64,000 nucleotides of DNA from Janibacter sp. DB-40. Its GTDB lineage: Bacteria > Actinomycetota > Actinomycetes > Actinomycetales > Dermatophilaceae. Of the stretch, positions 1 to 64,000 are shown one piece after another. The notes beneath the pieces are model-generated. The model was not told where the DNA came from and ran no database searches. It worked only from the letters and a program-made list of their open reading frames with translations. The stretch spans positions 744,001-808,000 of the forward strand of contig NZ_CP120360.1 in the NCBI RefSeq assembly GCF_029510815.1, written 5' to 3'. Within the stretch, counting starts at the first letter, position 1. Each line of letters starts with the position of its first letter. Both the position numbers and the translations under genes were made by a program.

Positions 1-212
1 AGGTGGAAGGCCAGCAGGCTGTCGACGGGCATCCGCGCGAAGCCCATCGCCTCGGCGAAGGTCGAGGCGCTCGTCGCGGCGAAGCGCGGTCCGTACAAGC
101 CGGTGTAGAGGGCGATGTCGCCGTCGGTCACCGTGCGCGGCGTCGCGTGCCGGATCTCCTGACCGATCGAGAAGTCCTCGAAGTAGTTGCCGGGGACCGT
201 CTTGGTGGACAT
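1..212 (-). CDS. MaoC-like dehydratase domain protein (3' part cut off by the window)
   Basis: The reading frame starts at the ATG complementary to 210-212 and runs off the left edge, giving about 70 residues that begin MSTKTVPGNYFEDFSIGQEI. The 'yFEDFsvGqei.ha.prTvTdgDi.lytglyg' pattern is the usual N-terminus of MaoC/hotdog enoyl-CoA hydratase-like proteins. The catalytic Asp/His region would come later and is not seen, so substrate and activity cannot be judged. An AAAGG stretch about 7 nt before the ATG can serve as ribosome binding site. The 196 bp to the next gene hold only GC-rich sequence and two copies of GAAGGGGG (near 232 and 269). Confidence 0.75.
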   Translation of the reverse strand, partial: MSTKTVPGNYFEDFSIGQEIRHATPRTVTDGDIALYTGLYGPRFAATSASTFAEAMGFARMPVDSLLAFH

Positions 213-408
213 GCGGGGGCCTTTCGTCGGGCGAAGGGGGATCCCCGCCATCTTCTCGCACGGTCGGCGAAGGGGGTGTGGCCGAGTCGTGTTGACCCGG
301 CCACACGGCCGGGACACGTCGCTCCGGCCGCGCTCGCCGGTGGTGGCCGGGTCGTGACGCGGCCGGCCCCAGGTGTCCCGGCCAGCTCAGGGCCTCGCGG
401 CACGACGC

Positions 409-1911
409 TCAGCGGGCCTGGACCTGCGCGATCCACGCCTCGATCTCGTCGGCGGAGTGCGGCCACTCGCCGGAGAGGTTGCGACAGCCGTCCTGCGTGA
501 CGACGACGTCGTCCTCGAGGCGCACGCCGATGCCACGGAAGCGCTCGGGGACCTTCAGGTCGTCCGCCTTGAAGTACAGGCCCGGCTCGACGGTGAGGAC
601 CATGCCCGGTGCGAGCTCGGCGTCCATGTACTCCTCGCGCGTGGCGAGGGCGCAGTCGTGGACGTCGAGGCCGAGGTGGTGGCTCGTGCCGTGCACCATC
701 CAGCGGCGGTGGTACTGGCCGTGCTCCTTGTCGAGGGTGTCCTCGACGGAGACGCCATCGGGCAGCAGCCCCCACGCGTGCAGGTGTTCGGCGATGACGC
801 GGATGGCGGCGGCGTGGACGTCGGAGAACTTCGCGCCCGGCCGCACCGCGGCGATCCCGGCGGCCTGCGCGGCGACGACCGCCTCGTGGATCTCGCGCTG
901 GGTCTCGCTGAAGGTCCCGCTCACCGGCAGCGTGCGGGTGATGTCGGCGGTGAAGAGCGAGTCGAGCTCGACGCCGGCGTCGAGCAGGATGAGGTCGCCC
1001 TCGGAGATGTCGCCGGTGTTCTTGATCCAGTGCAGCGTGTTGGCGTGGTCACCGGAGGCGCAGATCGAGTCGTAGCCCACGCCGTTGCCCTGGTGGCGGG
1101 CGTGCAGGCCGAAGGTCCCCTCGACCCAGCGCTCACCGCGGCCGCGCTCGGGCAGGCTCGGCAGCTCGCGGATGACCGCCTCGAAGCCGACGCGGGTGGC
1201 GTCGACGGCCTCCTGCATCTGCTCGACCTCCCAGTCGTCCTTGACCATCCGCAGGTGGGACAGGTCGTGGGCGAGGGCCTCGTCGGCCTCGACCAGACTC
1301 TCCTCGCTCGCGCCGCCCTGCACCCGCACGGTGTCCAGGCGGGCGGTCAGGGCGAGGTCGGCGTCGCGGACCATCCGCACGATGATCTGCCCGGCGTCCT
1401 TGCCGATGGCGTCCTCGAGCTGGTCGACGTGGCGGCCCGTGAGGCCCAGCTCGGACTCGACGTCCTCGATCGACGGGCGGGCGCCGACCCAGAACTCCCC
1501 GTAGCGGGCGTCCCCGAAGAACTCCTCGGAGTCGCGCGGCGCCAGGGGGCGGAAGTACAGCGAGGCCTCGTGGCCGGCCTGCTCGTCGGGGCCGCCGAGC
1601 GGCTCCATGACCAGGACGGCGTCCGGCTCCCGGTCGGCGCCCAGGCCGGTGAGGTGGGCGAAGGCGGTGTGCGGCCGGAAGACGTAGTCGGTGTCGTTGG
1701 CGCGCACCTTCAACCCACCCGCCGGGACGACCAGGCGCTCGCCCTCGTGGGCCGCGGAGACGGTGGCGCGGCGCTCGGCGGCGCGCCTCGCGGCCTCGGT
1801 CAGCGGGGGACGCTCGCTCGACCGCGGCGCCCAGTCCTGGGCCACGAAGGCACGGAACTCGTCCGTCGTCGGTCGCTTGCGGTTGTCTGCCTGCTGCTGC
1901 TCCTCGCTCAT
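409..1911 (-). CDS. pepP: Aminopeptidase P family protein (Xaa-Pro aminopeptidase)
   Basis: 500 residues, normal length for bacterial aminopeptidase P, a cytosolic metalloenzyme that removes an N-terminal residue preceding proline. An N-terminal creatinase-like domain (about 40-230) is followed by a pita-bread catalytic domain. Metal ligands are visible in order: Asp in LLDAGVE and in FTADITRT (about 310-325), His in HGTSHHLGLDVHD (about 407), Glu in TVEPGLYF (about 445) and Glu in RLEDDVVV (about 467). The start has a -10-like GACGAT exactly 6 nt upstream and no clear Shine-Dalgarno, so the message may be leaderless. Convergence or operon partners are absent. Confidence 0.9.
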   Translation of the reverse strand: MSEEQQQADNRKRPTTDEFRAFVAQDWAPRSSERPPLTEAARRAAERRATVSAAHEGERLVVPAGGLKVRANDTDYVFRPHTAFAHLTGLGADREPDAVLVMEPLGGPDEQAGHEASLYFRPLAPRDSEEFFGDARYGEFWVGARPSIEDVESELGLTGRHVDQLEDAIGKDAGQIIVRMVRDADLALTARLDTVRVQGGASEESLVEADEALAHDLSHLRMVKDDWEVEQMQEAVDATRVGFEAVIRELPSLPERGRGERWVEGTFGLHARHQGNGVGYDSICASGDHANTLHWIKNTGDISEGDLILLDAGVELDSLFTADITRTLPVSGTFSETQREIHEAVVAAQAAGIAAVRPGAKFSDVHAAAIRVIAEHLHAWGLLPDGVSVEDTLDKEHGQYHRRWMVHGTSHHLGLDVHDCALATREEYMDAELAPGMVLTVEPGLYFKADDLKVPERFRGIGVRLEDDVVVTQDGCRNLSGEWPHSADEIEAWIAQVQAR

Positions 1912-1979
1912 GGCGCCATCGTCTCACCATGTGGTGCGCGTCGCGTGGGCACCACCGGGCGGGGGCGAAGGGGGCGTGC

Positions 1980-2395
1980 TCACCCGACGTCGAACCGGTG
2001 CGGGATGGTCTCGCCCAGCTGCCGGTACGGCGTGAATCCCATGGCCGAGTAGTTCGCCAGGGCGGCCGCATTGTCGGCGCCGATGCTTGCATCGATGTGC
2101 GCCAGCGTCGCGTGCCGCAGCCAGGGATGCGGCGAAGAGGCGGCGGCCCAAGTCCGCTCCGGCCGGCGTCGGGGTGGATGTGCGTGCCGATGATCCCCCA
2201 CCCCTCGGGCACGTCGTAGGGGTTGCCGGGCCACGCCCGCTTCAGCGACTGGAAGCCGACGACGCGGCCCCCCTGCTCGGCGACGGTGCACGCGACCCGG
2301 TACTCCATCTCGAGGTAGCGCTCGCGGACCCTCTCGACGTCGACCGGGCTCGAACGCAGACCGTCGCGATGGATCGCGTTCTGCACCTCGGCCAT
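1980..2395 (-). pseudogene. GNAT-family acetyltransferase, broken by two frameshifts
   Basis: An acetyltransferase-like protein can be read only by joining three frames. The N-terminal part (start near 2395) has MAEVQNAIHRDG and GWGIIGTHIHPDAGRSG. The acetyl-CoA loop continues as RRLFAASLAAARDAG in another frame (about 2110-2150). The C-terminus (LRHATLAHIDASIGADNAAALANYSAMGF, seen as two pieces) is in a third frame ending at 1980. Order and content fit the GNAT fold, including the NxxAxxxYxxxGF end. The breaks may be real decay or base-call errors. The divergent PHP gene starts only 24 bp away. Confidence 0.6.
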
Positions 2396-2419
2396 GCCGG
2401 GAGGCCATATGGTGGCGAT

Positions 2420-3268
2420 GTGATCGACCTGCACACCCACTCCGCCCGCAGCGACGGGACGGACGCGCCCGCGGAGCTCATCGCCCAGGCCGCCGAGGCC
2501 GGGTTGAGCACGATCGCGCTCACCGACCACGACACGACCGTGGGCTGGGCCGAGGCCGCCGCCGCGGCGCAGCGCCACGGCATCACCCTCGTGCGCGGGG
2601 CCGAGCTGTCCACGCGCCACAACCGGCGCTCGGTGCACCTGCTGGCCTACCTCTTCGACCCCGACGAGGCGGAGCTGGCCGAGGAGATGCGCCGCACCCG
2701 CGAGGACCGGGTGCCGCGGCTGCAGCGGATCGTCGAGCACATGGCCGCCGACGGCTTCCCCGTGACCTGGGAGGACGTCCTGGCGCAGGTGCCCGAGGGG
2801 CCGGTCTCGCTCGGCCGACCGCACCTGGCCGATGCGCTCGTCGCGAAGGGACTCGCGCACGACCGCAGCGAGGTGTTCGCCCGCTGGCTGCACAACGGCT
2901 CGGCCTTCTACGAGCCCCACTACGCCACCGCGACCGCCGACGCGGTGCGCCTGGTCAGGGCGGCCGGCGGGGTGCCCGTCCTCGCCCACCCCTTCGCCGT
3001 GCGACGTCAGCGCGCGGTCGACGGCGACGACGTGGCGATGCTCGCCGAGGCCGGGCTCGTGGGCATCGAGGCGGACCACCGCGACCTCGACGACGCGGGC
3101 CGCACGCTCGCGCGCGACCTCGCCGCCGACCTCGACCTCGTCGTCACCGGCAGCAGCGACTTCCACGGGGACGGCAAGACCAACCGGTTGGGGGAGAACA
3201 CCACGTCGCCGGAGTCGCTCGCACGCATCGAGGCCATCGCCTCCGGTGCCACACCGCTCCTGCGCTGA
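2420..3268 (+). CDS. PHP-domain phosphoesterase
   Basis: 282 residues. The start is read as GTG at 2420 because a TATGGT -10 box sits exactly 6 nt before it and the protein then begins directly with the first PHP motif, IDLHTHSARSDG. Further motifs are TDHDT (about residue 34), GAELS, AHPF (about 190) and SDFHGDG (about 247), i.e. the His/Asp metal-binding set of the polymerase and histidinol phosphatase family. Members of this subgroup act on nucleoside 3',5'-bisphosphate or short RNA 5' ends; which substrate applies here is not decidable from sequence. It lies directly before a DUF2252 gene. Confidence 0.85.
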   Translation: MIDLHTHSARSDGTDAPAELIAQAAEAGLSTIALTDHDTTVGWAEAAAAAQRHGITLVRGAELSTRHNRRSVHLLAYLFDPDEAELAEEMRRTREDRVPRLQRIVEHMAADGFPVTWEDVLAQVPEGPVSLGRPHLADALVAKGLAHDRSEVFARWLHNGSAFYEPHYATATADAVRLVRAAGGVPVLAHPFAVRRQRAVDGDDVAMLAEAGLVGIEADHRDLDDAGRTLARDLAADLDLVVTGSSDFHGDGKTNRLGENTTSPESLARIEAIASGATPLLR

Positions 3269-3305
3269 GCCGCCCGTCCCCGTGCGGGGGGACTACCGTC
3301 GCCCC

Positions 3306-4619
3306 ATGAGCGACAGCCGCCGCCAGCAGTACGTCATCGAGACGCTCGAGACCGCCTTCGCCGACCTGATGCGGGCCGACCCGGCCGCCTTCCGGGTGAA
3401 GTACCGCAAGATGGCCGACAACCCCTTCGCCTTCTACCGCGGGACCGCGTGCCTCTTCCACCGCGACCTCGCCGCCTCCGAGCAGCCGTGGGCCGACGAG
3501 CGCACCGGCCGGGTGTGGATCCACGGCGACCTGCACCCGGAGAACTTCGGGACCTACATCAACTCCCACGGCGAGCTCGTCTTCGACGTCAACGACTTCG
3601 ACGAGGCCTACGTGGGGCCCTTCTCGTGGGACCTGCGCCGTTTCGTCGCCGGCTTCGCGGTCATGGCGTGGCAGAAGGCGCTGCCGGAGCACACCGTGCG
3701 CGACCTGGCCGCCGGCTACCTGCGGGCCTACCTCGAGCGGGTCCACGGCTTCGTCGAGGGGGCCGGTGACGAGGAGTTCGCGCTGCGGCTGGGCAACACG
3801 ACGGGGGCGCTGCACGAGACCCTGCAGGCCGCCCGGCGGCAGAGCCGGGCGGCGATGCTCGACTCGATGACCGAGATCAGGGGTGACGGGCGCCTGTTCA
3901 CCGATGCGAAGGGGGTCCGTCGCCTGGACGAGGCCGAGCGCGACGTGGTGCTCGAGGCCTACCGGCGGTACCTGGAGACGATCCCCGAGGCGAAGCGGGT
4001 GGAGCGGGAGACCTTCTACCAGGTCAAGGACGTCGTGGGGCGCTCGGGCTTCGGCATCGGCAGCGCGGGTCTGCCCGCGTACAGCATCCTCATCGAGGGG
4101 TTCAACGAGGCGCACGAGAACGACATCGTCCTGTCGATGAAGCAGGCCAACCGGCCCGCGCTCGAGGGCGTCGTCGAGGTACCGACGATGGCGGAGCTGT
4201 TCACCCACGAGGGTGAGCGGACGGTCATCAGCCAGCGGGCGCTGCAGGTGCACGCCGACCCGCTGCTCGGGTACACGACGATCGACGGCGTCGGCTACCT
4301 CGTCGACGAGGTCTCGCCGTACGAGCTCGACCTGTCCTGGGACGACCTGAACGAGCCGGCCGACATGGAGTCGGTCGTCGACGCGCTCGGCCGGGCGACG
4401 GCCAAGATCCACTGCGTCTCCGACGCCGACAGCGACCACACGGTCGTCGACTTCCAGACGGAGGAGGCGATCGTCGAGGTGCTGCAGGGGCGGGAGGAGG
4501 AGTTCGTCCGGGAGATCGTCGACTTCGGGGTCGAGTACGCGCAGCGGGTGCGGGAGGACCACGCGCTCTTCGTCGAGGCCTTCCGCGAGGGGCGTATCGG
4601 GCAGGTCGCCTCGGTCTGA
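3306..4619 (+). CDS. DUF2252 family protein
   Basis: 437 residues, typical of DUF2252. The family signature HGDLHPENFG is at about residue 72, followed by FDVNDFDEAYVGPF and DLRRF, and KDVVGRSGFGIGSAGLP around 240. The HGDxHxxN pattern resembles kinase-like (APH) folds, so a phosphotransferase-like role has been suggested for the family, but no substrate is established. A TACCGT box lies 6 nt upstream of the ATG, with no Shine-Dalgarno, which points to leaderless translation. Confidence 0.88.
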   Translation: MSDSRRQQYVIETLETAFADLMRADPAAFRVKYRKMADNPFAFYRGTACLFHRDLAASEQPWADERTGRVWIHGDLHPENFGTYINSHGELVFDVNDFDEAYVGPFSWDLRRFVAGFAVMAWQKALPEHTVRDLAAGYLRAYLERVHGFVEGAGDEEFALRLGNTTGALHETLQAARRQSRAAMLDSMTEIRGDGRLFTDAKGVRRLDEAERDVVLEAYRRYLETIPEAKRVERETFYQVKDVVGRSGFGIGSAGLPAYSILIEGFNEAHENDIVLSMKQANRPALEGVVEVPTMAELFTHEGERTVISQRALQVHADPLLGYTTIDGVGYLVDEVSPYELDLSWDDLNEPADMESVVDALGRATAKIHCVSDADSDHTVVDFQTEEAIVEVLQGREEEFVREIVDFGVEYAQRVREDHALFVEAFREGRIGQVASV

Positions 4620-4713
4620 GTGTGCTGGGTCACGCGGTGGACCTTCGCGTGCAGGCATACCCGACCTGCGAGGATGATCTCGCAGTCCCGCACCTCGAGG
4701 AGGGGTATCACCG

Positions 4714-5487
4714 GTGGCACGAGCCAAGAAGTCAGCGATCATCGCCGTCGCGAACCAGAAGGGCGGTGTCGCCAAGACGACGTCCGTGGCATCGATCGGT
4801 GCGGCGATGGCCGAGGAGGGACGGCGGGTGCTGCTCGTCGACCTCGACCCCCAGGCGAGCCTGACCTTCAGCCTCGGGATCGACCCAGATGTCGTCGAGG
4901 TGTCCATCCACGAGGTGCTGCTGGGCCAGGCGGAGGTCGCCGACGCGATCCTCGAGGCCAGTGAGGGTGTCGACCTGCTGCCGTCGACGATCGACCTCGC
5001 CGGGGCCGAGGCGCAGCTGCTGACGCGGCCCGGGCGAGAGTTCGTCCTCCAATCGGTCCTGGAGGAGGTGCGCACCGACTACGACGTCATCCTCCTGGAC
5101 TGCAGCCCGAGCCTGGGGGTGCTGACGCTGGCGGCGCTGACCGCGGCGACCGGCCTGATCATCCCGATGCAGGCCGAGATGCTCAGTCACCGCGGGGTCG
5201 GCCAGCTCCTCGACACCGTGCGCGACGTCAAGAAGCTGCTGAACAAGAAGCTGAAGACCATCGGCATCCTGCCGACCATGTACGACGGTCGCTCCAACCA
5301 CGCCCGCGAGGTGCTCGACGACCTCGGCGGTCGCTACCAGCTGCCGGTGCTCTCGCCGCCCATCCCGCGCACCGTCCGCTTCGCCGAGGCGCCGGCGGCC
5401 GGGCGATCCATCCTCGACACCGCCCGCTCCAGCAAGGGCGCGTCCGCCTACCGCGAGGTCACCGAGCGGATCCTCGAGACCATCTGA
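4714..5487 (+). CDS. ParA/MinD-family ATPase
   Basis: 257 residues with a deviant Walker A motif KGGVAKTT at about residues 16-23, VDLDPQASLT (about 43) and LLDCSPSLGVLT (about 125). This is the chromosome/plasmid partition ParA (Soj) type of ATPase, cytosolic and nucleoid-associated. No parB or parS-like array is next to it, so it is more likely an orphan ParA working on another cargo than the chromosomal parA, which normally sits near the origin. GTG start with a strong GAGGAGGGG ribosome binding site 7-10 nt upstream. Confidence 0.88.
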   Translation: MARAKKSAIIAVANQKGGVAKTTSVASIGAAMAEEGRRVLLVDLDPQASLTFSLGIDPDVVEVSIHEVLLGQAEVADAILEASEGVDLLPSTIDLAGAEAQLLTRPGREFVLQSVLEEVRTDYDVILLDCSPSLGVLTLAALTAATGLIIPMQAEMLSHRGVGQLLDTVRDVKKLLNKKLKTIGILPTMYDGRSNHAREVLDDLGGRYQLPVLSPPIPRTVRFAEAPAAGRSILDTARSSKGASAYREVTERILETI

Positions 5488-5502
5488 GCCCGGTCCGCGT
5501 GA

Positions 5503-5560
5503 TCAGGTGGTCACGTGGTGCGTCTCCGGATGGCACTTGGCGCACCAGTTGACCACCTGA
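5503..5560. repeat. Long two-tier hairpin after the ParA-like gene
   Basis: TCAGGTGGTCA (5503-5513) pairs perfectly with TGACCACCTGA (5550-5560). Inside it TGGTGCG (5516-5522) pairs with CGCACCA (5541-5547). There is no T-run, so it may act as a bidirectional 3' end for the convergent ParA-like and DEAD-box genes, or be a dispersed palindromic element. Confidence 0.6.
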
Positions 5561-5646
5561 CGGTGGCTTGGGAGGGTGCGTGGTCGCCCCGGGGTGACGC
5601 CACCTGGGCGAAGGGGGAGTGCCTGGCGCTCGTGCTCGACAAGACA

Positions 5647-5691
5647 AACCCCGGGTTCACAGGAGTTTCGAACTCTTGCGAACCCGGGGTT
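5647..5691. terminator. Perfect 12-bp inverted repeat between convergent genes
   Basis: AACCCCGGGTTC (5647-5658) and GAACCCGGGGTT (5680-5691) are perfect complements. A smaller GAGTT/AACTC stem sits in the loop. It lies just before the end of the DEAD-box gene and is a likely bidirectional terminator. Confidence 0.6.
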
Positions 5692-5728
5692 CATCGGGTG
5701 ACCCGAGATTCGGGAGGCGGGTGAGGCG

Positions 5729-7279
5729 TCAGCCGTTGTTGGACTGGCCCGCCTGCGACTGGCCGCCGCGGGTGCGACGACGGTTGCGGCGGCGACGCGG
5801 GCGGCCCTCGGAGCTGCCGGAGTCACCCTTCGCCTCGCTCTGGCCGCCGGAACGACCACCACCGTCACGGCCGCCGGAACGGCCGCCACCGGAGCGGCCG
5901 CCGCCCTGACGACGCCCACCGGACTTGCCGGTCTCGCCGACGTCCTCGAGCTCCTCGGCGTCGAGGCCGGCGCGGGTGCGCTGGGAGCGGGGCAGGCGGC
6001 CCTTGGTGCCCTCGGGGATGTTGAGGTCGGTGAAGAGGTGCGGGCTGCTGGAGTAGGTCTCCAGAGCCTCCGGGATGCCCAGGTCGAGCTGGCGGTTGAC
6101 CATCGACCACTTGGTCTCGTCGTCCCAGTCGACGAAGGTCACGGCGATGCCGGTGTGGCCGGCGCGGCCGGTGCGCCCGATGCGGTGGACGTAGGTCTTC
6201 TCGTCGTCCGGGCACTGGTAGTTGATGACGTGCGTGACGTTGTCGACGTCGATGCCGCGGGCGGCGACGTCGGTGGCGACGAGCACGTCGACCTTGCCGT
6301 TGCGGAAGGCCCGCAGCGCCTGCTCGCGCGCACCCTGGCCGAGGTCACCGTGGATCGACGCCGCGGCGAAGCCCCGGTCGGCCAGTTCGTCGGCGACCTT
6401 GGCGGCGGTGCGCTTGGTGCGGGAGAAGATGATCGTCAGGCCGCGGTCCTTGGCCTGCAGGATGCGGGCGATCATCTCGACCTTGTCCATCGCGTGGGCG
6501 CGGTAGACGAACTGCTCGGTCGCCTTGACGGTGTGGCTGTCCTTGGCGTCGCCGTCCTCGCTCATCGCGCGGATGTGCGTCGGCTGGGTCATGTATCGAC
6601 GGGCCAGGGCGACGATCGCTCCGGGCATCGTCGCGGAGAAGAGCATCGTGTGCCGCGACGGGTTGGTCATCGCCATGATCTTCTCGACGTCGGGCAGGAA
6701 GCCCAGGTCGAGCATCTCGTCGGCCTCGTCGAGGACGACGGTCTTCGTGGCGGACAGGTCGAGGTGCTTCTGCTGGGCGAGGTCGATGAGGCGCCCGGGG
6801 GTGCCGACGACGACGTGCACGCCCGCCTTGAGCGCGTCGATCTGTGGCTCGTAGGCGCGACCGCCGTAGACGGTGAGCACCTTGATGCCCAGACGCTTGC
6901 CGGCGCGCTCGAGGTCGGCGGCGACCTGGCCGGCCAGCTCACGGGTGGGGGCGACGGCGAGGGCCTGCGGTCGGGGGTCGTCGGTGTCGGTCTCGATGCG
7001 GTTGAGCATCGGGACACCGAAGCCGAGCGTCTTGCCGGTACCGGTCTTGGCCTGGCCGATGATGTCGTGCCGGTCCAGGGCGACCGGCAGCGTCATCGCC
7101 TGGATGGGGAAGGGGTGGATGATCCCGCCGTCGGCCAGCGCTTCGACGATCTCGGGACGGACGTCGAAGTCCGCGAAGGTCTGCTGGGTCGCCTGCGGGG
7201 CGGTGCCCTCGACGTCGGGCGTGGCCTGAACCGCCTCGTCGACGGATTCGGTGAATTCGGACGTGCTGGTGTCGGTCAT
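5729..7279 (-). CDS. DEAD-box ATP-dependent RNA helicase
   Basis: 516 residues from the ATG at 7279, which follows a GAGAGA ribosome binding site; an in-frame upstream start would add 16 unconserved residues. Motifs in order: Q-motif region FADFDVRPEIVEAL, AKTGTGKT (about 76), PTRELAGQV, DEAD in VLDEADEMLDLGF (about 181), SAT in LFSATMPG (about 213), and HRIGRTGRAG (about 363). The last 70 residues are a Gly/Arg/Ser-rich RNA-binding tail (GGRSGGRDGG-like repeats). It unwinds RNA duplexes in ribosome assembly, mRNA turnover or cold stress; the CsdA/RhlE branch fits. Confidence 0.92.
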   Translation of the reverse strand: MTDTSTSEFTESVDEAVQATPDVEGTAPQATQQTFADFDVRPEIVEALADGGIIHPFPIQAMTLPVALDRHDIIGQAKTGTGKTLGFGVPMLNRIETDTDDPRPQALAVAPTRELAGQVAADLERAGKRLGIKVLTVYGGRAYEPQIDALKAGVHVVVGTPGRLIDLAQQKHLDLSATKTVVLDEADEMLDLGFLPDVEKIMAMTNPSRHTMLFSATMPGAIVALARRYMTQPTHIRAMSEDGDAKDSHTVKATEQFVYRAHAMDKVEMIARILQAKDRGLTIIFSRTKRTAAKVADELADRGFAAASIHGDLGQGAREQALRAFRNGKVDVLVATDVAARGIDVDNVTHVINYQCPDDEKTYVHRIGRTGRAGHTGIAVTFVDWDDETKWSMVNRQLDLGIPEALETYSSSPHLFTDLNIPEGTKGRLPRSQRTRAGLDAEELEDVGETGKSGGRRQGGGRSGGGRSGGRDGGGRSGGQSEAKGDSGSSEGRPRRRRNRRRTRGGQSQAGQSNNG

Positions 7280-7491
7280 GTGTCTCTCGATCAGCGTGGA
7301 CGGCGCTGCGTGCGCCGTGGGTGGCACGGGCCGATCGGAGGTCAGTCAAGCGGTCTGCCACGCGTGGGGCGACCGCGCCGGACGTCTCGTCCAGCCGGAA
7401 AGGATGCCGACCGGGCACCGCTGGTCACCACCATGCTACCCGCCGAACGGCGGGCCAGTCGCACGCGCGGGGCGCGCACTAGGCTGCGGGC

Positions 7492-8193
7492 ATGAGCGAG
7501 CAGGTAACTCCTTCGTCCGCCGGGGGTCTCGGGGAGCGCGAGCGGGAGGGCACGATCGAGCTGCTCGGCGTGATCGCCTACGGCGCGATCTCGGGCTTCA
7601 CCCGGATGGCCGCGGACTCGGAGATGGCTGATGATCTCGCCCTCAAGCGTGCCCTGGCCGGGATGGCGGTCTCGGAATTCCACAACCACGAGCTGCTCAC
7701 CGACCGGATCGTCGAGCTCGGTGGTGACCCCAACGCCGCGATGGCGCCCTTCCGGCCCGCCTTCGACGCCTACCACGCCCGCACCCGTCCCCGGAACCTC
7801 CTCGAAGGCCTGGTCAAGGCCTACATCGGGGACGGGATCGCCACCGACTTCTTCCTCGAGATCTCGCGGTACGTCGAGGAGGAATCGCGCGCGATCATCG
7901 AGCAGGCGAGCACCAGCCACCGGGACGTCGAGACGATCGTCACGGCGGTGCGGAGCGGCATCGCCGAGGAGCCGCGGCGCGGCGGGCCGCTCGCCCTGTG
8001 GGGCCGGCGGCTCGTCGGCGAGGCGCTCACCCAGGGGCAGGTGGTCGCCGCGGAGCGGGAGGCGCTCAGCGAGTTGGTGCTCGGCCTGAGCCACGACCGG
8101 CCCGGTGCCACGCTGCACGAGGTCGGCGAGCTGATGCAGCGGCTGACCGACCGCCACCAGCTGCGCATGGGGCGCCTGGGCCTGTCCGCCTGA
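7492..8193 (+). CDS. Ferritin-like fold protein (MiaE-like)
   Basis: 233 residues, mostly helical. EFHNHELLTDRIVELGG (about 61-77) and EISRYVEEESRAIIE (about 124-138) give the paired E...ExxH-type ligands expected of a di-iron four-helix bundle. It resembles the actinobacterial ferritin-like proteins distantly related to tRNA hydroxylase MiaE. Its substrate is unknown. The ATG lies 6 nt after a TAGGCT -10 box, with no Shine-Dalgarno, so it is probably leaderless. It is divergent from the DEAD-box helicase across 212 bp. Confidence 0.8.
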   Translation: MSEQVTPSSAGGLGEREREGTIELLGVIAYGAISGFTRMAADSEMADDLALKRALAGMAVSEFHNHELLTDRIVELGGDPNAAMAPFRPAFDAYHARTRPRNLLEGLVKAYIGDGIATDFFLEISRYVEEESRAIIEQASTSHRDVETIVTAVRSGIAEEPRRGGPLALWGRRLVGEALTQGQVVAAEREALSELVLGLSHDRPGATLHEVGELMQRLTDRHQLRMGRLGLSA

Positions 8194-8255
8194 TCTCGAC
8201 CGCACGTTCCCCCGGGCGCACCTCCTCGAGGTGCGGTTCGCCGCCACGACATGCG

Positions 8256-8288
8256 GAAGGGGGCCCGCTGAGTCAGCGGGCCCCCTTC
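8256..8288. terminator. Strong palindromic terminator containing GAAGGGGG
   Basis: GAAGGGGGCCCGCTGA (8256-8271) is followed after one base by its exact complement TCAGCGGGCCCCCTTC (8273-8288). It sits between the convergent ferritin-like and GlsB genes. The outer arm is the octamer that is over-represented across the window. Confidence 0.75.
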
Positions 8289-8357
8289 GAGACGCTTGCA
8301 GAGCAAGCTCCTCAGGACAGCGCCCTTCGAGACGCTTGCAGAGCAAGCTCCTCAGGA
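8283..8357. repeat. Two tandem copies of a GAGACGCTTGC hairpin element
   Basis: A 40-bp unit is repeated (8283-8317 and 8323-8357). Each contains GCTTGC-AGA-GCAAGC, flanked by GAG and CTC. A third copy at 58996-59032 has the same stem but a different loop (TTC), so the stem is what is conserved. The first copy overlaps the terminator above. Confidence 0.75.
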
Positions 8358-8384
8358 TGGCGCCCTTCGTCGTGCGCGGGTGGC

Positions 8385-8651
8385 TCAGACCTGCTTGCGG
8401 CCGACGACCATCCCGTAGATGACGATGAGGACCGCGGCGACGAGCACGCCGAGGATGAAGGCGATCCAGTCGATCCCGCTCGTCGTCTCGTTACCGGAGA
8501 GCGCGGTGTAGGCCCACGACCCGATGAGGGATCCGAGGATGCCGAGGATCACCGTGACGAGGGTCGAGATGCTCTGCTTGCCGGGAAGGACTAGGCGTGC
8601 CAGCGCACCGATGATGGCGCCGACGATGATCGTGACGATGATGGTCCACAC
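8385..8651 (-). CDS. GlsB/YeaQ/YmgE family stress-response membrane protein
   Basis: 88 residues with three hydrophobic segments (about 3-22, 28-50 and 61-82) and glycine spacing GAIIGALARLVLPGKQ, the signature of the transglycosylase-associated (YeaQ/YmgE) family. These are small inner-membrane proteins induced by stress, of unknown biochemical function. The ATG follows a GAAGGAG-type site. The 158 bp upstream show no recognisable gene. Confidence 0.88.
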   Translation of the reverse strand: MWTIIVTIIVGAIIGALARLVLPGKQSISTLVTVILGILGSLIGSWAYTALSGNETTSGIDWIAFILGVLVAAVLIVIYGMVVGRKQV

Positions 8652-8809
8652 AGTTGATCACTCCTTCTGCGCCCCCACGGATGGGTGGACGCGCTCGGGA
8701 CCCGTGTGGGTCCGTTCCCGATCAACAGTGTCCGAGTGGCTGGAGTGACGCAAGTTGCGACGTTCAGGAAGGCGTCGAACGGCCCGGCAAGCCGCTCGTG
8801 GTGCGGGAC

Positions 8810-9028
8810 TCAGGCCCCGAAGCCGACCCGTCCACGGCTGGGCTCGCCGACCTCGACGTAGCCGAGCGCACCGGCCGGGACCATGACGCGACGGCCCTTG
8901 TCGTCGGTGAGCACGAGGGCACCACCGTCGAGAGCGCTCTTCACCGCGGTCTCGATCTCGTCCTCGGTGCCGCTCGCGTCCAGGACGAGCTCGCGGGCGA
9001 CGTTCTGCACGCCGATCTTGACCTCCAC
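8810..9028 (-). CDS. DUF3107 domain protein
   Basis: 72 residues from the GTG at 9028, chosen because AAGGAG lies 5 nt upstream and the family begins with (M)EVKIGVQ. VEVKIGVQNVARELVLD and LVLTDDKGRRVMVPAGALGYVEVG match this small actinobacterial family of unknown function. It is transcribed after the TetR gene with about 40 bp between them, a pairing common in actinomycetes, so a joint role is likely but undefined. Confidence 0.88.
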   Translation of the reverse strand: MEVKIGVQNVARELVLDASGTEDEIETAVKSALDGGALVLTDDKGRRVMVPAGALGYVEVGEPSRGRVGFGA

Positions 9029-9071
9029 GGTCACTCCTTGGGTTGTGGGGCTGGCTGTGCGTGCCATCGTG

Positions 9072-9728
9072 TCACTTGCCCGACTCGGTCTCCGGGGCGG
9101 GGTCGGTGCCCATGCGGTTGACCGGGAAGGAGCCGATGCCCCGCCACGCCAGGTGACCGGCTGCCTGCGCGGCGACCTCCTGGGAGAACTGGTCGCCGTG
9201 GGCGAGCCACGTTCGGGCCATCACCTGCGCGGCGCCGGACATCGCCAGCCCGAGCATCTCGGCGAGCTCCTGCGGCAGGGTCGTGTCCTGCATGATCCGT
9301 TGGGCGATCGCGTCGCCGAGCTGGGCCTCGAGCGCGTCGAGGCGGTGACGCACCTTGGGGTCGTTGGTCAGGTCGGACTCGTAGATCAGGCGGAAGGCGC
9401 CGCCCTCGTCCGCGACGAAGGCGAAGAAGGCGCGCACCGTCGCGTAGACCCGCTCCTCGTGCTCGTTGCTGGACTCCAGGGCCTCCAGGACGAGGGCCTC
9501 GAGGTGGTCGCACTGGGTGTCGAGCAGCGCGAGGTAGAGGTCGAGCTTGCCCGGGAAGTGCTGGTAGAGCACCGGCTTGGAGACGCCCGCCTCGTCGGCG
9601 ATGTCCTCCATCGCCGCCGAGTGGTAGCCCTTGGACACGAAGACGTTGAGTGCAGCGTCGAGCAGCTGGGCGCGGCGCTGGGCACGCGGCATCCGCTGGA
9701 CTCGGGCGCCGGGCGCGGTCGGGCTCAT
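9072..9728 (-). CDS. TetR-family transcriptional regulator
   Basis: 218 residues. The N-terminal helix-turn-helix is clear: RRAQLLDAALNVFVSKGYHSAAMEDIADEAGVSKPVLYQHFPGKLDLYLALLD (about 17-70, recognised as two overlapping pieces). The C-terminal ligand domain is helical and not assignable. It lies upstream of the DUF3107 gene on the same strand. The family usually represses nearby genes by binding a palindrome; no clear operator was found in the 158 bp upstream. Confidence 0.9.
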   Translation of the reverse strand: MSPTAPGARVQRMPRAQRRAQLLDAALNVFVSKGYHSAAMEDIADEAGVSKPVLYQHFPGKLDLYLALLDTQCDHLEALVLEALESSNEHEERVYATVRAFFAFVADEGGAFRLIYESDLTNDPKVRHRLDALEAQLGDAIAQRIMQDTTLPQELAEMLGLAMSGAAQVMARTWLAHGDQFSQEVAAQAAGHLAWRGIGSFPVNRMGTDPAPETESGK

Positions 9729-9887
9729 GATGCGGTTCCTCCGGGGCGTGGACGACCCACTGGGTGCTGTGGGTCACACGATCCTACCTAGCGGTACGGA
9801 CGATGCGGCACACGCATTCGCAGTGCGGACGGCGGGCCCCGGCCCTCCCCGCGCACGGCTGTCGGTGACCGGTGATGGGATGGTCCC

Positions 9888-12800
9888 GTGGCAGTGCAGA
9901 TCCCGACCGTGCAGCTCCGTGCTCCCGTCACCGGCGAGGCGGGGACCGTGGTGCGCCCCGACGAGGACCAGGCAGCGGCCGTCGCCGCCCGCGGCGACCT
10001 GGTGCGTGTGCTCGGCGGCCCGGGGACGGGCAAGACGAGCGTCGCCGTCGCCTCGGTGCTCGACCGGATCGCGAAGGGGGAGTGCGCCCCCGAGGAGGTC
10101 CTCCTCGTCTCCGCGACCCGGCTGGGTGCCGCAGCGGCCCGTGACGCGGTGACCGCCGGCCTCACCGGGGCGACCACCGAGCCGTTGGCCCGCACGATGC
10201 CGTCGCTCGGTTTCGCGGTGCTGCGCCAGCAGGCGGCCCTGCTCGGCCAGCCCGCCCCCCGGCTGCTCTCCGGCGCCGAGCAGGACGTGGTCCTCGGTGA
10301 GCTGCTCGCCGGTCACGAGGAGGGCGGGACCCGACCGGACTGGCCCGGCGACCTCGAGCTCGCACTGCGCACCCGCGGCTTCCGCGAGGAGCTGCGTGAC
10401 CTGCTCATGCGCGCCATCGAGCACGGGGTGGACCCTGACGGGCTTGCCGCGCTCGGCGCCGCCCACGAGCGGCCCGAGTGGGTCGCGGCCGCGCAGGTGG
10501 CCCGTGAGTACGACGAGGTGACCGCGCTGTCGCGTCCGGGCGCCTTCGACCCCGCGTGGGTGCTGACGGCGGCCGCCGAGCTGCTGGAGGTGGACGGCGA
10601 GGCCCGCGACCGCGTGCGCGCCGGCATCCGCACCGTCGTCGTCGACGACGCCCAGGAGCTCACCGCGCCCGCCGCCCGGCTCCTGCGCACGCTCACCGGC
10701 GGCGGGGTCGACCTGGTCCTCGTCGGCGACCCCGATGCGACCGTCCAGGGTTTCCGGGGGGCGGACCCGCACCACCTCGTCGGGGAGTGGCCCGGGCGCA
10801 CGGGCCCGGTCCTCCTCCTGGGGCGGGGGCACCGTCTGCCGGAGTCGGTCCACGCCGCAGCGGCCCGGGTGACGCCCAAGATCGCTGCCCTCGGGGGCGG
10901 AGTCCAGCGGTGGTCCACCCCGACCGACCGGCCGGGGACCGTCGCCGCCCACGTGCTCCACTCCGGCGCGCAGGAGGCCGCCTTCATCGCCCACGAGCTG
11001 CGGGCCGCCCACCTGCGGGACGGCGTCCCGTGGCGTGACATGGCGGTCATCGTGCGTGGGGCCGCCAGGCAGTCGACCCTGCGCCGGGTCCTCGCCGCCC
11101 GTGGTGTCCCCGTCGACGCCGACGCCCGGCGGGTCCCGCTGCGCGAGGAGCCGGCGGCCCGCCCGCTCCTGCAGCTGCTGGGCCTCGTCGTCGACCTCGC
11201 CCGTGGCCGGCTGGAGGCGCCCGACGTCACGACCGTCGTCGACCTGCTCGCCAGCCCGCTCGTGGGAGCCGATGCCGTCGCCGTACGGCGGCTGCGCCGG
11301 GCCCTGCGGCGCGAGGAGCTCGCCGCCGGCGGTACCCGCAGCAGCGACGAGCTGCTGTCCCGGCTCGTCCTCGACCCCGACCGACTGGCCCACGTCGGCG
11401 ACGAGGTGGCCCCGCTGCACCGGGTCGCGCAGGTGCTCGCCGCCGGTCGCACCGTGGCGCCGCTCGACGACGACGGGAGCGGTTGGGCCCCCGGGGTCAG
11501 CGCCGAGGCGGTGCTCTGGGAGATGTGGCAGGCCTCGGGCGTCGCCGAGCGGTGGCAGGCCACGGCGCTGTCCGGCGGGGGTGCCGGTGCACGCGCCGAC
11601 GCCGCGCTCGACGCGGTGGTCGCGCTCTTCGACGCCGCGGCCGCGCACCAGGACGCCCTGCCGGCCTCCGGCCCGGACTCCTTCCTCGACGCCGTCGCGA
11701 GCCAGGCCGTCGCCGCCGACTCGCTCGCCGCGCAGAGCCCCGACCCGGACGCGGTCGCCCTGATGACGCCGCAGTCGGCCGCCGGCGAGGAGTGGCACAC
11801 CGTCGTCCTCGCCGGCGTGCAGGAGGGAGTGTGGCCGGACCTGCGCCAGCGCGGCTCGCTGCTGGGGTCCGAGCGGCTCGTCGACGTCGTCACCGGGCGC
11901 GACGGCACCGGCGCCGGGGCGGCCGCGACCGTCCGGCACGACGAGACCCGCCTGTTCCACGTCGCGCTGACCCGGGCCCGGCAGCGCGTGCTGGTCACCG
12001 CCGTCGCGGCGGAGGACGAGCAGCCCTCGGTCTACCTCGACCTCGTCGACCCGCGGCCCGACGACGGGAGCCGGCGCGAGCCGAGCGACGTCCCCGCCCC
12101 GCTCGACCTCACCGGCGTCGTGGCGACGCTGCGCCAGCGCCTGGCCGACGAGGACGACGCGGTCGTCGCGCACGCCGTCGCGCGGCTGGCCGAGCTGCGG
12201 GCCGCCGGTGTCCCCGGCGCCGATCCCGCCGCGTGGTGGGCCCTGCGCGACCTCAGCGACGACCGGCCCGTCCGTGCCGACGGGGCGAGCGTCTCGGTGA
12301 GCCCGTCGAAGGTCCAGTCCTTCGGTGACTGCGCGCTGCGCTGGCTGCTCACCTCCGCCGGTGGCGAAGGGGTGCGCTCCACGTCGATGGAGGTCGGCAC
12401 CCTCATCCACGACATCGCGCACGAGCTCGGGGACGCGGGGGAGGAGGCCTTCCTCACCGAGCTCGACCAGCGCTGGGCGAGTCTGGGCATGCCGCCCGGG
12501 TGGGTCACCGATCAGAAGTTCGCCCGGGCCAAGCAGATGGTGCACTGGCTCGCGGCCTACCACGCCCGCGCCGCGAGCGAGGGCTGGCGACCGGTGGCGA
12601 CCGAGGCCGACTTCCGCGTCCACCTCGGGCGGGCGGTGCTGCGCGGCAGCGTCGACCGCCTCGAGGCCGACGAGGAGGGACGCCTGCGCGTCATCGACTA
12701 CAAGACCGGCTCGAGCGCGCCCACCGGCCCCGAGGTCGAGGGGCACCCCCAGCTGGGGGCCTACCAGGTCGCGATCGAGGAGGGTGGCTTCGCCGACCAC

Positions 12801-13043
12801 GGGAGCAGCTCGGCCGGAGCGGCGCTCGTCCAGCTCGGCAAGGCCTACACCTCGGGCAAGGCCGTCCAGCAGCAGGACCCCCTCGCCCACGGCGACGATC
12901 CCCGCTGGGTGCACGAGCTCATCGAGGAGACCGCGGAGGGCATGGCCGCCGCGAGCTTCGTCGCCCGGCCCGAGGACGCCACGTGCCGGGTGTGCCCCGT
13001 GCGCTCGTCCTGCCCCGCCCACGAGGAAGGAGGGCGACTGTGA
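9888..13043 (+). CDS. adnA: AdnA-type helicase-nuclease subunit
   Basis: 1051 residues, matching mycobacterial AdnA (about 1050). UvrD-like N-terminal part: Walker A GGPGTGKT at about 42 and motif II as VVVDDAQEL (a divergent DExx box). The C-terminal RecB-type nuclease has VIDYKTGS at about 934, with a split iron-sulfur cysteine set: one Cys in FGDCALRW (about 813) and three in CRVCPVRSSCP (about 1031). With AdnB it forms the actinobacterial helicase-nuclease that resects double-strand breaks. The divergent motor motif fits AdnA being the weaker motor subunit. GTG start; the stop overlaps the start of adnB (GTGA). Confidence 0.9.
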   Translation: MAVQIPTVQLRAPVTGEAGTVVRPDEDQAAAVAARGDLVRVLGGPGTGKTSVAVASVLDRIAKGECAPEEVLLVSATRLGAAAARDAVTAGLTGATTEPLARTMPSLGFAVLRQQAALLGQPAPRLLSGAEQDVVLGELLAGHEEGGTRPDWPGDLELALRTRGFREELRDLLMRAIEHGVDPDGLAALGAAHERPEWVAAAQVAREYDEVTALSRPGAFDPAWVLTAAAELLEVDGEARDRVRAGIRTVVVDDAQELTAPAARLLRTLTGGGVDLVLVGDPDATVQGFRGADPHHLVGEWPGRTGPVLLLGRGHRLPESVHAAAARVTPKIAALGGGVQRWSTPTDRPGTVAAHVLHSGAQEAAFIAHELRAAHLRDGVPWRDMAVIVRGAARQSTLRRVLAARGVPVDADARRVPLREEPAARPLLQLLGLVVDLARGRLEAPDVTTVVDLLASPLVGADAVAVRRLRRALRREELAAGGTRSSDELLSRLVLDPDRLAHVGDEVAPLHRVAQVLAAGRTVAPLDDDGSGWAPGVSAEAVLWEMWQASGVAERWQATALSGGGAGARADAALDAVVALFDAAAAHQDALPASGPDSFLDAVASQAVAADSLAAQSPDPDAVALMTPQSAAGEEWHTVVLAGVQEGVWPDLRQRGSLLGSERLVDVVTGRDGTGAGAAATVRHDETRLFHVALTRARQRVLVTAVAAEDEQPSVYLDLVDPRPDDGSRREPSDVPAPLDLTGVVATLRQRLADEDDAVVAHAVARLAELRAAGVPGADPAAWWALRDLSDDRPVRADGASVSVSPSKVQSFGDCALRWLLTSAGGEGVRSTSMEVGTLIHDIAHELGDAGEEAFLTELDQRWASLGMPPGWVTDQKFARAKQMVHWLAAYHARAASEGWRPVATEADFRVHLGRAVLRGSVDRLEADEEGRLRVIDYKTGSSAPTGPEVEGHPQLGAYQVAIEEGGFADHGSSSAGAALVQLGKAYTSGKAVQQQDPLAHGDDPRWVHELIEETAEGMAAASFVARPEDATCRVCPVRSSCPAHEEGGRL

Positions 13044-16000
13044 CGAGCGCCCCCACGATCAGCGCCCCCACCATCAGCGCCCGCGACCTCGCTCGGGAGC
13101 TCGGCCAGGAGTTCCCGCCGACGCCGGAGCAGGAGGCGATCATCGAGGCGCCGCTCGAGCCGCTGCTCGTCGTCGCGGGCGCCGGCTCGGGCAAGACCGA
13201 GACGATGACCGCCCGCGTGGTGTGGCTCGTGGCCAACGACCTCGTCGCGCCGGAGGAGGTCCTGGGTCTGACCTTCACCCGCAAGGCCGCCGGTGAGCTC
13301 GCCGAGCGGGTCGCCCGCCGCCTGGCCAGCCTCGAGCGCAGCGGCGTGTGGACACCGCCCCAGCCGGAGGAGGCCGAGGGCCTCGGCGGTGCCCCGACGA
13401 TCTCGACCTACCACGCCTACGCCGGGCGACTGGTGCGCGAGGGCGCCCTGCGTCTCGGCTACGAGAAGGACTCGCGGATGCTCTCCGAGGCCGCGACCTG
13501 GCAGCTCGCGCACGAGGTCGTCATGGCCTGGGACGGTCCGATGGCGGACATCGACAAGGTCGAGTCGACCGTGACCAATGCCGTCGTCTCGCTCTCCGGC
13601 GAGCTGGCCGAGCACCTGCGCACCCCCGCTGACGTCGAGGACTTCGCCGCCGGCACACTGCGGCACCTCGACGCGGTCGAGACCTCCGGCAAGGCCTTCA
13701 CCAAGGAGTTCCGCTCCAGGGTCATCACCCCCCTGACCGAGCAGCGGCTCATCCTGCCGATCGTCGAGCGGTACCAGCAGGTCAAGCACGAGCGCTCGGT
13801 CATGGACTTCGCCGACCAGATGTCGCTCGCCGCCCAGCTGGCACAGCGGTTCCCCGACATCGGTGCTGCCGAGCGCGCCCGCTTCAAGGTCGTGCTGCTC
13901 GACGAGTTCCAGGACACCTCCGAGGCCCAGCTGGCACTCATGCGCGCCCTCTTCGCCCCGCTGGGACGGCGTCCCGCCGCGGTCACGGCGGTCGGCGACC
14001 CGAACCAGTCGATCTACGCCTGGCGCGGGGCCAGCGCGACGACGCTGAAGGAGTTCCGCACCTCCTTCGCCACCGACGGGCAGGAGGCGCCGCGACGGCC
14101 GCTGTCCACGAGCTGGCGCAACGACGAGGTGATCCTCGAGGTCGCCAACCGGGTGGCCGGCCCCCTCCGGGAGGTCAGCGCGGTGCCGGTCGACCCCTTC
14201 GTCCCCGTCCCGGCGCCCAGCGCGGTCAGGTGCAGCTGCTGCGGGTGGAGACCGCCGCGCAGGAGGCCCAGGACGTCGCCGACTGGATCGCGGACCGGCG
14301 GCAGGACGGGCGGCACACGGCGGCGGTGCTCTGCCGCAAGCGCAGCCAGTTCGCCCTCGTCGTCGAGGCGCTGGCCCGGCGCGACATCCCCTACGAGGTC
14401 GTCGGTCTCGGGGGCTGCTGCTCACCGCGGAGGTCGCCGACGTCGTCGCGCTGCTCACCGTCGTGCAGGACCCGGCCCGCGGCGACCGCCTGATGCGGCT
14501 GCTCACGGGACCGCCCGGCATGCTCGGCCCGGCCGACCTGGACGGGCTCGGGGCGTGGGCCCGTGAGCTCGGCCGCCAGTCCGTCGCCGCGGCGGAGGGC
14601 GAAGGGGTGGCCCACCCGGTCCCGACGACGAGGTGACCATCGTCGACGCCCTCGAGCAGCTGCCCGAGCCCGGGTGGAGCGGCGGCGCTGGCCAGAGCAT
14701 CTCCGAGACGGCCCTGGCCCGGCTGCACCATATCGCTGACATGGTGCGGCGCCTGCGCCGGGCCACCGGCTCACCGCTGCCCGACCTCGTCGCCGAGGCC
14801 GAGCGCGAGCTGGGTGTCGACATCGAGGTGCTCTCCCGACCGGGGTGGAGCCCGGCGGCGGCGCGGGCGCACCTCGACGCGTTCGCCGATGTCGCGGCGC
14901 AGTTCGCCTCGAGTGCGGACCGTCCGACCCTGGGCGGGTTCATCGACTGGATCGAGGCCGCCGTCGAGCAGGAGCGCGGGCTCGAGGCGCCCGTCGTCGA
15001 GCCGACGAAGGACGCGGTCCAGGTGCTCACCTGCCACGCAGCCAAGGGCCTGGAGTGGGACATCGTCGCCGTCCCGGGTCTGGGCGAGGGCGTCCTCCCG
15101 GCGCACAACTCCCGGGCGAGCCTCAAGGACGGCGTGTGGCGCCTGGGCCAGGTCAACGACGCCGGCTGGCTCACCGGGCTGGACGGGGTGCCCTACCCGC
15201 TGCGCGGTGACACGCAGGGGCTCCCGCAGCTGGATCTCTCCCTCGGGGAGCGGGACGCGCTGCAGCGGGAGGTCAAGGACTTCGTCGCCCGCAACGGCGA
15301 GCACAGCCTGCTCGAGGAGCGGCGGCTGGCGTACGTGGCGTGCACCCGCGCCCGCAGCCGGCTGCTGCTCAGCTCGTGGGTGTGGGGGCCGACGGGACAG
15401 ACCCCGCGACTGCCCTCACGCTTCCTCGAGGAGGTGCGGGCGATGGACGTCGCCGACCGGGTCGACTGGGCCGAGATGCCCGAGACCAAGGACGAGGGCA
15501 ACCCCGCGCTGGCCGTCGCCCGGCAGGTCACCTGGCCCGTCACCGACGAGCACGTCGATCGCCCGGCACTCGCGGCCGCCCGTCAGGCGATGGAGCACGG
15601 GTCTGACCCCTCGCTCCTGCCAGCGGCCGGCGCCGACGAGCTCGACGAGACTATACGCATGCTCCTGGCGGAGCGGACGGAGCGCAGGGCCGCCCGCGGC
15701 GCGGGTGCCTCGGTCGAGCTGCCGGCGCACCTGTCGACCTCCCAGCTGGTCGCTCTCGCCCGGGACGCCGAGGGTTTCGCGCGCGACCTGCGTCGCCCGA
15801 TGCCCGGGCCGCCGCAGGTCGCGGGTCGGCGGGGCACCGCCTTCCACGCCTGGGTCGAGGAGCACTACGCCCGGGCGGGGCTGGTGGACATCCTCGAGAT
15901 GCCCGGCAGTGCCGACGAGGACCTCGGCGATGCCGACCTGGCGCACATGCAGGCGAACTTCCTCGCCAGCGAGTGGGCCGAGCGCGTGCCGCTCGACGTC

Positions 16001-16312
16001 GAGCTCTCCCTCGAGACGATCATCGGCGGCCACGCGATCCGCGGTCGGGTCGACGCCGTCTTCGCCGACGAGGACGGGGGCGTGACGGTCGTCGACTGGA
16101 AGACGGGCCGGCCCCCCACGGGGCAGGAGCGGGCCGTCCGCGCCGTCCAGCTCTCGGCCTACCGGATCGCCTACGCCCGCTGGCGCGGGATCGATCCCGG
16201 CCGCGTGCACGGGGCCTTCTTCCACGCGGCGACGGGGGTGACGACCCGTCCGACGATGCTCGACGAGGACGAGGTCGTCCGGCTCCTCGGGACGGTGGTC
16301 AGCCCGGACTGA
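13040..16312 (+). CDS. adnB: AdnB-type helicase-nuclease subunit, with three apparent frameshifts
   Basis: GTG at 13040 overlaps the adnA stop by 4 nt. N-terminal part: Walker A AGAGSGKTE (about 47), LTFTRKAAGELAERV, DEFQDTSEAQ (about 288) and WRGASATTL. C-terminal part: HAAKGLEWD, YVACTRAR, then the nuclease motif VVDWKTGRP near 16090. The frame is lost at about 14225, 14415 and 14625. In each case adding one G to a G run restores a sensible sequence (for example GLGGLLLTAEVADVV at 14415). All expected domains remain, so the gene is probably intact and the consensus has lost single Gs; true inactivation is the alternative. Confidence 0.85.
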
Positions 16313-16380
16313 GGCAGGCGGCGCCACCACGGTGGTGGGGATGCGAGCCGGCGGGCGGGGACGCCGTCGTCGGGCCGGCG

Positions 16381-18042
16381 TCAGCGCCGGGGCGGGACCA
16401 CGTCATCGTCGTCGTCGTCGTTGATCGGGACGATCTCGGCCGTCTGGTGCTCGTCGCGCCGGGCCCGGCCCGTCGCGGGCGCCGGGGTCTCGGTGGCAGG
16501 GGTCTCGGGGTCCGGGGTCTCGGGGTCCGGGACCACCCGCAGGCCCGGATTGGTGTCGGGCTCGTCGGAATCCGGGGTGTCCTCCGGCTCGCGCCGGGCA
16601 GGACCAGCGGTGTCGGGGCTGGTTGTCTCCCGGCCGGTCGTCTCTGCCGTTCCCGGCCGCGCGCCTGCCGTCGCCGGCCGCGCGCCTGCCGTCGCCGACT
16701 CCGCGGTGTCCGGGTCACTCGTGCGCGGCCCGGCAGTCTCCGCCGCGGCCGTGTCGTCGGCGTCGGCGTCGGCCGCGTCGTCCCCGTCCCGCGCCACTGG
16801 GGTGACCTTCGCCGGGTGCTCGACCTGCACGGCATCGTCGTCCTCGGTCCCGCTCGGCTCCGCGGAGGTCCCCCTCGTGCCGGTGGCGACCGGCTGGGTC
16901 CTGTCCATGTCCTCGCTGGCGCCGGTGGCAACCGGCTGGGTCGTGGCCGTGCCCTCGTCGGTGCCGGCTGATGTGCCGTGGTCGGTGTTCGTGGTGGTGC
17001 CGGCTGATGTGCCGTGGCCGGTGTCCGTGGCGGTGTCCCCGTTGGCAGCGGTGCCCCCGCTCCAGGGGCCGCGGGCCCCCTTCGTCGACGGGCCGTGCAA
17101 CCGGGCGGCCTCGTCCTCCTCCCGGGCGATCCGCTCGTCCAGGCGCCGCAGCCGGGTGGCGGACCTCTCGGCGCCCTCGTGGTCGCCCGCCGCGACGAGA
17201 GACATCATCGTGCGCACGAGCTGCATCTCGCCGACGACCTCGGCGCGGCGGTGCAGGTTGCGGTCGGGCCGCTCGACGCGGGTGTGGGCGTAGGCCTCCA
17301 TCACCGTGTCGAAGGCCTCCGGGTCCATCGCGGCGAGCAACGGGGCGATGTCGTCGGCCGGGTCGGCCACCTGGGCGGACTCCCAACCCAGGAAGGCCTT
17401 GATGTCCGGACCGTCGCCGTCGTCCGGGGTCGCGAGGATCGTGCCGTCGGCGAGGTCACCGTGCGTCGGGGTGGCCGTGAACGTCCAGAGCGACTCGTCG
17501 TCGAGCACCCGCTCCCAGCGAGCGAGCAGACCCGTGGGTACCCGGCCGGTGGCGGCCGCCCGGTCCAGCTCGGCCAGCCGGCGCGAGCGGTACCCCGAGG
17601 CGTCGTAGACCGGGACCCCGGCCTCCTCGTACATGCGGGCGTCGAGGTTGTGCAGGTGCGCCAGGGCCCGACCCAGACCCCGGGCCAGCGCGGACCGCGG
17701 CTCGATGCCCTCGAGGCTGACCGGGCGTCCGGTGAGGTAGGAGTGGACGGCGGCGCGGCCCCCTTCGGGCAGTGCGGCCCAGCCCTTGACCGCCGGCACC
17801 GGCATGGTCAGGCGGCGGGCGAGCACCGCCAGCAGCGCGGCGGAGCGCTCCAGCTGCGCGGAGGCGGCGGGGGTGCGCGGGCAGCGGATCACCCAGCGCC
17901 GGTGCTCGCGGTCCTGGATGAAGGCAACCTCGACGGCGTCGGCGGGGCCGGAGGCCACCACCCCCTGAACGGTGTCGGGGTCGAGGCCGGGCACGGCAGC
18001 GCTGGCCAGCGCGGCGAGGGTCAACGGTCCACGAGAGGTCAC
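16381..18042 (-). CDS. Aminoglycoside-phosphotransferase-like protein with long disordered tail
   Basis: 553 residues from the GTG at 18042, which lies 7 nt after a TACGGT box (leaderless type). The first 310 residues are a kinase-like fold with the catalytic loop THGDLADGTI (about 192), but the usual DxD metal motif is replaced by FLGWESAQVADPADDIAP, so catalysis is uncertain. The remaining 240 residues are Asp/Glu/Thr/Pro-rich, contain near repeats (HGTSAGT, TQPVATG, ATAGARP) and look disordered. Position between adnB and nudC matches the phosphotransferase seen in that conserved actinobacterial cluster, though here it faces the other way. Confidence 0.8.
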   Translation of the reverse strand: MTSRGPLTLAALASAAVPGLDPDTVQGVVASGPADAVEVAFIQDREHRRWVIRCPRTPAASAQLERSAALLAVLARRLTMPVPAVKGWAALPEGGRAAVHSYLTGRPVSLEGIEPRSALARGLGRALAHLHNLDARMYEEAGVPVYDASGYRSRRLAELDRAAATGRVPTGLLARWERVLDDESLWTFTATPTHGDLADGTILATPDDGDGPDIKAFLGWESAQVADPADDIAPLLAAMDPEAFDTVMEAYAHTRVERPDRNLHRRAEVVGEMQLVRTMMSLVAAGDHEGAERSATRLRRLDERIAREEDEAARLHGPSTKGARGPWSGGTAANGDTATDTGHGTSAGTTTNTDHGTSAGTDEGTATTQPVATGASEDMDRTQPVATGTRGTSAEPSGTEDDDAVQVEHPAKVTPVARDGDDAADADADDTAAAETAGPRTSDPDTAESATAGARPATAGARPGTAETTGRETTSPDTAGPARREPEDTPDSDEPDTNPGLRVVPDPETPDPETPATETPAPATGRARRDEHQTAEIVPINDDDDDDVVPPRR

Positions 18043-18129
18043 GCTCCCCACCGTACGAGGCCCGGGCCCCGGATCGCGGGAGCAACGCCCGTCGGGGCGG
18101 GCCGCTCCTGACCTCCGTAGGGTGGCGAC

Positions 18130-19059
18130 GTGGACCACGACCCCCTGAGCGACCTGCCGATGTCCCACTCGGCTATCGACCGCGACGCCGCGTCACGAGC
18201 CGACCCGGAGCTGCTCGACCGGCTGCTCGCCGACCCCGCGACGAGCGTGGTCGAGCTGCGTGGGGGGCGCGCCTCCCTTCGCCCCGACGATGTCCTGCTG
18301 CGTCGGCCGCCGGAGCCCGCCGACGCCGACTCGCTCCTGCTCTACCTCGGCCGTCTCGACGGCGTGGCCCACCTCGCGGCGTGCCACCCGCAGACCCCGG
18401 GCCCGCCGGTGGACCGCGAGGAACGGCTGGACGCGGCCCCCTTCGTCACCCTGCGCGATGTCGCGACCGACCTGCCGGCGCAGGAGACGGTGCTCTTCGC
18501 CACCGCGCTCGGCCTGAGCAACTGGCACGCCCGCCACGGGTACTGCCCGCGGTGCGGGCAGGAGACCGAGGTCGTCGAGGCCGGGTGGGTGCGCCGCTGC
18601 CCCCACGACGGCTCCGAGCACTACCCGCGCACCGACCCCGCGGTCATCATGGCCGTCACCGACGCCTCCGACCGGTTGCTGCTCGCGCGCAACATCGGCT
18701 GGCCGGAGGGGAGGTTCTCGGTGCTCGCCGGCTTCGTCGAGCCGGGGGAGACCATCGCCGGGGCGGTCGCCCGGGAGGTCTTCGAGGAGACCTCGGTGGA
18801 GGTGGACGACATCGAGTTCGTCGCCGACCAGCCCTGGCCCTTCCCCGCCTCCCTCATGCTCGGGTGCACGGCGCGGGCCACGACGAGCGACCTCGTCTGC
18901 CAGCCGGACGAGATCGCCGAGGCCCGGTGGTTCACCCGGGAGGAGTTCCGCACGGAGGTGGCCGCGGGCCGGGTGAAGGCCGCCGGTCGCCTCTCCATCG
19001 CCGCCCGCCTGGTCGAGCGCTGGCTGGGTGAGCGGCTCGACGGGCTGCGCCCCCGCTGA
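18130..19059 (+). CDS. nudC: NAD(+) diphosphatase NudC
   Basis: 309 residues. A zinc ribbon YCPRCGQETEVVEAGW...RCPHDG is at about 137-160. The NUDIX box GFVEPGETIAGAVAREVFEETSVEV (about 200-226, seen as overlapping pieces) is complete. The NADH pyrophosphatase motif appears as DQPWPFPASLM (about 233; usual SQPWPFPxS). The enzyme cleaves NAD(H) to NMN(H) and AMP and can remove NAD caps from RNA. GTG start exactly 6 nt after a TAGGGT box. The gene is followed by uvrD2, as in mycobacteria. Confidence 0.93.
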   Translation: MDHDPLSDLPMSHSAIDRDAASRADPELLDRLLADPATSVVELRGGRASLRPDDVLLRRPPEPADADSLLLYLGRLDGVAHLAACHPQTPGPPVDREERLDAAPFVTLRDVATDLPAQETVLFATALGLSNWHARHGYCPRCGQETEVVEAGWVRRCPHDGSEHYPRTDPAVIMAVTDASDRLLLARNIGWPEGRFSVLAGFVEPGETIAGAVAREVFEETSVEVDDIEFVADQPWPFPASLMLGCTARATTSDLVCQPDEIAEARWFTREEFRTEVAAGRVKAAGRLSIAARLVERWLGERLDGLRPR

Positions 19060-19130
19060 CGAAGGGGGCCGGCCCGGGCGGATCCCGAGGGCGGCTGGGG
19101 GATGTCGCCGCCTTTTGAGAGAGTGCTGCG

Positions 19131-21281
19131 GTGACCATCCAGCCCGTCCTGCACTCCGCGGACGACATCCTCGACGCGCTCGACCCCGAGCAGCGCGAGG
19201 TCGCCGTCAACCCGAGCGGACCGATGGCCGTGCTCGCCGGTGCGGGCACGGGCAAGACCCGGGCCATCACCCACCGCATCGCCTACGGCGTGCGGGCCGG
19301 CGCCTACCAGCCACAGCGCGTGCTCGCGGTGACCTTCACCGCCCGCGCCGCGGGGGAGATGCGCACCCGGCTGCGCGAGCTCGGCGTCGCCGGCGTGCAG
19401 GCACGCACCTTCCACTCCGCCGCACTGCGGCAGCTGCACTACTTCTGGCCCCAGGCGATCGGCGGGGCCGCCCCGGAGATCCTCGGCCACAAGGCGCCCG
19501 CTGTCGGTGAGGCCGCCGGCCGGGTCGGGATGCGGCTGGGCCGCTCCGAGCTGCGCGACGTCGCCGCGGAGATCGAGTGGTCCAAGGTCTCGCTGCTCAC
19601 CCCCGAGACCTACCCGGCCGCGGCCCGCCGGGCCCGGCGCGAGCCCCCGGGCATGGACCTGACCGCCATGGCGCGGTTGATCTCCGCGTACGAGGACGTC
19701 AAGGGCGAGCGGGGGGTCATCGACTTCGAGGACGTGCTCCTGCTGACCGTGGGGATCCTCGAGGAGCGTGGCGACATCGCGCAGACGGTGCGCAACCAGT
19801 ACCGGCACTTCGTCGTCGACGAGTACCAGGACGTCAACGCACTGCAGCAGCGACTGCTCGACCTGTGGCTCGGTGACCGGGGCGACATCTGCGTCGTCGG
19901 CGACCCCGCCCAGACGATCTACTCCTTCACCGGCGCGACGCCGCAGCACCTGCTGCGCTTCACCGAGACCCACCCCGGGGCGGCGACCGTGCGCCTCGTG
20001 CGCAACTACCGCTCGACGCCGCAGGTCCTCGCGCTCGCCAACAAGCTGCTCACCGGCCCCTCCGGCCAGCGTCGGGGAGGCGCGGTCGAGCTCGTCGCGC
20101 AGCGCGACGCCGGCCCCCAGCCCGAGCTGACCGTCCTCGACGACGACCCGGCCGAGGCGGGGTGGGTCGCCGACCGGATCAAGAAGCTCGTCGCCGACGG
20201 CCGCCCGCTGCGCGAGATCGCCGTCCTCTTCCGCACCAACGGCCAGTCGGAGGCGCTCGAGGCCGCGCTCACCGACGCCGACGTGCCCTACCTCGTCAAG
20301 GGCGGCGAGCGCTTCTTCTCCCGCAAGGAGGTGCGCGAGGCGGTCCTGCTGCTGCGCGGGGCCGCTCGCACCGACGACGGGAGCAAGCCGCTGCCGCACC
20401 TCGTCTCCGACGTGCTCGGCGGCATGGGCTGGCACGAGGACGCGCCCGCGAGCAGCGGCGCGGTCCGCGCCCGCTGGGAGTCGCTCAAGGCGCTCGTCGA
20501 CCTGTCCGCGCGGCTCGAGGCGACCTCGCCCGACGCCCGGCTGCCCGACCTCGTGCGCGACCTCGACGAGCGGATCGCCGCGCAGCACGCGCCGGCCGTC
20601 GAGGGCGTCACCCTGGCCTCGCTGCACGCGGCGAAGGGTCTGGAGTGGGATGTCGTCTTCCTCACCGGCTGCTCCGACGGGCTGCTGCCGATCATGATGG
20701 CCGAGGGGCCGGAGGAGATCGAGGAGGAGCGGCGCCTGATGTACGTCGGCGTCACCCGTGCCCGCGAGGTGCTGCACCTGTCGTGGTCCCGGGCGCGTAC
20801 CCCCGGGGCGAAGGGGACGCGGCGGGTCTCGCGGTTCCTCGACCAGGCGTCCGGGATCCTCGGTGAGGGGGCCCGCTCGGCGCCCAAGCGCGCCTCCGGC
20901 GCGCGCGGGTCCCGCAAGCCCACGCCCTCGCGCCCCCGGGTGTGCAAGGGCTGCGGCACCGAGCTGTCCACCGCCAGGGAGCGCGCCTCCGGTCGGTGCC
21001 CGGACTGCCCGCCGACCTACGACGAGGCGACCTTCGAGCGGCTGCGCACCTGGCGCCTGACCGTCGCCAAGGCCGCGTCCGTGCCCGCCTTCGTCGTATT
21101 CACCGATGCCACGCTGGAGGCCATCGCCGAGGCCGCGCCCGCCGGCCAGCGCGAGCTCGCCGCGATCAGTGGGGTCGGCCCGCGCAAGCTGACGCTCTAC
21201 GCCGACCAGGTGCTGGCCGTCATCGGCGGCGCCGACCCCGACGAGGTCGCCGAGGCCGCCGTCGGCGAGCCCGAGGAGTAG
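19131..21281 (+). CDS. uvrD2: UvrD2-type superfamily 1 DNA helicase with HRDC domain
   Basis: 716 residues. Walker A AGAGTGKTR (about 35), VDEYQDVNALQ (about 229), GDPAQTIYSFTGA, LHAAKGLEWDVVFL and YVGVTRARE give a full UvrD motor. It is followed by the tetracysteine module CKGCGTEL...CPDCP (about 604-626) and an HRDC domain (about 640-700), the UvrD2 architecture of actinobacteria. It is a 3'-5' DNA helicase in repair. GTG start 71 bp after nudC, so the two may be co-transcribed. Confidence 0.93.
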   Translation: MTIQPVLHSADDILDALDPEQREVAVNPSGPMAVLAGAGTGKTRAITHRIAYGVRAGAYQPQRVLAVTFTARAAGEMRTRLRELGVAGVQARTFHSAALRQLHYFWPQAIGGAAPEILGHKAPAVGEAAGRVGMRLGRSELRDVAAEIEWSKVSLLTPETYPAAARRARREPPGMDLTAMARLISAYEDVKGERGVIDFEDVLLLTVGILEERGDIAQTVRNQYRHFVVDEYQDVNALQQRLLDLWLGDRGDICVVGDPAQTIYSFTGATPQHLLRFTETHPGAATVRLVRNYRSTPQVLALANKLLTGPSGQRRGGAVELVAQRDAGPQPELTVLDDDPAEAGWVADRIKKLVADGRPLREIAVLFRTNGQSEALEAALTDADVPYLVKGGERFFSRKEVREAVLLLRGAARTDDGSKPLPHLVSDVLGGMGWHEDAPASSGAVRARWESLKALVDLSARLEATSPDARLPDLVRDLDERIAAQHAPAVEGVTLASLHAAKGLEWDVVFLTGCSDGLLPIMMAEGPEEIEEERRLMYVGVTRAREVLHLSWSRARTPGAKGTRRVSRFLDQASGILGEGARSAPKRASGARGSRKPTPSRPRVCKGCGTELSTARERASGRCPDCPPTYDEATFERLRTWRLTVAKAASVPAFVVFTDATLEAIAEAAPAGQRELAAISGVGPRKLTLYADQVLAVIGGADPDEVAEAAVGEPEE

Positions 21282-21365
21282 GGGAGCGGCCCCCTTCGCC
21301 TCGCGCCGGGCGCACGGTGATCCGGCCCGTCGGCCGGACACCTTCGCGAGAAACTGTCGATCCGT

Positions 21366-21405
21366 CATTAATTCGGTGGCGCGCCCCCACGATGTGCTCT
21401 AAGTT
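21366..21405 (+). promoter_or_regulatory. Putative whiB7 promoter with AT-rich WhiB7 contact site
   Basis: CATTAATT (21366-21373) is an unusual AT-rich patch. It lies just ahead of a -35-like TGGCGC (21377-21382), 17 bp and a -10 TAAGTT (21400-21405). WhiB7 autoregulation is known to need an AT-rich stretch just upstream of -35 that its AT-hook contacts, so the layout fits. The assignment is inferred from layout. Confidence 0.55.
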
Positions 21406-21472
21406 GATTTCTGTCAGTCGCGAGCGCCCAGCGCTCCCGAGGAGCGCACCGCACGAGAGGAGGGCAGGAGTC

Positions 21473-21643
21473 ATGGAGAGCATCACGATGATCACCACGG
21501 CGATCGACGCTGCCCCCGTGTGCGCCACCGATGACGTCTTCGGTGGCTTCGCCGGCGTCCTCTCCGCCCGTGACCGCATCCGCGTCACCGGGCCGAAGGC
21601 TGCCTTCGTGTCGGATCCGCGCCTCCTTGGACCTCCCGTCTAG
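21473..21643 (+). CDS. Leader peptide (uORF) upstream of whiB7
   Basis: 56 codons, ATG at 21473 with AGGAG 6 nt upstream, stop TAG at 21641. It begins MESITMITTAIDAAPVCATD and ends DPRLLGPPV. It lies between the whiB7 promoter and an intrinsic terminator that precedes whiB7. In mycobacteria and Streptomyces, whiB7 is induced by ribosome-targeting antibiotics through a translated leader ORF and such a terminator. Here the uORF's last codons contain GGATCCGCG (21613-21621), which can pair with the terminator's 5' arm. The encoded peptide itself is probably not functional. Confidence 0.7.
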   Translation: MESITMITTAIDAAPVCATDDVFGGFAGVLSARDRIRVTGPKAAFVSDPRLLGPPV

Positions 21644-21669
21644 ACGACGACTCCATCGGTCCTCTCCAC

Positions 21670-21708
21670 AGGCCGCGGCATCCCACACACCCGGGATCCG
21701 CGGCCTTT
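21670..21708 (+). terminator. whiB7 leader attenuator
   Basis: AGGCCGCGG (21670-21678) pairs with CCGCGGCCT (21698-21706), and ATCCC (21680-21684) with GGGAT (21693-21697). A TTT tail follows. It lies 27 nt after the uORF stop and 56 nt before whiB7, so it should stop transcription into whiB7 unless an alternative pairing with 21613-21621 forms. Confidence 0.8.
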
Positions 21709-21763
21709 GTCGTGTCCCTCTCGACCAGTACCACCGCCACGCGTTCACCCAGGAGACCCCGAC

Positions 21764-22027
21764 GTGACGACCATGACCGAACGACCGAGACAACAGGCCC
21801 CGTGCCAGTCGGAGGAGCCCGAGCTCTGGTTCGCCGAGACGCCCGCCGGCGTCGAGTACGCCAAGGAGCTCTGCGGCGACTGCCCCTTCCGCACCATGTG
21901 CCTCGAAGGCGCCCTCGAGCGTCGCGAGCCGTGGGGTGTCTGGGGTGGCGAGCTCTTCGACTCCGGCCGGGTCATCCCCCGCAAGCGGCCCCGCGGCCGT
22001 CCCCGCAAGCACCCGATCCCCGCCTGA
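21764..22027 (+). CDS. whiB7: WhiB7 redox-sensing transcription activator
   Basis: 87 residues from the GTG at 21764, chosen because AGGAGA lies 7 nt upstream; an internal ATG three codons later is the alternative. Four iron-sulfur ligands: C14, C37, C40 and C46 (CGDCPFRTMC). Then the WhiB turn EPWGVWGGE and a C-terminal AT-hook RGRPRKHP (about 78-85), which identifies WhiB7. It binds the SigA sigma factor and activates intrinsic antibiotic-resistance genes. Expression is set by the promoter and attenuator upstream. The adnAB-nudC-uvrD2-whiB7 order is as in mycobacteria. Confidence 0.95.
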   Translation: MTTMTERPRQQAPCQSEEPELWFAETPAGVEYAKELCGDCPFRTMCLEGALERREPWGVWGGELFDSGRVIPRKRPRGRPRKHPIPA

Positions 22028-22053
22028 GCGAGATCCCGAGAGGAGGAAGACCA

Positions 22054-22182
22054 ATGAAGTTCGTGAAGCTGCCCCGGCTGCGTCGCCTCGACCAGCCCCT
22101 CGAGTACGACCCCGCGGTGCAGGACCACCTGCAGCGTGCGGAGCGTGAGTTCCCCCGTCCCGCTCACCTCGGTGTCCGATGA
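22054..22182 (+). CDS. Small basic protein downstream of whiB7
   Basis: 42 residues (begins MKFVKLPRLRRLDQPLEYDP). The ATG has a very good GAGGAGG site 6 nt upstream and lies 26 bp after the whiB7 stop, with a terminator (22211-22242) soon after. These signals support a real gene co-transcribed with whiB7. I do not recognise a family. It could be a WhiB7 accessory factor or a small resistance protein, but there is no direct evidence. Confidence 0.55.
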   Translation: MKFVKLPRLRRLDQPLEYDPAVQDHLQRAEREFPRPAHLGVR

Positions 22183-22210
22183 GCGCCGTCGCCCGAGCGG
22201 GCGCCCACAG

Positions 22211-22242
22211 GTAGGCCCCACCCCGAGCCGGGTGGGGCCTAC
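22211..22242. terminator. Bidirectional terminator after whiB7
   Basis: GTAGGCCCCACCC (22211-22223) pairs exactly with GGGTGGGGCCTAC (22230-22242). It separates the whiB7 unit from the convergent DUF1445 gene. Confidence 0.8.
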
Positions 22243-22249
22243 TGCTGTG

Positions 22250-23035
22250 TCAGGGGATGACCAGACCGGAGTCGCGGGCATCGGTGATCGCCATCATCCC
22301 GGGCGCGTGGCCGATGGCGAAGGGGGGAGCGGAGGCCATGATCGCCGCCTGCGGGGTGACGCCGCAGGCCCAGAAGACGGGCAGCTCCCCGTCGCGGACC
22401 TCGACCGGGTCGCCGAAGTCCGGGCGCGAGAGGTCCGTGATCCCCAGTGCCGCAGGGTCGCCCACGTGCACGGGGGCGCCGTGCACCGCCGGGTACCGGG
22501 AGGTGACCCGCACCGCCGTCGCGACGAGGGAGGCGGGCACCGGACGCATCGACACCACGAGCGGCCCGTGGAGGGACCCGGCCGGGCGGCACTCCCGGTT
22601 GGTCCGGTACATCGCGACATTGGTGCCGTTGTCCATGTGCCGCAACGGGACTCCCGCCTCGACCAGGGCCGCCTCGAAGGTGAAGCTGCACCCGATCAGG
22701 AAAGCCACGAGGTCCTCGCGCCACACGTCCGCGACGTCGGCCCGGTCGGCGAGGTGCCGGCCGTGCTCGTAGACGCGGTACCCGGGCAGGTCGGTGCGCA
22801 GGTCCCCGTCGAAGATCCCGCAGGAGACCTCGCCCGGCTCGGTGACGTCGAGGACCGGGCAGGCGGCGGGGTTGCGCTGGGCGAAGAGGAGCACGTCGTA
22901 GGCCAGGTCGCGCGGGACGGCGATGAGGTTCGCCTGCGTCCAACCGGCGCTCCACCCGGACGTGGGGGTCCGCAGTCCCTCGCGGAACCGGGCACGTGCC
23001 TCGTGCGGCATCAGCATCTCGGGGGTCCTGCTCAT
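22250..23035 (-). CDS. Putative hydro-lyase, DUF1445 family
   Basis: 261 residues, equal to Bacillus YcsI. Family features include [52 protein letters not shown], and the C-terminal [13 protein letters not shown]. Named a putative hydro-lyase or D-glutamate cyclase-like; the reaction is not shown. It is the last gene of a five-gene operon whose content matches Bacillus ycsF-ycsG-ycsI-kipI-kipA, which supports a link to 5-oxoproline or glutamate metabolism. Its start overlaps the end of pxpC. Confidence 0.9.
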
Positions 23036-23904
23036 GGCTGTCCCACCTCCGTCAGTCGAAGTCTCAGGTGCTGCCCGGGTCGGGCCTGCGCGGCGAGGTC
23101 GACATCCGCGGAGAGCAGGAAACCGATGACGGGGTAGCCGCCGGTCACCGGATGGTCGGCGAGGAAGAGCGTCGGTTGACCGGTCGGCGGCACCTGCAGC
23201 GACCCGCGGACGACGCCCTCGCTCGGCAGCTCCTCCTCACGGGAGCGCTCGAGCACCGGTCCGGTCAGTCGCATGCCGACCCGGTTGCTCTCGGCGCTGA
23301 CCGCGTAGGGGGCGGAGCAGAGCATCTCGAGCGCGTCGTCGACGAACCACTCGTGGCGGGGGCCGGGCACGACGCGCAGGTCGAGGTCGTCGCCGATCGG
23401 CGTGCGCACCGCGGCCACGTCGACCCCGGGCCACTCGAGCGCCCGGGACCCGACCCCCAGCACGGTGCCGGGCGCGAGGACGGGCGGGCCGATGCCGGAC
23501 ATGATGTCGCTCGCCCGGGAGCCGAGGTCGGCCGGCACGTCGATCCCACCGCGCACGGCGAGGTAGGTCCGCACGCCGCGCGAAGGGGGCGACAGCCGCA
23601 CCTCGCCGCCGGCCGGGACGTGCACGGGGGCGTTGAGCCCGACGGGCACGCCGTCGACCGTCACCGGGGCCGGGGCCCCCGTGAGGGCGATGTCGACGTC
23701 GGCGCGGGCACGCAGGGCGAGCCCGCCGAAGGTCACCTCGATCGCGGCGGCGCCCGGCTCGTTGCCGAGGAGTCGGTTGGCCAGCCGCAGGCTGCGCAGG
23801 TCGGCCGCGCCGCTCACGCCGACGCCGAGCCCGGCGAGGCCGGGCCTCCCTTCGTCCTGGATGGTGGCGAGGGCTCCGGTGGCGAGGATCTCCAGCCGGC
23901 TCAT
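23032..23904 (-). CDS. pxpC: 5-oxoprolinase subunit C (KipA-like)
   Basis: 290 residues. The biotin-dependent carboxyltransferase AHS2 domain is marked by [35 protein letters not shown] sequence near residue 30, and [11 protein letters not shown] (about 255). With PxpA and PxpB it hydrolyses 5-oxo-L-proline to glutamate using ATP. The ATG at 23902-23904 overlaps the pxpB stop (ATGA), so translation is coupled. Confidence 0.92.
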
Positions 23905-24512
23905 CGGGCCTCCACGAATCGCACCCGGACGCCCGGGGAGAAGAGGGCGGGCGGGTCGCGGTCGAGGTCCCACGCGACGAGGTCCGTGCGGCCGATCAGC
24001 TGCCAGCCACCGGGGGACTCGCGGGGGTAGACGCTGCTGAACCCTCCGGCGAGCGCCACGGACCCCGGCGGGACCTTGGTGCGCGGGTCGCTGCGGCGCG
24101 GGACGGCGAGCCGCTCGTCGGAGCGGGTCATGTAGCCGAAGCCGGGGGCGAAGCCGCAGAAGGCCACCGTCCACTCCTGGTCGGTGTGGGCGGCGATGAC
24201 CTCGCGCTCGCTCATCCCGGTGAGCGAGGCGACCTCGCCCAGGTCCGGACCGTCGTAGGTCACCGGTACCTCGATCTCCCCCGCGTCCGGACGGGCGCCG
24301 GGGCTCGGGGTGACACCGCGCACGACCTCCGCCACCGCCGCGGGGGTGGCGACGGCGGGGTCGAGCGTCAGGAGCAGGGTGCGGGCCGCCGGGACCATGT
24401 CGACGACGCCCTCGGGTCGGGCCCGGTCGAGCTCGGCGTACATTGCGAGCACCTCGTCGAGGTCGGCCAGCTCCACGAGCAGGCCGACGTCGCCGCAGGG
24501 GAGGAGTCTCAC
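23901..24512 (-). CDS. pxpB: 5-oxoprolinase subunit B (KipI-like)
   Basis: 203 residues from a GTG at 24512 that overlaps the pxpA stop (GTGA). [15 protein letters not shown] at the N-terminus and [11 protein letters not shown] (about 125) and [23 protein letters not shown] (about 155-178, in pieces) are AHS1/KipI signatures. In Bacillus the homologue also inhibits the sporulation kinase KinA; in an actinomycete the oxoprolinase role is the sensible one. Confidence 0.92.
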
Positions 24513-25288
24513 CGTGGCGGCCCCTCCTCGGCGAAGGGCCGGATGCTGATGTCGCCCTCGTCGAGCGCCAGACGCACCCGTCGGGCGACGTCGACCGCGC
24601 CCTCGGTGTCGCCGTGGACGCACAGCGACGCCGCGGGGGCGGCCACCTCGGTCCCGTCGATGGCCCTGATGCGGCCGGTCGTGGCGATGTCGACGCAGCG
24701 CTGCGCGATGAGCTCCGGGTCGTGGAGCACCGCATTGGGCTCGCGGCGGGAGACCAGCGTTCCCTCGGGCGTGTAGTTGCGGTCGGCGAAGGCCTCCTTG
24801 ACGGTGCGCAGACCCGCCTCCTCGGCCTGCCGCAGCCACGCCGAGCCAGGGAGCCCGAGGACGGGCAGGGACGCGTCGTACTGCGTGACCGCGGTGACGA
24901 CCGCGGACGCCTGCTCCTCGTGGTGGACGATCGCGTTGTACAGCGCGCCGTGGGGCTTGATGTAGCGCACGCGCGTCCCGGCGACCCGGGCGAAGGCCTC
25001 GAGCGCACCGATCTGGTAGAGCACGTCCTGGGTCAGCTCGTCGGGGTCCATGTCGATGAAGCGCCGACCGAAGCCGGCCAGGTCGCGGTAGCCGACCTGG
25101 GCGCCGATGGACACCCCGCGCTCTGCGGCCATGTCGCAGACGCGGCGCAGGACGCTGGGGTCACCGGCGTGGAAGCCGCACGCGACGTTGACGCTGGTGA
25201 CCACGTCGAGCAGGGCGTCGTCGTCGCCCAGCGTCCACTGGCCGAAGCCCTCGCCGAGGTCGGCGTTGAGATCGATCTGCAGGGTCAT
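24509..25288 (-). CDS. pxpA: 5-oxoprolinase subunit A (LamB/YcsF family)
   Basis: 259 residues. [12 protein letters not shown] at the N-terminus, [13 protein letters not shown] (about 32), [15 protein letters not shown] (about 62), [12 protein letters not shown] (about 105) and CVHGDT near the C-terminus are family hallmarks. It is the catalytic partner of PxpBC in ATP-dependent 5-oxoproline opening. A strong AAGGAGGA site precedes the ATG. It is preceded by the Nramp transporter gene with about 10 bp between them. Confidence 0.93.
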
Positions 25289-25298
25289 GGGGTCCTCC

Positions 25299-26543
25299 TT
25301 ACTGCCACAGCTCGGCGATGCCGCCGAGGGACTGCCAGCCGAGGTAGAGGGTCAGGAGCCAGATGGCGAGGCCGAGGTAGGCCAGCCACTTGGGGTAGGT
25401 GTACCCACCCAGCAGGTCGGCACGCCTCAGCGCGATCCAGATGATGATGCCGAAGCCGACCGGGAGGATCAGGCCGTTGAGCGCGCCGGCGAGGATCAGC
25501 AGGGTGGCCGGGGGCTGGCCCAGGGACACGTAGATCGCGCCGGAGACGATGATGAACGCGACGACGACCCACTGGCGGTGCTGGTGGATCCGGTCGTGGA
25601 AGGTGGTCAGGAAGGACACCGAGGTGTACGAGGCGCCGATGACGCTCGTGATGCTGGCGGCCCACAGGATCACGCCGAAGACGCGCAGCCCGACCTCGCC
25701 CAGGGCGGCCTCGAAGGCGGTGGCGGGCGGATTCGCGACGCCGGAGAGCTGCACACCGCCGAGGACGACGCCGAGGATGGCGAGAAAGAGCAGCCACCGC
25801 ACGACGCCGGTGACGATGATGCCGATCACGGAGCCGTTGGTGATCTGCTTGATGCTCTCGGGGCCGGTGATGCCCGAGTCGACGATGCGGTGGGCGCCGG
25901 CGTAGGTGATGTACCCGCCGACGGTGCCGCCGATGAGGGTGGTGATGATCAGGAAGTTGATCTCGTCCGGCAGCACGGTCTGGCGCAGGGCCTCGCCGTA
26001 GGGCGGGTTCGTGGCGACCGCCGCGTAGGCGACCATGCCGATGAGCAGGAGGCCGAGGACGACGACGATGCGGTCCATGGCGACGCCGGCGCGCTTGCTG
26101 ATGAAGATCGCGATGGCGATGAGCGCCGAGATGGCGCCACCGATCTTCGCGTCGGCGCCGAGCATCGCGTTGGCGCCCAGGCCCGTGCCGCCGATGTTGC
26201 CGATGTTGAAGACGAGGCCGCCGAAGACGACGAGGCCCGCGAGCACGTAGCCGAAGCCGGGGACGACCCTGTTGGCCAGGTCCTGCGCGCGCATGCCGGA
26301 GACCCCGATCACGCGCCAGACGTTGAGCTGCACGGCGATGTCGACGAGGACCGAGATGACGATCGCGAAGGCGAAGGCCGCGCCCAGCTGGGCGGTGAAG
26401 ACCGTGGTCTGGGTGATGAATCCCGGCCCGACGGCGCTGGTGGCCATGAGGAACATGGCGCCGAGCAGTGCGCCCTTCCTGACCTTCGCTCGCCTCGCGT
26501 CGTCGGCGGCGGTCGGTGTCGGCTCGTGCGTGGGATCTGCCAT
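25299..26543 (-). CDS. Nramp-family transporter (YcsG-like)
   Basis: 414 residues from an ATG with AGGAGAGG upstream. Eleven or so membrane helices. Helix 1 reads [21 protein letters not shown] where canonical Nramp metal transporters have the DPGN metal-binding turn, so Mn/Fe transport is doubtful. The YcsG-type Nramp proteins found next to pxp genes are thought to carry a different solute; 5-oxoproline is an attractive guess from context. First gene of the operon, divergent from a GntR regulator. Confidence 0.88.
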
Positions 26544-26632
26544 AGGTCCCTCTCCTGATCGGGGCGCCGCGGGATGTCGGTGTGCCTCGTGGGCCGTGCT
26601 TCGGGTGGCGCCGATCACACGAACGTAGCGCT

Positions 26633-26643
26633 TTGTTCAACAA
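26633..26643. promoter_or_regulatory. Candidate GntR operator between regulator and transporter operon
   Basis: TTGTTCAACAA is a palindrome around a central C, in the 155-bp divergent spacer. FadR-subfamily GntR regulators favour short TnGT-N-ACnA palindromes, so it is a good candidate operator. It lies 56 bp upstream of the regulator's start. Confidence 0.5.
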
Positions 26644-26698
26644 TCCTGCAATAGCGCACGGCATATTAGGCTGGTTTCGATCCACGAAGGGGGAGCTG

Positions 26699-27385
26699 AT
26701 GACCACCACCGACGGCTGGCTGGAGAGCCTGACCGCGGAGCGCGATCTCGTGGGTCGCGAGAGCACCGCGACCCGGGTGGCCGATGCGTTGCGCCACCGG
26801 ATCATGGAGGGCGAGCTGGTGCCGGGGACCCGGCTGTCCGAGGAGGGGATCTGCGCGGCCCTGGGGGTCTCGCGCAACACCCTGCGGGAGGCCTTCCGCA
26901 TGCTCGGCCACGAGCGCCTGCTCGAGCACGTCTTCAACCGCGGGGTCTTCGTCCGCTCACCCACGCCCGCGGACGTGCGCGAGCTCTACCGCTTCCGCCG
27001 CATCCTCGAGTCCGCGGCGGTGCGCCTGGCGGCTCGGGACCCGGTGGATCTCGGGCCGCTGCGTGCGGCCGTGGACGAAGGGGTGAGCTCGGCCCGCGAG
27101 GCCGACTGGTCGGGGGTGGGCACGGCCAACATCCACTTCCACCAGCGGCTGGGGCAGCTGACCGACAGCGCTCGCATGGACGAGACGATGACGCACCTGC
27201 TGGCCGAGCTGCGCCTGGTCTTCCACGCCATGGCCGACCCGCACGCCTTCCACCAGCCGTACCTGCCGCGGAACCAGCACCTGCTCTCCCTGCTCGAGGA
27301 GGGGCGCTTCGCCGAGGCCGAGGAGTCTCTCCTGGAGTACCTGGACGCCGCCGAGCGCCAGCTGCTCGACGCGATGGGTGGCTGA
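26699..27385 (+). CDS. GntR-family (FadR/FCD) regulator of the pxp operon
   Basis: 228 residues. An N-terminal winged helix (about 22-85) contains RVADALRHRIMEGELVPGTRLSEEGICAALGVSRNTLREAFRML (recognised in pieces). An all-helical FCD ligand domain follows with metal-site histidines in IHFHQRLGQL (about 142). It faces the Nramp-pxp operon, as KipR does in Bacillus, although KipR is IclR-type, so the regulator has been replaced. Likely a repressor released by a carboxylic acid effector. The ATG has GAAGGGGGA as ribosome binding site, i.e. the recurrent octamer used as Shine-Dalgarno. Confidence 0.88.
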   Translation: MTTTDGWLESLTAERDLVGRESTATRVADALRHRIMEGELVPGTRLSEEGICAALGVSRNTLREAFRMLGHERLLEHVFNRGVFVRSPTPADVRELYRFRRILESAAVRLAARDPVDLGPLRAAVDEGVSSAREADWSGVGTANIHFHQRLGQLTDSARMDETMTHLLAELRLVFHAMADPHAFHQPYLPRNQHLLSLLEEGRFAEAEESLLEYLDAAERQLLDAMGG

Positions 27386-27399
27386 CGCCCCCTTCGCCC

Positions 27400-27524
27400 G
27401 AGTCGATGTATTCGCGCGCGCTCGGAGGCGCGTGGATACATCGACTCGGCTGCCCCCTTCGCTCGTTCGATGTACTCGCGCGCGCTCGGAGGCGCGCCAA
27501 TACATCCTCCGGGAGCGAAGGGGG
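27400..27524. repeat. Two tandem hairpins with shared GC-rich loop
   Basis: Copy 1: GAGTCGATGTAT (27400-27411) pairs with ATACATCGACTC (27436-27447). Copy 2: CCCCCTTCGCTC (27453-27464) pairs with GAGCGAAGGGGG (27513-27524), with GATGTA/TACATC inside. Both loops hold CGCGCGCGCTCGGAGGCGCG. It fills the 156 bp between the GntR and glycosylase genes and probably ends gntR transcription. Confidence 0.7.
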
Positions 27525-27541
27525 CGTGGCAGGCTGAGGGT

Positions 27542-28129
27542 ATGTCTCCCCAGCTGCGCATCGCCCAGGACGAGGCCGCCGACGAGGTGCTGTCGTCCGA
27601 CCCCTTCGCCCTGGTCGTCGGGATGCTCCTCGACCAGCAGTTCCCCATGGAGCGGGCCTTCCAGGGGCCTGCCAAGGTCAAGGAACGCTTCGGCACGCTC
27701 GACCCCGCGGAGATCGCCGCGGCCGAGCCCGAGGCCTTCGCGGACCTGTGCGCCACTCCGCCGGCCGTGCACCGCTACGGGCGCTCGATGGCCGGGCGCA
27801 TCCAGGCGCTCGCCACGGTCGTGCGCGACGAGTACGACGGGGACACCGCCGCCATCTGGACCACGGCCGCGGACACGAAGGAGCTGCTGACCCGGCTCAA
27901 GGCGCTCCCGGGCTTCGGCGACCAGAAGGCGCGCATCTTCGCCGCCCTGCTCGGCAAGCAGCTCGGCGTGCGTCCCGACGGCTGGCGCGAGGCGATCGGC
28001 CCCTACGCCGAGGACGGCTCACGCCGCTCGGTCGCCGACGTCACCGACGAGGGCTCGCTGCAGGAGGTCCGGGACTTCAAGAAGGCCGCGAAGGCCCAGG
28101 CCAAGGCCGCGAAGAACGCAACTGCCTAG
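27542..28129 (+). CDS. HhH-GPD-type base-excision DNA repair protein
   Basis: 195 residues. The helix-hairpin-helix is LKALPGFGDQKARIFAALLGKQLG (about 119-142, in pieces), the minor-groove binding element of endonuclease III-like glycosylases. The N-terminal part has VVGMLLDQQFPMERAF. The usual catalytic Lys/Asp pair is not evident (DGWRE follows the motif), so lesion specificity and lyase activity are unclear. The stop codon TAG lies inside the first copy of the 22-bp palindrome, so the last residues (NATA) are element-encoded. Confidence 0.82.
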   Translation: MSPQLRIAQDEAADEVLSSDPFALVVGMLLDQQFPMERAFQGPAKVKERFGTLDPAEIAAAEPEAFADLCATPPAVHRYGRSMAGRIQALATVVRDEYDGDTAAIWTTAADTKELLTRLKALPGFGDQKARIFAALLGKQLGVRPDGWREAIGPYAEDGSRRSVADVTDEGSLQEVRDFKKAAKAQAKAAKNATA

Positions 28130-28231
28130 GCTCCTGCGCGGCGTGTCCCGCAACTGCTTAGGCTCCTGCAGGAACCCCGCAACTGCTTAGGCTCCTGCGC
28201 GGCGTGTCCCGCAACTGCTTAGGCTCCTGCG
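28117..28231. repeat. Array of four 22-bp TAGGC palindromes
   Basis: Copies at 28117-28138, 28149-28170, 28178-28199 and 28210-28231. The consensus is CGCAACTGC followed by TTAGGC and TCCTGCG; the first copy has the fully palindromic centre GCCTAGGC. Spacers are 7-10 bp and two are identical. The array lies between convergent genes and supplies the stop codon of both (TAG for the + gene, TAA for the - gene). Confidence 0.9.
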
Positions 28232-29529
28232 AATCCCGGCAGGTAGCGCTGCATCGAGCCACGGGCCGCGATGGTCGCGCCGAGCTGGGAGAGCACGCCG
28301 GTAGAGCCGACGAAGACCCGGTGGATCATCGCGTACTCGCGGGGCAGGTTCAGCCGCAGCCCGGTGGAGAACTCCGGCGTCCGCAGGTCGGTGAGGCCCT
28401 TGGTCGCGGAGCGCAGCCACTCACGGGTGAAGGAGTGCGTGGGCGTGCTCAACGGCTCGATGAGGGGCAGCAGGTAGGCGAGCACGTCCTGCGCGTCGAC
28501 CTCGATTCCGGGGCGGATGAAGCCCTCCTCGCGCAGCCCCTCGATGACCCCTTCCGCGTCGCCCGCCAGGGCCTTGCGCACGAGGATGCCGATGAGCGGG
28601 GGGAAGCCCTCGGGCAGACGGGTGACGGCCCCGTAGTCGATGACGCCGAGCCGGCCGTCGGGGGTGAGGCGGAAGTTGCCCGGGTGCGGGTCGGAGTGGA
28701 GCAGACCCACGCGCTCCGGCCCGGAGAGCAGGAAGTCCAGGTAGAGCTGGCCGACCCGGTCGCGCACGTCCTGGTCGGCCTCGCGGATGATCTGGCTCAG
28801 CGGCGCGCCCTCGAGCCACTCGCTGATGAGGACGTGACGGCTCTGCAGGACCACGTCGGGGACGGCGACGTCAGGGTCGTCGCGGTAGGCCTGCGCGAAG
28901 GCGCGCTGGTTGGCGGCCTCGAGCCCGTAGTCGAGCTCCTCGTCCGCGGCGGCGAGCAGCTCGTCGGTCACCGGCTTGATGTCCATCGCGGGCATCCACG
29001 TCGTGGCCACGCGTGCCAGCCGGGCGATCTGCTGCAGGTCGCTGCGCAGCGCCCTGTCGGCACCGGGGTACTGGACCTTCACGGCGACGACCCGGCCGTC
29101 GGCGGTGACGCCGCGGTGCACCTGGCCGATCGAGGCGGCCGCGACCGGCTGGTCCTCGATCTCCAGCTCCTCGCGCCAGTCGGGGCCGAGGTCGCGGGTG
29201 AGGACGGAGTGGACCTCCGCGGTGGACATCGGCGGCGCCGCGTCCTGCAACCGCACGAGCATCTCGCGGTAGGGCTCGACGTACTCCTCGGGCAACGCGG
29301 CCTCGAGGACGGAGAGGGCCTGACCGACCTTCATCGCGCCGCCCTTGAGGGAGCCGAGCACGGCGAAGAGCTGCTCGGCCGTGCGTCGCTGGATGTCCTC
29401 GTTGACCACCTCGGCGGGGGTCCCGCTGAGGCGTCTGCCCAGCCCTCGGGCACTGCGCCCGGCATGGCCGAGCGGCAGGGATGCGAGCCGCGCGGCGCGA
29501 CCGGCGGCTCCTCGGGGGATCTCGCTCAC
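28219..29529 (-). CDS. ABC1/AarF/UbiB-family atypical kinase
   Basis: 436 residues from the GTG at 29529, which overlaps the stop of the upstream gene. The family KxGQ motif is seen as GGAMKVGQALS (about 68), then ASIGQVHRG, VAVKVQYPG (catalytic Lys, about 160), LHSDPHPGNF (about 284) and GVIDYGAV (about 300). These ATP-binding proteins regulate quinone or lipid metabolism in many bacteria; a menaquinone role is plausible here. The C-terminal four residues and the stop lie in the 22-bp palindrome. Confidence 0.9.
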   Translation of the reverse strand: MSEIPRGAAGRAARLASLPLGHAGRSARGLGRRLSGTPAEVVNEDIQRRTAEQLFAVLGSLKGGAMKVGQALSVLEAALPEEYVEPYREMLVRLQDAAPPMSTAEVHSVLTRDLGPDWREELEIEDQPVAAASIGQVHRGVTADGRVVAVKVQYPGADRALRSDLQQIARLARVATTWMPAMDIKPVTDELLAAADEELDYGLEAANQRAFAQAYRDDPDVAVPDVVLQSRHVLISEWLEGAPLSQIIREADQDVRDRVGQLYLDFLLSGPERVGLLHSDPHPGNFRLTPDGRLGVIDYGAVTRLPEGFPPLIGILVRKALAGDAEGVIEGLREEGFIRPGIEVDAQDVLAYLLPLIEPLSTPTHSFTREWLRSATKGLTDLRTPEFSTGLRLNLPREYAMIHRVFVGSTGVLSQLGATIAARGSMQRYLPGFAGA

Positions 29530-30419
29530 CCGGCCATTGTGTCGTCCCTCCCTGTGTCCGGGCTGGACCCCCCTTCGTCCCCGGGTGTCGGGACCACCCG
29601 CAGCGGTGCGGCGGTGCACCGGCGGCACCCCGGGTGGACCGGCCACAGGTGCCGCTCGAGGGTCGGTCCCGGGGTGGCCACCTCGAAGGACCACTCGGGT
29701 GCGGCCAGGCGCCCGCCGACGTGGTCGAGGACGAGCGAGGTCGTCAGCCCGGCGGCGAGGAGGCGCAGCGCGGGGACGCCGTCGACGGGAGCGGGCCCGG
29801 TGATGCCGGGGCGGTCCAGCTGGGCGCTCAGCCACGGCCAGGCCGGGTCGACCTCGGCCCGGGTGAGGTCGAGGCAGTGCAGGCAGGGACCGTGCCCGGG
29901 CCGGAGAAGGGGACCGATGCTCGCCTGCTCGTGCTGGCACCACAGCGGCAGCACCGGGACGCCCGCCACCAGCCATGGCCGCACCGACTCGGCGGCCGGT
30001 GGTGTCGCGCTGACGACCACGGCCAGGTCCGTGGCACCGTCCTCACCGCCGGGACGCACCCGGGCGGTGAGCACGCGCTCGCTCTGGCGCAGGCCGTCGA
30101 CGAGCAGCACCGGCAGCGCCCCGGACCCGACGACGGCGACCCGCGGTTCCTCGCCGGTGGCGTCCGGGTGCAGGAGGCCGCCGGTGACGAGCTGGTCGAG
30201 GACGCTCGTGGCGCGAGCGGGATCGAGGCCCTCGAGGGCCGCCGTGGTGACGGCCTCGGTCAGCGCGCGGGAGGGGTCGAGGCCGGCGAGCCAGCGGCAC
30301 TCGGCGTCGGTGAGTCCCTGGAGCCGGACCGAGCGCGCACCCAGCCCGATCTGCACGCTGCCGTCCGGTCGGCGCAGTGGTCGCAGGTGCGGCGTGGTGC
30401 CGGGGCCGGGAAGGTGCAT
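29526..30419 (-). CDS. TOMM leader-peptide-binding / ThiF-like protein (orphan)
   Basis: 297 residues. The N-terminal 90 residues form a small winged-helix-like region (SVRLQGLTDAECRWLAGLD, then LVTGGLLHPD), as in RiPP leader-recognition domains. The rest resembles the inactive ThiF/E1-like fold of cyclodehydratase partner proteins. Zinc-type cysteines occur in CLHCLDLTRA (about 178) and HPGCRRC (about 265). No YcaO, dehydrogenase or precursor gene is nearby. It is translationally coupled (GTGA) to the ABC1 kinase gene, suggesting a joint, non-antibiotic role. Function unknown. Confidence 0.75.
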   Translation of the reverse strand: MHLPGPGTTPHLRPLRRPDGSVQIGLGARSVRLQGLTDAECRWLAGLDPSRALTEAVTTAALEGLDPARATSVLDQLVTGGLLHPDATGEEPRVAVVGSGALPVLLVDGLRQSERVLTARVRPGGEDGATDLAVVVSATPPAAESVRPWLVAGVPVLPLWCQHEQASIGPLLRPGHGPCLHCLDLTRAEVDPAWPWLSAQLDRPGITGPAPVDGVPALRLLAAGLTTSLVLDHVGGRLAAPEWSFEVATPGPTLERHLWPVHPGCRRCTAAPLRVVPTPGDEGGSSPDTGRDDTMAG

Positions 30420-30649
30420 CGTCGTCTCGCTCGGTGGCCGGGGTCGGTGGTGGACGACCACTGTGGCGCAGTTCGCGAGGAGGCCCGGCCGGTTGTCCAC
30501 AGGCCCCGGGTGAGGTGCCGTTGAACCACTCTCGCCGCCACCGAGAACGTGCTCCCCGAGCCACATCGGAGCATCCTCGCCCACTGCTACGCCGCTGCTC
30601 CACCTCGTGGGCACTGCCCGTCTGGTGGAGCAGGAACGTAGGCGTCGGA

Positions 30650-31201
30650 TCAGGACCGGCTGGCGAGCTCCACGAGCGAGCGCAGCGAGGGGTCCATGTC
30701 CTCCGGCAGCGCGTCGACCGGCCACCACGCGACGTCATCGGACTCGTCGGAGGCGACCGGCTCGGCCCCCTCGGCGGCGACGGCGATCCAGCGCAGGTCG
30801 AGGTGCTCGGTGCACCGGGTGAAGCCCGAGCCGAGCGCGTGCCGGTCCAGCTGGGCCGGGCCCGGGCGCAACTGCAGCGTCGCCGCCGTCAGGCCCGACT
30901 CCTCGAGGGCCTCGCGCAGGGCACCGGCGGCGACGGAGGTGTCGTGCTCCTCCAGGTGCCCGCCGAACTGCAGCCAGCGGCCGACCTTGGGGTGCAGGGT
31001 CAGCAGGACGTGCTCGCCGCCCGGGTCGACGACGAGGCAGGAGGCGGTGAAGTGCGCCGGGGGACCGGACCTGTCGGTCGCGGCCTCGTGCGCGTCGAGG
31101 TGGGCCAGGTACTCGAGCCGCAGCGCCTCCTGCTCGGCCGTCGGTGAGGGCCAGGTCGTCAGCAGTCCGCGCAGGTCGTCGGCGAGCGCCGCGTGGCTCA
31201 T
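30650..31201 (-). CDS. NUDIX hydrolase
   Basis: 183 residues. The NUDIX box is GGHLEEHDTSVAAGALREALEESGL (about 100-124, in pieces), with REALEES keeping the metal-binding glutamates, and WLQFGGH ahead of it. Substrate unknown; the short helical N-terminus is common in actinobacterial members. The ATG overlaps the stop of the DUF2342 gene (ATGA). The 230 bp upstream of the neighbouring TOMM-type gene (30420-30649) contain nothing I can identify. Confidence 0.88.
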   Translation of the reverse strand: MSHAALADDLRGLLTTWPSPTAEQEALRLEYLAHLDAHEAATDRSGPPAHFTASCLVVDPGGEHVLLTLHPKVGRWLQFGGHLEEHDTSVAAGALREALEESGLTAATLQLRPGPAQLDRHALGSGFTRCTEHLDLRWIAVAAEGAEPVASDESDDVAWWPVDALPEDMDPSLRSLVELASRS

Positions 31202-32639
31202 CGGCCGTCCTCGCCGTCGGTGCCCTCCTCGGGTGCGTCGGTGTCCCGGTCCGCGTCCGCCTCGCTGAGGATCGACTCGAGCGCGGCGTCGAGGTCCTCG
31301 CTCCCGGAGGACTCCCCGGCTGCGGCGCGCTCGACGAAGCCGAGCACGTCGTCCAGGTCGGCGGCGCTCGGCGCGACGTCCGGGTGCGCCCACACGGCGT
31401 CGCGGCCCTCGGCCCCGACGCGCTCCTCGAGCGCGGCGAACAGGCTGGCCGCGTCGCGCAGGCGGCGCGGGCGCAGCTCCAGACCGACCAGGCCGGCGAA
31501 GGTCTTCTCCGCCGGACCGCCCGTGGCCCGGCGCCGCCGGATCGTCTCGGTCATCGCGGAGGTGGCCGGCAGCTGGTTCCTCGTCGCCTGGACCGACACG
31601 TGCTCGACCCAGCCCTCGATCAGGGCCAGCCACGTCTCGAGCTGGGCGAGGGCGCTGCGCTGCGCGGGGGAGGGTGTCGGGTTGAGGAAGCCCCCGGTCA
31701 GCGCCTCCTGGATCGCGCCCGGGTCGGAGGGGTCGATCTCGCGCACCGCGGCGTCGATCGCGTCGGTGTCGATGGCGATGCCGCGCGCGTAGGCCTGCAC
31801 GGCCGCCAGGATCTGCGGGCCCAGCCACGGCACGGCCGTGAAGAGGCGCATCCGCGCCGACTCGCGCGTCGCCAGGTGCAGCCACACCTCGTCGAGGTCG
31901 ACGTCGAGCCCATCGGCGAACTCGGCGACGTTGCCCGGCAGCAGCGCCACCCGGTCGCTGACGAGGGGCACGCCGGCCTCGGTCGCGGTGAGGGTGTCGG
32001 AGGCCAGGGCCCCGACGGCCTGGGCGGTCTGCCCCGTGATCAGGGTGGAGGCCATCCGGTCGACGAAGGGGGCCATCTGCTGGCTGAGCATGGACATGTC
32101 CATGCCCGGCGGCAGGCCCAGTGACTGCAGGTCGGGAGCTGCCGGGTCGTTCATCCGCGAGGTGAAGGAGTCGCGGATCGCGCCGGCGAGGCCGTCGGCG
32201 ATCGGGTCGACGAGGAGGCCCACACCGGCATGGTCGCCTCGACCCACTCCTCGCGGGAGAGGGCCTCACCGGTGAGCGCGGGCGCCTCGAGGGAGGTCAC
32301 CTGGTCGAGCCAGAGCGCCGCGAGGCGGGTGGCCTGCTCGACCAGGCCGAGCTCGCGGTCGCCCATGGTGTGGTCCGACTCGGAGATCGCCTCTCGGGCG
32401 GCCGACGTCGCCGCGGTGACGTCGACCCCCTTCGCCTGGGCGCCGGGGGCGAACATCGCCTTGATCTGCGAGGTCATGGCCGCGACCTGCGCCGGGTCGG
32501 CATCGGTGATGCCGAGGGCCTTGAGCTGGTCGACGACCTCCGGGGGGAGGTCGTGTCCGCCGGTGAGGTCGCGGAAGATCCGGGCAAGGTCCTCAGGCAG
32601 CCCGTCGTCGCCGGAGGGGGTGCTGGGGTCGTTGCTCAC
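31198..32639 (-). CDS. DUF2342 zinc-dependent metalloprotease-like protein, one apparent frameshift
   Basis: Read from the GTG at 32639 to a break at about 32220, then in a second frame to 31198. Adding one G to the run (…PVWG|LLVDPIADGLAG…) restores a continuous protein of about 480 residues, normal for DUF2342. Family features: LARIFRDLTGG, SREEWVEATMPVW, PGNVAEFADGLDVD, and the metalloprotease-like IEGWVEHVSVQAT (about 350). These proteins occur only in actinobacteria and archaea and are of unknown substrate. The acidic C-terminus is disordered. Confidence 0.82.
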
Positions 32640-32726
32640 GTGTGTGCTCTCTTCCTGAGAGGATGTGCTGTCCTTTAGACCCAACCACGAGCGGCGCCGG
32701 ATGGTTCCCGGACCCTAGGAGGTCAT

Positions 32727-33811
32727 GTGCTGGACGAGCCGGCCCAGCCACCACGTAGTGAGCGGATCGCCCGCTACATACTCGTCGTGTCGGTGATCTT
32801 CCTCATCGTCGCGCTCCTCGGCAGCTTCATCAAGGTGAGCTACGCGGTGGAGAGCCCCGGGCCGGTGACGGACACCCTCGGTGACCTCGACGACGGCACC
32901 CGGCTCGTCCGCGTGGAGGGCGCGAAGACCTACCCGACCGAGGGCGATCTCTACTTCACGACCGTGCGCATCCTCGGTGGCCCCGAGCGCCACATCAGCG
33001 TCTGGGAGTGGGTCCAAGGGCACCTCGACCCCAACTCGCGGGTCGTGCCGGAGGACACGGTCTTCGGCGAGGACCGCAGCGCCGAGGAGGTCGAGGAGCT
33101 CAACGCCGCCCTCATGGAGGGCTCGCAGCACACCTCCATCGCCGTCGCCCTGCGCAGCCTCGGCGAGGAGGTCGGCCAGGAGAACGTCGTCGCCCGGATC
33201 GCCAAGAACAAGCCCGCCGACGGCGCCCTGCAGCTCGAGGACGTCATCGTCTCCGTCGACGGCGAGCGCCCCGGGAGCCTCGAGGAGCTCGTCACCGCGA
33301 TCGCCGACCGCGAGGTCGGCGAGGAGGTCACCCTCGTGGTCCGGCGCGACGGCAGCACGCGGACCGTCACCCTCGAGACGGCCGACATCGGCAACGACCG
33401 CGCCGGCGTCGGCGTCGTCCTCGAGCCGAAGTACGACTACCCCTACGAGGTGCGGATCGACGCCGGCCACGTGGGCGGCCCGAGCGCCGGGATGATGTTC
33501 GCGCTCGCCGTGCGCGACCGGCTCACCCCCGGCGCGATGACGGGAGGGAAGTCCGTCGCGGGCACGGGCACGATCGACGACTCGGGCCGGATCGGGCCGA
33601 TTGGCGGCATCCGGCAGAAGATGATCGGCGCCCAGCAGGCCGACGCTCGGTGGTTCCTCGCGCCGGAGGACAACTGCTCCGCCGTCGTCGGCAACGTCCC
33701 CGACGGCTTGGGCGTGGTGGCCGTGGACACCTACGACGACGCGGTCACCGCGGTCGAGGGCATCGCGAAGGGGAGACCGCGGACCTGCCGTCGTGCGAGG
33801 ACGTGGCGTAG
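32727..33811 (+). CDS. YlbL-like PDZ-Lon membrane protease, one apparent frameshift
   Basis: About 361 residues. One N-terminal membrane helix (about 17-38), a PDZ domain (about 150-225), then a Lon-type catalytic domain with Ser in GGPSAGMMFAL (about 251) and Lys in MTGGKSVAGTGTI (about 275), the Ser-Lys dyad. The catalytic part faces outside. As given, the frame is lost at about 33770 inside CGAAGGGG; one more G gives the natural end GETADLPSCEDVA and a stop at 33811. The GTG start has AGGAGG upstream. Neighbours PPA1309 and UPF0182 are the usual ones. Confidence 0.88.
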
Positions 33812-33821
33812 TCCGCCCCGC

Positions 33822-34373
33822 TCAGTCCTCGAAGGTCGCGCGCAGCGCGTGGACGAGGCCGGGGGCGATGTCCTCGCCGGTGGCGACGCGGTCGTCGCGG
33901 TCGTTGGCGCGCTGGCGCAGCAGGCACACGGCCCGACCGTCCCGGTGGACGGCCACGAGCAGGCGCACGTCCTGGCGCTGCGGGTGGTCAGCGAGGGCGT
34001 CCACGGCCTCGTCCGGGTCCTCCGGCAGGTCACGCTCGGCACCCGGGGGGAGGACGACGCGCTCGACGGCCAGGGCCGCGCCGTGCACGGTCTCCGGCCA
34101 GGCCATCCGGCCGAGCAGCGACTCCAGCGAGGAGGTCCGCGGCAGGTCCTCCTGCTCGATGGCCGTGAGTGCCCCGGGAGCGCGGTCGGCCGCACCGTCG
34201 AGGGCGAGCTGGGGCTCGGCCTCGACGAGGGTGGCGGTGTCGACGAGCGCGAAGACCCGGGGGTTCTGGTCCCATCCGGAGATCGCGACGTGGCGCTCGG
34301 TCTCGAGCGCGGCGACGGTCAGGGGTTCGGTCGTGGGGATGTTGTCTGATGACGAGTCGGGCACGGGGACCAT
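33822..34373 (-). CDS. PPA1309-family protein
   Basis: 183 residues. LAALETERHVAISGWDQ-like N-terminus, PRVFALVDTATLVEAEP, EQEDLP and HGAALAVERVVLPP are the conserved points of this actinobacterial family of unknown function. It lies between the YlbL-like protease and UPF0182 genes, the family's standard setting, but on the opposite strand from both. Confidence 0.88.
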   Translation of the reverse strand: MVPVPDSSSDNIPTTEPLTVAALETERHVAISGWDQNPRVFALVDTATLVEAEPQLALDGAADRAPGALTAIEQEDLPRTSSLESLLGRMAWPETVHGAALAVERVVLPPGAERDLPEDPDEAVDALADHPQRQDVRLLVAVHRDGRAVCLLRQRANDRDDRVATGEDIAPGLVHALRATFED

Positions 34374-34418
34374 GCTGCCCTACGTCCTGTCAGGTCGTCT
34401 GGGTACGGTAGGCGCACC

Positions 34419-37400
34419 ATGAGCAGCGCGAGTTGGCCGCACGGCGGTGACCAGGGGGGCGCGGTGCCGCCCCGTGACCACGACGGGACCCCACCGAGGC
34501 GTGGCCCGGGCAGGGTGGCGAAGGCGGCCGTCGCGATCGCCGTGCTGCTCGTCATCATCAGCATCGTCGCGGGGTTGTGGACCGAGTCGCTGTGGTTCAG
34601 CGCCCTCGGCTTCTCCGACGAGTGGTGGTCGCGCCTGAGCACGCAGGCACTCCTCTTCATCATCGGGGGCCTGGTCACCGGCGTGCCCGTCGGCGTGAGC
34701 CTGTGGCTCGCCCACCGCACGCGTCCGCTGACCGTGCCCATGTCCGCGGGGGAGCAGGCGCTGGCGCAGTACCGCCAGGCGATCGAGCCCTTCCGCAAGG
34801 TGACCGCGTGGGCACTGCCCACCGTGCTCGGCCTGCTCGGCGGTCTCACCGCCGCGGGGCAGTGGCAGGTCTGGCTGCTGTGGCGCAACGGCGAGGCGAC
34901 CGGCGTGACCGACCCGCAGTTCGGGCGGGACATCAGCTACTACCTCTTCGGGCTGCCGTGGTGGAGCTTCCTCGTGGGCTTCCTCACCGTCGCGATGCTC
35001 GCGAGCCTGCTCAGCGCGGTCTTCGCGCACTACATCTACGGCGGCATCGTCCCGCCCGGTCGCGGTCGCTCCACGCGTGCGGCCTTCCTCCACCTCGCCA
35101 TCATCGCGGCGGTCCTCGCCTTGCTGCGTGCCTGGAGCTACCTGCTCGACGCGCACGGACTGACCACCCGTGAGGGCGAGGTGCTCACCGGAGTCGGGTA
35201 CACCGCGGACCACGCGATCATCCCGACCAAGTACATCCTCGCGGTCGCGGCGGTGCTGTGCGCCGTGCTCTTCCTCGCCTCGGTCCGCTCCCGGTCCTGG
35301 CGGCTGCCGATGATCGCGGTCGGCACCCTCGTCGTCCTCTCGATCGTCGTCGGGGCGATCTACCCGGCCCTGGTGGAGACCTACCAGGTCTCGCCCTCGC
35401 GCAACACGCTCGAGGAGCCCTACCTGCAGCGCAACATCAACGCCACGCGGGAGGCGCACGGTGTCGCCGAGACCGAGGAGACGACCTACGACGCCGTCTC
35501 TGACGTCACGTCCGGGCAGCTGCGTCAGGACGCGGAGTCCATCCCCGGCATCCGGCTGCTGGACCCCTCGGTCGTCAGCCAGACCTACCAGGAGCTGCAG
35601 GCACAGCAGCAGTACTACACCTTCCAGGACGAGCTGGACGTCGACCGCTACGAGATCGACGGGGAGACCGCGGACGTCGTCGTCGGCGCGCGTGAGCTCG
35701 AGCTCGACAACGTCCCCGCCGACCGGCGCGACTGGGTCAACGACCACACCGTCTACACGCACGGCTACGGCCTCGTCATGGCCCGCGGCACGCAGGTGCA
35801 GGCCGGCAACCCCGAGTGGATCAACCCGGCCTCGGCGATCGGCGAGTACGAGCCGCGCATCTACTTCGGCGAGCAGATGGACCACTTCTCGATCGTCGGC
35901 CGCAACGACGACCAGGAGCCGCGCGAGGTCGACCGCCCCACCGGTGGTGAGGACTCCCGCTACACGTACCAGGGTGACGGAGGAGTGGAGATCGGGTCCC
36001 CCCTTCGTCAGGCGGCGTACGCGCTGACCCACCGCGACCTGAAGTTCATGCTCTCCGATGCGGTCGGGCCCAACTCCCGGCTGATGGAGCACCGCACCCC
36101 CAGGCAGCGTGTGGAGCGCGTGGCGCCGTGGCTCACCCTCGACGACGACGTCTACCCGGCGATCGTCGACGGCCGCATCAAGTGGATCGTGGATGCCTAC
36201 ACGACCTCGCGGCAGTACCCGTACAGCACCGCCTTCTCGATGTCCGGTGTGCAGACCGGACAGGTCTCCTCCCGGGAGACGCAGCAGGCGAGCGCGCTGG
36301 TCGGCGACCGGGTCAACTACATGCGCAACTCGGTCAAGGCCACCGTCGATGCCTTCGACGGCAGCGTCGACCTCTACAAGTGGGAGGAGGACGACCCGAT
36401 CGTCGACGCCTGGGACAAGGCCTTCCCCGACCTGATGCAGGACCGCGACGACATCAGCGGCGAGCTCATGACGCACCTGCGCTACCCGGAGGACCTCTTC
36501 CTCATGCAGCGGGCCGTCCTCGCCGACTACCACATCACCTCCGCGAGCGACTTCCGCGCCGGCCAGGACCGCTGGCGGGTCCCGGACGACCCCTCGCGCG
36601 GCGACGAGGGCGTGGCGCAGCCGCCGTACTACCTGTCGCTGGCGATGCCCGAGCAGAATCGGCCCTCGTGGAAGCTGACGTCGACCTACATCCCGCGTGG
36701 TCCGCGCAACGTCATGGCCGGGTACCTGGCCGTCGACGCCGATGCCGGTGCGACCGACGGTGATCCGGCCCAGGGCTACGGGAAGCTGAGTCTGCTCTCG
36801 GTGCCCCGCAACACCACCGTGCCGGGTGTCGGCCAGGTGCAGAACGACATCGTCTCCTCCAACGCCACCTCCGGCGACGGCAGCCAGACCCTGCAGGACT
36901 ACCTGAACAATGCGAACCGCGGTGGCTCGCAGGTGCACTTCGGCAACCAGCTGGCGCTGCCGGTCGGGGAGGGCTTCCTCCACGTCGAGCCGATCTACCT
37001 CTCGTCCTCCTCGGGGACGTCCTACCCGCAGCTGCGGGTCGTGGTGGCGACCTTCGGCGGCAAGGTCGCCTGGGGCCCGACGCTCGACTCCGCGCTGGAC
37101 CAGCTCTTCGAGGGCGACGCCGGGGTCGAGGGCGGCGACTCCACGCCGGCCGATCCCGAGGAGGGCTCCGACGGCGGCGAAGGGGGTGACGGCACCGACG
37201 GCGGTGACGGCGGCGGTGACGAGCCGGCACCTCCCGCAGCGAATGACCCCGAGGCCCTGCGCGAGGCCATCGCCGGCATGGAGCAGGCGTACGCAGACGG
37301 TCAGGAGGCGCTGCGCAACGGCGACTTCGCCGCCTACGACGAGGCGCAGAAGGAGCTCAAGCGCTACCTCGAGCAGGCCGCAGTCGCACAGCCCGAAGGG

Positions 37401-37427
37401 GGCTCGGCGGACCTGGAGGGCAACTGA
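34419..37427 (+). CDS. UPF0182 family large membrane protein
   Basis: 1002 residues, the family's usual size. Seven predicted membrane helices lie in the first 330 residues, followed by a large extracytoplasmic region with the family's SPSRNTLEEPYLQRNINATREA segment (about 326, in pieces), NPASAIGEYEPRIYFGEQ, and TPRQRVERVAPWLTLD. A Gly/Asp/Glu-rich linker (about 905-945) precedes a charged helical end. Function unknown. A TACGGT box 9 nt before the ATG suggests a very short leader. Confidence 0.92.
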   Translation: MSSASWPHGGDQGGAVPPRDHDGTPPRRGPGRVAKAAVAIAVLLVIISIVAGLWTESLWFSALGFSDEWWSRLSTQALLFIIGGLVTGVPVGVSLWLAHRTRPLTVPMSAGEQALAQYRQAIEPFRKVTAWALPTVLGLLGGLTAAGQWQVWLLWRNGEATGVTDPQFGRDISYYLFGLPWWSFLVGFLTVAMLASLLSAVFAHYIYGGIVPPGRGRSTRAAFLHLAIIAAVLALLRAWSYLLDAHGLTTREGEVLTGVGYTADHAIIPTKYILAVAAVLCAVLFLASVRSRSWRLPMIAVGTLVVLSIVVGAIYPALVETYQVSPSRNTLEEPYLQRNINATREAHGVAETEETTYDAVSDVTSGQLRQDAESIPGIRLLDPSVVSQTYQELQAQQQYYTFQDELDVDRYEIDGETADVVVGARELELDNVPADRRDWVNDHTVYTHGYGLVMARGTQVQAGNPEWINPASAIGEYEPRIYFGEQMDHFSIVGRNDDQEPREVDRPTGGEDSRYTYQGDGGVEIGSPLRQAAYALTHRDLKFMLSDAVGPNSRLMEHRTPRQRVERVAPWLTLDDDVYPAIVDGRIKWIVDAYTTSRQYPYSTAFSMSGVQTGQVSSRETQQASALVGDRVNYMRNSVKATVDAFDGSVDLYKWEEDDPIVDAWDKAFPDLMQDRDDISGELMTHLRYPEDLFLMQRAVLADYHITSASDFRAGQDRWRVPDDPSRGDEGVAQPPYYLSLAMPEQNRPSWKLTSTYIPRGPRNVMAGYLAVDADAGATDGDPAQGYGKLSLLSVPRNTTVPGVGQVQNDIVSSNATSGDGSQTLQDYLNNANRGGSQVHFGNQLALPVGEGFLHVEPIYLSSSSGTSYPQLRVVVATFGGKVAWGPTLDSALDQLFEGDAGVEGGDSTPADPEEGSDGGEGGDGTDGGDGGGDEPAPPAANDPEALREAIAGMEQAYADGQEALRNGDFAAYDEAQKELKRYLEQAAVAQPEGGSADLEGN

Positions 37428-37428
37428 T

Positions 37429-37457
37429 TTGGTCCTCCCCGTGCGGTCACGTAGAGT
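37429..37457 (+). promoter_or_regulatory. Promoter of the tRNA-fMet gene
   Basis: TTGGTC (37429-37434), 17 bp, then TAGAGT (37452-37457): a good SigA-type promoter ending 14 bp before the tRNA. Confidence 0.65.
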
Positions 37458-37471
37458 TGTCACTGCAACGA

Positions 37472-37548
37472 CGCGGGGTGGAGCAGTTCGGTAGCTCGCC
37501 GGGCTCATAACCCGGAGGTCGCAGGTTCAAATCCTGCCCCCGCTACCA
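37472..37548 (+). tRNA. Initiator tRNA-fMet (CAT)
   Basis: 77 nt with encoded CCA. Anticodon loop CTCATAA. The anticodon stem carries the three G:C pairs of initiator tRNAs (GGG...CCC), and position 1 (C) mispairs with position 72 (T), both marks of an initiator. T-loop TTCAAAT closes a GCAGG/CCTGC stem. Confidence 0.97.
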
Positions 37549-37550
37549 GG

Positions 37551-37587
37551 TTCAGGCCCGGGATTCAGTGCGAATCCCGGGCCTGAA
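37551..37587 (+). terminator. Terminator directly after tRNA-fMet
   Basis: TTCAGGCCCGGGATTC (37551-37566) pairs perfectly with GAATCCCGGGCCTGAA (37572-37587) across a 5-nt loop. Confidence 0.85.
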
Positions 37588-37657
37588 GCATGTGCGGGGA
37601 GCGCCTCCACGCCGCAGGTCGAGCGGGGGCGACTCGGCCGGGTCTACCGTGTGGTCC

Positions 37658-38389
37658 ATGACGAACTCCCTCGCCGACCACGGTCCTGGAAGTGCGGACC
37701 ACCCCGTGAGCCCGGACGGTCCTCGACGGCCGGCCCTGCTGATCTTCGACGTCAACGAGACGCTGTCGGACATGTCGTCGATGGGGCAGCAGTTCGAGGA
37801 CGTCGGCGCACCGGCCCACCTGGCGAAGGTCTGGTTTGCGGGAGTGCTCCGTGACGGCTTCGCCCTGACGGCTGTCGGTGCCAGCGAGCCCTTCGCGCAC
37901 ATCGCGGCGGAGTCACTGCGCGGTCATCTCCACGGGCTCCGGCTCAACCGCGGGACGGACGATGCGGTCGAGCACGTCATGGCCGGGTTCACCGAGCTCC
38001 CGGTCCACGCGGACGTCCCGGGCGGCGTGCTGGCCCTGAGGGACCTCGGGATCCGACTGGTGACGCTGAGCAACGGGTCCGCGTCCGTCGCCGAGGCGCT
38101 GTTCGACCGGGCCCGGATCCGCACCCATTTCGACGCCCTCCTGTCCGTCGAGCAGGCGGGCACCTGGAAGCCGAACGGGGGCGCCTACGCCTACGCCCTC
38201 GAGCGGTGCGAGGTGGACCCGATGGACGCCATGCTGGTCGCGGTGCACCCGTGGGACATCGACGGCGCCGCGCGCGCGGGTCTCGCCACCGCGTGGATCA
38301 ACCGTGACGGTGGCGTCTACCCCGGGTACTTCAGGTCCCCGGACCTGCGTGCACGGTCGCTGACCGAGCTCGCCGAGCAGCTTGCGTGA
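37658..38389 (+). CDS. Haloacid dehalogenase-type HAD hydrolase
   Basis: 243 residues. Motif I LLIFDVNETL (nucleophile Asp about 31), motif II VTLSNGSASV (about 129), Lys in GTWKPN (about 164), and acidic motif IV as HPWDIDGAARAG (about 190). The FDxNxT and SNG variants are those of type II (S)-2-haloacid dehalogenases. A TACCGT box lies 7 nt before the ATG, leaderless type. Confidence 0.88.
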   Translation: MTNSLADHGPGSADHPVSPDGPRRPALLIFDVNETLSDMSSMGQQFEDVGAPAHLAKVWFAGVLRDGFALTAVGASEPFAHIAAESLRGHLHGLRLNRGTDDAVEHVMAGFTELPVHADVPGGVLALRDLGIRLVTLSNGSASVAEALFDRARIRTHFDALLSVEQAGTWKPNGGAYAYALERCEVDPMDAMLVAVHPWDIDGAARAGLATAWINRDGGVYPGYFRSPDLRARSLTELAEQLA

Positions 38390-38464
38390 CGTACCCACAG
38401 GTCACATCCGCCACGCCGAGCGCACCTGATGTCGCCACCCGCGACGTCCCCTGATACTCGTGGG

Positions 38465-39952
38465 ATGCGATCTCGTCGATCAGGGAGGCCGAGGGCCGCG
38501 ACGGCCGCGGCGAGCGTCCTCGCGCTGGCCGGGCTCACGGCGTGCTCGAGCGAGCAAGCCGCAGTGGACTTCGCCGATGCGGTGGCCGAGCCGGTCGTGA
38601 CAGCCGCCGGCGCGGCCGCGGCCTCGGTCGCCTCGAGCAGAGCCGCCTTCGCGACCTCCGACGTCGTCTTCCTCGCCACTGACGACACCGTCGACCAGCT
38701 GGCCGACAACAGCCGCGAGGCGCGCCTGCCGCTCCTGGTGGCCGGCCACGACGACGTCGCGGCGGAGATCGAGCGTCTGGGGGCCGGCACCCTCGTCGTC
38801 GCCGAGGGCAGCGACACCCCCGAGTCCCTCACCGACGACCACACCGTCATCGAGGTCGACCCGGACGCGACGACCGAGGCGATGTCCCTCCCTTCGCTCG
38901 ACACGGACGACGCGCACGCCCCGGTGACGGCCGTGCTCGACCCGACGGCGGACCATGACCGGTCGGCCGCCGTGGTCACGGCCAACGTCCGGGCCGCGGG
39001 CGGTCAGGCGATCGAGGTGCCGGGTGGGGACCCACGAGCCACCCGGGCGACCGTCCGGGCGACCACCGCGGCCAAGGAGACCTCCTGGGTGGCCGTCGGT
39101 GGGTCCTTCGGGACCAGCGAGCAGCTCGCCGCCCGGGTCGAGACCGCCACGTCGGTGCCCCAGCTGCCCGGAGGCGGCCAGACCCTCTTCCCCGGGCGTC
39201 GTCTGGTGGGCCTGTACGGAACGCCGGGCACCTCGGAGCTGGGGCCGCTCGGGGAGCAGGGCATCGAGGCGAGCATCGAGCGGGCGAAGGGCCTCGCAGG
39301 GGACTACGACGACCACAGCGAGGTCCCCGTCCTGCCGGCCTTCGAGATCATCGCGACCGTCGCCGACTCCGAGCCGGGGGCCGACGGGGACCACTCCCGC
39401 GAGGTCGATCCCGACAGCCTCCGTCCCTGGGTCGAGGCCGCCGGCGACGCCGGGGTGTACGTCGTCCTCGACCTGCAGCCGGGCCACACCGACTTCCTCA
39501 CCCAGGCGAAGCGGTACGAGGACCTGCTGAAGGAACCGCACGTCGGCCTCGCGCTCGACCCGGAGTGGCGGCTCGAGCCGGGCCAGCGGCACATGGACCA
39601 GATCGGATCGGTGGCCATCGACGAGGTCAACACGACCGCCGACTGGCTGGCCCGGCTGACGCGCGAGCACTCGCTGCCGCAGAAGACCTTCATGCTGCAC
39701 CAGTTCAGCTCGCACATGATCGCCGACCGCGAGCAGCTGGACACCTCCCACGACGAGCTCGCCACGATCATCCACGCCGACGGCCACGGCTCGCCCGGCC
39801 TGAAGATGGGCACCTGGCGCCGGCTGCAGCAGGACCTGCCCGAGGACGTGTGGATGGGGTGGAAGAACTTCTACGACGAGGACACCCCGACGTTCACGCC
39901 GGAGCAGACGTACGGCGTCGAGCCCCGGCCGTGGTTCGTCTCGTACCAGTAG
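38465..39952 (+). CDS. Secreted lipoprotein with putative TIM-barrel domain
   Basis: 495 residues. A signal peptide ends in the lipobox LTAC (Cys about 27). Residues 40-190 show repeated VVFLATDDTVDQLADN- and TLVVAEGSDTPESL-type units. The second half (about 245-495) has RLVGLYGTPGT, VPVLPAFEIIATV, VYVVLDLQPG, VGLALDPEWRL and VWMGWKNFYDED, which alternate like a glycosidase-type barrel. I do not recognise a named family; a surface-anchored glycan-active or binding protein is an inference. Confidence 0.75.
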   Translation: MRSRRSGRPRAATAAASVLALAGLTACSSEQAAVDFADAVAEPVVTAAGAAAASVASSRAAFATSDVVFLATDDTVDQLADNSREARLPLLVAGHDDVAAEIERLGAGTLVVAEGSDTPESLTDDHTVIEVDPDATTEAMSLPSLDTDDAHAPVTAVLDPTADHDRSAAVVTANVRAAGGQAIEVPGGDPRATRATVRATTAAKETSWVAVGGSFGTSEQLAARVETATSVPQLPGGGQTLFPGRRLVGLYGTPGTSELGPLGEQGIEASIERAKGLAGDYDDHSEVPVLPAFEIIATVADSEPGADGDHSREVDPDSLRPWVEAAGDAGVYVVLDLQPGHTDFLTQAKRYEDLLKEPHVGLALDPEWRLEPGQRHMDQIGSVAIDEVNTTADWLARLTREHSLPQKTFMLHQFSSHMIADREQLDTSHDELATIIHADGHGSPGLKMGTWRRLQQDLPEDVWMGWKNFYDEDTPTFTPEQTYGVEPRPWFVSYQ

Positions 39953-40158
39953 CTCACCGTGGGGCGAAGGGGGTCGCCCGGGTCGGTCGCGAGGCGGGGG
40001 TCTCGAGGCTCGGCCGCGGGCGGCCTCGCACCTCGACCGTCGGGACTCGCGGGCGGCCCCGCACCTCGACCGTCGGTGACTCATCGCCGTCGGTCGTGTG
40101 ACTCGACGAACTCCGGGAGGATTTCCCCCTTCGTCAGGACCTGCGCGACAATGGGTGG

Positions 40159-41541
40159 GTGAGCGCTAACTCCGGCAAGCACCATGTCGTCATCATCGGG
40201 TCCGGCTTCGGTGGCCTCTTCGCCGCCAAGGAGCTGGGCAACGAGGACGTCGACGTCACCCTGATCTCCAGGACGAGCCACCACCTCTTCCAGCCGCTGC
40301 TGTACCAGGTGGCCACGGGCATCCTGTCCGAGGGCGACATCGCCCCGACGACCCGCGACATCCTCGGTCACCAGCGCAACGTGCGGGTGATCCTCGGTGA
40401 CGTCAAGCAGATCGACGTCGAGGCCCGGACCGTGCGGTCCGAGTCGCTCAACCAGCACACGATCACCCACTACGACAGCCTGATCGTCGCTGCCGGCGCG
40501 GGTCAGTCCTACTTCGGCAACAACCACTTCGCCCGCTTCGCGCCGGGGATGAAGAGCATCGACGACGCCCTCGAGCTGCGCGGCCGCATCTTCGGGTCCT
40601 TCGAGCTGGCCGAGACCTCCACCGACGCCGAGCAGCGCCGCCGCCTGCTGACCTTCGTCGTCGTCGGCGCCGGGCCGACCGGCGTGGAGATGGCCGGCCA
40701 GATCGCCGAGCTGGCCCAGCGCACGCTGGCCGACGAGTTCCGCCACATCGACCCGGGTGAGGCGCGGGTCGTCCTGCTGGACGGCGCGCCGAAGGTCCTG
40801 CCCACCTTCGGCGACCGGCTCAGCGACAAGGCCCGCCGCAGCCTGGAGAAGCAGGGCGTCGAGGTCCAGCTCGAGGCGATGGTGACCGACGTCAACCAGT
40901 ACGGCATCGAGGTCAAGGACGGCGACGGCAGCCACCGCACCATCGAGACGATGACCAAGGTGTGGGCGGCCGGCGTCGCCGGCTCCCCGCTGGGCGCGAT
41001 GCTCGCGGAGCAGACCGATGTCGAGGTCGACCGCGCCGGGCGCGTGCACGTCGAGGACAACCTGACCGTCCCGGGCCACCCCGAGATCTTCGTCGTCGGC
41101 GACATGATCAACCTCAAGGGCTACCCGGGCGTCGCCCAGCTGGCGATCCAGGGCGGCCGCTACGCGGCCAAGGAGATCCTCGGCCGGCTGGCGGGCAAGG
41201 AGCCGCAGGCCCCCTTCCGCTACCGGGACAAGGGCTCCATGGCCACGATCTCGAAGTACTCGGCCGTGGCGAGCATCGGCCGGATCAACTTCACCGGCTT
41301 CCTCGCGTGGCTCGCGTGGCTGGCCGTCCACCTCATGGCGATGGTGGGCTTCAAGAACCGCATCTCCACGCTGCTCAACTGGATCATCACCTTCGTCGGG
41401 GACAGCCGCAACGAGCGGGTCTCGACCTTCCAGCAGGTCTTCGCGCGCACCGCGATGCAGGACCTCGGGCCGAGCGCCTACCCCAACCTCGCGGACCCGG
41501 GAGCCGACGGCGACGACGAGCTCGAGCACCACGCGTCGTAG
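40159..41541 (+). CDS. ndh: Type II NADH dehydrogenase
   Basis: 460 residues. FAD-binding VVIIGSGFGGLFAAKEL (about 9-25), NADH-binding FVVVGAGPTGVEMAGQ (about 168), the second FAD contact EIFVVGDMINLKG (about 312), and a C-terminal amphipathic/membrane segment FLAWLAWLAVHLMAMVGF (about 378). It feeds electrons from NADH to menaquinone without pumping protons, at the inner face of the membrane. GTG start 6 nt after a GACAAT box (leaderless type). Confidence 0.94.
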   Translation: MSANSGKHHVVIIGSGFGGLFAAKELGNEDVDVTLISRTSHHLFQPLLYQVATGILSEGDIAPTTRDILGHQRNVRVILGDVKQIDVEARTVRSESLNQHTITHYDSLIVAAGAGQSYFGNNHFARFAPGMKSIDDALELRGRIFGSFELAETSTDAEQRRRLLTFVVVGAGPTGVEMAGQIAELAQRTLADEFRHIDPGEARVVLLDGAPKVLPTFGDRLSDKARRSLEKQGVEVQLEAMVTDVNQYGIEVKDGDGSHRTIETMTKVWAAGVAGSPLGAMLAEQTDVEVDRAGRVHVEDNLTVPGHPEIFVVGDMINLKGYPGVAQLAIQGGRYAAKEILGRLAGKEPQAPFRYRDKGSMATISKYSAVASIGRINFTGFLAWLAWLAVHLMAMVGFKNRISTLLNWIITFVGDSRNERVSTFQQVFARTAMQDLGPSAYPNLADPGADGDDELEHHAS

Positions 41542-41551
41542 GCTCGAGGGC

Positions 41552-42847
41552 ATGCCTCTGGACTTTCCCTTCGAGGACCACACCCTTGCCAACGGGTTGC
41601 GCGTCATCGTGCAGCCCGACGCCACCACGCCCACCGTCACGCTCAACATGTGGGTGGGCGTCGGCTCCCGCCACGAGGAGCAGGGGGCGACCGGCTTCGC
41701 CCACCTCTTCGAGCACCTGATGTTCCAGGGCAGCGAGCACGTCGCCAACGGTGAGCACTTCCAGGCGCTCATGGGCGTCGGTGGCCGGCTCAACGCGACG
41801 ACGTGGTTCGACCGCACGACGTACTTCGAGACGATCCCCTCCGGCGCCCTCGAGCTCGCGCTGTGGCTGGAGGCCGACCGGCACGCCAACCTCCTGGCGG
41901 CCGTGACGCAGGACAACCTCGACAACCAGCGCGACGTCGTCAAGGAGGAGAAGCGCCAGCGCTACGACAACCAGCCCTACGGCCAGGCGATGACGCGGAT
42001 CTACGCGACCGTCTTCCCCGAGGGGCACCCGTACCACCACCCGACGATCGGCTCGATGGAGGACCTCGACGCGGCGACGGTGGAGGACGTGCACGACTTC
42101 TTCCGCCGCCACTACGCACCGGACAACACCGTCCTGACGATCGTCGGTGACGTCACCGCGGAGCGGGGGCTGGAGCTGGTCGAGCGCTACTTCGGTCACC
42201 TCGACCACCACGCCGAGCCGCGAAGGGGGCCGGTCGCCCCCCTTCGCCCGCTGACGGAGCCGGCGCGTGAGGAGATCGTCGACGAGGTGCCCAACGACCG
42301 CATCCACCTCGCCTTCCGACTCCCTGCCGAAGGGGGCGACACCGGTGACGAGTTCCTCGCCTCCTCGATGGCTCTCGACTGCCTCGGCGGGCTGAGCTTC
42401 TCGCCGCTGGAGCAGCGGCTCGTGCGCGACGAGCAGCGCGCCAACGCGATCGACGTCGGGGCGATGGGCTTCGTCGACGGGGTCTCGCTGGGCCTGGTGA
42501 TCGTCGACGTCGCGGACGGCGTCGACGCCGACGAGCTGGAGGAGCAGGTCTGCGCCGAGCTGACCGCCTTCGCCGACGCGGGTCCCACGGCCGAGCAGAT
42601 GGAGGCGGTGCGGGCGCAGGCGGAGCGCGCGTGGCTGTCGTCGCTGGCCGCGAAGGACGAGCGCGCCGACCTGATCAGCCACTACACGTGCCTGCACGAC
42701 GACCCCGGCTACATCAACACCTTCCTCGACCGGCTCGCCGCGATCACGCCCGAGGACGTGCGCGCCGCCGCCGACACCTGGCTGCGCCCGCAGCACCGCG
42801 CCGCCGTCGTCTACCGAGCCGCCGAGCAGCAGGAGGAGGCAGCATGA
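41552..42847 (+). CDS. M16-family zinc peptidase, catalytic subunit
   Basis: 431 residues. The inverted zinc motif HxxEH is present in FAHLFEHLMFQ (about 51-55), with the third ligand Glu in DVVKEEKRQRYDNQPYG (about 131). This is the active half of a two-subunit M16 pair (mitochondrial processing peptidase-like). A TAGGCT box lies 7 nt before the ATG, leaderless type. It overlaps the next gene by ATGA. Confidence 0.92.
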   Translation: MPLDFPFEDHTLANGLRVIVQPDATTPTVTLNMWVGVGSRHEEQGATGFAHLFEHLMFQGSEHVANGEHFQALMGVGGRLNATTWFDRTTYFETIPSGALELALWLEADRHANLLAAVTQDNLDNQRDVVKEEKRQRYDNQPYGQAMTRIYATVFPEGHPYHHPTIGSMEDLDAATVEDVHDFFRRHYAPDNTVLTIVGDVTAERGLELVERYFGHLDHHAEPRRGPVAPLRPLTEPAREEIVDEVPNDRIHLAFRLPAEGGDTGDEFLASSMALDCLGGLSFSPLEQRLVRDEQRANAIDVGAMGFVDGVSLGLVIVDVADGVDADELEEQVCAELTAFADAGPTAEQMEAVRAQAERAWLSSLAAKDERADLISHYTCLHDDPGYINTFLDRLAAITPEDVRAAADTWLRPQHRAAVVYRAAEQQEEAA

Positions 42848-44199
42848 GCACGCCCACGGTCCCGCGTCCGGACGTCGCCGCGCCGGGGGAGTGGTCCTTC
42901 CCCCAGCCGCGGGAGCTCACCCTGCCCAACGGCATCGGTGCCCTCGTGCACGACGTACCGGGGCAGTACGTCATCTCGGTGCGCCTGACCGTGCCAGTCG
43001 CGCTGCGCCACGAGCCCGAGGCCAAGGAGGGCGTCGCCTGGATCATGGCGCGGCTGCTCGACGAGGGCACGCGCACGCACAGCCAGCGTGAGCTGTCCGA
43101 GCTGCTCGAGCGGCGGGGCATCGCGATCGGTGCCGGCATGAGCGAGGCCGCGCTCGGCGTCGACCTCGACGTGCCGCAGCGCTTCCTCGGTGAGGCGCTG
43201 GAGCTGCTCACCGAGTGCATCTCCGAGCCGGCCTTCGACGCGTCGGAGGTCTCGCGCATCCAGCGCACCCGCCTGGCCGAGATCGAGCAGGAGCGGGCCT
43301 CGGCCGGCCGTCGCGCCTTCAAGGAGTGGGCGCGGACGTACTACGACCCCGCCATCCGCGCCTCGCGGCCCGGGGGTGGCACCGCCGAGACGGTCGCCGC
43401 CGTGACCCGCCAGGACGTCGTCGACTTCCACGCCGAGCACGTCCACCCCGAGGGGGCGACGGTCGTCGTGGCCGGTGACCTGACCGGGGTCGACGTCGAG
43501 GGCCTGCTGGGCTCGACGCTCGGCGCCTGGATGACGTCCGGTCGTGTGCGCCCGGTCGACCGGGAGCCGGCTCCCCGTGCCACCGACGCCGCCCGCGTCG
43601 TCCTCGTCGACCGGCCCGGATCGGTGCAGTCGGAGATCCTCATCGGCGCCCCGGGCCCGGACCGGCGGGTCGAGTCCGGGTGGGCCCCCTTCCCCGTGCT
43701 GGCCTACGTGATGGGCGGCGCCCCGAACGCCCGCATCGACCAGGTGCTGCGCGAGGAGAAGGGCTACACCTACGGCATCCGCTCCGGGTTCCGGCCACGC
43801 CAGGTGGGCTCGGCCTTCACCGTCGCCGGGTCCGTGCGGGCCGACTCGACCGTGGACTCGCTGCGCCTGCTCAAGGGGATCCTCACCGACGCCCCCGGCT
43901 TCACCGAGGAGGAGACCCGCGCGGGGGTGGACTTCATGAGCCTCACCGCCCCGGGGCGCTACGACACCGCGGACGCGATCGCCGACGAGACCGCGGGCCT
44001 CGCGGGCGACGAGCTGCCGCTGACCTTCACCAGCGACACCATCGCGGCGATGCGGCGGCTGACCGCTGACGACCTCAGCCGCGCCTGGCGCGAGCAGGTC
44101 ACCCACGAGTGGACGGTCGTCGTCGTGGGTGACGCCTCGCTGTACCGGGACCAGGTCGAGGACCTCGGCCTCGGCCCGGTGACCGTCGTCCCGAACTGA
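42844..44199 (+). CDS. M16-family peptidase, non-catalytic partner
   Basis: 451 residues with the M16 fold. The zinc motif position reads GVAWIMARLLDEGTRTH, so HxxEH is absent. The C-terminal R/Y pair DQVLREEKGYTYGIRSGF (about 299, in pieces) is kept. This is the expected split of labour with the preceding gene, and ATGA overlap couples their translation. The pair likely degrades peptides as a heterodimer. Confidence 0.92.
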   Translation: MSTPTVPRPDVAAPGEWSFPQPRELTLPNGIGALVHDVPGQYVISVRLTVPVALRHEPEAKEGVAWIMARLLDEGTRTHSQRELSELLERRGIAIGAGMSEAALGVDLDVPQRFLGEALELLTECISEPAFDASEVSRIQRTRLAEIEQERASAGRRAFKEWARTYYDPAIRASRPGGGTAETVAAVTRQDVVDFHAEHVHPEGATVVVAGDLTGVDVEGLLGSTLGAWMTSGRVRPVDREPAPRATDAARVVLVDRPGSVQSEILIGAPGPDRRVESGWAPFPVLAYVMGGAPNARIDQVLREEKGYTYGIRSGFRPRQVGSAFTVAGSVRADSTVDSLRLLKGILTDAPGFTEEETRAGVDFMSLTAPGRYDTADAIADETAGLAGDELPLTFTSDTIAAMRRLTADDLSRAWREQVTHEWTVVVVGDASLYRDQVEDLGLGPVTVVPN

Positions 44200-44249
44200 T
44201 CCGGTCGGCTCGGCCCGGACAGGGCTGGTCGCCGTCGTCCCGGGCTGAT

Positions 44250-44336
44250 GGTTGTGTGTTGAACTGGTAGTCCCGGAAGCCGGCAGCGCCCTGGGGGCAT
44301 CCCCGGCAGCCGTGGCTACCGGTTCAACACACAACC
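44250..44336. repeat. 88-bp-class palindromic element, copy 1
   Basis: GGTTGTGTGTTGAACTGGTA (44250-44269) pairs with TACCGGTTCAACACACAACC (44317-44336) with a single mismatch. A further half copy (CAACACACAACC) follows at 44347. The GC-rich centre has its own stems. Confidence 0.85.
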
Positions 44337-44435
44337 ACGCCGGCTGCAACACACAACCGTGTCGGCGTGAGCCGGTGTTCCACAGGCAGGCGGCGACGGC
44401 GGGGCCGCAGGCACGGCGCCCGCTGGGCTGGTCTC

Positions 44436-45230
44436 GTGATCTACACGAGGAGCGACTGGCAGGGGACCGCACGTGAGCTGTCGGCAGCGGTGGCGAAGGG
44501 GGAGGTCGAGCGCGTGGGCAGGTACTACGTTACGCCCGACACGTCTCCCGAGGTCCGAGATGCCTTGGCCGACGGGCTGCGACCGACCTGCGTCATGGCG
44601 GCCCGGGAGCACGGACTGTGGGTTCCGCCGGCCTCGGGCCTGCACGTCTACGGTCGCCGGCGGCCGGTCGGGCCGGGATGGGTCGGACACGGGTGGCACG
44701 GGAGCTGGCCCGAGGAGGCGGCCGTTGCGTCACCACGTCTGCTGCTCGAGCACGCCGGCGCCTGCCTCGCCCCACTCGACGTCGGGATCCTGGCCGACTC
44801 CGCGCTGCACCAGGGCTTCATCAGCGCTGAGGACGTGGCTGCTCTGGCGCGTGCGGCCCCGCGGGGCGTTGCCCGTGTGCTGGCCCGGGTCTCGGGCCTG
44901 GCCGAGTCCGGCACGGAGAGCAAGGTCAGGCTCTTCCTGCAGCTGCACAACGTGACGGTGACGCCGCAGGTCGAGATCCCCGGTCTCGGTAGGGTCGACA
45001 ACCTGGCCGGACGGCGCTGGATCCTCAGTGACAGCCGGGCGCACCACACGGGGGAGGACACCTACGCCAAGGACCGCACTCGGGACCTGCACGCGCTCGA
45101 GCTCGGGTACTTCACCACGCGGCTGACCCACTGGATGACCTTCGGTGGGTGGGGGAGGGCGTCGCAGACGTTGCTCAGGGTGATCCGGTCGGGTCGGCAC
45201 CTGGAGGACCCGGCCAGATACGCGCTGTAG
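44436..45230 (+). CDS. DUF559 (Vsr-like) nuclease with AbiEi-type N-terminus
   Basis: 264 residues from the GTG at 44436. The N-terminal 60 residues (DWQGTARELSAAVAKGEVERVGRYYV) look like the AbiEi-type winged helix often fused to DUF559. The C-terminal part has SGTESKVRLFLQLH (Glu) and IPGLGRVDNLAGRRW (Asp), two positions of the PD-(D/E)xK site. The third, usually (I/V)EVDG..HH, is WILSDSRAHH, so one acidic residue is lost and activity is uncertain. It is a lone gene bracketed by two copies of an 88-bp-class palindromic element. Confidence 0.8.
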   Translation: MIYTRSDWQGTARELSAAVAKGEVERVGRYYVTPDTSPEVRDALADGLRPTCVMAAREHGLWVPPASGLHVYGRRRPVGPGWVGHGWHGSWPEEAAVASPRLLLEHAGACLAPLDVGILADSALHQGFISAEDVAALARAAPRGVARVLARVSGLAESGTESKVRLFLQLHNVTVTPQVEIPGLGRVDNLAGRRWILSDSRAHHTGEDTYAKDRTRDLHALELGYFTTRLTHWMTFGGWGRASQTLLRVIRSGRHLEDPARYAL

Positions 45231-45236
45231 CCGGTT

Positions 45237-45323
45237 GATTGTGTGTTGAACCGGTAGGCCCGGGAGCCGGCACCGCCCAGGAGGCCGTGCCGGCACCCCC
45301 GGCTAACGGTTCAACACACAACC
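45237..45323. repeat. 88-bp-class palindromic element, copy 2
   Basis: ATTGTGTGTTGAACCGGTA (from 45238) pairs with TAACGGTTCAACACACAACC (45304-45323). The centre is similar to copy 1 in the same orientation (GCCGGCA.CGCCC), so the two copies are direct repeats around the DUF559 gene. It begins 7 bp after that gene's stop. Confidence 0.85.
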
Positions 45324-45383
45324 TTCGATGGCCGGCGGAACGGGTGGGGTGCGCCGCCGGAGAGCACACCCCACCCGAGGGAT

Positions 45384-46733
45384 CTACTTCTTCCCGAACT
45401 CCCCGGACGACTTCACCCGCGGCTCGAGGACGAACAGGCCCTCCTCGACACCGGTGACGACGACCTTCCCGGACTCGAAGTAGGGGTAGTTGCCCCACGT
45501 GCCGGCGAACTTCGTCTCGTCGTCATTGGGGTAGACGTCGAAGAAGCCACGCTCGGTGAGGCGGCCCTGCTCGGCCTTCCAGGTGTCCATGACGCGCAGA
45601 CCGGAGGTGTAGTTGCTCTGGTAGGCGAGACCGTCCTTGATGAAGATGTTGTGGTCGATCGACGGGTTCCCGCTGCCGTCGGCGCCACGCAGGACCGGGT
45701 TGTCCAGGTCGTGCAGGTCCCACACGTATGTCGTCGTGCTGTCGACCGTGCCGGTCAGCTCGTCGAGCTCGTCACCCAGCAAGAAGTACGCCTGGTCCTC
45801 GGTGAACCAGCCCTGATGGGTGTAGGCGGCCGTCGTGTACGAGACGCGCGCGAGCATGTCGACCGCGGACTTGTCCGTGACGTCGAGGATCGTCACCGTG
45901 TCCTCGTTGGAGGCGACGCAGATCTCGCGACCGGCGTGCTCGGTGTCCGGGCCCTCGTACTCCACGCACTGGATGTCGTGGGTGTAGCCGTCCTCGCCGT
46001 AGCAGCCGGCGAGCTCGGGCTGGCCCGGGTTGGAGAGGTCGTACATGATCGGACCGCCGTACACGTCGGCGCAGCCGGGGGCGGTGACGCCACGCGTGGA
46101 GCCGACGACGTAGAGCGACGCACTGGCCTCGTTGACGTAGAGGTTGTGCGACTGTCCGACGCCCGTGATCCGGGTGTCAGCGGTCCAGTCCTGCTCGGAC
46201 GTGACCCCGCGCAGCCTCGTGAGGTCGAAGACCTGCACGCCGTGCTCCGCGGCCTCGGAGCCGATGTAGGCGTGGTTGTCGTAGGTCTTGATGTCGCCCC
46301 AGATGTTGCCGGAGCCTCCGGCGGCTGCCGGCAGCACGCCCAGGTGGACGGGGTCGGACGCGTCGGTGATGTCGACGAAGGCGGTGCCCTCGTAGAGCTT
46401 GGCCAGGGCGTACTCCCTGCCGGTCTGCGGGTCGGTCCAGCCCCAGACGTCATTGGCCCAGATGCTGTCGCCCAGGTCCTTCAGCGGCGTGAAGGACGCG
46501 ACATCGACCTTGTGGCAGGGGAAGAGGTCCCCGGCCATGCCGTCCTCGCAGCGCAGATCGCTCATCGGCTCCTGCGGCACTCCACCGGGGCTGATCTCCT
46601 CCTGGACCAGGTCGAAGCCGGCTGCCTTGCCCTCGCCCTCCTTGTGGGTGGGGTGCGCTGCGGCGGTCGTGGCGCTGATCAGCAAGCCAAGACTCGCGAC
46701 GGCGACGGTGGCGACGCGGGTTGGTCTTCTCAT
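45384..46733 (-). CDS. Secreted choice-of-anchor B family protein (LVIVD repeats)
   Basis: 449 residues. A signal peptide ends at about residue 26 (SATTAAA|HPTH). A beta-propeller-like domain has repeated units such as YALAKLYEGTAFVDITDASDP, GVQVFDLTRL, ICVASNEDTVTILDVTDKS and LRVMDTW. This is the choice-of-anchor B domain of exported bacterial proteins; ligand unknown. The C-terminus ends soon after the domain with no visible sorting signal. GAGAGG precedes the ATG at 46733. Confidence 0.88.
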   Translation of the reverse strand: MRRPTRVATVAVASLGLLISATTAAAHPTHKEGEGKAAGFDLVQEEISPGGVPQEPMSDLRCEDGMAGDLFPCHKVDVASFTPLKDLGDSIWANDVWGWTDPQTGREYALAKLYEGTAFVDITDASDPVHLGVLPAAAGGSGNIWGDIKTYDNHAYIGSEAAEHGVQVFDLTRLRGVTSEQDWTADTRITGVGQSHNLYVNEASASLYVVGSTRGVTAPGCADVYGGPIMYDLSNPGQPELAGCYGEDGYTHDIQCVEYEGPDTEHAGREICVASNEDTVTILDVTDKSAVDMLARVSYTTAAYTHQGWFTEDQAYFLLGDELDELTGTVDSTTTYVWDLHDLDNPVLRGADGSGNPSIDHNIFIKDGLAYQSNYTSGLRVMDTWKAEQGRLTERGFFDVYPNDDETKFAGTWGNYPYFESGKVVVTGVEEGLFVLEPRVKSSGEFGKK

Positions 46734-46832
46734 GGTGCGTTCCTCTCGGATAGGGGTGCACCGCACGTTATGACCTGGATCACATTCCCGCATGTTGAGA
46801 CGGGCCCCGGGCTCGCGCTCTGCGTCAGACGG

Positions 46833-47630
46833 TCAGGCGTCGGGGGCCAACCGCCGCAGCACCTCGTCGTGCAGCAACCCGTTGGTGGCGACGGCATTGC
46901 CACCCCAGGGACCGGGCTCGCCGTCCAGGGACGTGAACCGCCCACCGGCCTCCTCGACGATCGCGACGAGTGCGGCCATGTCGTGCAGCTCGAGCTCGGG
47001 CTCGGCGGCCATGTCGACCGCGCCCTCGGCGACGAGCATGTAGGACCAGAAGTCCCCGAAGGCCCGGGTGCGCCACAGGTCGGAGGTGAGGTTGAGGAAG
47101 GAGCGGGCGCGGCCCACCTGTCGCCACCCCTCGAGGGAGCTGTAGGAGAGCGAGGCGTCGCTCAGCTGCGAGACCTTCGACACGGAGACCGGCCGGGCCT
47201 GCGCGAGTGACCGCCCGGTCCAGGCGCCGGCCCCCTTCGCCGCCCACCAGCGACGGCCGAGCGCGGGTGCGGCGACCAGGCCCATGACGCACTCGTCCCC
47301 ATCGACGAGCCCGATGAGCGTGGCCCAGACGGGCACGCCGCGGACGTAGTTCTTCGTGCCGTCGATCGGGTCGATGATCCAGCGTCGCTGGGCGGAGCCG
47401 GTCGTGCCGTACTCCTCCCCAACGACGGCGTCCCGCCCGCGGGCGCGCGCGAGCTGGGAGCGGATGGCCTCCTCGCACGCGCGGTCGGCGTCGCTGACGG
47501 GGCTGAGGTCGGGCTTGGACTCGACGACGAGGTCGTCGGCCCGGAAACGTGCCAAGGTGATCGGCTCGACCTGGTCCGCGAGGACGTGGGCCAGACGCAG
47601 GTCATCGGCGTAGGGGGAGCTTGCGGCCAT
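46833..47630 (-). CDS. hisN: Histidinol-phosphatase, inositol monophosphatase type
   Basis: 265 residues. Metal site EEYG (about 72) and [16 protein letters not shown] (about 86-101), then [15 protein letters not shown] near 215, are the inositol monophosphatase motifs. In actinobacteria this neighbour of aroA and rsgA is the HisN that dephosphorylates L-histidinol phosphate. A TACGTT box lies 6 nt before the ATG, so it can be transcribed separately from rsgA, 23 bp upstream. Confidence 0.9.
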
Positions 47631-47653
47631 TGCGTCAACGTACCCGAGGGGGA

Positions 47654-48739
47654 TCAGCTGTCCTCGCCGGAGCGTGCCCGCAGCAACCGGCGAAGGGAGT
47701 CCAGCCGCTGCTCCCCGCCCGGACCCGCGTGGCCCTCGGCCACCCAGGCGTCGAGGGCGCAGTCCGGCTCGTCGTGGCTGCAGCCGCGGGGGCACCCGTC
47801 CTCGGCGCCCTCCCAGAGCTCGGGGAAGTGCCGGATGATCGTGTCGGCCTCGACGTGCGCGAGCCCGAAGGAGCGGATCCCCGGGGTGTCGATGATCCAC
47901 CCCGCCGCATCCGGGTCCCCCTCTCGCAAAAGCCTAGGCTCCTGCGAAGGGGTGGGCTCGGGTCGGGGGAGGCCGGGCAGCCGCAGCGCGAGGGCGCTGG
48001 TCGAGGTGTGCCGTCCCCGACCGGTGACGTCGTTGACGTGGCCGGTGGCGCGGTGGGCCTCGGGCACGAGCGCGTTGACGAGGGTGGACTTGCCGACGCC
48101 GGAGTGACCCACGAGCACGGAGACCCGACCGGCGAGGCGCTCGCGCAGCTCGTCCAGCGCGGGCAGCTCCGCGCCGAGCACCGAGGTGACGACGTGCGGC
48201 ACGTCCAGCGGCGCGTACTGCGCCAGGAAGTCCTCGGCGGAGGCGAGGTCGGACTTCGTCAGCACGAGCAGCGGGTCCATGCCGGCGTCGTACGCGGCGA
48301 CGAGGCACCGGTCGATCAGCCGCGGCCGCGGCTCGGGGTCGGCCAGGGCCGCCACGACGACGAGCTGGTCGGCGTTGGCGACGATGACCCGCTCGACCGG
48401 GTCGGTGTCGTCGGCGGTGCGCCGCAGCACCGTCTCGCGCTCCTCGACGCGCACGATGCGGGCGAGGGTGTCGCGCTGTCCCGAGGTGTCACCGACCATG
48501 CCGACCCGGTCGCCGACGACGATCGGGGTGCGGCCGAGCTCGCGGGCGCGCATGGCGGTGACGACGCGCTCGGGGGGACCGGGGACCAGCGTCGTCCACC
48601 GCCCCCGGTCGACGGCGGTGACGCGACCGATGATCGCGTCCTCGTGCTTGGGCCGCTCCTTGGTGCGCGGTCGCGAGCCCCTGCGGTTGGGGCGTACGCG
48701 GACGTCGGACTCGTCCCACTGGCGCGCCGAGCGGCCCAT
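47654..48739 (-). CDS. rsgA: Ribosome small-subunit GTPase RsgA with an in-frame palindrome insertion
   Basis: 361 residues. OB domain, then circularly permuted GTPase: LTKSD (G4, about 162), GHSGVGKST (G1, about 214), GRGRHTST (G2), [11 protein letters not shown] (G3), and a zinc domain [15 protein letters not shown] near 315. It releases late assembly factors from the 30S subunit. Between LALRLPG and GWIIDTPG, where relatives have only a few residues, it carries about 20 extra ([19 protein letters not shown]). The SQEPRLLR part is the 22-bp palindrome at 47925-47946. Start overlaps the aroA stop by one base. Confidence 0.93.
47925..47946. repeat. 22-bp palindrome inside rsgA
   Basis: CGCAAA then AGCCTAGGCT then CCTGCG: outer CGCA/TGCG and a perfect AGCCTAGGCT centre. 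It is read on the minus strand as SQEPRLLR without interrupting the gene. Confidence 0.9.
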
Positions 48740-50042
48740 CAGCCCGCCGACGTCCCGATCATGGACTCCCAGAGCCCCACGAACCCGGGCAGCGTCTTCG
48801 CGACGGTCCCGGGGTCCTCGATGACGGTCCCGGGCGCGGCGATCGACATGACCGCCCCGGCCATGACCATGCGGTGGTCGGCGTAGGTGTGGAAGGTCGC
48901 CGGGCGCAGCGGCCGCGGGTCGATCCGCAGCCCGTCCTCGCGCTCGGTGACCTCGACGCCCAGGGCGCCCAGCTCCCGCGCGAGCGCGGCGATCCGGTCG
49001 GTCTCGTGCCCGCGGATGTGCCCGACACCGCGGATGATCGAGGGTCCCTCGGCGCAGGCGGCGAGGGCGGCGACGACCGGCGTGAGCTCCGCCGCGTCGC
49101 CGAGGTCGATGTCGACCCCCTGCGGGTGCCCGTCACCGATCACCGTCAGCATCCGCGCGTCCAGCCGGACCTCGGCGCCCATCTGGTCGAGCACGTCACG
49201 GATGCGGTCGCCGGCCTGCGTGGTGTGCTGCGGCCAGTCCGGCACCACGACCGTCCCGCCCGCGACGACCGCGGCGGCGAGGAAGGGCGCGGCGTTCGAC
49301 AGGTCGGGCTCGACCGTGACGTCCAGCGGCAGCAGCTCGCCCGGCTCGACGCGCCAGGTGTTGGGCTCGGAGTCGTCGACCTCGGCGCCGGCGTCGCGCA
49401 GCGTCTCGACGGTCATCTCGATGTGGGGGAGCGAGGGCAGCGACCCGCCCTCGTGCACGACGGTGATGCCCTCCGTGTAGCGCGCGCCGGCGAGCAGCAG
49501 TGCGGAGACGAACTGCGAGGAGGCCGAGGCGTCGAGGGTGACGGTGCCGCCGTCGACGGCGCCTTCTCCCTCCACGACGAAGGGGAGGGTGCCGGTCCCG
49601 CCGTCGTCGACGGCGACCGAGAGGTCGCGGAGCGCATCGAGGACGGCGGCCATGGGCCGGGTGCGGGCATGCTCGTCGCCGTCGAAGGAGACCGGGCCGC
49701 GCGCGAGCGCCGCCACGGGAGGCAGGAAACGCATCACGGTGCCGGCGAGACCGCAGTCGATCGTCCCACCGCCGCGCAGGGTGGCGGGGGTGACGAGCCA
49801 GTCGGGGAGGCCAGGGCGTTCGCCGAGGAGGTGGCGTCGTCGACGCCGGCACCGAGCTGGCGCAGTCCCTGCGCCATCAGCTCGGTGTCACGGGAGCGAA
49901 GGGGGCGGCGCAGCCGGGAGGTCCCGCTCGCCAGCGCGGCCAGCACGAGGTACCGGTTCGTCAGCGACTTGCTCCCCGGCAGCGTCACGGTCGCGTCGAG
50001 CGGTCCGGACGCTGCCGGGGGATGCCAATCTGGACTGGTCAT
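48739..50042 (-). CDS. aroA: 3-phosphoshikimate 1-carboxyvinyltransferase, one apparent frameshift
   Basis: About 434 residues when two frames are joined. N-terminal part from 50042: [18 protein letters not shown] (PEP site) and [19 protein letters not shown]. The break lies near 49820-49850; beyond it the frame reads [31 protein letters not shown], then [27 protein letters not shown] and the C-terminal [15 protein letters not shown]. All EPSP-synthase landmarks are there. One missing base explains the break, and the gene is needed for aromatic amino acids, so base-call error is more likely than loss. Confidence 0.88.
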
Positions 50043-50047
50043 TCGGG

Positions 50048-50530
50048 TCAGTGCGCCGCGTTCTTCGCCTGGAGGGCCGCGAGCTTGGCTTCACGACGGG
50101 CACTGTTCTTGGCCTGCTTGGCGCGGTAGCTCAGACCGGGCTTGCCCTCGGTGTCGGCGGCCGCGAGCAGCAGCCCACCGAGGAGGGAGAGGTTCTTGAA
50201 GAACTGGATCTGCTCACCCTGCTTCTTCTCCGGGTCGGTCTCGGTCCACCACTGGTGGGTCAGCGTCGTGGGGATGATCGAGCTGAGCAGCACGAGCGAG
50301 CCGAGGCGGGGGGCCTTGCCGGTCGCGACGAGCACACCGCCGCCGACCATCGCCGCGCCGTTGACGCGCACGAGGAGCTCGGAGTCCTCGGGCAGGCCGA
50401 GCGGGGCAGCGAGCTTCTTGATCACCGGCTCGGCGGCGTCCTTGTGTGCGGAGGCGTAGCGCAGGGCGTTGACGCCGCCGAGGATGAAGATGCTCGAGAG
50501 GAGCGGACGGGCGATTCGACGAACGATCAT
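50048..50530 (-). CDS. DoxX family membrane protein
   Basis: 160 residues with four hydrophobic segments. [20 protein letters not shown] at the N-terminus, [18 protein letters not shown] and a final basic, Ala/Lys-rich tail. DoxX proteins link membrane oxidoreductases in mycobacterial redox stress response; here the function is open. It lies 5 bp upstream of aroA on the same strand. Confidence 0.88.
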
Positions 50531-50663
50531 GGTGCGGTCTCCTTGTCGTCGTGGGGGTGTGTCGCTGCACCGGCCGGGCGGGTCCCGGTCGGGTCGGTAC
50601 ATGCCTACCGTAGTTCTTTACATCCTGCCCGTACCCGCCGACCGGACGCCTATGCTGGAGCAG

Positions 50664-51494
50664 GTGTGTGGACGATATGCGGCCACGGCCGACCCGGGTG
50701 AGCTCATCGAGGAGTTCGAGATCGACGTCGACCGGACGGGCGAGCCCACCCGCTCGATCCTCAAGTCCCCGCAGGACCCGCCGCCCGCCACCCCGGACCA
50801 CAACATGGCGCCGACCAAGCAGGCGCCCGTCATCCTCACCCGCGCACCCAAGGACGAGCCGGGGGACCCCCTTCGCCAGCTGCGGTTGCTGACCTGGGGC
50901 CTGGTGCCGTCCTGGGCCAAGGAGACCAAGGTGGGGCTGCGGATGACCAATGCCCGCGCGGAGAGCGTGCTGGAGAAGTCCTCCTTCGCCCGGGCGGCGG
51001 CCGTGCGGCGCTGTCTCGTGCCGGCCGCCGGGTGGTACGAGTGGCAGGCCTCGCCGGTCGCGACGGATGCCAAGGGCAAGCCGCGCAAGCAGCCCTTCTT
51101 CATCCACCGTGGGGACGGTGACCTGCTGACCTTCGCCGGGCTGTACGAGTTCTGGCGGGACCGCTCGCTGGCCGACGACGACCCGGCCGTGTGGCTGGTC
51201 AGCTTCACGATCATCACCACCACGGCCGACCCGGGGATGGACCGCATCCACGACCGCCAGCCGCTGGTCCTGGAGCGCGCGGACCACGAGCGCTGGCTCG
51301 ACCCGGACCTCACCGACCCCTCCGGGATCGAGGACCTGATCGGCTTCTCGCAGCCGGGACGCTTCGCGGCCCACCCGATCTCGACGGCGGTCAATGCCAC
51401 GCGCAACAATGGCCCCGGCCTGCTCGAGCCGCTCCCGGCGAGCGAGCTGGTCGGGGTCGTCGATCCGGAGACGGGGGAGATCTACGGTGGTTGA
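50664..51494 (+). CDS. HMCES/YedK-type SOS-response-associated DNA-protein crosslink protein
   Basis: 276 residues. The start is taken as GTG at 50664 because the family needs Cys at position 2 (MCGRY), which crosslinks to abasic sites in single-stranded DNA, and because a TATGCT box sits 7 nt upstream. An in-frame ATG 12 nt earlier would bury the cysteine. Other family points: NMAPTKQAPV, LTWGLVPSWAKE, MTNARAESV, RRCLVPAAGWYEWQ, and FTIITTTADPGMDRIHDRQPLVL (in pieces). It overlaps the next gene by 8 nt. Confidence 0.92.
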   Translation: MCGRYAATADPGELIEEFEIDVDRTGEPTRSILKSPQDPPPATPDHNMAPTKQAPVILTRAPKDEPGDPLRQLRLLTWGLVPSWAKETKVGLRMTNARAESVLEKSSFARAAAVRRCLVPAAGWYEWQASPVATDAKGKPRKQPFFIHRGDGDLLTFAGLYEFWRDRSLADDDPAVWLVSFTIITTTADPGMDRIHDRQPLVLERADHERWLDPDLTDPSGIEDLIGFSQPGRFAAHPISTAVNATRNNGPGLLEPLPASELVGVVDPETGEIYGG

Positions 51495-52125
51495 GCTGGA
51501 GACGCAGCAGGGCCCGGCCCGGGCCCACGTGCACGAGGCGGAGGGGGAGCCCGCCGGCTCCCTGCTCCTCACCCACGGGGCCGGTGGCGGGGTGGACGCG
51601 AAGGACCTCGCCGCGATCGCGGCGGTGCTCCCGCCGCTGGGTTGGACGGTCGCGCTCGTCGAGATGCCGTGGCGGGTGGCCGGCAAGAAGGTCGCGCCGA
51701 TGCCGCCGAAGCTGGACGCCGCGTGGCGCGAGATCGTCGCCGCCGTGCGTGACGAGCTGCCCGGGCGGCTGGTCATGGGTGGGCGCAGCGCCGGGGCGCG
51801 CGTGGCCTGCCGGTTGGCCGAGGAGCTCGGGGCGGATGCCGTGCTGTGCCTGTCCTTCCCGCTGCTGCCGGCCGGCAAGCCCCCGGAGAAGTCCCGCATC
51901 GGCGAGCTGCTGCTGCCGATCCGCGCCGGGCTGCCGCTGCACGTGGTGCAGGGGATGCGCGACCCCTTCGGCGGTCCCGATCACGTGCGTCGGGCGCTCG
52001 CGGGGGAGGGCGTCGAGATCGACGGCGACCGCGTGCGCGTCGACGAGGCGCCCGGGTCGCACTCCTTCACCGACGGGGTGACCGTGGCCGACGCGGTCGC
52101 AGCCAAGCTGGCCGCATCTGCTTAG
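51487..52125 (+). CDS. Alpha/beta-hydrolase family protein
   Basis: 212 residues. SLLLTHGAGGG (oxyanion region, about 26), nucleophile in VMGGRSAGARVA (about 98), Asp in GMRDPFGGPDH (about 158) and His in GSHSFTDGV (about 196) give a catalytic triad of the KANL3/Tex30-like hydrolase type. Substrate unknown. GTG start within the HMCES gene end. The final residues ASA and the stop TAG are contributed by the 22-bp palindrome. Confidence 0.85.
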   Translation: MVELETQQGPARAHVHEAEGEPAGSLLLTHGAGGGVDAKDLAAIAAVLPPLGWTVALVEMPWRVAGKKVAPMPPKLDAAWREIVAAVRDELPGRLVMGGRSAGARVACRLAEELGADAVLCLSFPLLPAGKPPEKSRIGELLLPIRAGLPLHVVQGMRDPFGGPDHVRRALAGEGVEIDGDRVRVDEAPGSHSFTDGVTVADAVAAKLAASA

Positions 52126-52227
52126 GCTCCTGCGCAGGGTCGACGCATCTGCTTAGGCTCCTGCGCGGGATTGGCGCATCTGCTTAGGCTCCTGCGCGGG
52201 ATTGGCGCATCTGCTTAGGGTCGTGAA
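52113..52227. repeat. Array of 22-bp TAGGC palindromes with exact 31-bp period
   Basis: Copies start at 52113, 52144, 52175 and 52206 (the last is degenerate at its right arm). Each reads CGCATCTGCTTAGGC then TCCTGCG. Spacers are 9 bp. The array lies between convergent genes and provides the stop of both. Confidence 0.9.
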
Positions 52228-53537
52228 CCGAGCGCGAGGATGATCGCCAGCACCTCGTCGGGGTCGGTCAGGCGCTCGCCGTAGAGGTCGCGCACCTGGT
52301 TCATCCGGTAGCGCACGGTCTGCGGGTGCACATGCAGCACCTCGGCGACGATCTCGCGCCGCCCCTGCAGCAGCAGCCACGCGCGCAGCGTCTCGGCGAG
52401 CCGCTCGGCGGTGCCTTCGGCCACGTCGGCGAAGGGGGCCAGCGCCGCCTCGCGCAGGTCGGCCAACGCCCTCGGGTCGGCGTGCAGGACGAGCTCGGGC
52501 AGCACCGCGTCGGTGTCGAGCGGGGCGTCCTCGTGGGCCAGCGGCAGGGCCCGCACCGCCCTCTCGTAGGACTCCCCGGCGCGCTGCCACGGGCGGGCGG
52601 GGCCGATGACGGCCGGGCGGCCCTCGAGGACCTCGTGCAGGTGGGCGCGGGCCCCGCCCCCTGCGTCGGGGACGAGCAGCACGGCCTGCCCGGTGACGGG
52701 GTGCGCCTCGCGCTCGGGGAGGTCCTCGGAGAGGGTGAGCGTGCGCGGGTCGAGGACGGCGGCGGTGGTGCCCAGGCGTGGGCTCGGCACCAGCACGGCG
52801 GTGAGGGTGCGCGGCGGGGTCCACGCGGCGGCGGACGTCGCGGCGTCGAGCTCGGCCTCCCCGGCGCCGGTGAGCAGCCCGCGGGTCAACCGGTCGAGGT
52901 GGACGATGCGGGCGCGCTCGGCGCTCGTGGTCTGGCTGTTGTGCCCGGCGACCGAGGCGGCGGACAGCTCGTCGATGTAGGTGAAGACCAGCTCGGCGAA
53001 GCGCCCGAGCGTCGCGGCGTCCACCCCGGCGGCGATGGCCTCGACGGACAGCTCGCGCCACGCGGCGCCGGCACCCACGCGGTAGGCCGACAGCAGCGCC
53101 TCGACGGGGCGGCCGGTGCGCGCCTCGGCCTGCCCGAGGTCGCGGGCGGCGGCGACACCGACGCCGACCTGCGCGTCCGAGCGCGGGATGGTCTGCCCGG
53201 CGAGCGAGACGAAGCTCTCCAGCGACACCTGCACGGCCTTCTCGATCACCCGCCCCATCCGTCCCTGGAAGGGCACGTCGTAGGCGGGCACCTCGCGCAT
53301 GATCTCGGCGACGACGAGCTTGGCCACCCGTGGCAGGTGCTGGCGAAGGGCGTCGACCGTCGCCTCGTCGAGGGCGAGCGCCGCGGCGCGTTGGGCGGTC
53401 CGCCCGCCGTCCTTGCGCAACTGCTTGGGCTCTTGCGAGTTCCCCGTCCCTTCCTTTCGCAATTGCTTAGGCTCTTGCGAGTTCCCCGCCCCTTCCTTTC
53501 GCAACTGCTTAGGCTCTTGCGAAGGCTCGTCATCCAT
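52215..53537 (-). CDS. PucR/CdaR-type transcriptional regulator with repeat-encoded N-terminus
   Basis: 440 residues from the ATG at 53537. The C-terminal helix-turn-helix RREIVAEVLHVHPQTVRYRMNQV (about 385-408, in pieces) is the PucR HTH. The middle part (about 60-180) is a helical sensor-like domain (VAEIMREVPAYDVPFQGRMG). Residues 5-45 consist of three 14-residue repeats, SQEPKQLRK plus EG(A/T)GN, encoded by three 22-bp palindromes with a 42-bp period. The repeats may have been added to the N-terminus, and a start after them is possible. Divergent from the reductase-desaturase operon, which it may control. Confidence 0.88.
   Translation of the reverse strand: MDDEPSQEPKQLRKEGAGNSQEPKQLRKEGTGNSQEPKQLRKDGGRTAQRAAALALDEATVDALRQHLPRVAKLVVAEIMREVPAYDVPFQGRMGRVIEKAVQVSLESFVSLAGQTIPRSDAQVGVGVAAARDLGQAEARTGRPVEALLSAYRVGAGAAWRELSVEAIAAGVDAATLGRFAELVFTYIDELSAASVAGHNSQTTSAERARIVHLDRLTRGLLTGAGEAELDAATSAAAWTPPRTLTAVLVPSPRLGTTAAVLDPRTLTLSEDLPEREAHPVTGQAVLLVPDAGGGARAHLHEVLEGRPAVIGPARPWQRAGESYERAVRALPLAHEDAPLDTDAVLPELVLHADPRALADLREAALAPFADVAEGTAERLAETLRAWLLLQGRREIVAEVLHVHPQTVRYRMNQVRDLYGERLTDPDEVLAIILALGSRP
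53416..53521. repeat. Three in-frame 22-bp palindromes, 42-bp period
   Basis: Copies at 53416-53437, 53458-53479 and 53500-53521: CGCAACTGC, T(T/G)(A/G)GGC, TCTTGCG. The 42-bp period is a multiple of three, unlike the intergenic arrays, and the minus strand reads SQEPKQLR in each. Confidence 0.9.
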
Positions 53538-53580
53538 CACCAGCACCCCACTTGTCTCCCGTGAACAAATACCTCGGTCA

Positions 53581-53600
53581 GATCCTACTCGCGCAGGATC
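53581..53600. promoter_or_regulatory. Candidate operator upstream of the reductase-desaturase operon
   Basis: GATCCT (53581-53586) and AGGATC (53595-53600) form an inverted repeat across 8 bp, in the 98-bp divergent spacer next to the regulator gene. A plausible operator; the protein that binds it is unknown. Confidence 0.4.
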
Positions 53601-53635
53601 AATACCGTGGGCAGTTGAGGCGGGAGGATGGAGAC

Positions 53636-54721
53636 ATGACCACGACTCTCACCCGAGCCCGCGAGACCGCCACGCGCTTTGCGCGTGGGCTGGCCACGCC
53701 GGTCATCCCCGAGGACTACCTCGATCTCTTCGCCCCCCTTCGCTCCGGTGCCGACCTGCGCGGGCGCATCGTCGCGATCACCCCGGAGACCGCGGACGCG
53801 GCCACCATCACCATCCGCCCCGGCAGGGACTGGCAGGGTCACCAGCCCGGCCAGTACATCCGCCTGGGCGTCGACGTCGACGGTGTGCGCTGCTGGCGCG
53901 CCTACTCGCTGACCTCGGACACGAGCGCACGCGACGGGCTGATCTCGATCACCGTCAAGGCGATGCCCGACGGCGTCGTCTCCCGCCACCTCGTCCACCA
54001 CACGCGCCCGGGCACGCTGGTCCAGCTGGACCAGGCGACCGGTGACTTCATGCTGCCGCAGTCGGTGCCGGCCAAGGTCCTCTTCCTCACCGGCGGCTCG
54101 GGCATCACCCCCGTCATGGGGATGCTGCGCAACCACGACTTCGACGGGCGGGACGTCGTCCACGCGCACTCCGCGCCGACGGCCGACGACGTGATCTTCG
54201 CCCGCGAGCTGGCCAACCCGGCCCCCGGCGTGCGCGTCATGGTGCGCCACACCGACCACGAGGGGATGTTCACCCCCGACCAGCTCGAGGAGCAGGTGCC
54301 CGACTGGCGCGAGCGCGAGACGTGGATCTGCGGACCCACCCCGATGCTCGACGCCTTCGAGGAGCACTACGCGGCGCACGGCCGCAGCGAGCTGCTCCAC
54401 GTGGAGCGCTTCCGCCCGGCGATCATCGAGGTCGGCGAAGGGGGCACCGCCACCCTGCGCACGGGCGAGGAGCAGAAGGCCCTCGACCTCGACGGCGGCA
54501 CCACCATCCTCGACGGGGCGGAGGACGCCGGCGTCCTCATGCCGAGCGGCTGCCGGATGGGCATCTGCTTCGGCTGCGTCCTGCCCATGACCGACGGCGC
54601 CGTGCGCGACCTGCGCAACGGCGACCTGACCACGACCACCCCGGACGACCCGCCGGTGAAGGTGCAGACCTGCATCTCCGCCGTCGCCGGTACCTGCACC
54701 ATCGAGACCCAGGAGAAGTGA
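53636..54721 (+). CDS. Ferredoxin-NADP reductase-type electron donor for fatty-acid desaturase
   Basis: 361 residues. Flavin domain RAYSLTSD (about 88), NAD(P) domain [16 protein letters not shown] (about 146) and WICGPTPML (about 228). The C-terminal plant-type [2Fe-2S] ferredoxin domain has CRMGICFGC (about 305) and a last Cys in VQTCISAV (about 344). The layout equals that of mycobacterial Rv3230c, the partner of DesA3. It passes electrons from NADPH to the desaturase encoded next (ATGA-type overlap). Confidence 0.92.
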
Positions 54722-55971
54722 TGACTGCGACCCTCGAGCGCCCCACCACTGCCCGCACCACCGACGCCCGCATCACCGGCGGCTCGTCGGAGGTGATCCA
54801 CACCGACGTCACCATGTCGCCGTCCCCGATCGCGCACCTGACCCCGGAGCAGATCGAGCAGCTCGGCCGCGAGCTCGACGAGATCCGCACCGAGACGATG
54901 GACTCGCTGGGGGAGAAGGACGCCCGGTACATCCGCCGGGTCATCGCCGCCCAGCGCTACCTCGAGATCGGTGGCCGCGCGGCCCTGTTCTTCTCCGGCA
55001 ACCCGATCGCGTGGGTGGCGGGCACCGCCGCGCTGAGCGCGTCGAAGATCCTGGACAACATGGAGGTCGGGCACAACATCATCCACGGCCAGTGGGACTG
55101 GATGCGTGACCCGAAGATCCACTCCTCGACGTGGGAGTGGGACAACGTCACCCCGGCGGACCACTGGAAGAACAGCCACAACAAGGTCCACCACACGTAC
55201 ACGAACGTCGTCGGCCACGACAACGACCTCGGGTACGGCATCATGCGCGTGGACGACGCCCAGAAGTGGTACCCGGGCTACCTCATCCAGCCGGTCACCC
55301 AGTTCATCAACGCCACCTTCTTCGAGTACGGCATCGCGGCGTACGACCTCGAGCTGGGCAAGCACTGGGCGACCCGCCACGACAACCCGGAGTGGATGGC
55401 CGAGGCGAAGAAGGTCGTCAACAAGATCAAGAAGCAGGCCGGCAAGGACTACCTGCTCTTCCCGCTGCTGGCCGGGCCGAACGCCCTGTCCACCCTCGGC
55501 GCGAACGTCGTCGCCAACCTCGTGCGTAACTACTGGACGCACTCGGTCATCATGTGCGGCCACTTCCCGGCCGGGGTGAAGACCTTCGCCAAGAACTCGA
55601 TCGTCGGGGAGACCCGCGGCGAGTGGTACCTGCGCCAGATGCTCGGCTCGGCGAACATCACCGGCTCGACCGCGATGCACATCGCGACCGGTCACCTGAG
55701 CTACCAGATCGAGCACCACCTCTTCCCCGACATGCCCAGCCGCCGCTACCCGGAGATCGCCCCGAAGATCGAGGCGCTCTTCGACAAGTACGGCCTGGAG
55801 TACGTCACCGGTCCGCTGCACAAGCAGGTCGGCTCGGCGTGGAGCGAGATCATCCGCCTGTCGCTGCCCAACGACACCTCGCTGCGGCAGACGATCCAGA
55901 TCCTGCGGACGCAGGGCATGAAGGGCCTGAAGGCCCGCGCCCGCAAGACCCGGCACGTCTACGCCCGCTGA
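54721..55971 (+). CDS. Acyl-CoA/lipid fatty-acid desaturase (DesA3-like)
   Basis: 416 residues, membrane-bound di-iron desaturase. Three histidine boxes: HNIIHG (about 119), [10 protein letters not shown] (about 156) and [11 protein letters not shown] (about 331), plus an extra HxxxH-like HIATGH before the third. It introduces a double bond into fatty acyl chains, affecting membrane fluidity. Coupled to the reductase gene upstream. The divergent PucR-type protein is the likely regulator. Confidence 0.92.
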
Positions 55972-55976
55972 GCCCC

Positions 55977-56060
55977 AACCGGTGGTTGAGGTGTGACGAG
56001 CGCACCCCCGGTGGTTGAGGTGTGACGAGCGCCAGCGAGGAGCCTCGAAACCACCACCAC
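55977..56060. repeat. TGGTTGAGG...CCTCGAAACCA palindromic element
   Basis: GGTGGTTGAGGTGTGACGAG occurs twice in tandem (55980, 56010), closed by GAGGAGCCTCGAAACCACC. The TGGTTGAGG and CCTCGAAACCA ends pair. Other members: 57233-57300, 58382-58520, 58920-58970 and 62110-62214. Confidence 0.75.
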
Positions 56061-56068
56061 ACCCGAGA

Positions 56069-56103
56069 TGAGCGCAGGGCCGCAGAACGCGGCCCTGCGC
56101 TCA
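56069..56103. terminator. Terminator between desaturase and galE
   Basis: TGAGCGCAGGGCCGC (56069-56083) pairs exactly with GCGGCCCTGCGCTCA (56089-56103), loop AGAAC. Serves the two convergent genes. Confidence 0.85.
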
Positions 56104-56154
56104 GCTGCGTTGCGGCCACTCCCCGCGGTGCGTCGCTCGGCCCAGGGGTCTACG

Positions 56155-57180
56155 TCACCCGGCGGGTTCGTACCCCTGCGGGTTGTTCGACTGCCAGCGC
56201 CAGGTGTCGGCGCACATCTGCTCGATGGTGTGCTCCGCGCGCCAGCCGAGCTCGGCCTCTGCGCGGGACGGGTCGGCATAGCAGACCGCGAGGTCGCCCG
56301 CGCGTCGAGGCGCGATCTCGTAGGGAAGGGGGCGTCCGCTGGCCGCCTCGAAGGCGCGGACCATGTCGAGCACGGACGATCCCCGCCCCGTCCCGAGGTT
56401 CCACGCCCGCACACGCACGTCGGGGTGGGTCTTGAGGTGCTCCAGGGCCGCGACATGGCCGGCCGCGAGGTCCTCGACGTGGATGTAGTCGCGTAGTGCC
56501 GTCCCGTCGGGCGTGTCGTAGTCGTCGCCGAAGACCTGCAGCTTATCGCGCCGACCGACCGCGACCTGCGCGATGAAGGGCATCAGGTTGTTCGGGATGC
56601 CCTGCGGGTCCTCACCGATCGTGCCGGAGGCATGGGCGCCGACCGGGTTGAAGTAGCGCAGGAGCGCGACGTGCAGGTTCTCGTCGGCGCGGGCCGCGTC
56701 GGTGAGGATCTGCTCCTGCATGACCTTGGTCCACCCGTAGGGGTTGGTGGAGGAGGTCGGCAGGTCCTCGTGCATGGGGACCTCGGTCGTCTCGCCGTAC
56801 ACGGTCGCCGAGGACGAGAAGACGATGGTCCCCACGCCGTGACGCTTCATGGCGCGCAGCAGGGCGAAGGTCGTGCCGAGGTTGTTGTCGTAGTACTCGA
56901 CCGGGATCACGCTCGACTCGCCGACGGCCTTCAGGCCGGCGAAGTGGATCACTGCGTCGAAGGGGCGGTCGGCGAAGAGCGCCGAGATCTTGTCCTCGTC
57001 GCGGACGTCGAAGGAGTGGGTCTCGATCGGCGAGCCCGTCAGGGCCTCGAGACGCGGGATGGCCGCCGGGCTGGAGTTGACGAAGCTGTCGACGACGACG
57101 ACCTCGTGCCCCGCGGCGACGAGCTGGACGACGGTGTGGGAGCCGATGTACCCGGCTCCGCCGGTAACGAGGACGCGCAT
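56155..57180 (-). CDS. galE: UDP-glucose 4-epimerase
   Basis: 341 residues, short-chain dehydrogenase fold. NAD-binding VTGGAGYIGSH (about 5-15), Ser region FSSSATVYGE (about 121), YxxxK in YGWTKVMQE (about 148), and the sugar-binding end ARRAGDLAVCYADPSRAEAELGW (about 295-317, in pieces). It interconverts UDP-glucose and UDP-galactose for cell-surface sugars. ATG 6 nt after a TAGGGT box, leaderless type. Single gene; no gal neighbours. Confidence 0.94.
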   Translation of the reverse strand: MRVLVTGGAGYIGSHTVVQLVAAGHEVVVVDSFVNSSPAAIPRLEALTGSPIETHSFDVRDEDKISALFADRPFDAVIHFAGLKAVGESSVIPVEYYDNNLGTTFALLRAMKRHGVGTIVFSSSATVYGETTEVPMHEDLPTSSTNPYGWTKVMQEQILTDAARADENLHVALLRYFNPVGAHASGTIGEDPQGIPNNLMPFIAQVAVGRRDKLQVFGDDYDTPDGTALRDYIHVEDLAAGHVAALEHLKTHPDVRVRAWNLGTGRGSSVLDMVRAFEAASGRPLPYEIAPRRAGDLAVCYADPSRAEAELGWRAEHTIEQMCADTWRWQSNNPQGYEPAG

Positions 57181-57232
57181 GCCGTCACCCTAACGGGGCC
57201 GGCATCCCACGGTGGTTATGGTCCAACGCTGG

Positions 57233-57300
57233 TTGAGGTGCGTAGGCGTCCAACGGTGGTTGAGGTGCGAGGCCGCCCGCGGCCGAAGCCTCGAAACCAG
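57233..57300. repeat. TGGTTGAGG-type palindromic element
   Basis: GTGGTTGAGGTGCGAGGCC...GGCCGAAGCCTCGAAACCAG, preceded by a partial copy at 57228. Same family as 55977-56060. It lies between rsrA's end and the galE start region. Confidence 0.75.
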
Positions 57301-57302
57301 CC

Positions 57303-57599
57303 TCAGCCCTCGCTGACGCGCCGCACCTGGGTGACCTCGGACCACGACCCGTCGTCGCAGATGGTGGTGATGCGCTGCATGATCGTGGTGCGCAGCTCCT
57401 GGGGGGCGGTCTCCCGGGCGCAGGAGCGGCGGATCAGCTGCTTGATGATCTGCTCGCGCTCGTGCTCCTCGAGGCAGGGGGCGCACTCGGTGAGGTGCCG
57501 TGCGATCTCGCGGGCGTCCTCGGTGGTCATCTCGCCGTCGAGGTACTCACTCATCCGGTAGAGCGCCTGCGAGCAGTCCACGTGCTCGTCATGGCTCAT
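57303..57599 (-). CDS. rsrA: Zinc-binding anti-sigma factor RsrA
   Basis: 98 residues. Ligand set C9, H35, C39, C42 (HLTECAPC) matches the redox switch of Streptomyces RsrA. Under thiol oxidation zinc leaves, a disulfide forms and SigR is released. The ATG overlaps the sigR stop (ATGA), the normal coupled pair. Confidence 0.94.
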
Positions 57600-58246
57600 G
57601 ACTGGTTCTCCTTCGCGGCAGCGACCCCGCGGTCGGCGGCGTAGTCGGTGAGCATCTCGCGCAGCTGGCGACGGCCGCGGTGCAGACGCGACATGACGGT
57701 GCCGATCGGGGTCCCCATGATCTCGGCGATCTCCTTGTAGGCGAATCCCTCGACGTCGGCGAGGTAGACGGCCATCCGGAAGTCGTCGGGCAGGTCCTGC
57801 AGGGCCTGCTTCACCTGGCTGTCGGGCATCCGATCCAGAGCCTCGACCTCGGCGGATCGCAGGCCCTTGGAGGTGTGCTGCTCGGCCTTGTGCAGCTGGT
57901 AGTCCTCGACCTCGGGGCTGTCCGACTGCTTCGGCTCGCGCTGCTTCTTGCGGTAGGTGTTGATGTACGTGTTGGTCAGGATCCGGTACATCCACGCCTT
58001 GAGGTTGGTCCCCGGGCGGTACTGGTGGAAGGCGGCGAAGGCCTTCGCGTAGGTCTCTTGGACCAGGTCGTCGGCGTCGGTCGGGTTGCGCGTGGTGCGC
58101 AGCGCCGCGGAGTAGAGCTGGTCGAGCAGCGGCATCGCCTCGCGCTCGAAGCGCGCACGGCGCTGCTCGGTGGTCTCGGTCTCGACGTCAACTGCGGCAT
58201 CGGCCTGGGCCTGTGCCTCAAGATCGTCGGTCGTGGGGTCGGTCAT
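57596..58246 (-). CDS. sigR: Thiol-oxidative-stress sigma factor SigR (SigH)
   Basis: 216 residues. Region 2 [26 protein letters not shown] (about 45-70, in pieces) and [15 protein letters not shown]; region 4 [41 protein letters not shown] (about 150-190, in pieces). It is an ECF (group IV) sigma factor controlled by RsrA, directing thioredoxin, mycothiol and protein-quality genes. A consensus SigR promoter lies upstream (58339-58364), and a TAGGGT box 8 nt before the ATG may add a housekeeping promoter. Confidence 0.95.
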
Positions 58247-58338
58247 CGCACTCCACCCTAGTGGGGTGGCGGTGCGCTCTCCGGCGTGCAGCACGAGCAA
58301 GTCCGGCTCCTGTCCCTAGCAGTTCTCTCGCGAGGTCC

Positions 58339-58364
58339 AACGTCATCGCCCGCCCCCTCATTCC
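58339..58364 (-). promoter_or_regulatory. SigR-type autoregulatory promoter of sigR
   Basis: Read on the minus strand: GGAAT (58364-58360), exactly 18 bp, then GTT (58341-58339). This is the consensus GGAAT-N18-GTT of SigR/SigH promoters, about 93 bp before the sigR start. Confidence 0.8.
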
Positions 58365-58381
58365 AAGGAGCCCCCACCACA

Positions 58382-58520
58382 CGGTGATTGAGGTGCGGAG
58401 GCCGCCCGCGGCCGAGGTGCCGACCCGGTGATTGAGGTGCGCAGGCCGCCTGCGCCCGAGGTGCCCACACGGTGATTGAGGTGCGGAGGCCGCCCGCGGC
58501 CGGAGCCTCGAAATCACGCT
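58382..58520. repeat. Three tandem GTGATTGAGGTGC units, 44-bp period
   Basis: Units start at 58382, 58426 and 58470. Each has CGGTGATTGAGGTGCG then GGCCGCC(C/T)GCG. The last ends in GGAGCCTCGAAATCAC, which pairs with the GTGATT start. The array fills most of the 273 bp between sigR and the GIY-YIG gene. Confidence 0.85.
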
Positions 58521-58813
58521 CACTCCGGCGCCCGACCACCACGCCGCCTCGCCAGGCCCGGCAGCGCCGCAAAGTCTCCCCGGATCAGCGCTTCGCGCTT
58601 GGCGCGTGACCAGCCCTGGATGCGCTTCTCCAACGCATACGCCTCGGTGACGCGCTCGGTCTCATGTGCCCACACGAGTTCGACCGGCATGCGGGTGCTC
58701 GTGTACACGGCGCCTCGTCCGACGGCGTGCTGCTGCATCCGGTGCTGCAGGTTGCGCGTGCTGCCGACGTAGTAGCTGCCGTCGCCGCAGCGCAGGATGT
58801 AGATGTGCGCCAT
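58520..58813 (-). CDS. Stand-alone GIY-YIG domain nuclease-like protein
   Basis: 97 residues. The motif is YILRCGDGSYYVG (about 5-17; GIY and YIG appear as IYIL and YYVGST), followed by the catalytic Arg in RMQQHAVGRGA (about 25) and a Glu in ALEKRIQGWSRAKREALI (about 61). This is the UPF0213-like family of small GIY-YIG proteins, of unclear biological role. It is bracketed by copies of one palindromic repeat family (58382-58520 and 58920-58970). Confidence 0.88.
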   Translation of the reverse strand: MAHIYILRCGDGSYYVGSTRNLQHRMQQHAVGRGAVYTSTRMPVELVWAHETERVTEAYALEKRIQGWSRAKREALIRGDFAALPGLARRRGGRAPE

Positions 58814-58919
58814 GGCTCCAGCACAGCAGGTCGGGCTCGTGGCGAAGGGGGATTATCCACAGGGCAGTGGCTTCGAGGCTCGTCGCAGAACTCCTCGCAC
58901 CTCAGCCACCGGGTGCCTG

Positions 58920-58970
58920 GGTGATTTGAGGTGCAGAGGCCGCCCGCGGCCGGAGCCTCGAAATCACGCT
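58920..58970. repeat. GTGATTTGAGG...CCTCGAAATCAC palindrome
   Basis: GTGATTT and AAATCAC ends pair, with GGCCGCCCGCGGCC in the middle. It is nearly identical to the last unit of the array on the other side of the GIY-YIG gene, in the same orientation. Confidence 0.85.
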
Positions 58971-58995
58971 GAAGTTGGCTTCGAGGCTCGTCGCA

Positions 58996-59032
58996 GCCCT
59001 TCGAGACGCTTGCTTCGCAAGCTTCCTCAGGA
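58996..59032. repeat. Third copy of the GAGACGCTTGC hairpin
   Basis: CCCTTCGAGACGCTTGC-TTC-GCAAGCTTCCTCAGGA. Same stem as the copies at 8283-8357, different loop. Confidence 0.8.
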
Positions 59033-59069
59033 ACCGCTCCTTGCACCTCAGCCACCGGGGCTGGGGCAT

Positions 59070-59116
59070 GACGAAGGGGGCCGGCCCGGTGTCATCCGGG
59101 CGCGGCCCCCTTCGTC
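59070..59116 (-). terminator. Terminator of the bL37 gene
   Basis: GACGAAGGGGGCC (59070-59082) pairs with GGCCCCCTTCGTC (59104-59116), with GCCCGG/CCGGGC inside. Again built from the over-represented octamer in both orientations. Confidence 0.8.
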
Positions 59117-59131
59117 GGCTGAGTCGCGGAC

Positions 59132-59206
59132 TCAGGCGTTCGGCTTCTTGCCGTGGTTCGCGTTCTTCTTCTTGCGGTCACGACGCTTGCGAGCGCGCTT
59201 GCTCAT
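59132..59206 (-). CDS. Small ribosomal protein bL37
   Basis: 24 residues, extremely basic (MSKRARKRRDRKKKNANHGK, ending KPNA). Size, the arginine/lysine run and the ANHGK(K/R)PNA end match bL37, the mini-protein found in mycobacterial 50S subunits and conserved in actinobacteria. A GAAGGAG site lies 6 nt before the ATG and a strong terminator follows. It is divergent from the peptide gene at 59336 across about 120 bp. Confidence 0.88.
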   Translation of the reverse strand: MSKRARKRRDRKKKNANHGKKPNA

Positions 59207-59335
59207 GGTGACTCCTTCGGGGTCGGTGTACTCGGCCGATCAGCGGCCCGGTGGTCAGGGGAATAATTCTGACACGGCAAGAAATGATCACCACATTCCT
59301 TCCCGCCATACCATTTTACTGGCATCATGTGCACT
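59207..59335. promoter_or_regulatory. AT-rich divergent spacer upstream of the NVEWA peptide gene
   Basis: This stretch, especially 59260-59330, is far richer in A and T than anything else in the window (for example AATAATTCTGACA and CATACCATTTTACT). It must hold the promoters of bL37 and of the peptide operon. TACCAT (59309-59314) is a possible -10 for the latter. No Shine-Dalgarno is evident before either ATG. Confidence 0.5.
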
Positions 59336-59566
59336 ATGAAGACAAAGATGATGCTCGCCGCTTCCGCCCTTGCCCTCTCCCTCGGCGGCCTCATTGGTGG
59401 CGCCAGCACTCAGGGGAACGTCGAGTGGGCGAAGTCCCTCAATGTCGAGTGGGCTGCCTCCACTCTCAACGTTGAGTGGGCCGCGTCCACGCGCAATGTC
59501 GAGTGGGCTGCGTCCAATCGCAACGTTGAGTGGGCCGCCTCCACCGACAACGTCGAGTGGGCCTGA
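59336..59566 (+). CDS. Exported peptide with six NVEWA repeats
   Basis: 76 residues from the ATG at 59336 (an ATG at 59327 would add MCT). MKTKMMLAASALALSLGG is a signal peptide, cleaved probably around GGAS/TQG (about residue 26). The rest is only repeats: NVEWA occurs six times, at nucleotides 59417, 59441, 59468, 59495, 59522 and 59549, spaced 24, 27, 27, 27 and 27. Full units are NVEWAAS(T/N)x, the first NVEWAKSL. Units differ mainly at third codon positions (aac/aat, gtc/gtt, gcg/gct/gcc), so the peptide is conserved by selection. Its end overlaps the next gene by 10 nt. I do not recognise a family; it may be a precursor cut into short peptides. Confidence 0.85.
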   Translation: MKTKMMLAASALALSLGGLIGGASTQGNVEWAKSLNVEWAASTLNVEWAASTRNVEWAASNRNVEWAASTDNVEWA

Positions 59567-60831
59567 GCGAGCAGAAGAGTTCACGTCCTAGGGGGTTGAC
59601 GGCGGCGCCTTCGCCTCATGAAGGCCCCCGCTCGACAACTCTCTACGTCGCTACTGTCGCCACGGCGGCAGTAGCGACGTTCGTCTGTGCTGTGGCTGTT
59701 GCCGGGACACCTCGGCCGATCAGCTGGGTGATCGCACTGGCGGTGGCGGCCTTTTTCGCATCGTTTGGGCGCCCGCAGGCGATTGGCCCGATCCAGTTCT
59801 CCGTCTCGGCCATTGTCCAGCTGGCGGCCATCCCGCTCACCGGTGCCGTGGGAGCAGCGCTGGTCTCTGTGGTTCCCTCGCTCACGGAGCGCAATGAAGC
59901 CGTCAAGAAGATCTTCAACGTGGCCCAACGTGTGCTCCTCGTCCTGGCCGGCTCGTTGGCATATTCCGCGGTGGGTGGAGTTGGCCTCAGGCCGGCACTT
60001 GTCGACATAGACCTGGTCGCGTTGGCCCTCACCATGGTTGTTGCTACGGCCGGCGCGGCACTCATGAACACTGCGCTCTTGGCGGGAGTGCTCCAGCGGG
60101 ACTCGGGTGGGTCGCTGGACTTCATCATCCGGAACGTGACGCTGCGGGTCGTCAGTTCCTACGCCACGTCCTTCGTCGCGGCCTACATCTTGGTGGTCCT
60201 GTGGTCCCCCGCACGACTGGGGTGGATCTCGGCGCTGTTCTTCCTGCCGTCGATCGTCGTCATCCAGTGGAGCCTGCGGCAGCTGGCGGGGGAGTGGGCG
60301 GTTCGCCGCGACGTGCTCGCCCCCTTCGTCACGGCGCTCGACACACGGCGTCCGGGAGCAGGCGAATCCAGCCGTCTGGCAGCCGGCGCTGCCAGTGCGA
60401 TCGCGGCGGCCGTTGGGCTGCGGCCGTCCTTCGTCGACAAGGTGGTCATGGCCGCTCGTCTGCGGGACGTGGGCCTGCTCGCGCTCGAGGACAAGCCGCC
60501 GGCGATCATCCGCCGCGACCATGCGGTGGCCTCGGCATCCGTCCTCGGTGAGGTCAGCTTCCTCGACGGATCACTGACGTACATCGCCGGCCACCACGAG
60601 CGTGTCGACGGTCAGGGACGTCCGGATGGTCTGGTCGGGGCCCAGATCCCTCTCGGCAGTCGGGTCCTCGCAGTCGCCGACGCCTGGAGCGACGCCGTCA
60701 CGGACGGGTGCAGCGCCGAGGAAGCGGTCCGGCTCTGCGAGGACCGCGTAGGGACCCATCTCGACGAGGTGTGCGTCAACGCCCTGCGCCGAGCCCACGG
60801 GCGAGGCCAACTCCCGGCGGTGGGCCGATGA
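59557..60831 (+). CDS. Membrane HD-GYP-like protein A (GYP half kept, HD lost)
   Basis: 424 residues from the GTG at 59557, which lies inside the peptide gene's last codons and suits coupled translation. About six or seven membrane helices fill residues 25-240 (for example LYVATVATAAVATFVCAVAV). The C-terminal domain follows HD-GYP order, but the first His is missing and HD reads RD (ARLRDVGLLAL, about 302). The later motifs remain: DHAVASASVLG, HHERVDGQGRPDGL (about 346-359) and RVLAVADAWSDAV. Canonical members degrade cyclic di-GMP; this one probably cannot alone. It may be a receptor for, or act on, the NVEWA peptide. Overlaps the next gene by ATGA. Confidence 0.85.
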   Translation: MGLSEQKSSRPRGLTAAPSPHEGPRSTTLYVATVATAAVATFVCAVAVAGTPRPISWVIALAVAAFFASFGRPQAIGPIQFSVSAIVQLAAIPLTGAVGAALVSVVPSLTERNEAVKKIFNVAQRVLLVLAGSLAYSAVGGVGLRPALVDIDLVALALTMVVATAGAALMNTALLAGVLQRDSGGSLDFIIRNVTLRVVSSYATSFVAAYILVVLWSPARLGWISALFFLPSIVVIQWSLRQLAGEWAVRRDVLAPFVTALDTRRPGAGESSRLAAGAASAIAAAVGLRPSFVDKVVMAARLRDVGLLALEDKPPAIIRRDHAVASASVLGEVSFLDGSLTYIAGHHERVDGQGRPDGLVGAQIPLGSRVLAVADAWSDAVTDGCSAEEAVRLCEDRVGTHLDEVCVNALRRAHGRGQLPAVGR

Positions 60832-62102
60832 CCAGGAGGCGCATCACACCCGGGCTCATCCTCTTCGCCTTCACCGTCCTCGTCGGCTCGTTCGCCGCGA
60901 TCCGGGGAGACCTGGACGGGCCGGCTCTCACCCCCTTCGTCGTGGTCGCGATCATCGCGATCATCATCGGCATGCAGATGCCGATCAGCCTGGCCCAGCG
61001 GGTCCTGACGCCGCTGACGACGGCGCCGGCTCTCGGGCTGATCCTCGCTCCCCTCTCGTTCGACGGGCGGGCACCCAGCGCTGCCTCGGTCCTGACCATC
61101 GTCTGGTTGAGCATGCTTGTCGGTGGACTGATCCGCCGACTGCGGGGAAAGCAGGTCGTGGAGGGGTCCCTCGCCGCCCGATTCCTCGGTATGACGCTGA
61201 CCGCCGTGCTGGCGCGGGACGTCAGCATCGGCGACACCACCGTGGTCGAGTGGGCCTTCGCGGACGGCACGCGTCGCTCGTGGGCGGTCTTCGCCCTCCT
61301 CGCGGTGGCGGCCGTGGGCGGCGTCTTCGAGAGCGTCCTGGAGAAGGCCATCATCTGGCTCGACGAGGGCGGCACGCTCCTGCGGATGGTGACCGACGAG
61401 ATCCGTCCGCTTGCCGGGATCGCCGCGGCCACGGCGTCCGCCGGTCCCCTCATCGCCGTGGCGCACCCGGTCCTCGACTGGGTGGCCATCCCGCTGCTCC
61501 TCCTGCCGGTGCTGATGATGTACCTCGCGGTCCAGTGGGTGCAGGACAGCCGCCGCGACCTCGAGGAGTCGATCGCCGCGATGTCCCGCCTGCCGGAGGT
61601 CAGTGGCTTCTCCCGCCCCGGCCATGGGCGCCGGGTCGCCGACATCGCGGTGCGGATCGCGAACGTCATGGGTGTCGATCCGGAGGTGTGCCAGCGCATC
61701 GAGCGCACGGCCCTGCTGCACGACCTCGGGCACCTCGGTCTGCCGGAGCCGCTGCCGGGCGGCAGGACGCTCAACGCCTCCTCCCAGGCACAGGACCGGA
61801 TCGCCGAGACCACGGTCCGGATCGTCGGCAGCGCACCGATGTTCGAGGAGCTGCTGCCGCTGCTGGACCAGGTGCGCACACCCTTCCGCCAGTCGCGTGA
61901 GTTCGGCGACCGCATCCCCCTCGAGTCGCGCATCGTGCGCGTGGCCAACGCCTGGGACGACGTCACCGAGGGTGCGCGCTCCCCGCGGGCCCGGCAGGTG
62001 GCCCTGGAGCGGCTGCACCTGGGTCTGGGGTACGAGTACGACCCGGACGTCGTCGCGGCGCTCGAGCAGGTCTTCGTCAGCGAGGGTGCGTTGGTGGTGT
62101 AG
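60828..62102 (+). CDS. Membrane HD-domain protein B (HD half kept, GYP lost)
   Basis: 424 residues, the same length and layout as protein A: about seven membrane helices (residues 5-245), then an HD domain. Here the first His (PGHGRRVADIA, about 265) and the HD pair (ALLHDLGHLGLPE, about 296-308) are kept, but the HHExxDGxGYP segment is replaced by LDQVRTPFRQSREFGDRIPL, and the later VAD is VANAWDDV. A and B are thus tandem paralogues with complementary losses, as expected for an obligate heterodimer. The ATG at 60828 overlaps the stop of A. Confidence 0.85.
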   Translation: MTRRRITPGLILFAFTVLVGSFAAIRGDLDGPALTPFVVVAIIAIIIGMQMPISLAQRVLTPLTTAPALGLILAPLSFDGRAPSAASVLTIVWLSMLVGGLIRRLRGKQVVEGSLAARFLGMTLTAVLARDVSIGDTTVVEWAFADGTRRSWAVFALLAVAAVGGVFESVLEKAIIWLDEGGTLLRMVTDEIRPLAGIAAATASAGPLIAVAHPVLDWVAIPLLLLPVLMMYLAVQWVQDSRRDLEESIAAMSRLPEVSGFSRPGHGRRVADIAVRIANVMGVDPEVCQRIERTALLHDLGHLGLPEPLPGGRTLNASSQAQDRIAETTVRIVGSAPMFEELLPLLDQVRTPFRQSREFGDRIPLESRIVRVANAWDDVTEGARSPRARQVALERLHLGLGYEYDPDVVAALEQVFVSEGALVV

Positions 62103-62109
62103 GTCGGGC

Positions 62110-62214
62110 TGGTTTCGAGGTTCGCCCGCTGCGCGGACTCTCGCCTCAACCAGCGGGAGGGGGGTGAGGGTGGCTTCGAGGCTCGTCGCAGGGCTCCTCG
62201 CACCTCAGCCAGCG
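62110..62214. repeat. Two CTGGTTTCGAGG...CCTCAACCAG-type palindromes
   Basis: CTGGTTTCGAGG (62110) pairs with CCTCAACCAG (62143). A second unit runs TGGCTTCGAGGCTCGTCGCAGG to CACCTCAGCCAGC (62171-62214). Same family as 55977-56060. It lies between HD protein B and sodN. Confidence 0.7.
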
Positions 62215-62229
62215 GTGGGTCATGACGAA

Positions 62230-62262
62230 GGGGGCCCACCGCACCGTGTGCAGTGGACCCCC
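62230..62262 (-). terminator. Terminator of sodN
   Basis: GGGGGCCCACCGCAC (62230-62244) pairs with GTGCAGTGGACCCCC (62248-62262) with two mismatches. CGAAGGGGG begins the arm. Confidence 0.7.
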
Positions 62263-62282
62263 GACGATCGGGACGAGCGGGC

Positions 62283-62684
62283 TCAGCCCTGCTTGGTCTC
62301 CCAGAAGATCTTGTCGATCTCGGCGATCTTGGACAGGAGCTCGTCGGCCTTGCCCTCGTCGAAGGTGCCCTTGGTGCCCTGGGCACCGGCCAGCTTGGTG
62401 GCCTCGTTGACCAGCACGTGCAGCTGCGGGTACTTCTCGAAGTGCGGCGGCTTGAAGTAGTCCGTCCACAACACCCACAGGTGGTGCTTGACCAGCTCGG
62501 AGCGCTCCTCCTTGATGACGATCGCGCGGGCGCGGAAGTCCGGGTCGTCGCTCTCGTTGGCCTTCTGGATGATCATCTTGACCGACTCGGCCTCGATGCG
62601 AGCCTGCGCGGGGTCGTAGACGCCGCAGGGGAGGTCGCAGTGGGCGCTGACCTCGGTGATCTGGAAGATGTCGCGAAGACGCAT
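62283..62684 (-). CDS. sodN: Nickel superoxide dismutase
   Basis: 133 residues. A 14-residue leader (MRLRDIFQITEVSA) precedes the nickel hook HCDLPCGVYDPAQAR; after cleavage His1, Cys2 and Cys6 bind nickel. HHLWVLWTDYFKPPHFEKYP and a C-terminal IDKIFWETKQ complete the family match. It removes superoxide in the cytosol. The leader is removed by SodX, encoded 84 bp upstream. Ribosome binding site GGAAGG. Confidence 0.96.
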   Translation of the reverse strand: MRLRDIFQITEVSAHCDLPCGVYDPAQARIEAESVKMIIQKANESDDPDFRARAIVIKEERSELVKHHLWVLWTDYFKPPHFEKYPQLHVLVNEATKLAGAQGTKGTFDEGKADELLSKIAEIDKIFWETKQG

Positions 62685-62768
62685 GTGGTGCCTTCCTCTC
62701 GTGGTCGGTTGCTGCCGCCCGTCATGCGAACGGCGCTGTCCTCAACCTACTCGTCAGGTCCGACGACG

Positions 62769-63098
62769 TCACGTGAAGGAGGCTCTCCTGCAAGGTATTC
62801 GCAGTACCACCCGGGCGAGGACCGCCGAGCGGGGGAGGGAGCCCACCAGCCACGAGTCCACGCCGACGCCCGGGTTGTCCCCCTCGACCCACCACCGGTC
62901 GGTGTCCGCCGGGTCGGGGCCGGTGACGCGCTTGACCGACACCGGCCGGGGCGCTCCGTGCGCGTCGCGGGGGAGACGGACGATCGCCAGCGAGCCGACC
63001 CGGGCCGGGGCGCCCCAGAGCACGAGCAGCAGGTCGCCCTCGCGCAGGGTCGGCTCCATCGAGGCGCCGACGACGCGTGCCAGTCCGGGGCGGATCAT
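62769..63098 (-). CDS. sodX: Nickel-SOD maturation protease SodX (S26 signal-peptidase-like)
   Basis: 109 residues from the ATG at 63098, which has a TACGAT box exactly 6 nt upstream. Catalytic Ser in VVGASMEPTLREGDLLLV (about 13) and Lys in VSVKRVTGP (about 55), then WWVEGDNPGVGVDSW (about 69), are the signal peptidase I motifs. There is no membrane anchor, as expected for a cytosolic processing protease. It is upstream of sodN here, while sodN-sodX is the order I would expect. Confidence 0.9.
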   Translation of the reverse strand: MIRPGLARVVGASMEPTLREGDLLLVLWGAPARVGSLAIVRLPRDAHGAPRPVSVKRVTGPDPADTDRWWVEGDNPGVGVDSWLVGSLPRSAVLARVVLRIPCRRASFT

Positions 63099-63118
63099 GC
63101 CCGCATCGTAGGTGTCGG

Positions 63119-64000
63119 TTACCGGATTAGCTTGCTGTACGTGACCGCCGAGCCGCTGACGTAGCCGGTGCGGAGGGCACCGACCCGGGCCTTGATCCTC
63201 TTCCCCCGGTCGATCCGCTTGACCGTGTACGTCTTGGCGGTCGCCCCCGTGATCGGGTTGCCGTTGCGGTACCACCGGTAGCGGTAGCTCGAGGGCTTCG
63301 GGGTCCATGCCCCGACCCTGGCGGTCAGGGTCCGCCCCACAGCGGGCGTCCCGCTGATGTACGGACGGGTCGTTAAGTGGATCGGGATGCCGACGCGGTA
63401 GGAGGTGGAGGACTTGTTCTTGTACCCGGCACGCTTGGCCGTGACCCTCACCTTGAGGTAGCGGCCGGCATCGGCGGTCTTCGGTGTGTAGGTGCGCGCG
63501 GTGGCTCCCGTGATCGCGACACCATTGCGGAACCACCGGTAGCCGTAGGACGTCGGGGTCGGGGACCAGGAGCCGTTCGAGGTGGTGAGCAGCTTGCCGA
63601 CCCCCCGCGTGCCGGTGATCTTCGGCACCGCCGTGTTGGTGAAGAGGCGCAGCGTCGCGTTGTACGAGATCGTCACGACCGCCTGGCTGCTGCTCGTCGA
63701 GACCGTCGTGACCTTGACGCGGCCGTCGTGGCTGGAGAAGGTCTTGCCGGCGGTCAGGACCCCGTTGGCGTCCGGCGCCGAGTTGGGTGTCGGGTCGAGC
63801 AGCACGCTCGCTCCGGAGAGGCCGTTGTAGCGCAGGATGCGCACCCCCGGCACCGCCGCGGTGGGGGTGTAGGCATCGCGCCCGGAGGCGGTGCGGTACT
63901 CCACGTAGTAGGTCGTCCCGGTGATCGAGTTGGTCACCTTCGCTGCGCGGATGCCGGCGCGACCTGACAGCGGCTTGAGGGTGACGGAGGTGGTTCCCGC
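63119..64000 (-). CDS. Secreted protein with C-terminal Ig-like repeats (5' part beyond the window)
   Basis: The frame is open to the right edge (about 293 residues seen). The first part (GTTYYVEYRTASGRDAYTP, GVRILRYNG, DPTPNSAPDANGVLTAG) resembles the C-terminal region of secreted reprolysin/gametolysin-like metallopeptidases. Two about 85-residue Ig-like repeats follow, each with P.ItGt..VG..L....G.WspkPtsYgYRWyRnG..ItGATA.TYt. The catalytic part is off the window, so the enzyme class is a guess. The stop is 20 bp before sodX. Confidence 0.75.
   Translation of the reverse strand, partial: AGTTSVTLKPLSGRAGIRAAKVTNSITGTTYYVEYRTASGRDAYTPTAAVPGVRILRYNGLSGASVLLDPTPNSAPDANGVLTAGKTFSSHDGRVKVTTVSTSSSQAVVTISYNATLRLFTNTAVPKITGTRGVGKLLTTSNGSWSPTPTSYGYRWFRNGVAITGATARTYTPKTADAGRYLKVRVTAKRAGYKNKSSTSYRVGIPIHLTTRPYISGTPAVGRTLTARVGAWTPKPSSYRYRWYRNGNPITGATAKTYTVKRIDRGKRIKARVGALRTGYVSGSAVTYSKLIR

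Follow-up and report, generated by a model that had tools for sequence, protein, structure and literature searches.

A variable short peptide encoded ahead of a tandem pair of membrane HD proteins in Janibacter and relatives: a candidate ligand and receptor locus

To our knowledge, few peptide signals are known in the Actinomycetota. The closest described counterpart of the locus considered here is the HdgA/HdgB pair of Streptomyces venezuelae (vnz24090/vnz24095), a 6TM-HD-GYP protein encoded in tandem with a 6TM degenerate HD-GYP protein. According to the accessible part of the report, both proteins are located in the membrane fraction and their deletion has no developmental phenotype; the authors suspect that activating signals are missing, and no peptide is mentioned in that part of the text (PMC6205966). 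A two-hybrid test also showed self-interaction of HdgB (PMC13232838, accessible sections). The locus in Janibacter sp. DB-40 encodes two proteins, HD1 and HD2, which resemble HdgA and HdgB and were matched to them by architecture. It differs from the Streptomyces pair in that a micropeptide gene precedes the two HD genes and in that HD1 lacks the HD histidine.

The peptides encoded in this slot are similar to ComX of Bacillus, which the available excerpt describes as short, variable and species-specific, apart from a Trp close to the C-terminus that never varies. However, ComX carries a prenyl group added by ComQ, and its receptor is the histidine kinase ComP (PMC5331326, excerpt), and no ComP-type histidine kinase follows the peptide gene, where the next genes encode the HD proteins. 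A second likeness is to the Phr peptides of the RRNPPA systems, exported propeptides of which some carry tandem pheromone copies (PMC11343458, available portion). In contrast, the receptors of those systems are cytoplasmic (PMC9765709, available portion), whereas the linked and covarying protein here is a membrane HD protein, and no cytoplasmic TPR receptor of the RRNPPA/Phr type lies adjacent to the peptide gene, both adjacent proteins being membrane HD proteins. The membrane fold predicted for HD1 is like that of the ECF S-components and CbiMN, and in HD1 it is fused to an HD domain. In CbiMN, the small partner CbiN is seated on the pocket of CbiM (PMC7689651, accessible part). No description of such a combination of a peptide with an HD membrane sensor was found in the literature searched.

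The window, the whole stretch of 64,000 nucleotides that was analysed, is part of a single-contig genome of 3.35 Mb, and the features of the locus are collected in Table 1. The original prediction described a 76-residue signal-peptide ORF with six NVEWA units at 24/27-bp spacing and almost exclusively synonymous unit differences, overlapping HD1 by 10 nt, and HD1 in turn overlapping HD2 by ATGA. All of this was reproduced from the coordinates. The spacing is 24 bp and then four times 27 bp, the spacers read KSL, ASTL, ASTR, ASNR and ASTD in order, and the only codon differences among the cores are synonymous (AAC/AAT, GTC/GTT, GCN). The GTG start of HD1 at 59557 lies within the 10-nt overlap and agrees with the N-terminus of the homolog P0003 (MGLNDQ), while the HD1 stop overlaps the HD2 ATG at 60828. 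The alternative first ATG of the peptide ORF at 59327 would give 79 aa (59327-59566, + strand); the start at MKTK (ATG 59336) agrees with related short ORFs. Outside the array, N[VIL]EW occurs in none of the six frames of the window, and the array itself has a TRF score of 155-195. The peptide ORF matched 0 families among the Pfam, NCBIfam and PHROGs models, and five related short ORFs gave nothing above the curated cut-offs of Pfam and NCBIfam. Additionally, TGGCATCAT lies about 10 nt ahead of the start codon in 12 of the 14 Janibacter loci examined, though the surrounding DNA differs; this sequence, present as TGGCATCATG in the window, could function as a promoter or an operator.

Table 1. 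Coordinates of the features of the locus within the window
Feature	Position	Strand	Description
bL37 ribosomal protein gene, divergent	59132..59206	-	NCBIfam NF047428, 50.7 bits, cut-off 30
TGGCATCATG element	59320..59329	+	just upstream of the start codon; single occurrence in the window
Peptide precursor ORF	59336..59566	+	76 aa; Sec-type signal peptide, then six NVEWA units
Array of six NVEWA cores	59417..59563	+	cores at 59417, 59441, 59468, 59495, 59522, 59549
HD1 (HdgA-like)	59557..60831	+	membrane domain of predicted S-component type; HD-GYP domain degenerate
HD2 (HdgB-like)	60828..62102	+	homologous membrane protein; HDLG at 61719-61730, without HHExxDGxG

The gene order throughout the family is a divergent bL37 gene, the small ORF, HD1 and HD2. 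The bL37 gene is the conserved left neighbour, upstream in every locus examined but L043; further left come the genes for a SigH/SigR-type sigma factor (TIGR02947) and then, judged by sequence, an RsrA-like partner, and sodN is the right-hand neighbour of the locus. Relatives of HD1 were found in 33 of the 58 genomes of the relatives set, including all 15 other Janibacter genomes. At the family level they occur in 170 of 186 genomes (E 1e-30), at the order level in 33/396 (1e-50), at the class level in 128/393 (1e-45), where some match the HD part only, and at the phylum level in 51/296 (1e-70). Inspection of the regions upstream of homologous HD pairs, the check that accompanied the original prediction, recovered repeat or Trp-core ORFs just upstream. 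The 13 g161 loci, which resemble Streptomyces in size, retain HD1 and have no comparable short ORF upstream of it; the end of an RsrA-like gene lies upstream in four of the five that were inspected.

The sequence of the peptide varies widely. Arrays of 2 to 10 units are present in 13 of the 15 Janibacter loci with upstream DNA (L007-L021), with the units NVEWA, NVDWA, NVDWV, NWEWA, SVDWA, SWDWA, GADWA, GFDWA/GLDWA and NIDWA; L021 has a single YDWA and L013 an early stop at a Trp codon. Position 4 of the unit is always Trp and position 3 is Asp or Glu, while position 2 takes seven residues, all nonpolar or aromatic. The unit varies between species and is homogenised inside each, with an identity of 97% within Janibacter species versus 62% between them and, in genus g43, of 97% versus 59% (permutation p 0.0013), the unit lists for both genera having been compiled by hand. 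In other genera the slot mostly holds a single-copy short ORF with a terminal Trp core (WxW, SWED, WDP), such as ...SDTWTWGT, MSKIVSAVEKFLSAQPHWTWEG, MKALIDIDPTTAVGPRIQTIWGWGG, ...IDVVQWNG, ...LTVIWDPVSR and ...LDGWQW. Arrays beyond Janibacter include YHNWEPKAG x5, SVLTWRP x4, GYTWQG x4, RGWDWKG x2 and TWWWHP x2, and arrays span 13 genera as counted from the locus labels. The NVEWA-type array is a derived form of this mostly single-copy peptide. ORFs of 20-30 aa are frequent across other families of the class (MKKIVSAVEQFLQSGANWRW, MKKITAAVERMLSAEAAWSWR, MSALLVKLAYLAIESAWLVTTVAGWSWW), and in other classes it resembles a bare signal peptide followed by four to six residues (MKTKIIVLLSSLAALILGGGAGWRW, MKRIFAILGAIAAVFLAAGANTTWH, MKARILMTLAALASLILAGGAGGRLG), where Trp is not universal.

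The recurrence of these ORFs was compared with chance. The 161 + 44 loci gave 205 HD1 rows, in which some genomes occur twice, and 186 of these had distinct sequence and enough upstream DNA; exclusion of the 13 g161 loci left 173 for the scored and codon tests. Removal of unpicked loci, g161 and the doubtful picks L108, L174, L183 and L191 left 165 for copy number and covariation, 161 of them with HD2. None of these regressions includes L212-L231, the 20 loci from other classes. ORFs with a [WF]xW end were found in 83 of 143 slots, 6 of 143 antisense windows and 120 of 2860 random windows. When ORFs were scored on start, SD, Trp and repeats, picks were made in 149/173 slots, 19/173 antisense windows and 152/1730 random windows, and at the highest cut in 71, 0 and 35, respectively; the random windows may overlap the slot itself. 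Because the picker prefers a Trp near the end, the identically scored antisense and random windows provide the fair comparison. The arrays of L015 and L019 escaped it, and for some ORFs it took a later Met as the start. For the other classes, a strict script found bare-signal-peptide ORFs in 11/20 slots, 1/20 antisense windows and 23/1000 random windows. In 36 pairs of related short ORFs, which overlap one another and retain the pair L171/L173 with its different ORFs, codon positions 1, 2 and 3 showed 161, 124 and 322 differences, and dS exceeded dN in 30 pairs, dN exceeded dS in 4 and both were zero in 2. At least two copies of the core were present in 33 of 165 loci. These results make it extremely improbable that the array reflects mere tandem repetition of DNA within a spurious ORF. 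Slippage does generate tandem repeats, and phmmer with the window peptide recovered the query alone among 437 scored candidates, but the synonymous unit differences, the third-position excess, the recurrence in the slot, the arrays in 13 genera and the core-specific covariation described below all speak against such an origin.

HD1 and HD2 both exceed the Pfam HD_5 cut-off, and the second protein of the tandem pair lacks HHExxDGxG/GYP. As a correction to the original prediction, neither protein has a complete HD-GYP active site in Janibacter. HD1 has RDVG at 60463-60474, where HDxG is expected, and HHERVDGQG at 60592-60618; no intact HD-GYP site was found in HD1 of any of the 16 Janibacter genomes, in all of which R replaces H. 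The remaining HD1 rows mostly have HD (157 of 205 rows, some genomes being counted twice). Neither GGDEF nor EAL domains were found in the genome that contains the window (0 of each), and GGDEF was found in 0 of 12 other Janibacter genomes. Since that genome lacks both GGDEF and EAL and HD1 lacks the HD histidine, turnover of c-di-GMP is unlikely to be the output in Janibacter. The membrane domain of HD1 is predicted to resemble the ECF S-components. Two HD1 homologs, P0021 and the L036 protein, pass the cut-off of MASE9 (Pfam PF20972), while the membrane part of HD1 from the window and the L023 protein gave no match to this model; a literature search under the name MASE9 found nothing related.

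Several observations accompany these. The HD-GYP site of HD1 is altered differently from genus to genus (H to R, D to E, loss of HHE), and the peptide slot is kept. The precursor of L013 (G002) is the only one in Janibacter with an early stop at a Trp codon, and HD1 there has a rare RHVG, as if precursor and HD1 were jointly decaying. A 92% identical HD2 (P0054) is recorded in UniRef under Raoultella terrigena, which suggests contamination or mislabelling of that entry.

Covariation links the peptide to one part of the HD proteins. For 161 loci (12,561 pairs), the distance between cores, each defined as the nine residues surrounding the last Trp, was regressed on four domain distances. Over all pairs, beta was 0.39 for the HD1 membrane domain and 0.20 for the HD2 membrane domain (each reached in 0/500 permutations), 0.10 for the HD2 catalytic domain (11/500) and -0.10 for the HD1 catalytic domain (487/500). 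For pairs within relatedness clusters, with permutations confined to the clusters, the corresponding values were 0.40 (0/1000) and 0.20 (22/1000) for the HD1 and HD2 membrane domains, and -0.03 (626/1000) and 0.00 (510/1000) for the HD1 and HD2 catalytic domains. Twelve variant runs, with other clusters, a shorter core, or without arrays or Janibacter, gave 0/300 for the HD1 membrane domain in each case. Covariation of the core is strongest with the HD1 membrane domain, weaker with the HD2 membrane domain and, within clusters, absent for both catalytic domains. The leader of the same peptides, within clusters, gave -0.17 for the HD1 membrane domain (970/1000) and 0.39 for the HD2 membrane domain (0/1000), and in six leader runs between 182 and 295 of the 300 permutations reached the HD1 membrane beta. 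The leader, unlike the core, follows the HD2 membrane domain, a pattern that might reflect common ancestry or a second interaction. The covariation supports a physical interaction between the core and HD1, short of proof, the tests being not fully tree-aware. That the core changes in step with the HD1 membrane domain suggests a bacterial peptide-signal system.

The same result bears on readings in which the peptide is not a signal. The ORF might be a regulatory leader whose translation, through Trp supply or ribosome arrest, controls HD1 and HD2 in cis. Its position directly upstream of HD1, with the 10-nt overlap in Janibacter, and the Trp codons that end most relatives would suit such a role. 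Nevertheless, the tails are highly variable and some distant ones lack Trp, a leader would need no repeated cores, and core sequence changes together with a domain of the HD1 protein, so that this explanation is very improbable. It is also quite improbable that the peptide is secreted to act on some other target, in an antibacterial or structural role, and is merely co-transcribed with HD1 and HD2. Short exported Trp peptides are common antibacterials, but the constant linkage to HD1 and the covariation with its membrane domain argue against an unrelated target.

A more serious, if still unlikely, alternative is that the micropeptide is never released and acts as a membrane-attached subunit, a tethered ligand that sets the activity of HD1 in the same cell, with arrays adding binding sites. 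Several relatives are only 20-30 aa long and form an amphipathic or transmembrane helix without a classical signal peptide, and a precedent is offered by an ECF transporter in which an outer loop of the small protein CbiN covers the pocket of the S-type protein CbiM (PMC7689651, accessible part). The covariation with HD1 fits this arrangement equally well, whereas up to ten identical cores after a Sec-type signal peptide fit multi-copy release better. Even as a tethered subunit, the peptide would represent a family of microproteins whose locus is widespread and which has no match to the family models searched.

Overall, we consider it somewhat probable that the locus encodes a variable exported peptide ligand together with an S-component-type HD membrane receptor. 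This reading draws on the computed linkage and protein-level conservation, on repeated tandem amplification and the homogenisation of its units, and on the predicted fold and the covariation of the core with the HD1 membrane domain; from these we infer export, processing, binding and signalling, whether in the same cell or between neighbours. The hydrophobic leader would bring a short core, in most cases with a Trp, to the external side of the membrane. In Janibacter, multiple cores follow what is predicted to be a Sec-type signal peptide, and they would probably be released by proteolysis, which would cut the precursor into identical short peptides. The core may then dock on the S-component-like membrane domain of HD1, much as S-components bind vitamins and metals. 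Binding would alter the HD domain of HD1 and, via the homologous partner HD2, some downstream output. The earlier proposal, in which a precursor with several copies of the core acts on the membrane pair, is upheld in part: the concerted change of the units and the covariation of core and HD1 agree with it, but the array is derived from a single-copy form and the covariation with HD2 is weaker.

A broader reading is possible, though we would stop short of calling it probable, namely that these loci represent a peptide-signalling class new to bacteria and present in several classes of Actinomycetota. Its shortest precursors would consist of a leader and four to six residues, an S-component fold otherwise used for vitamin binding would serve as a peptide sensor feeding HD-type domains, here without c-di-GMP, core and receptor would co-evolve, and repeated tandem amplification would tune the dose; the peptide would also be the missing input of HdgA/HdgB. 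If this is true, the Actinomycetota would gain a class of peptide signalling with its own receptor fold, a type of ligand would be available for the S-component-like sensor domain and for the orphan HdgA/HdgB pair, and the many natural pairs of core and receptor could be used for tests of specificity.
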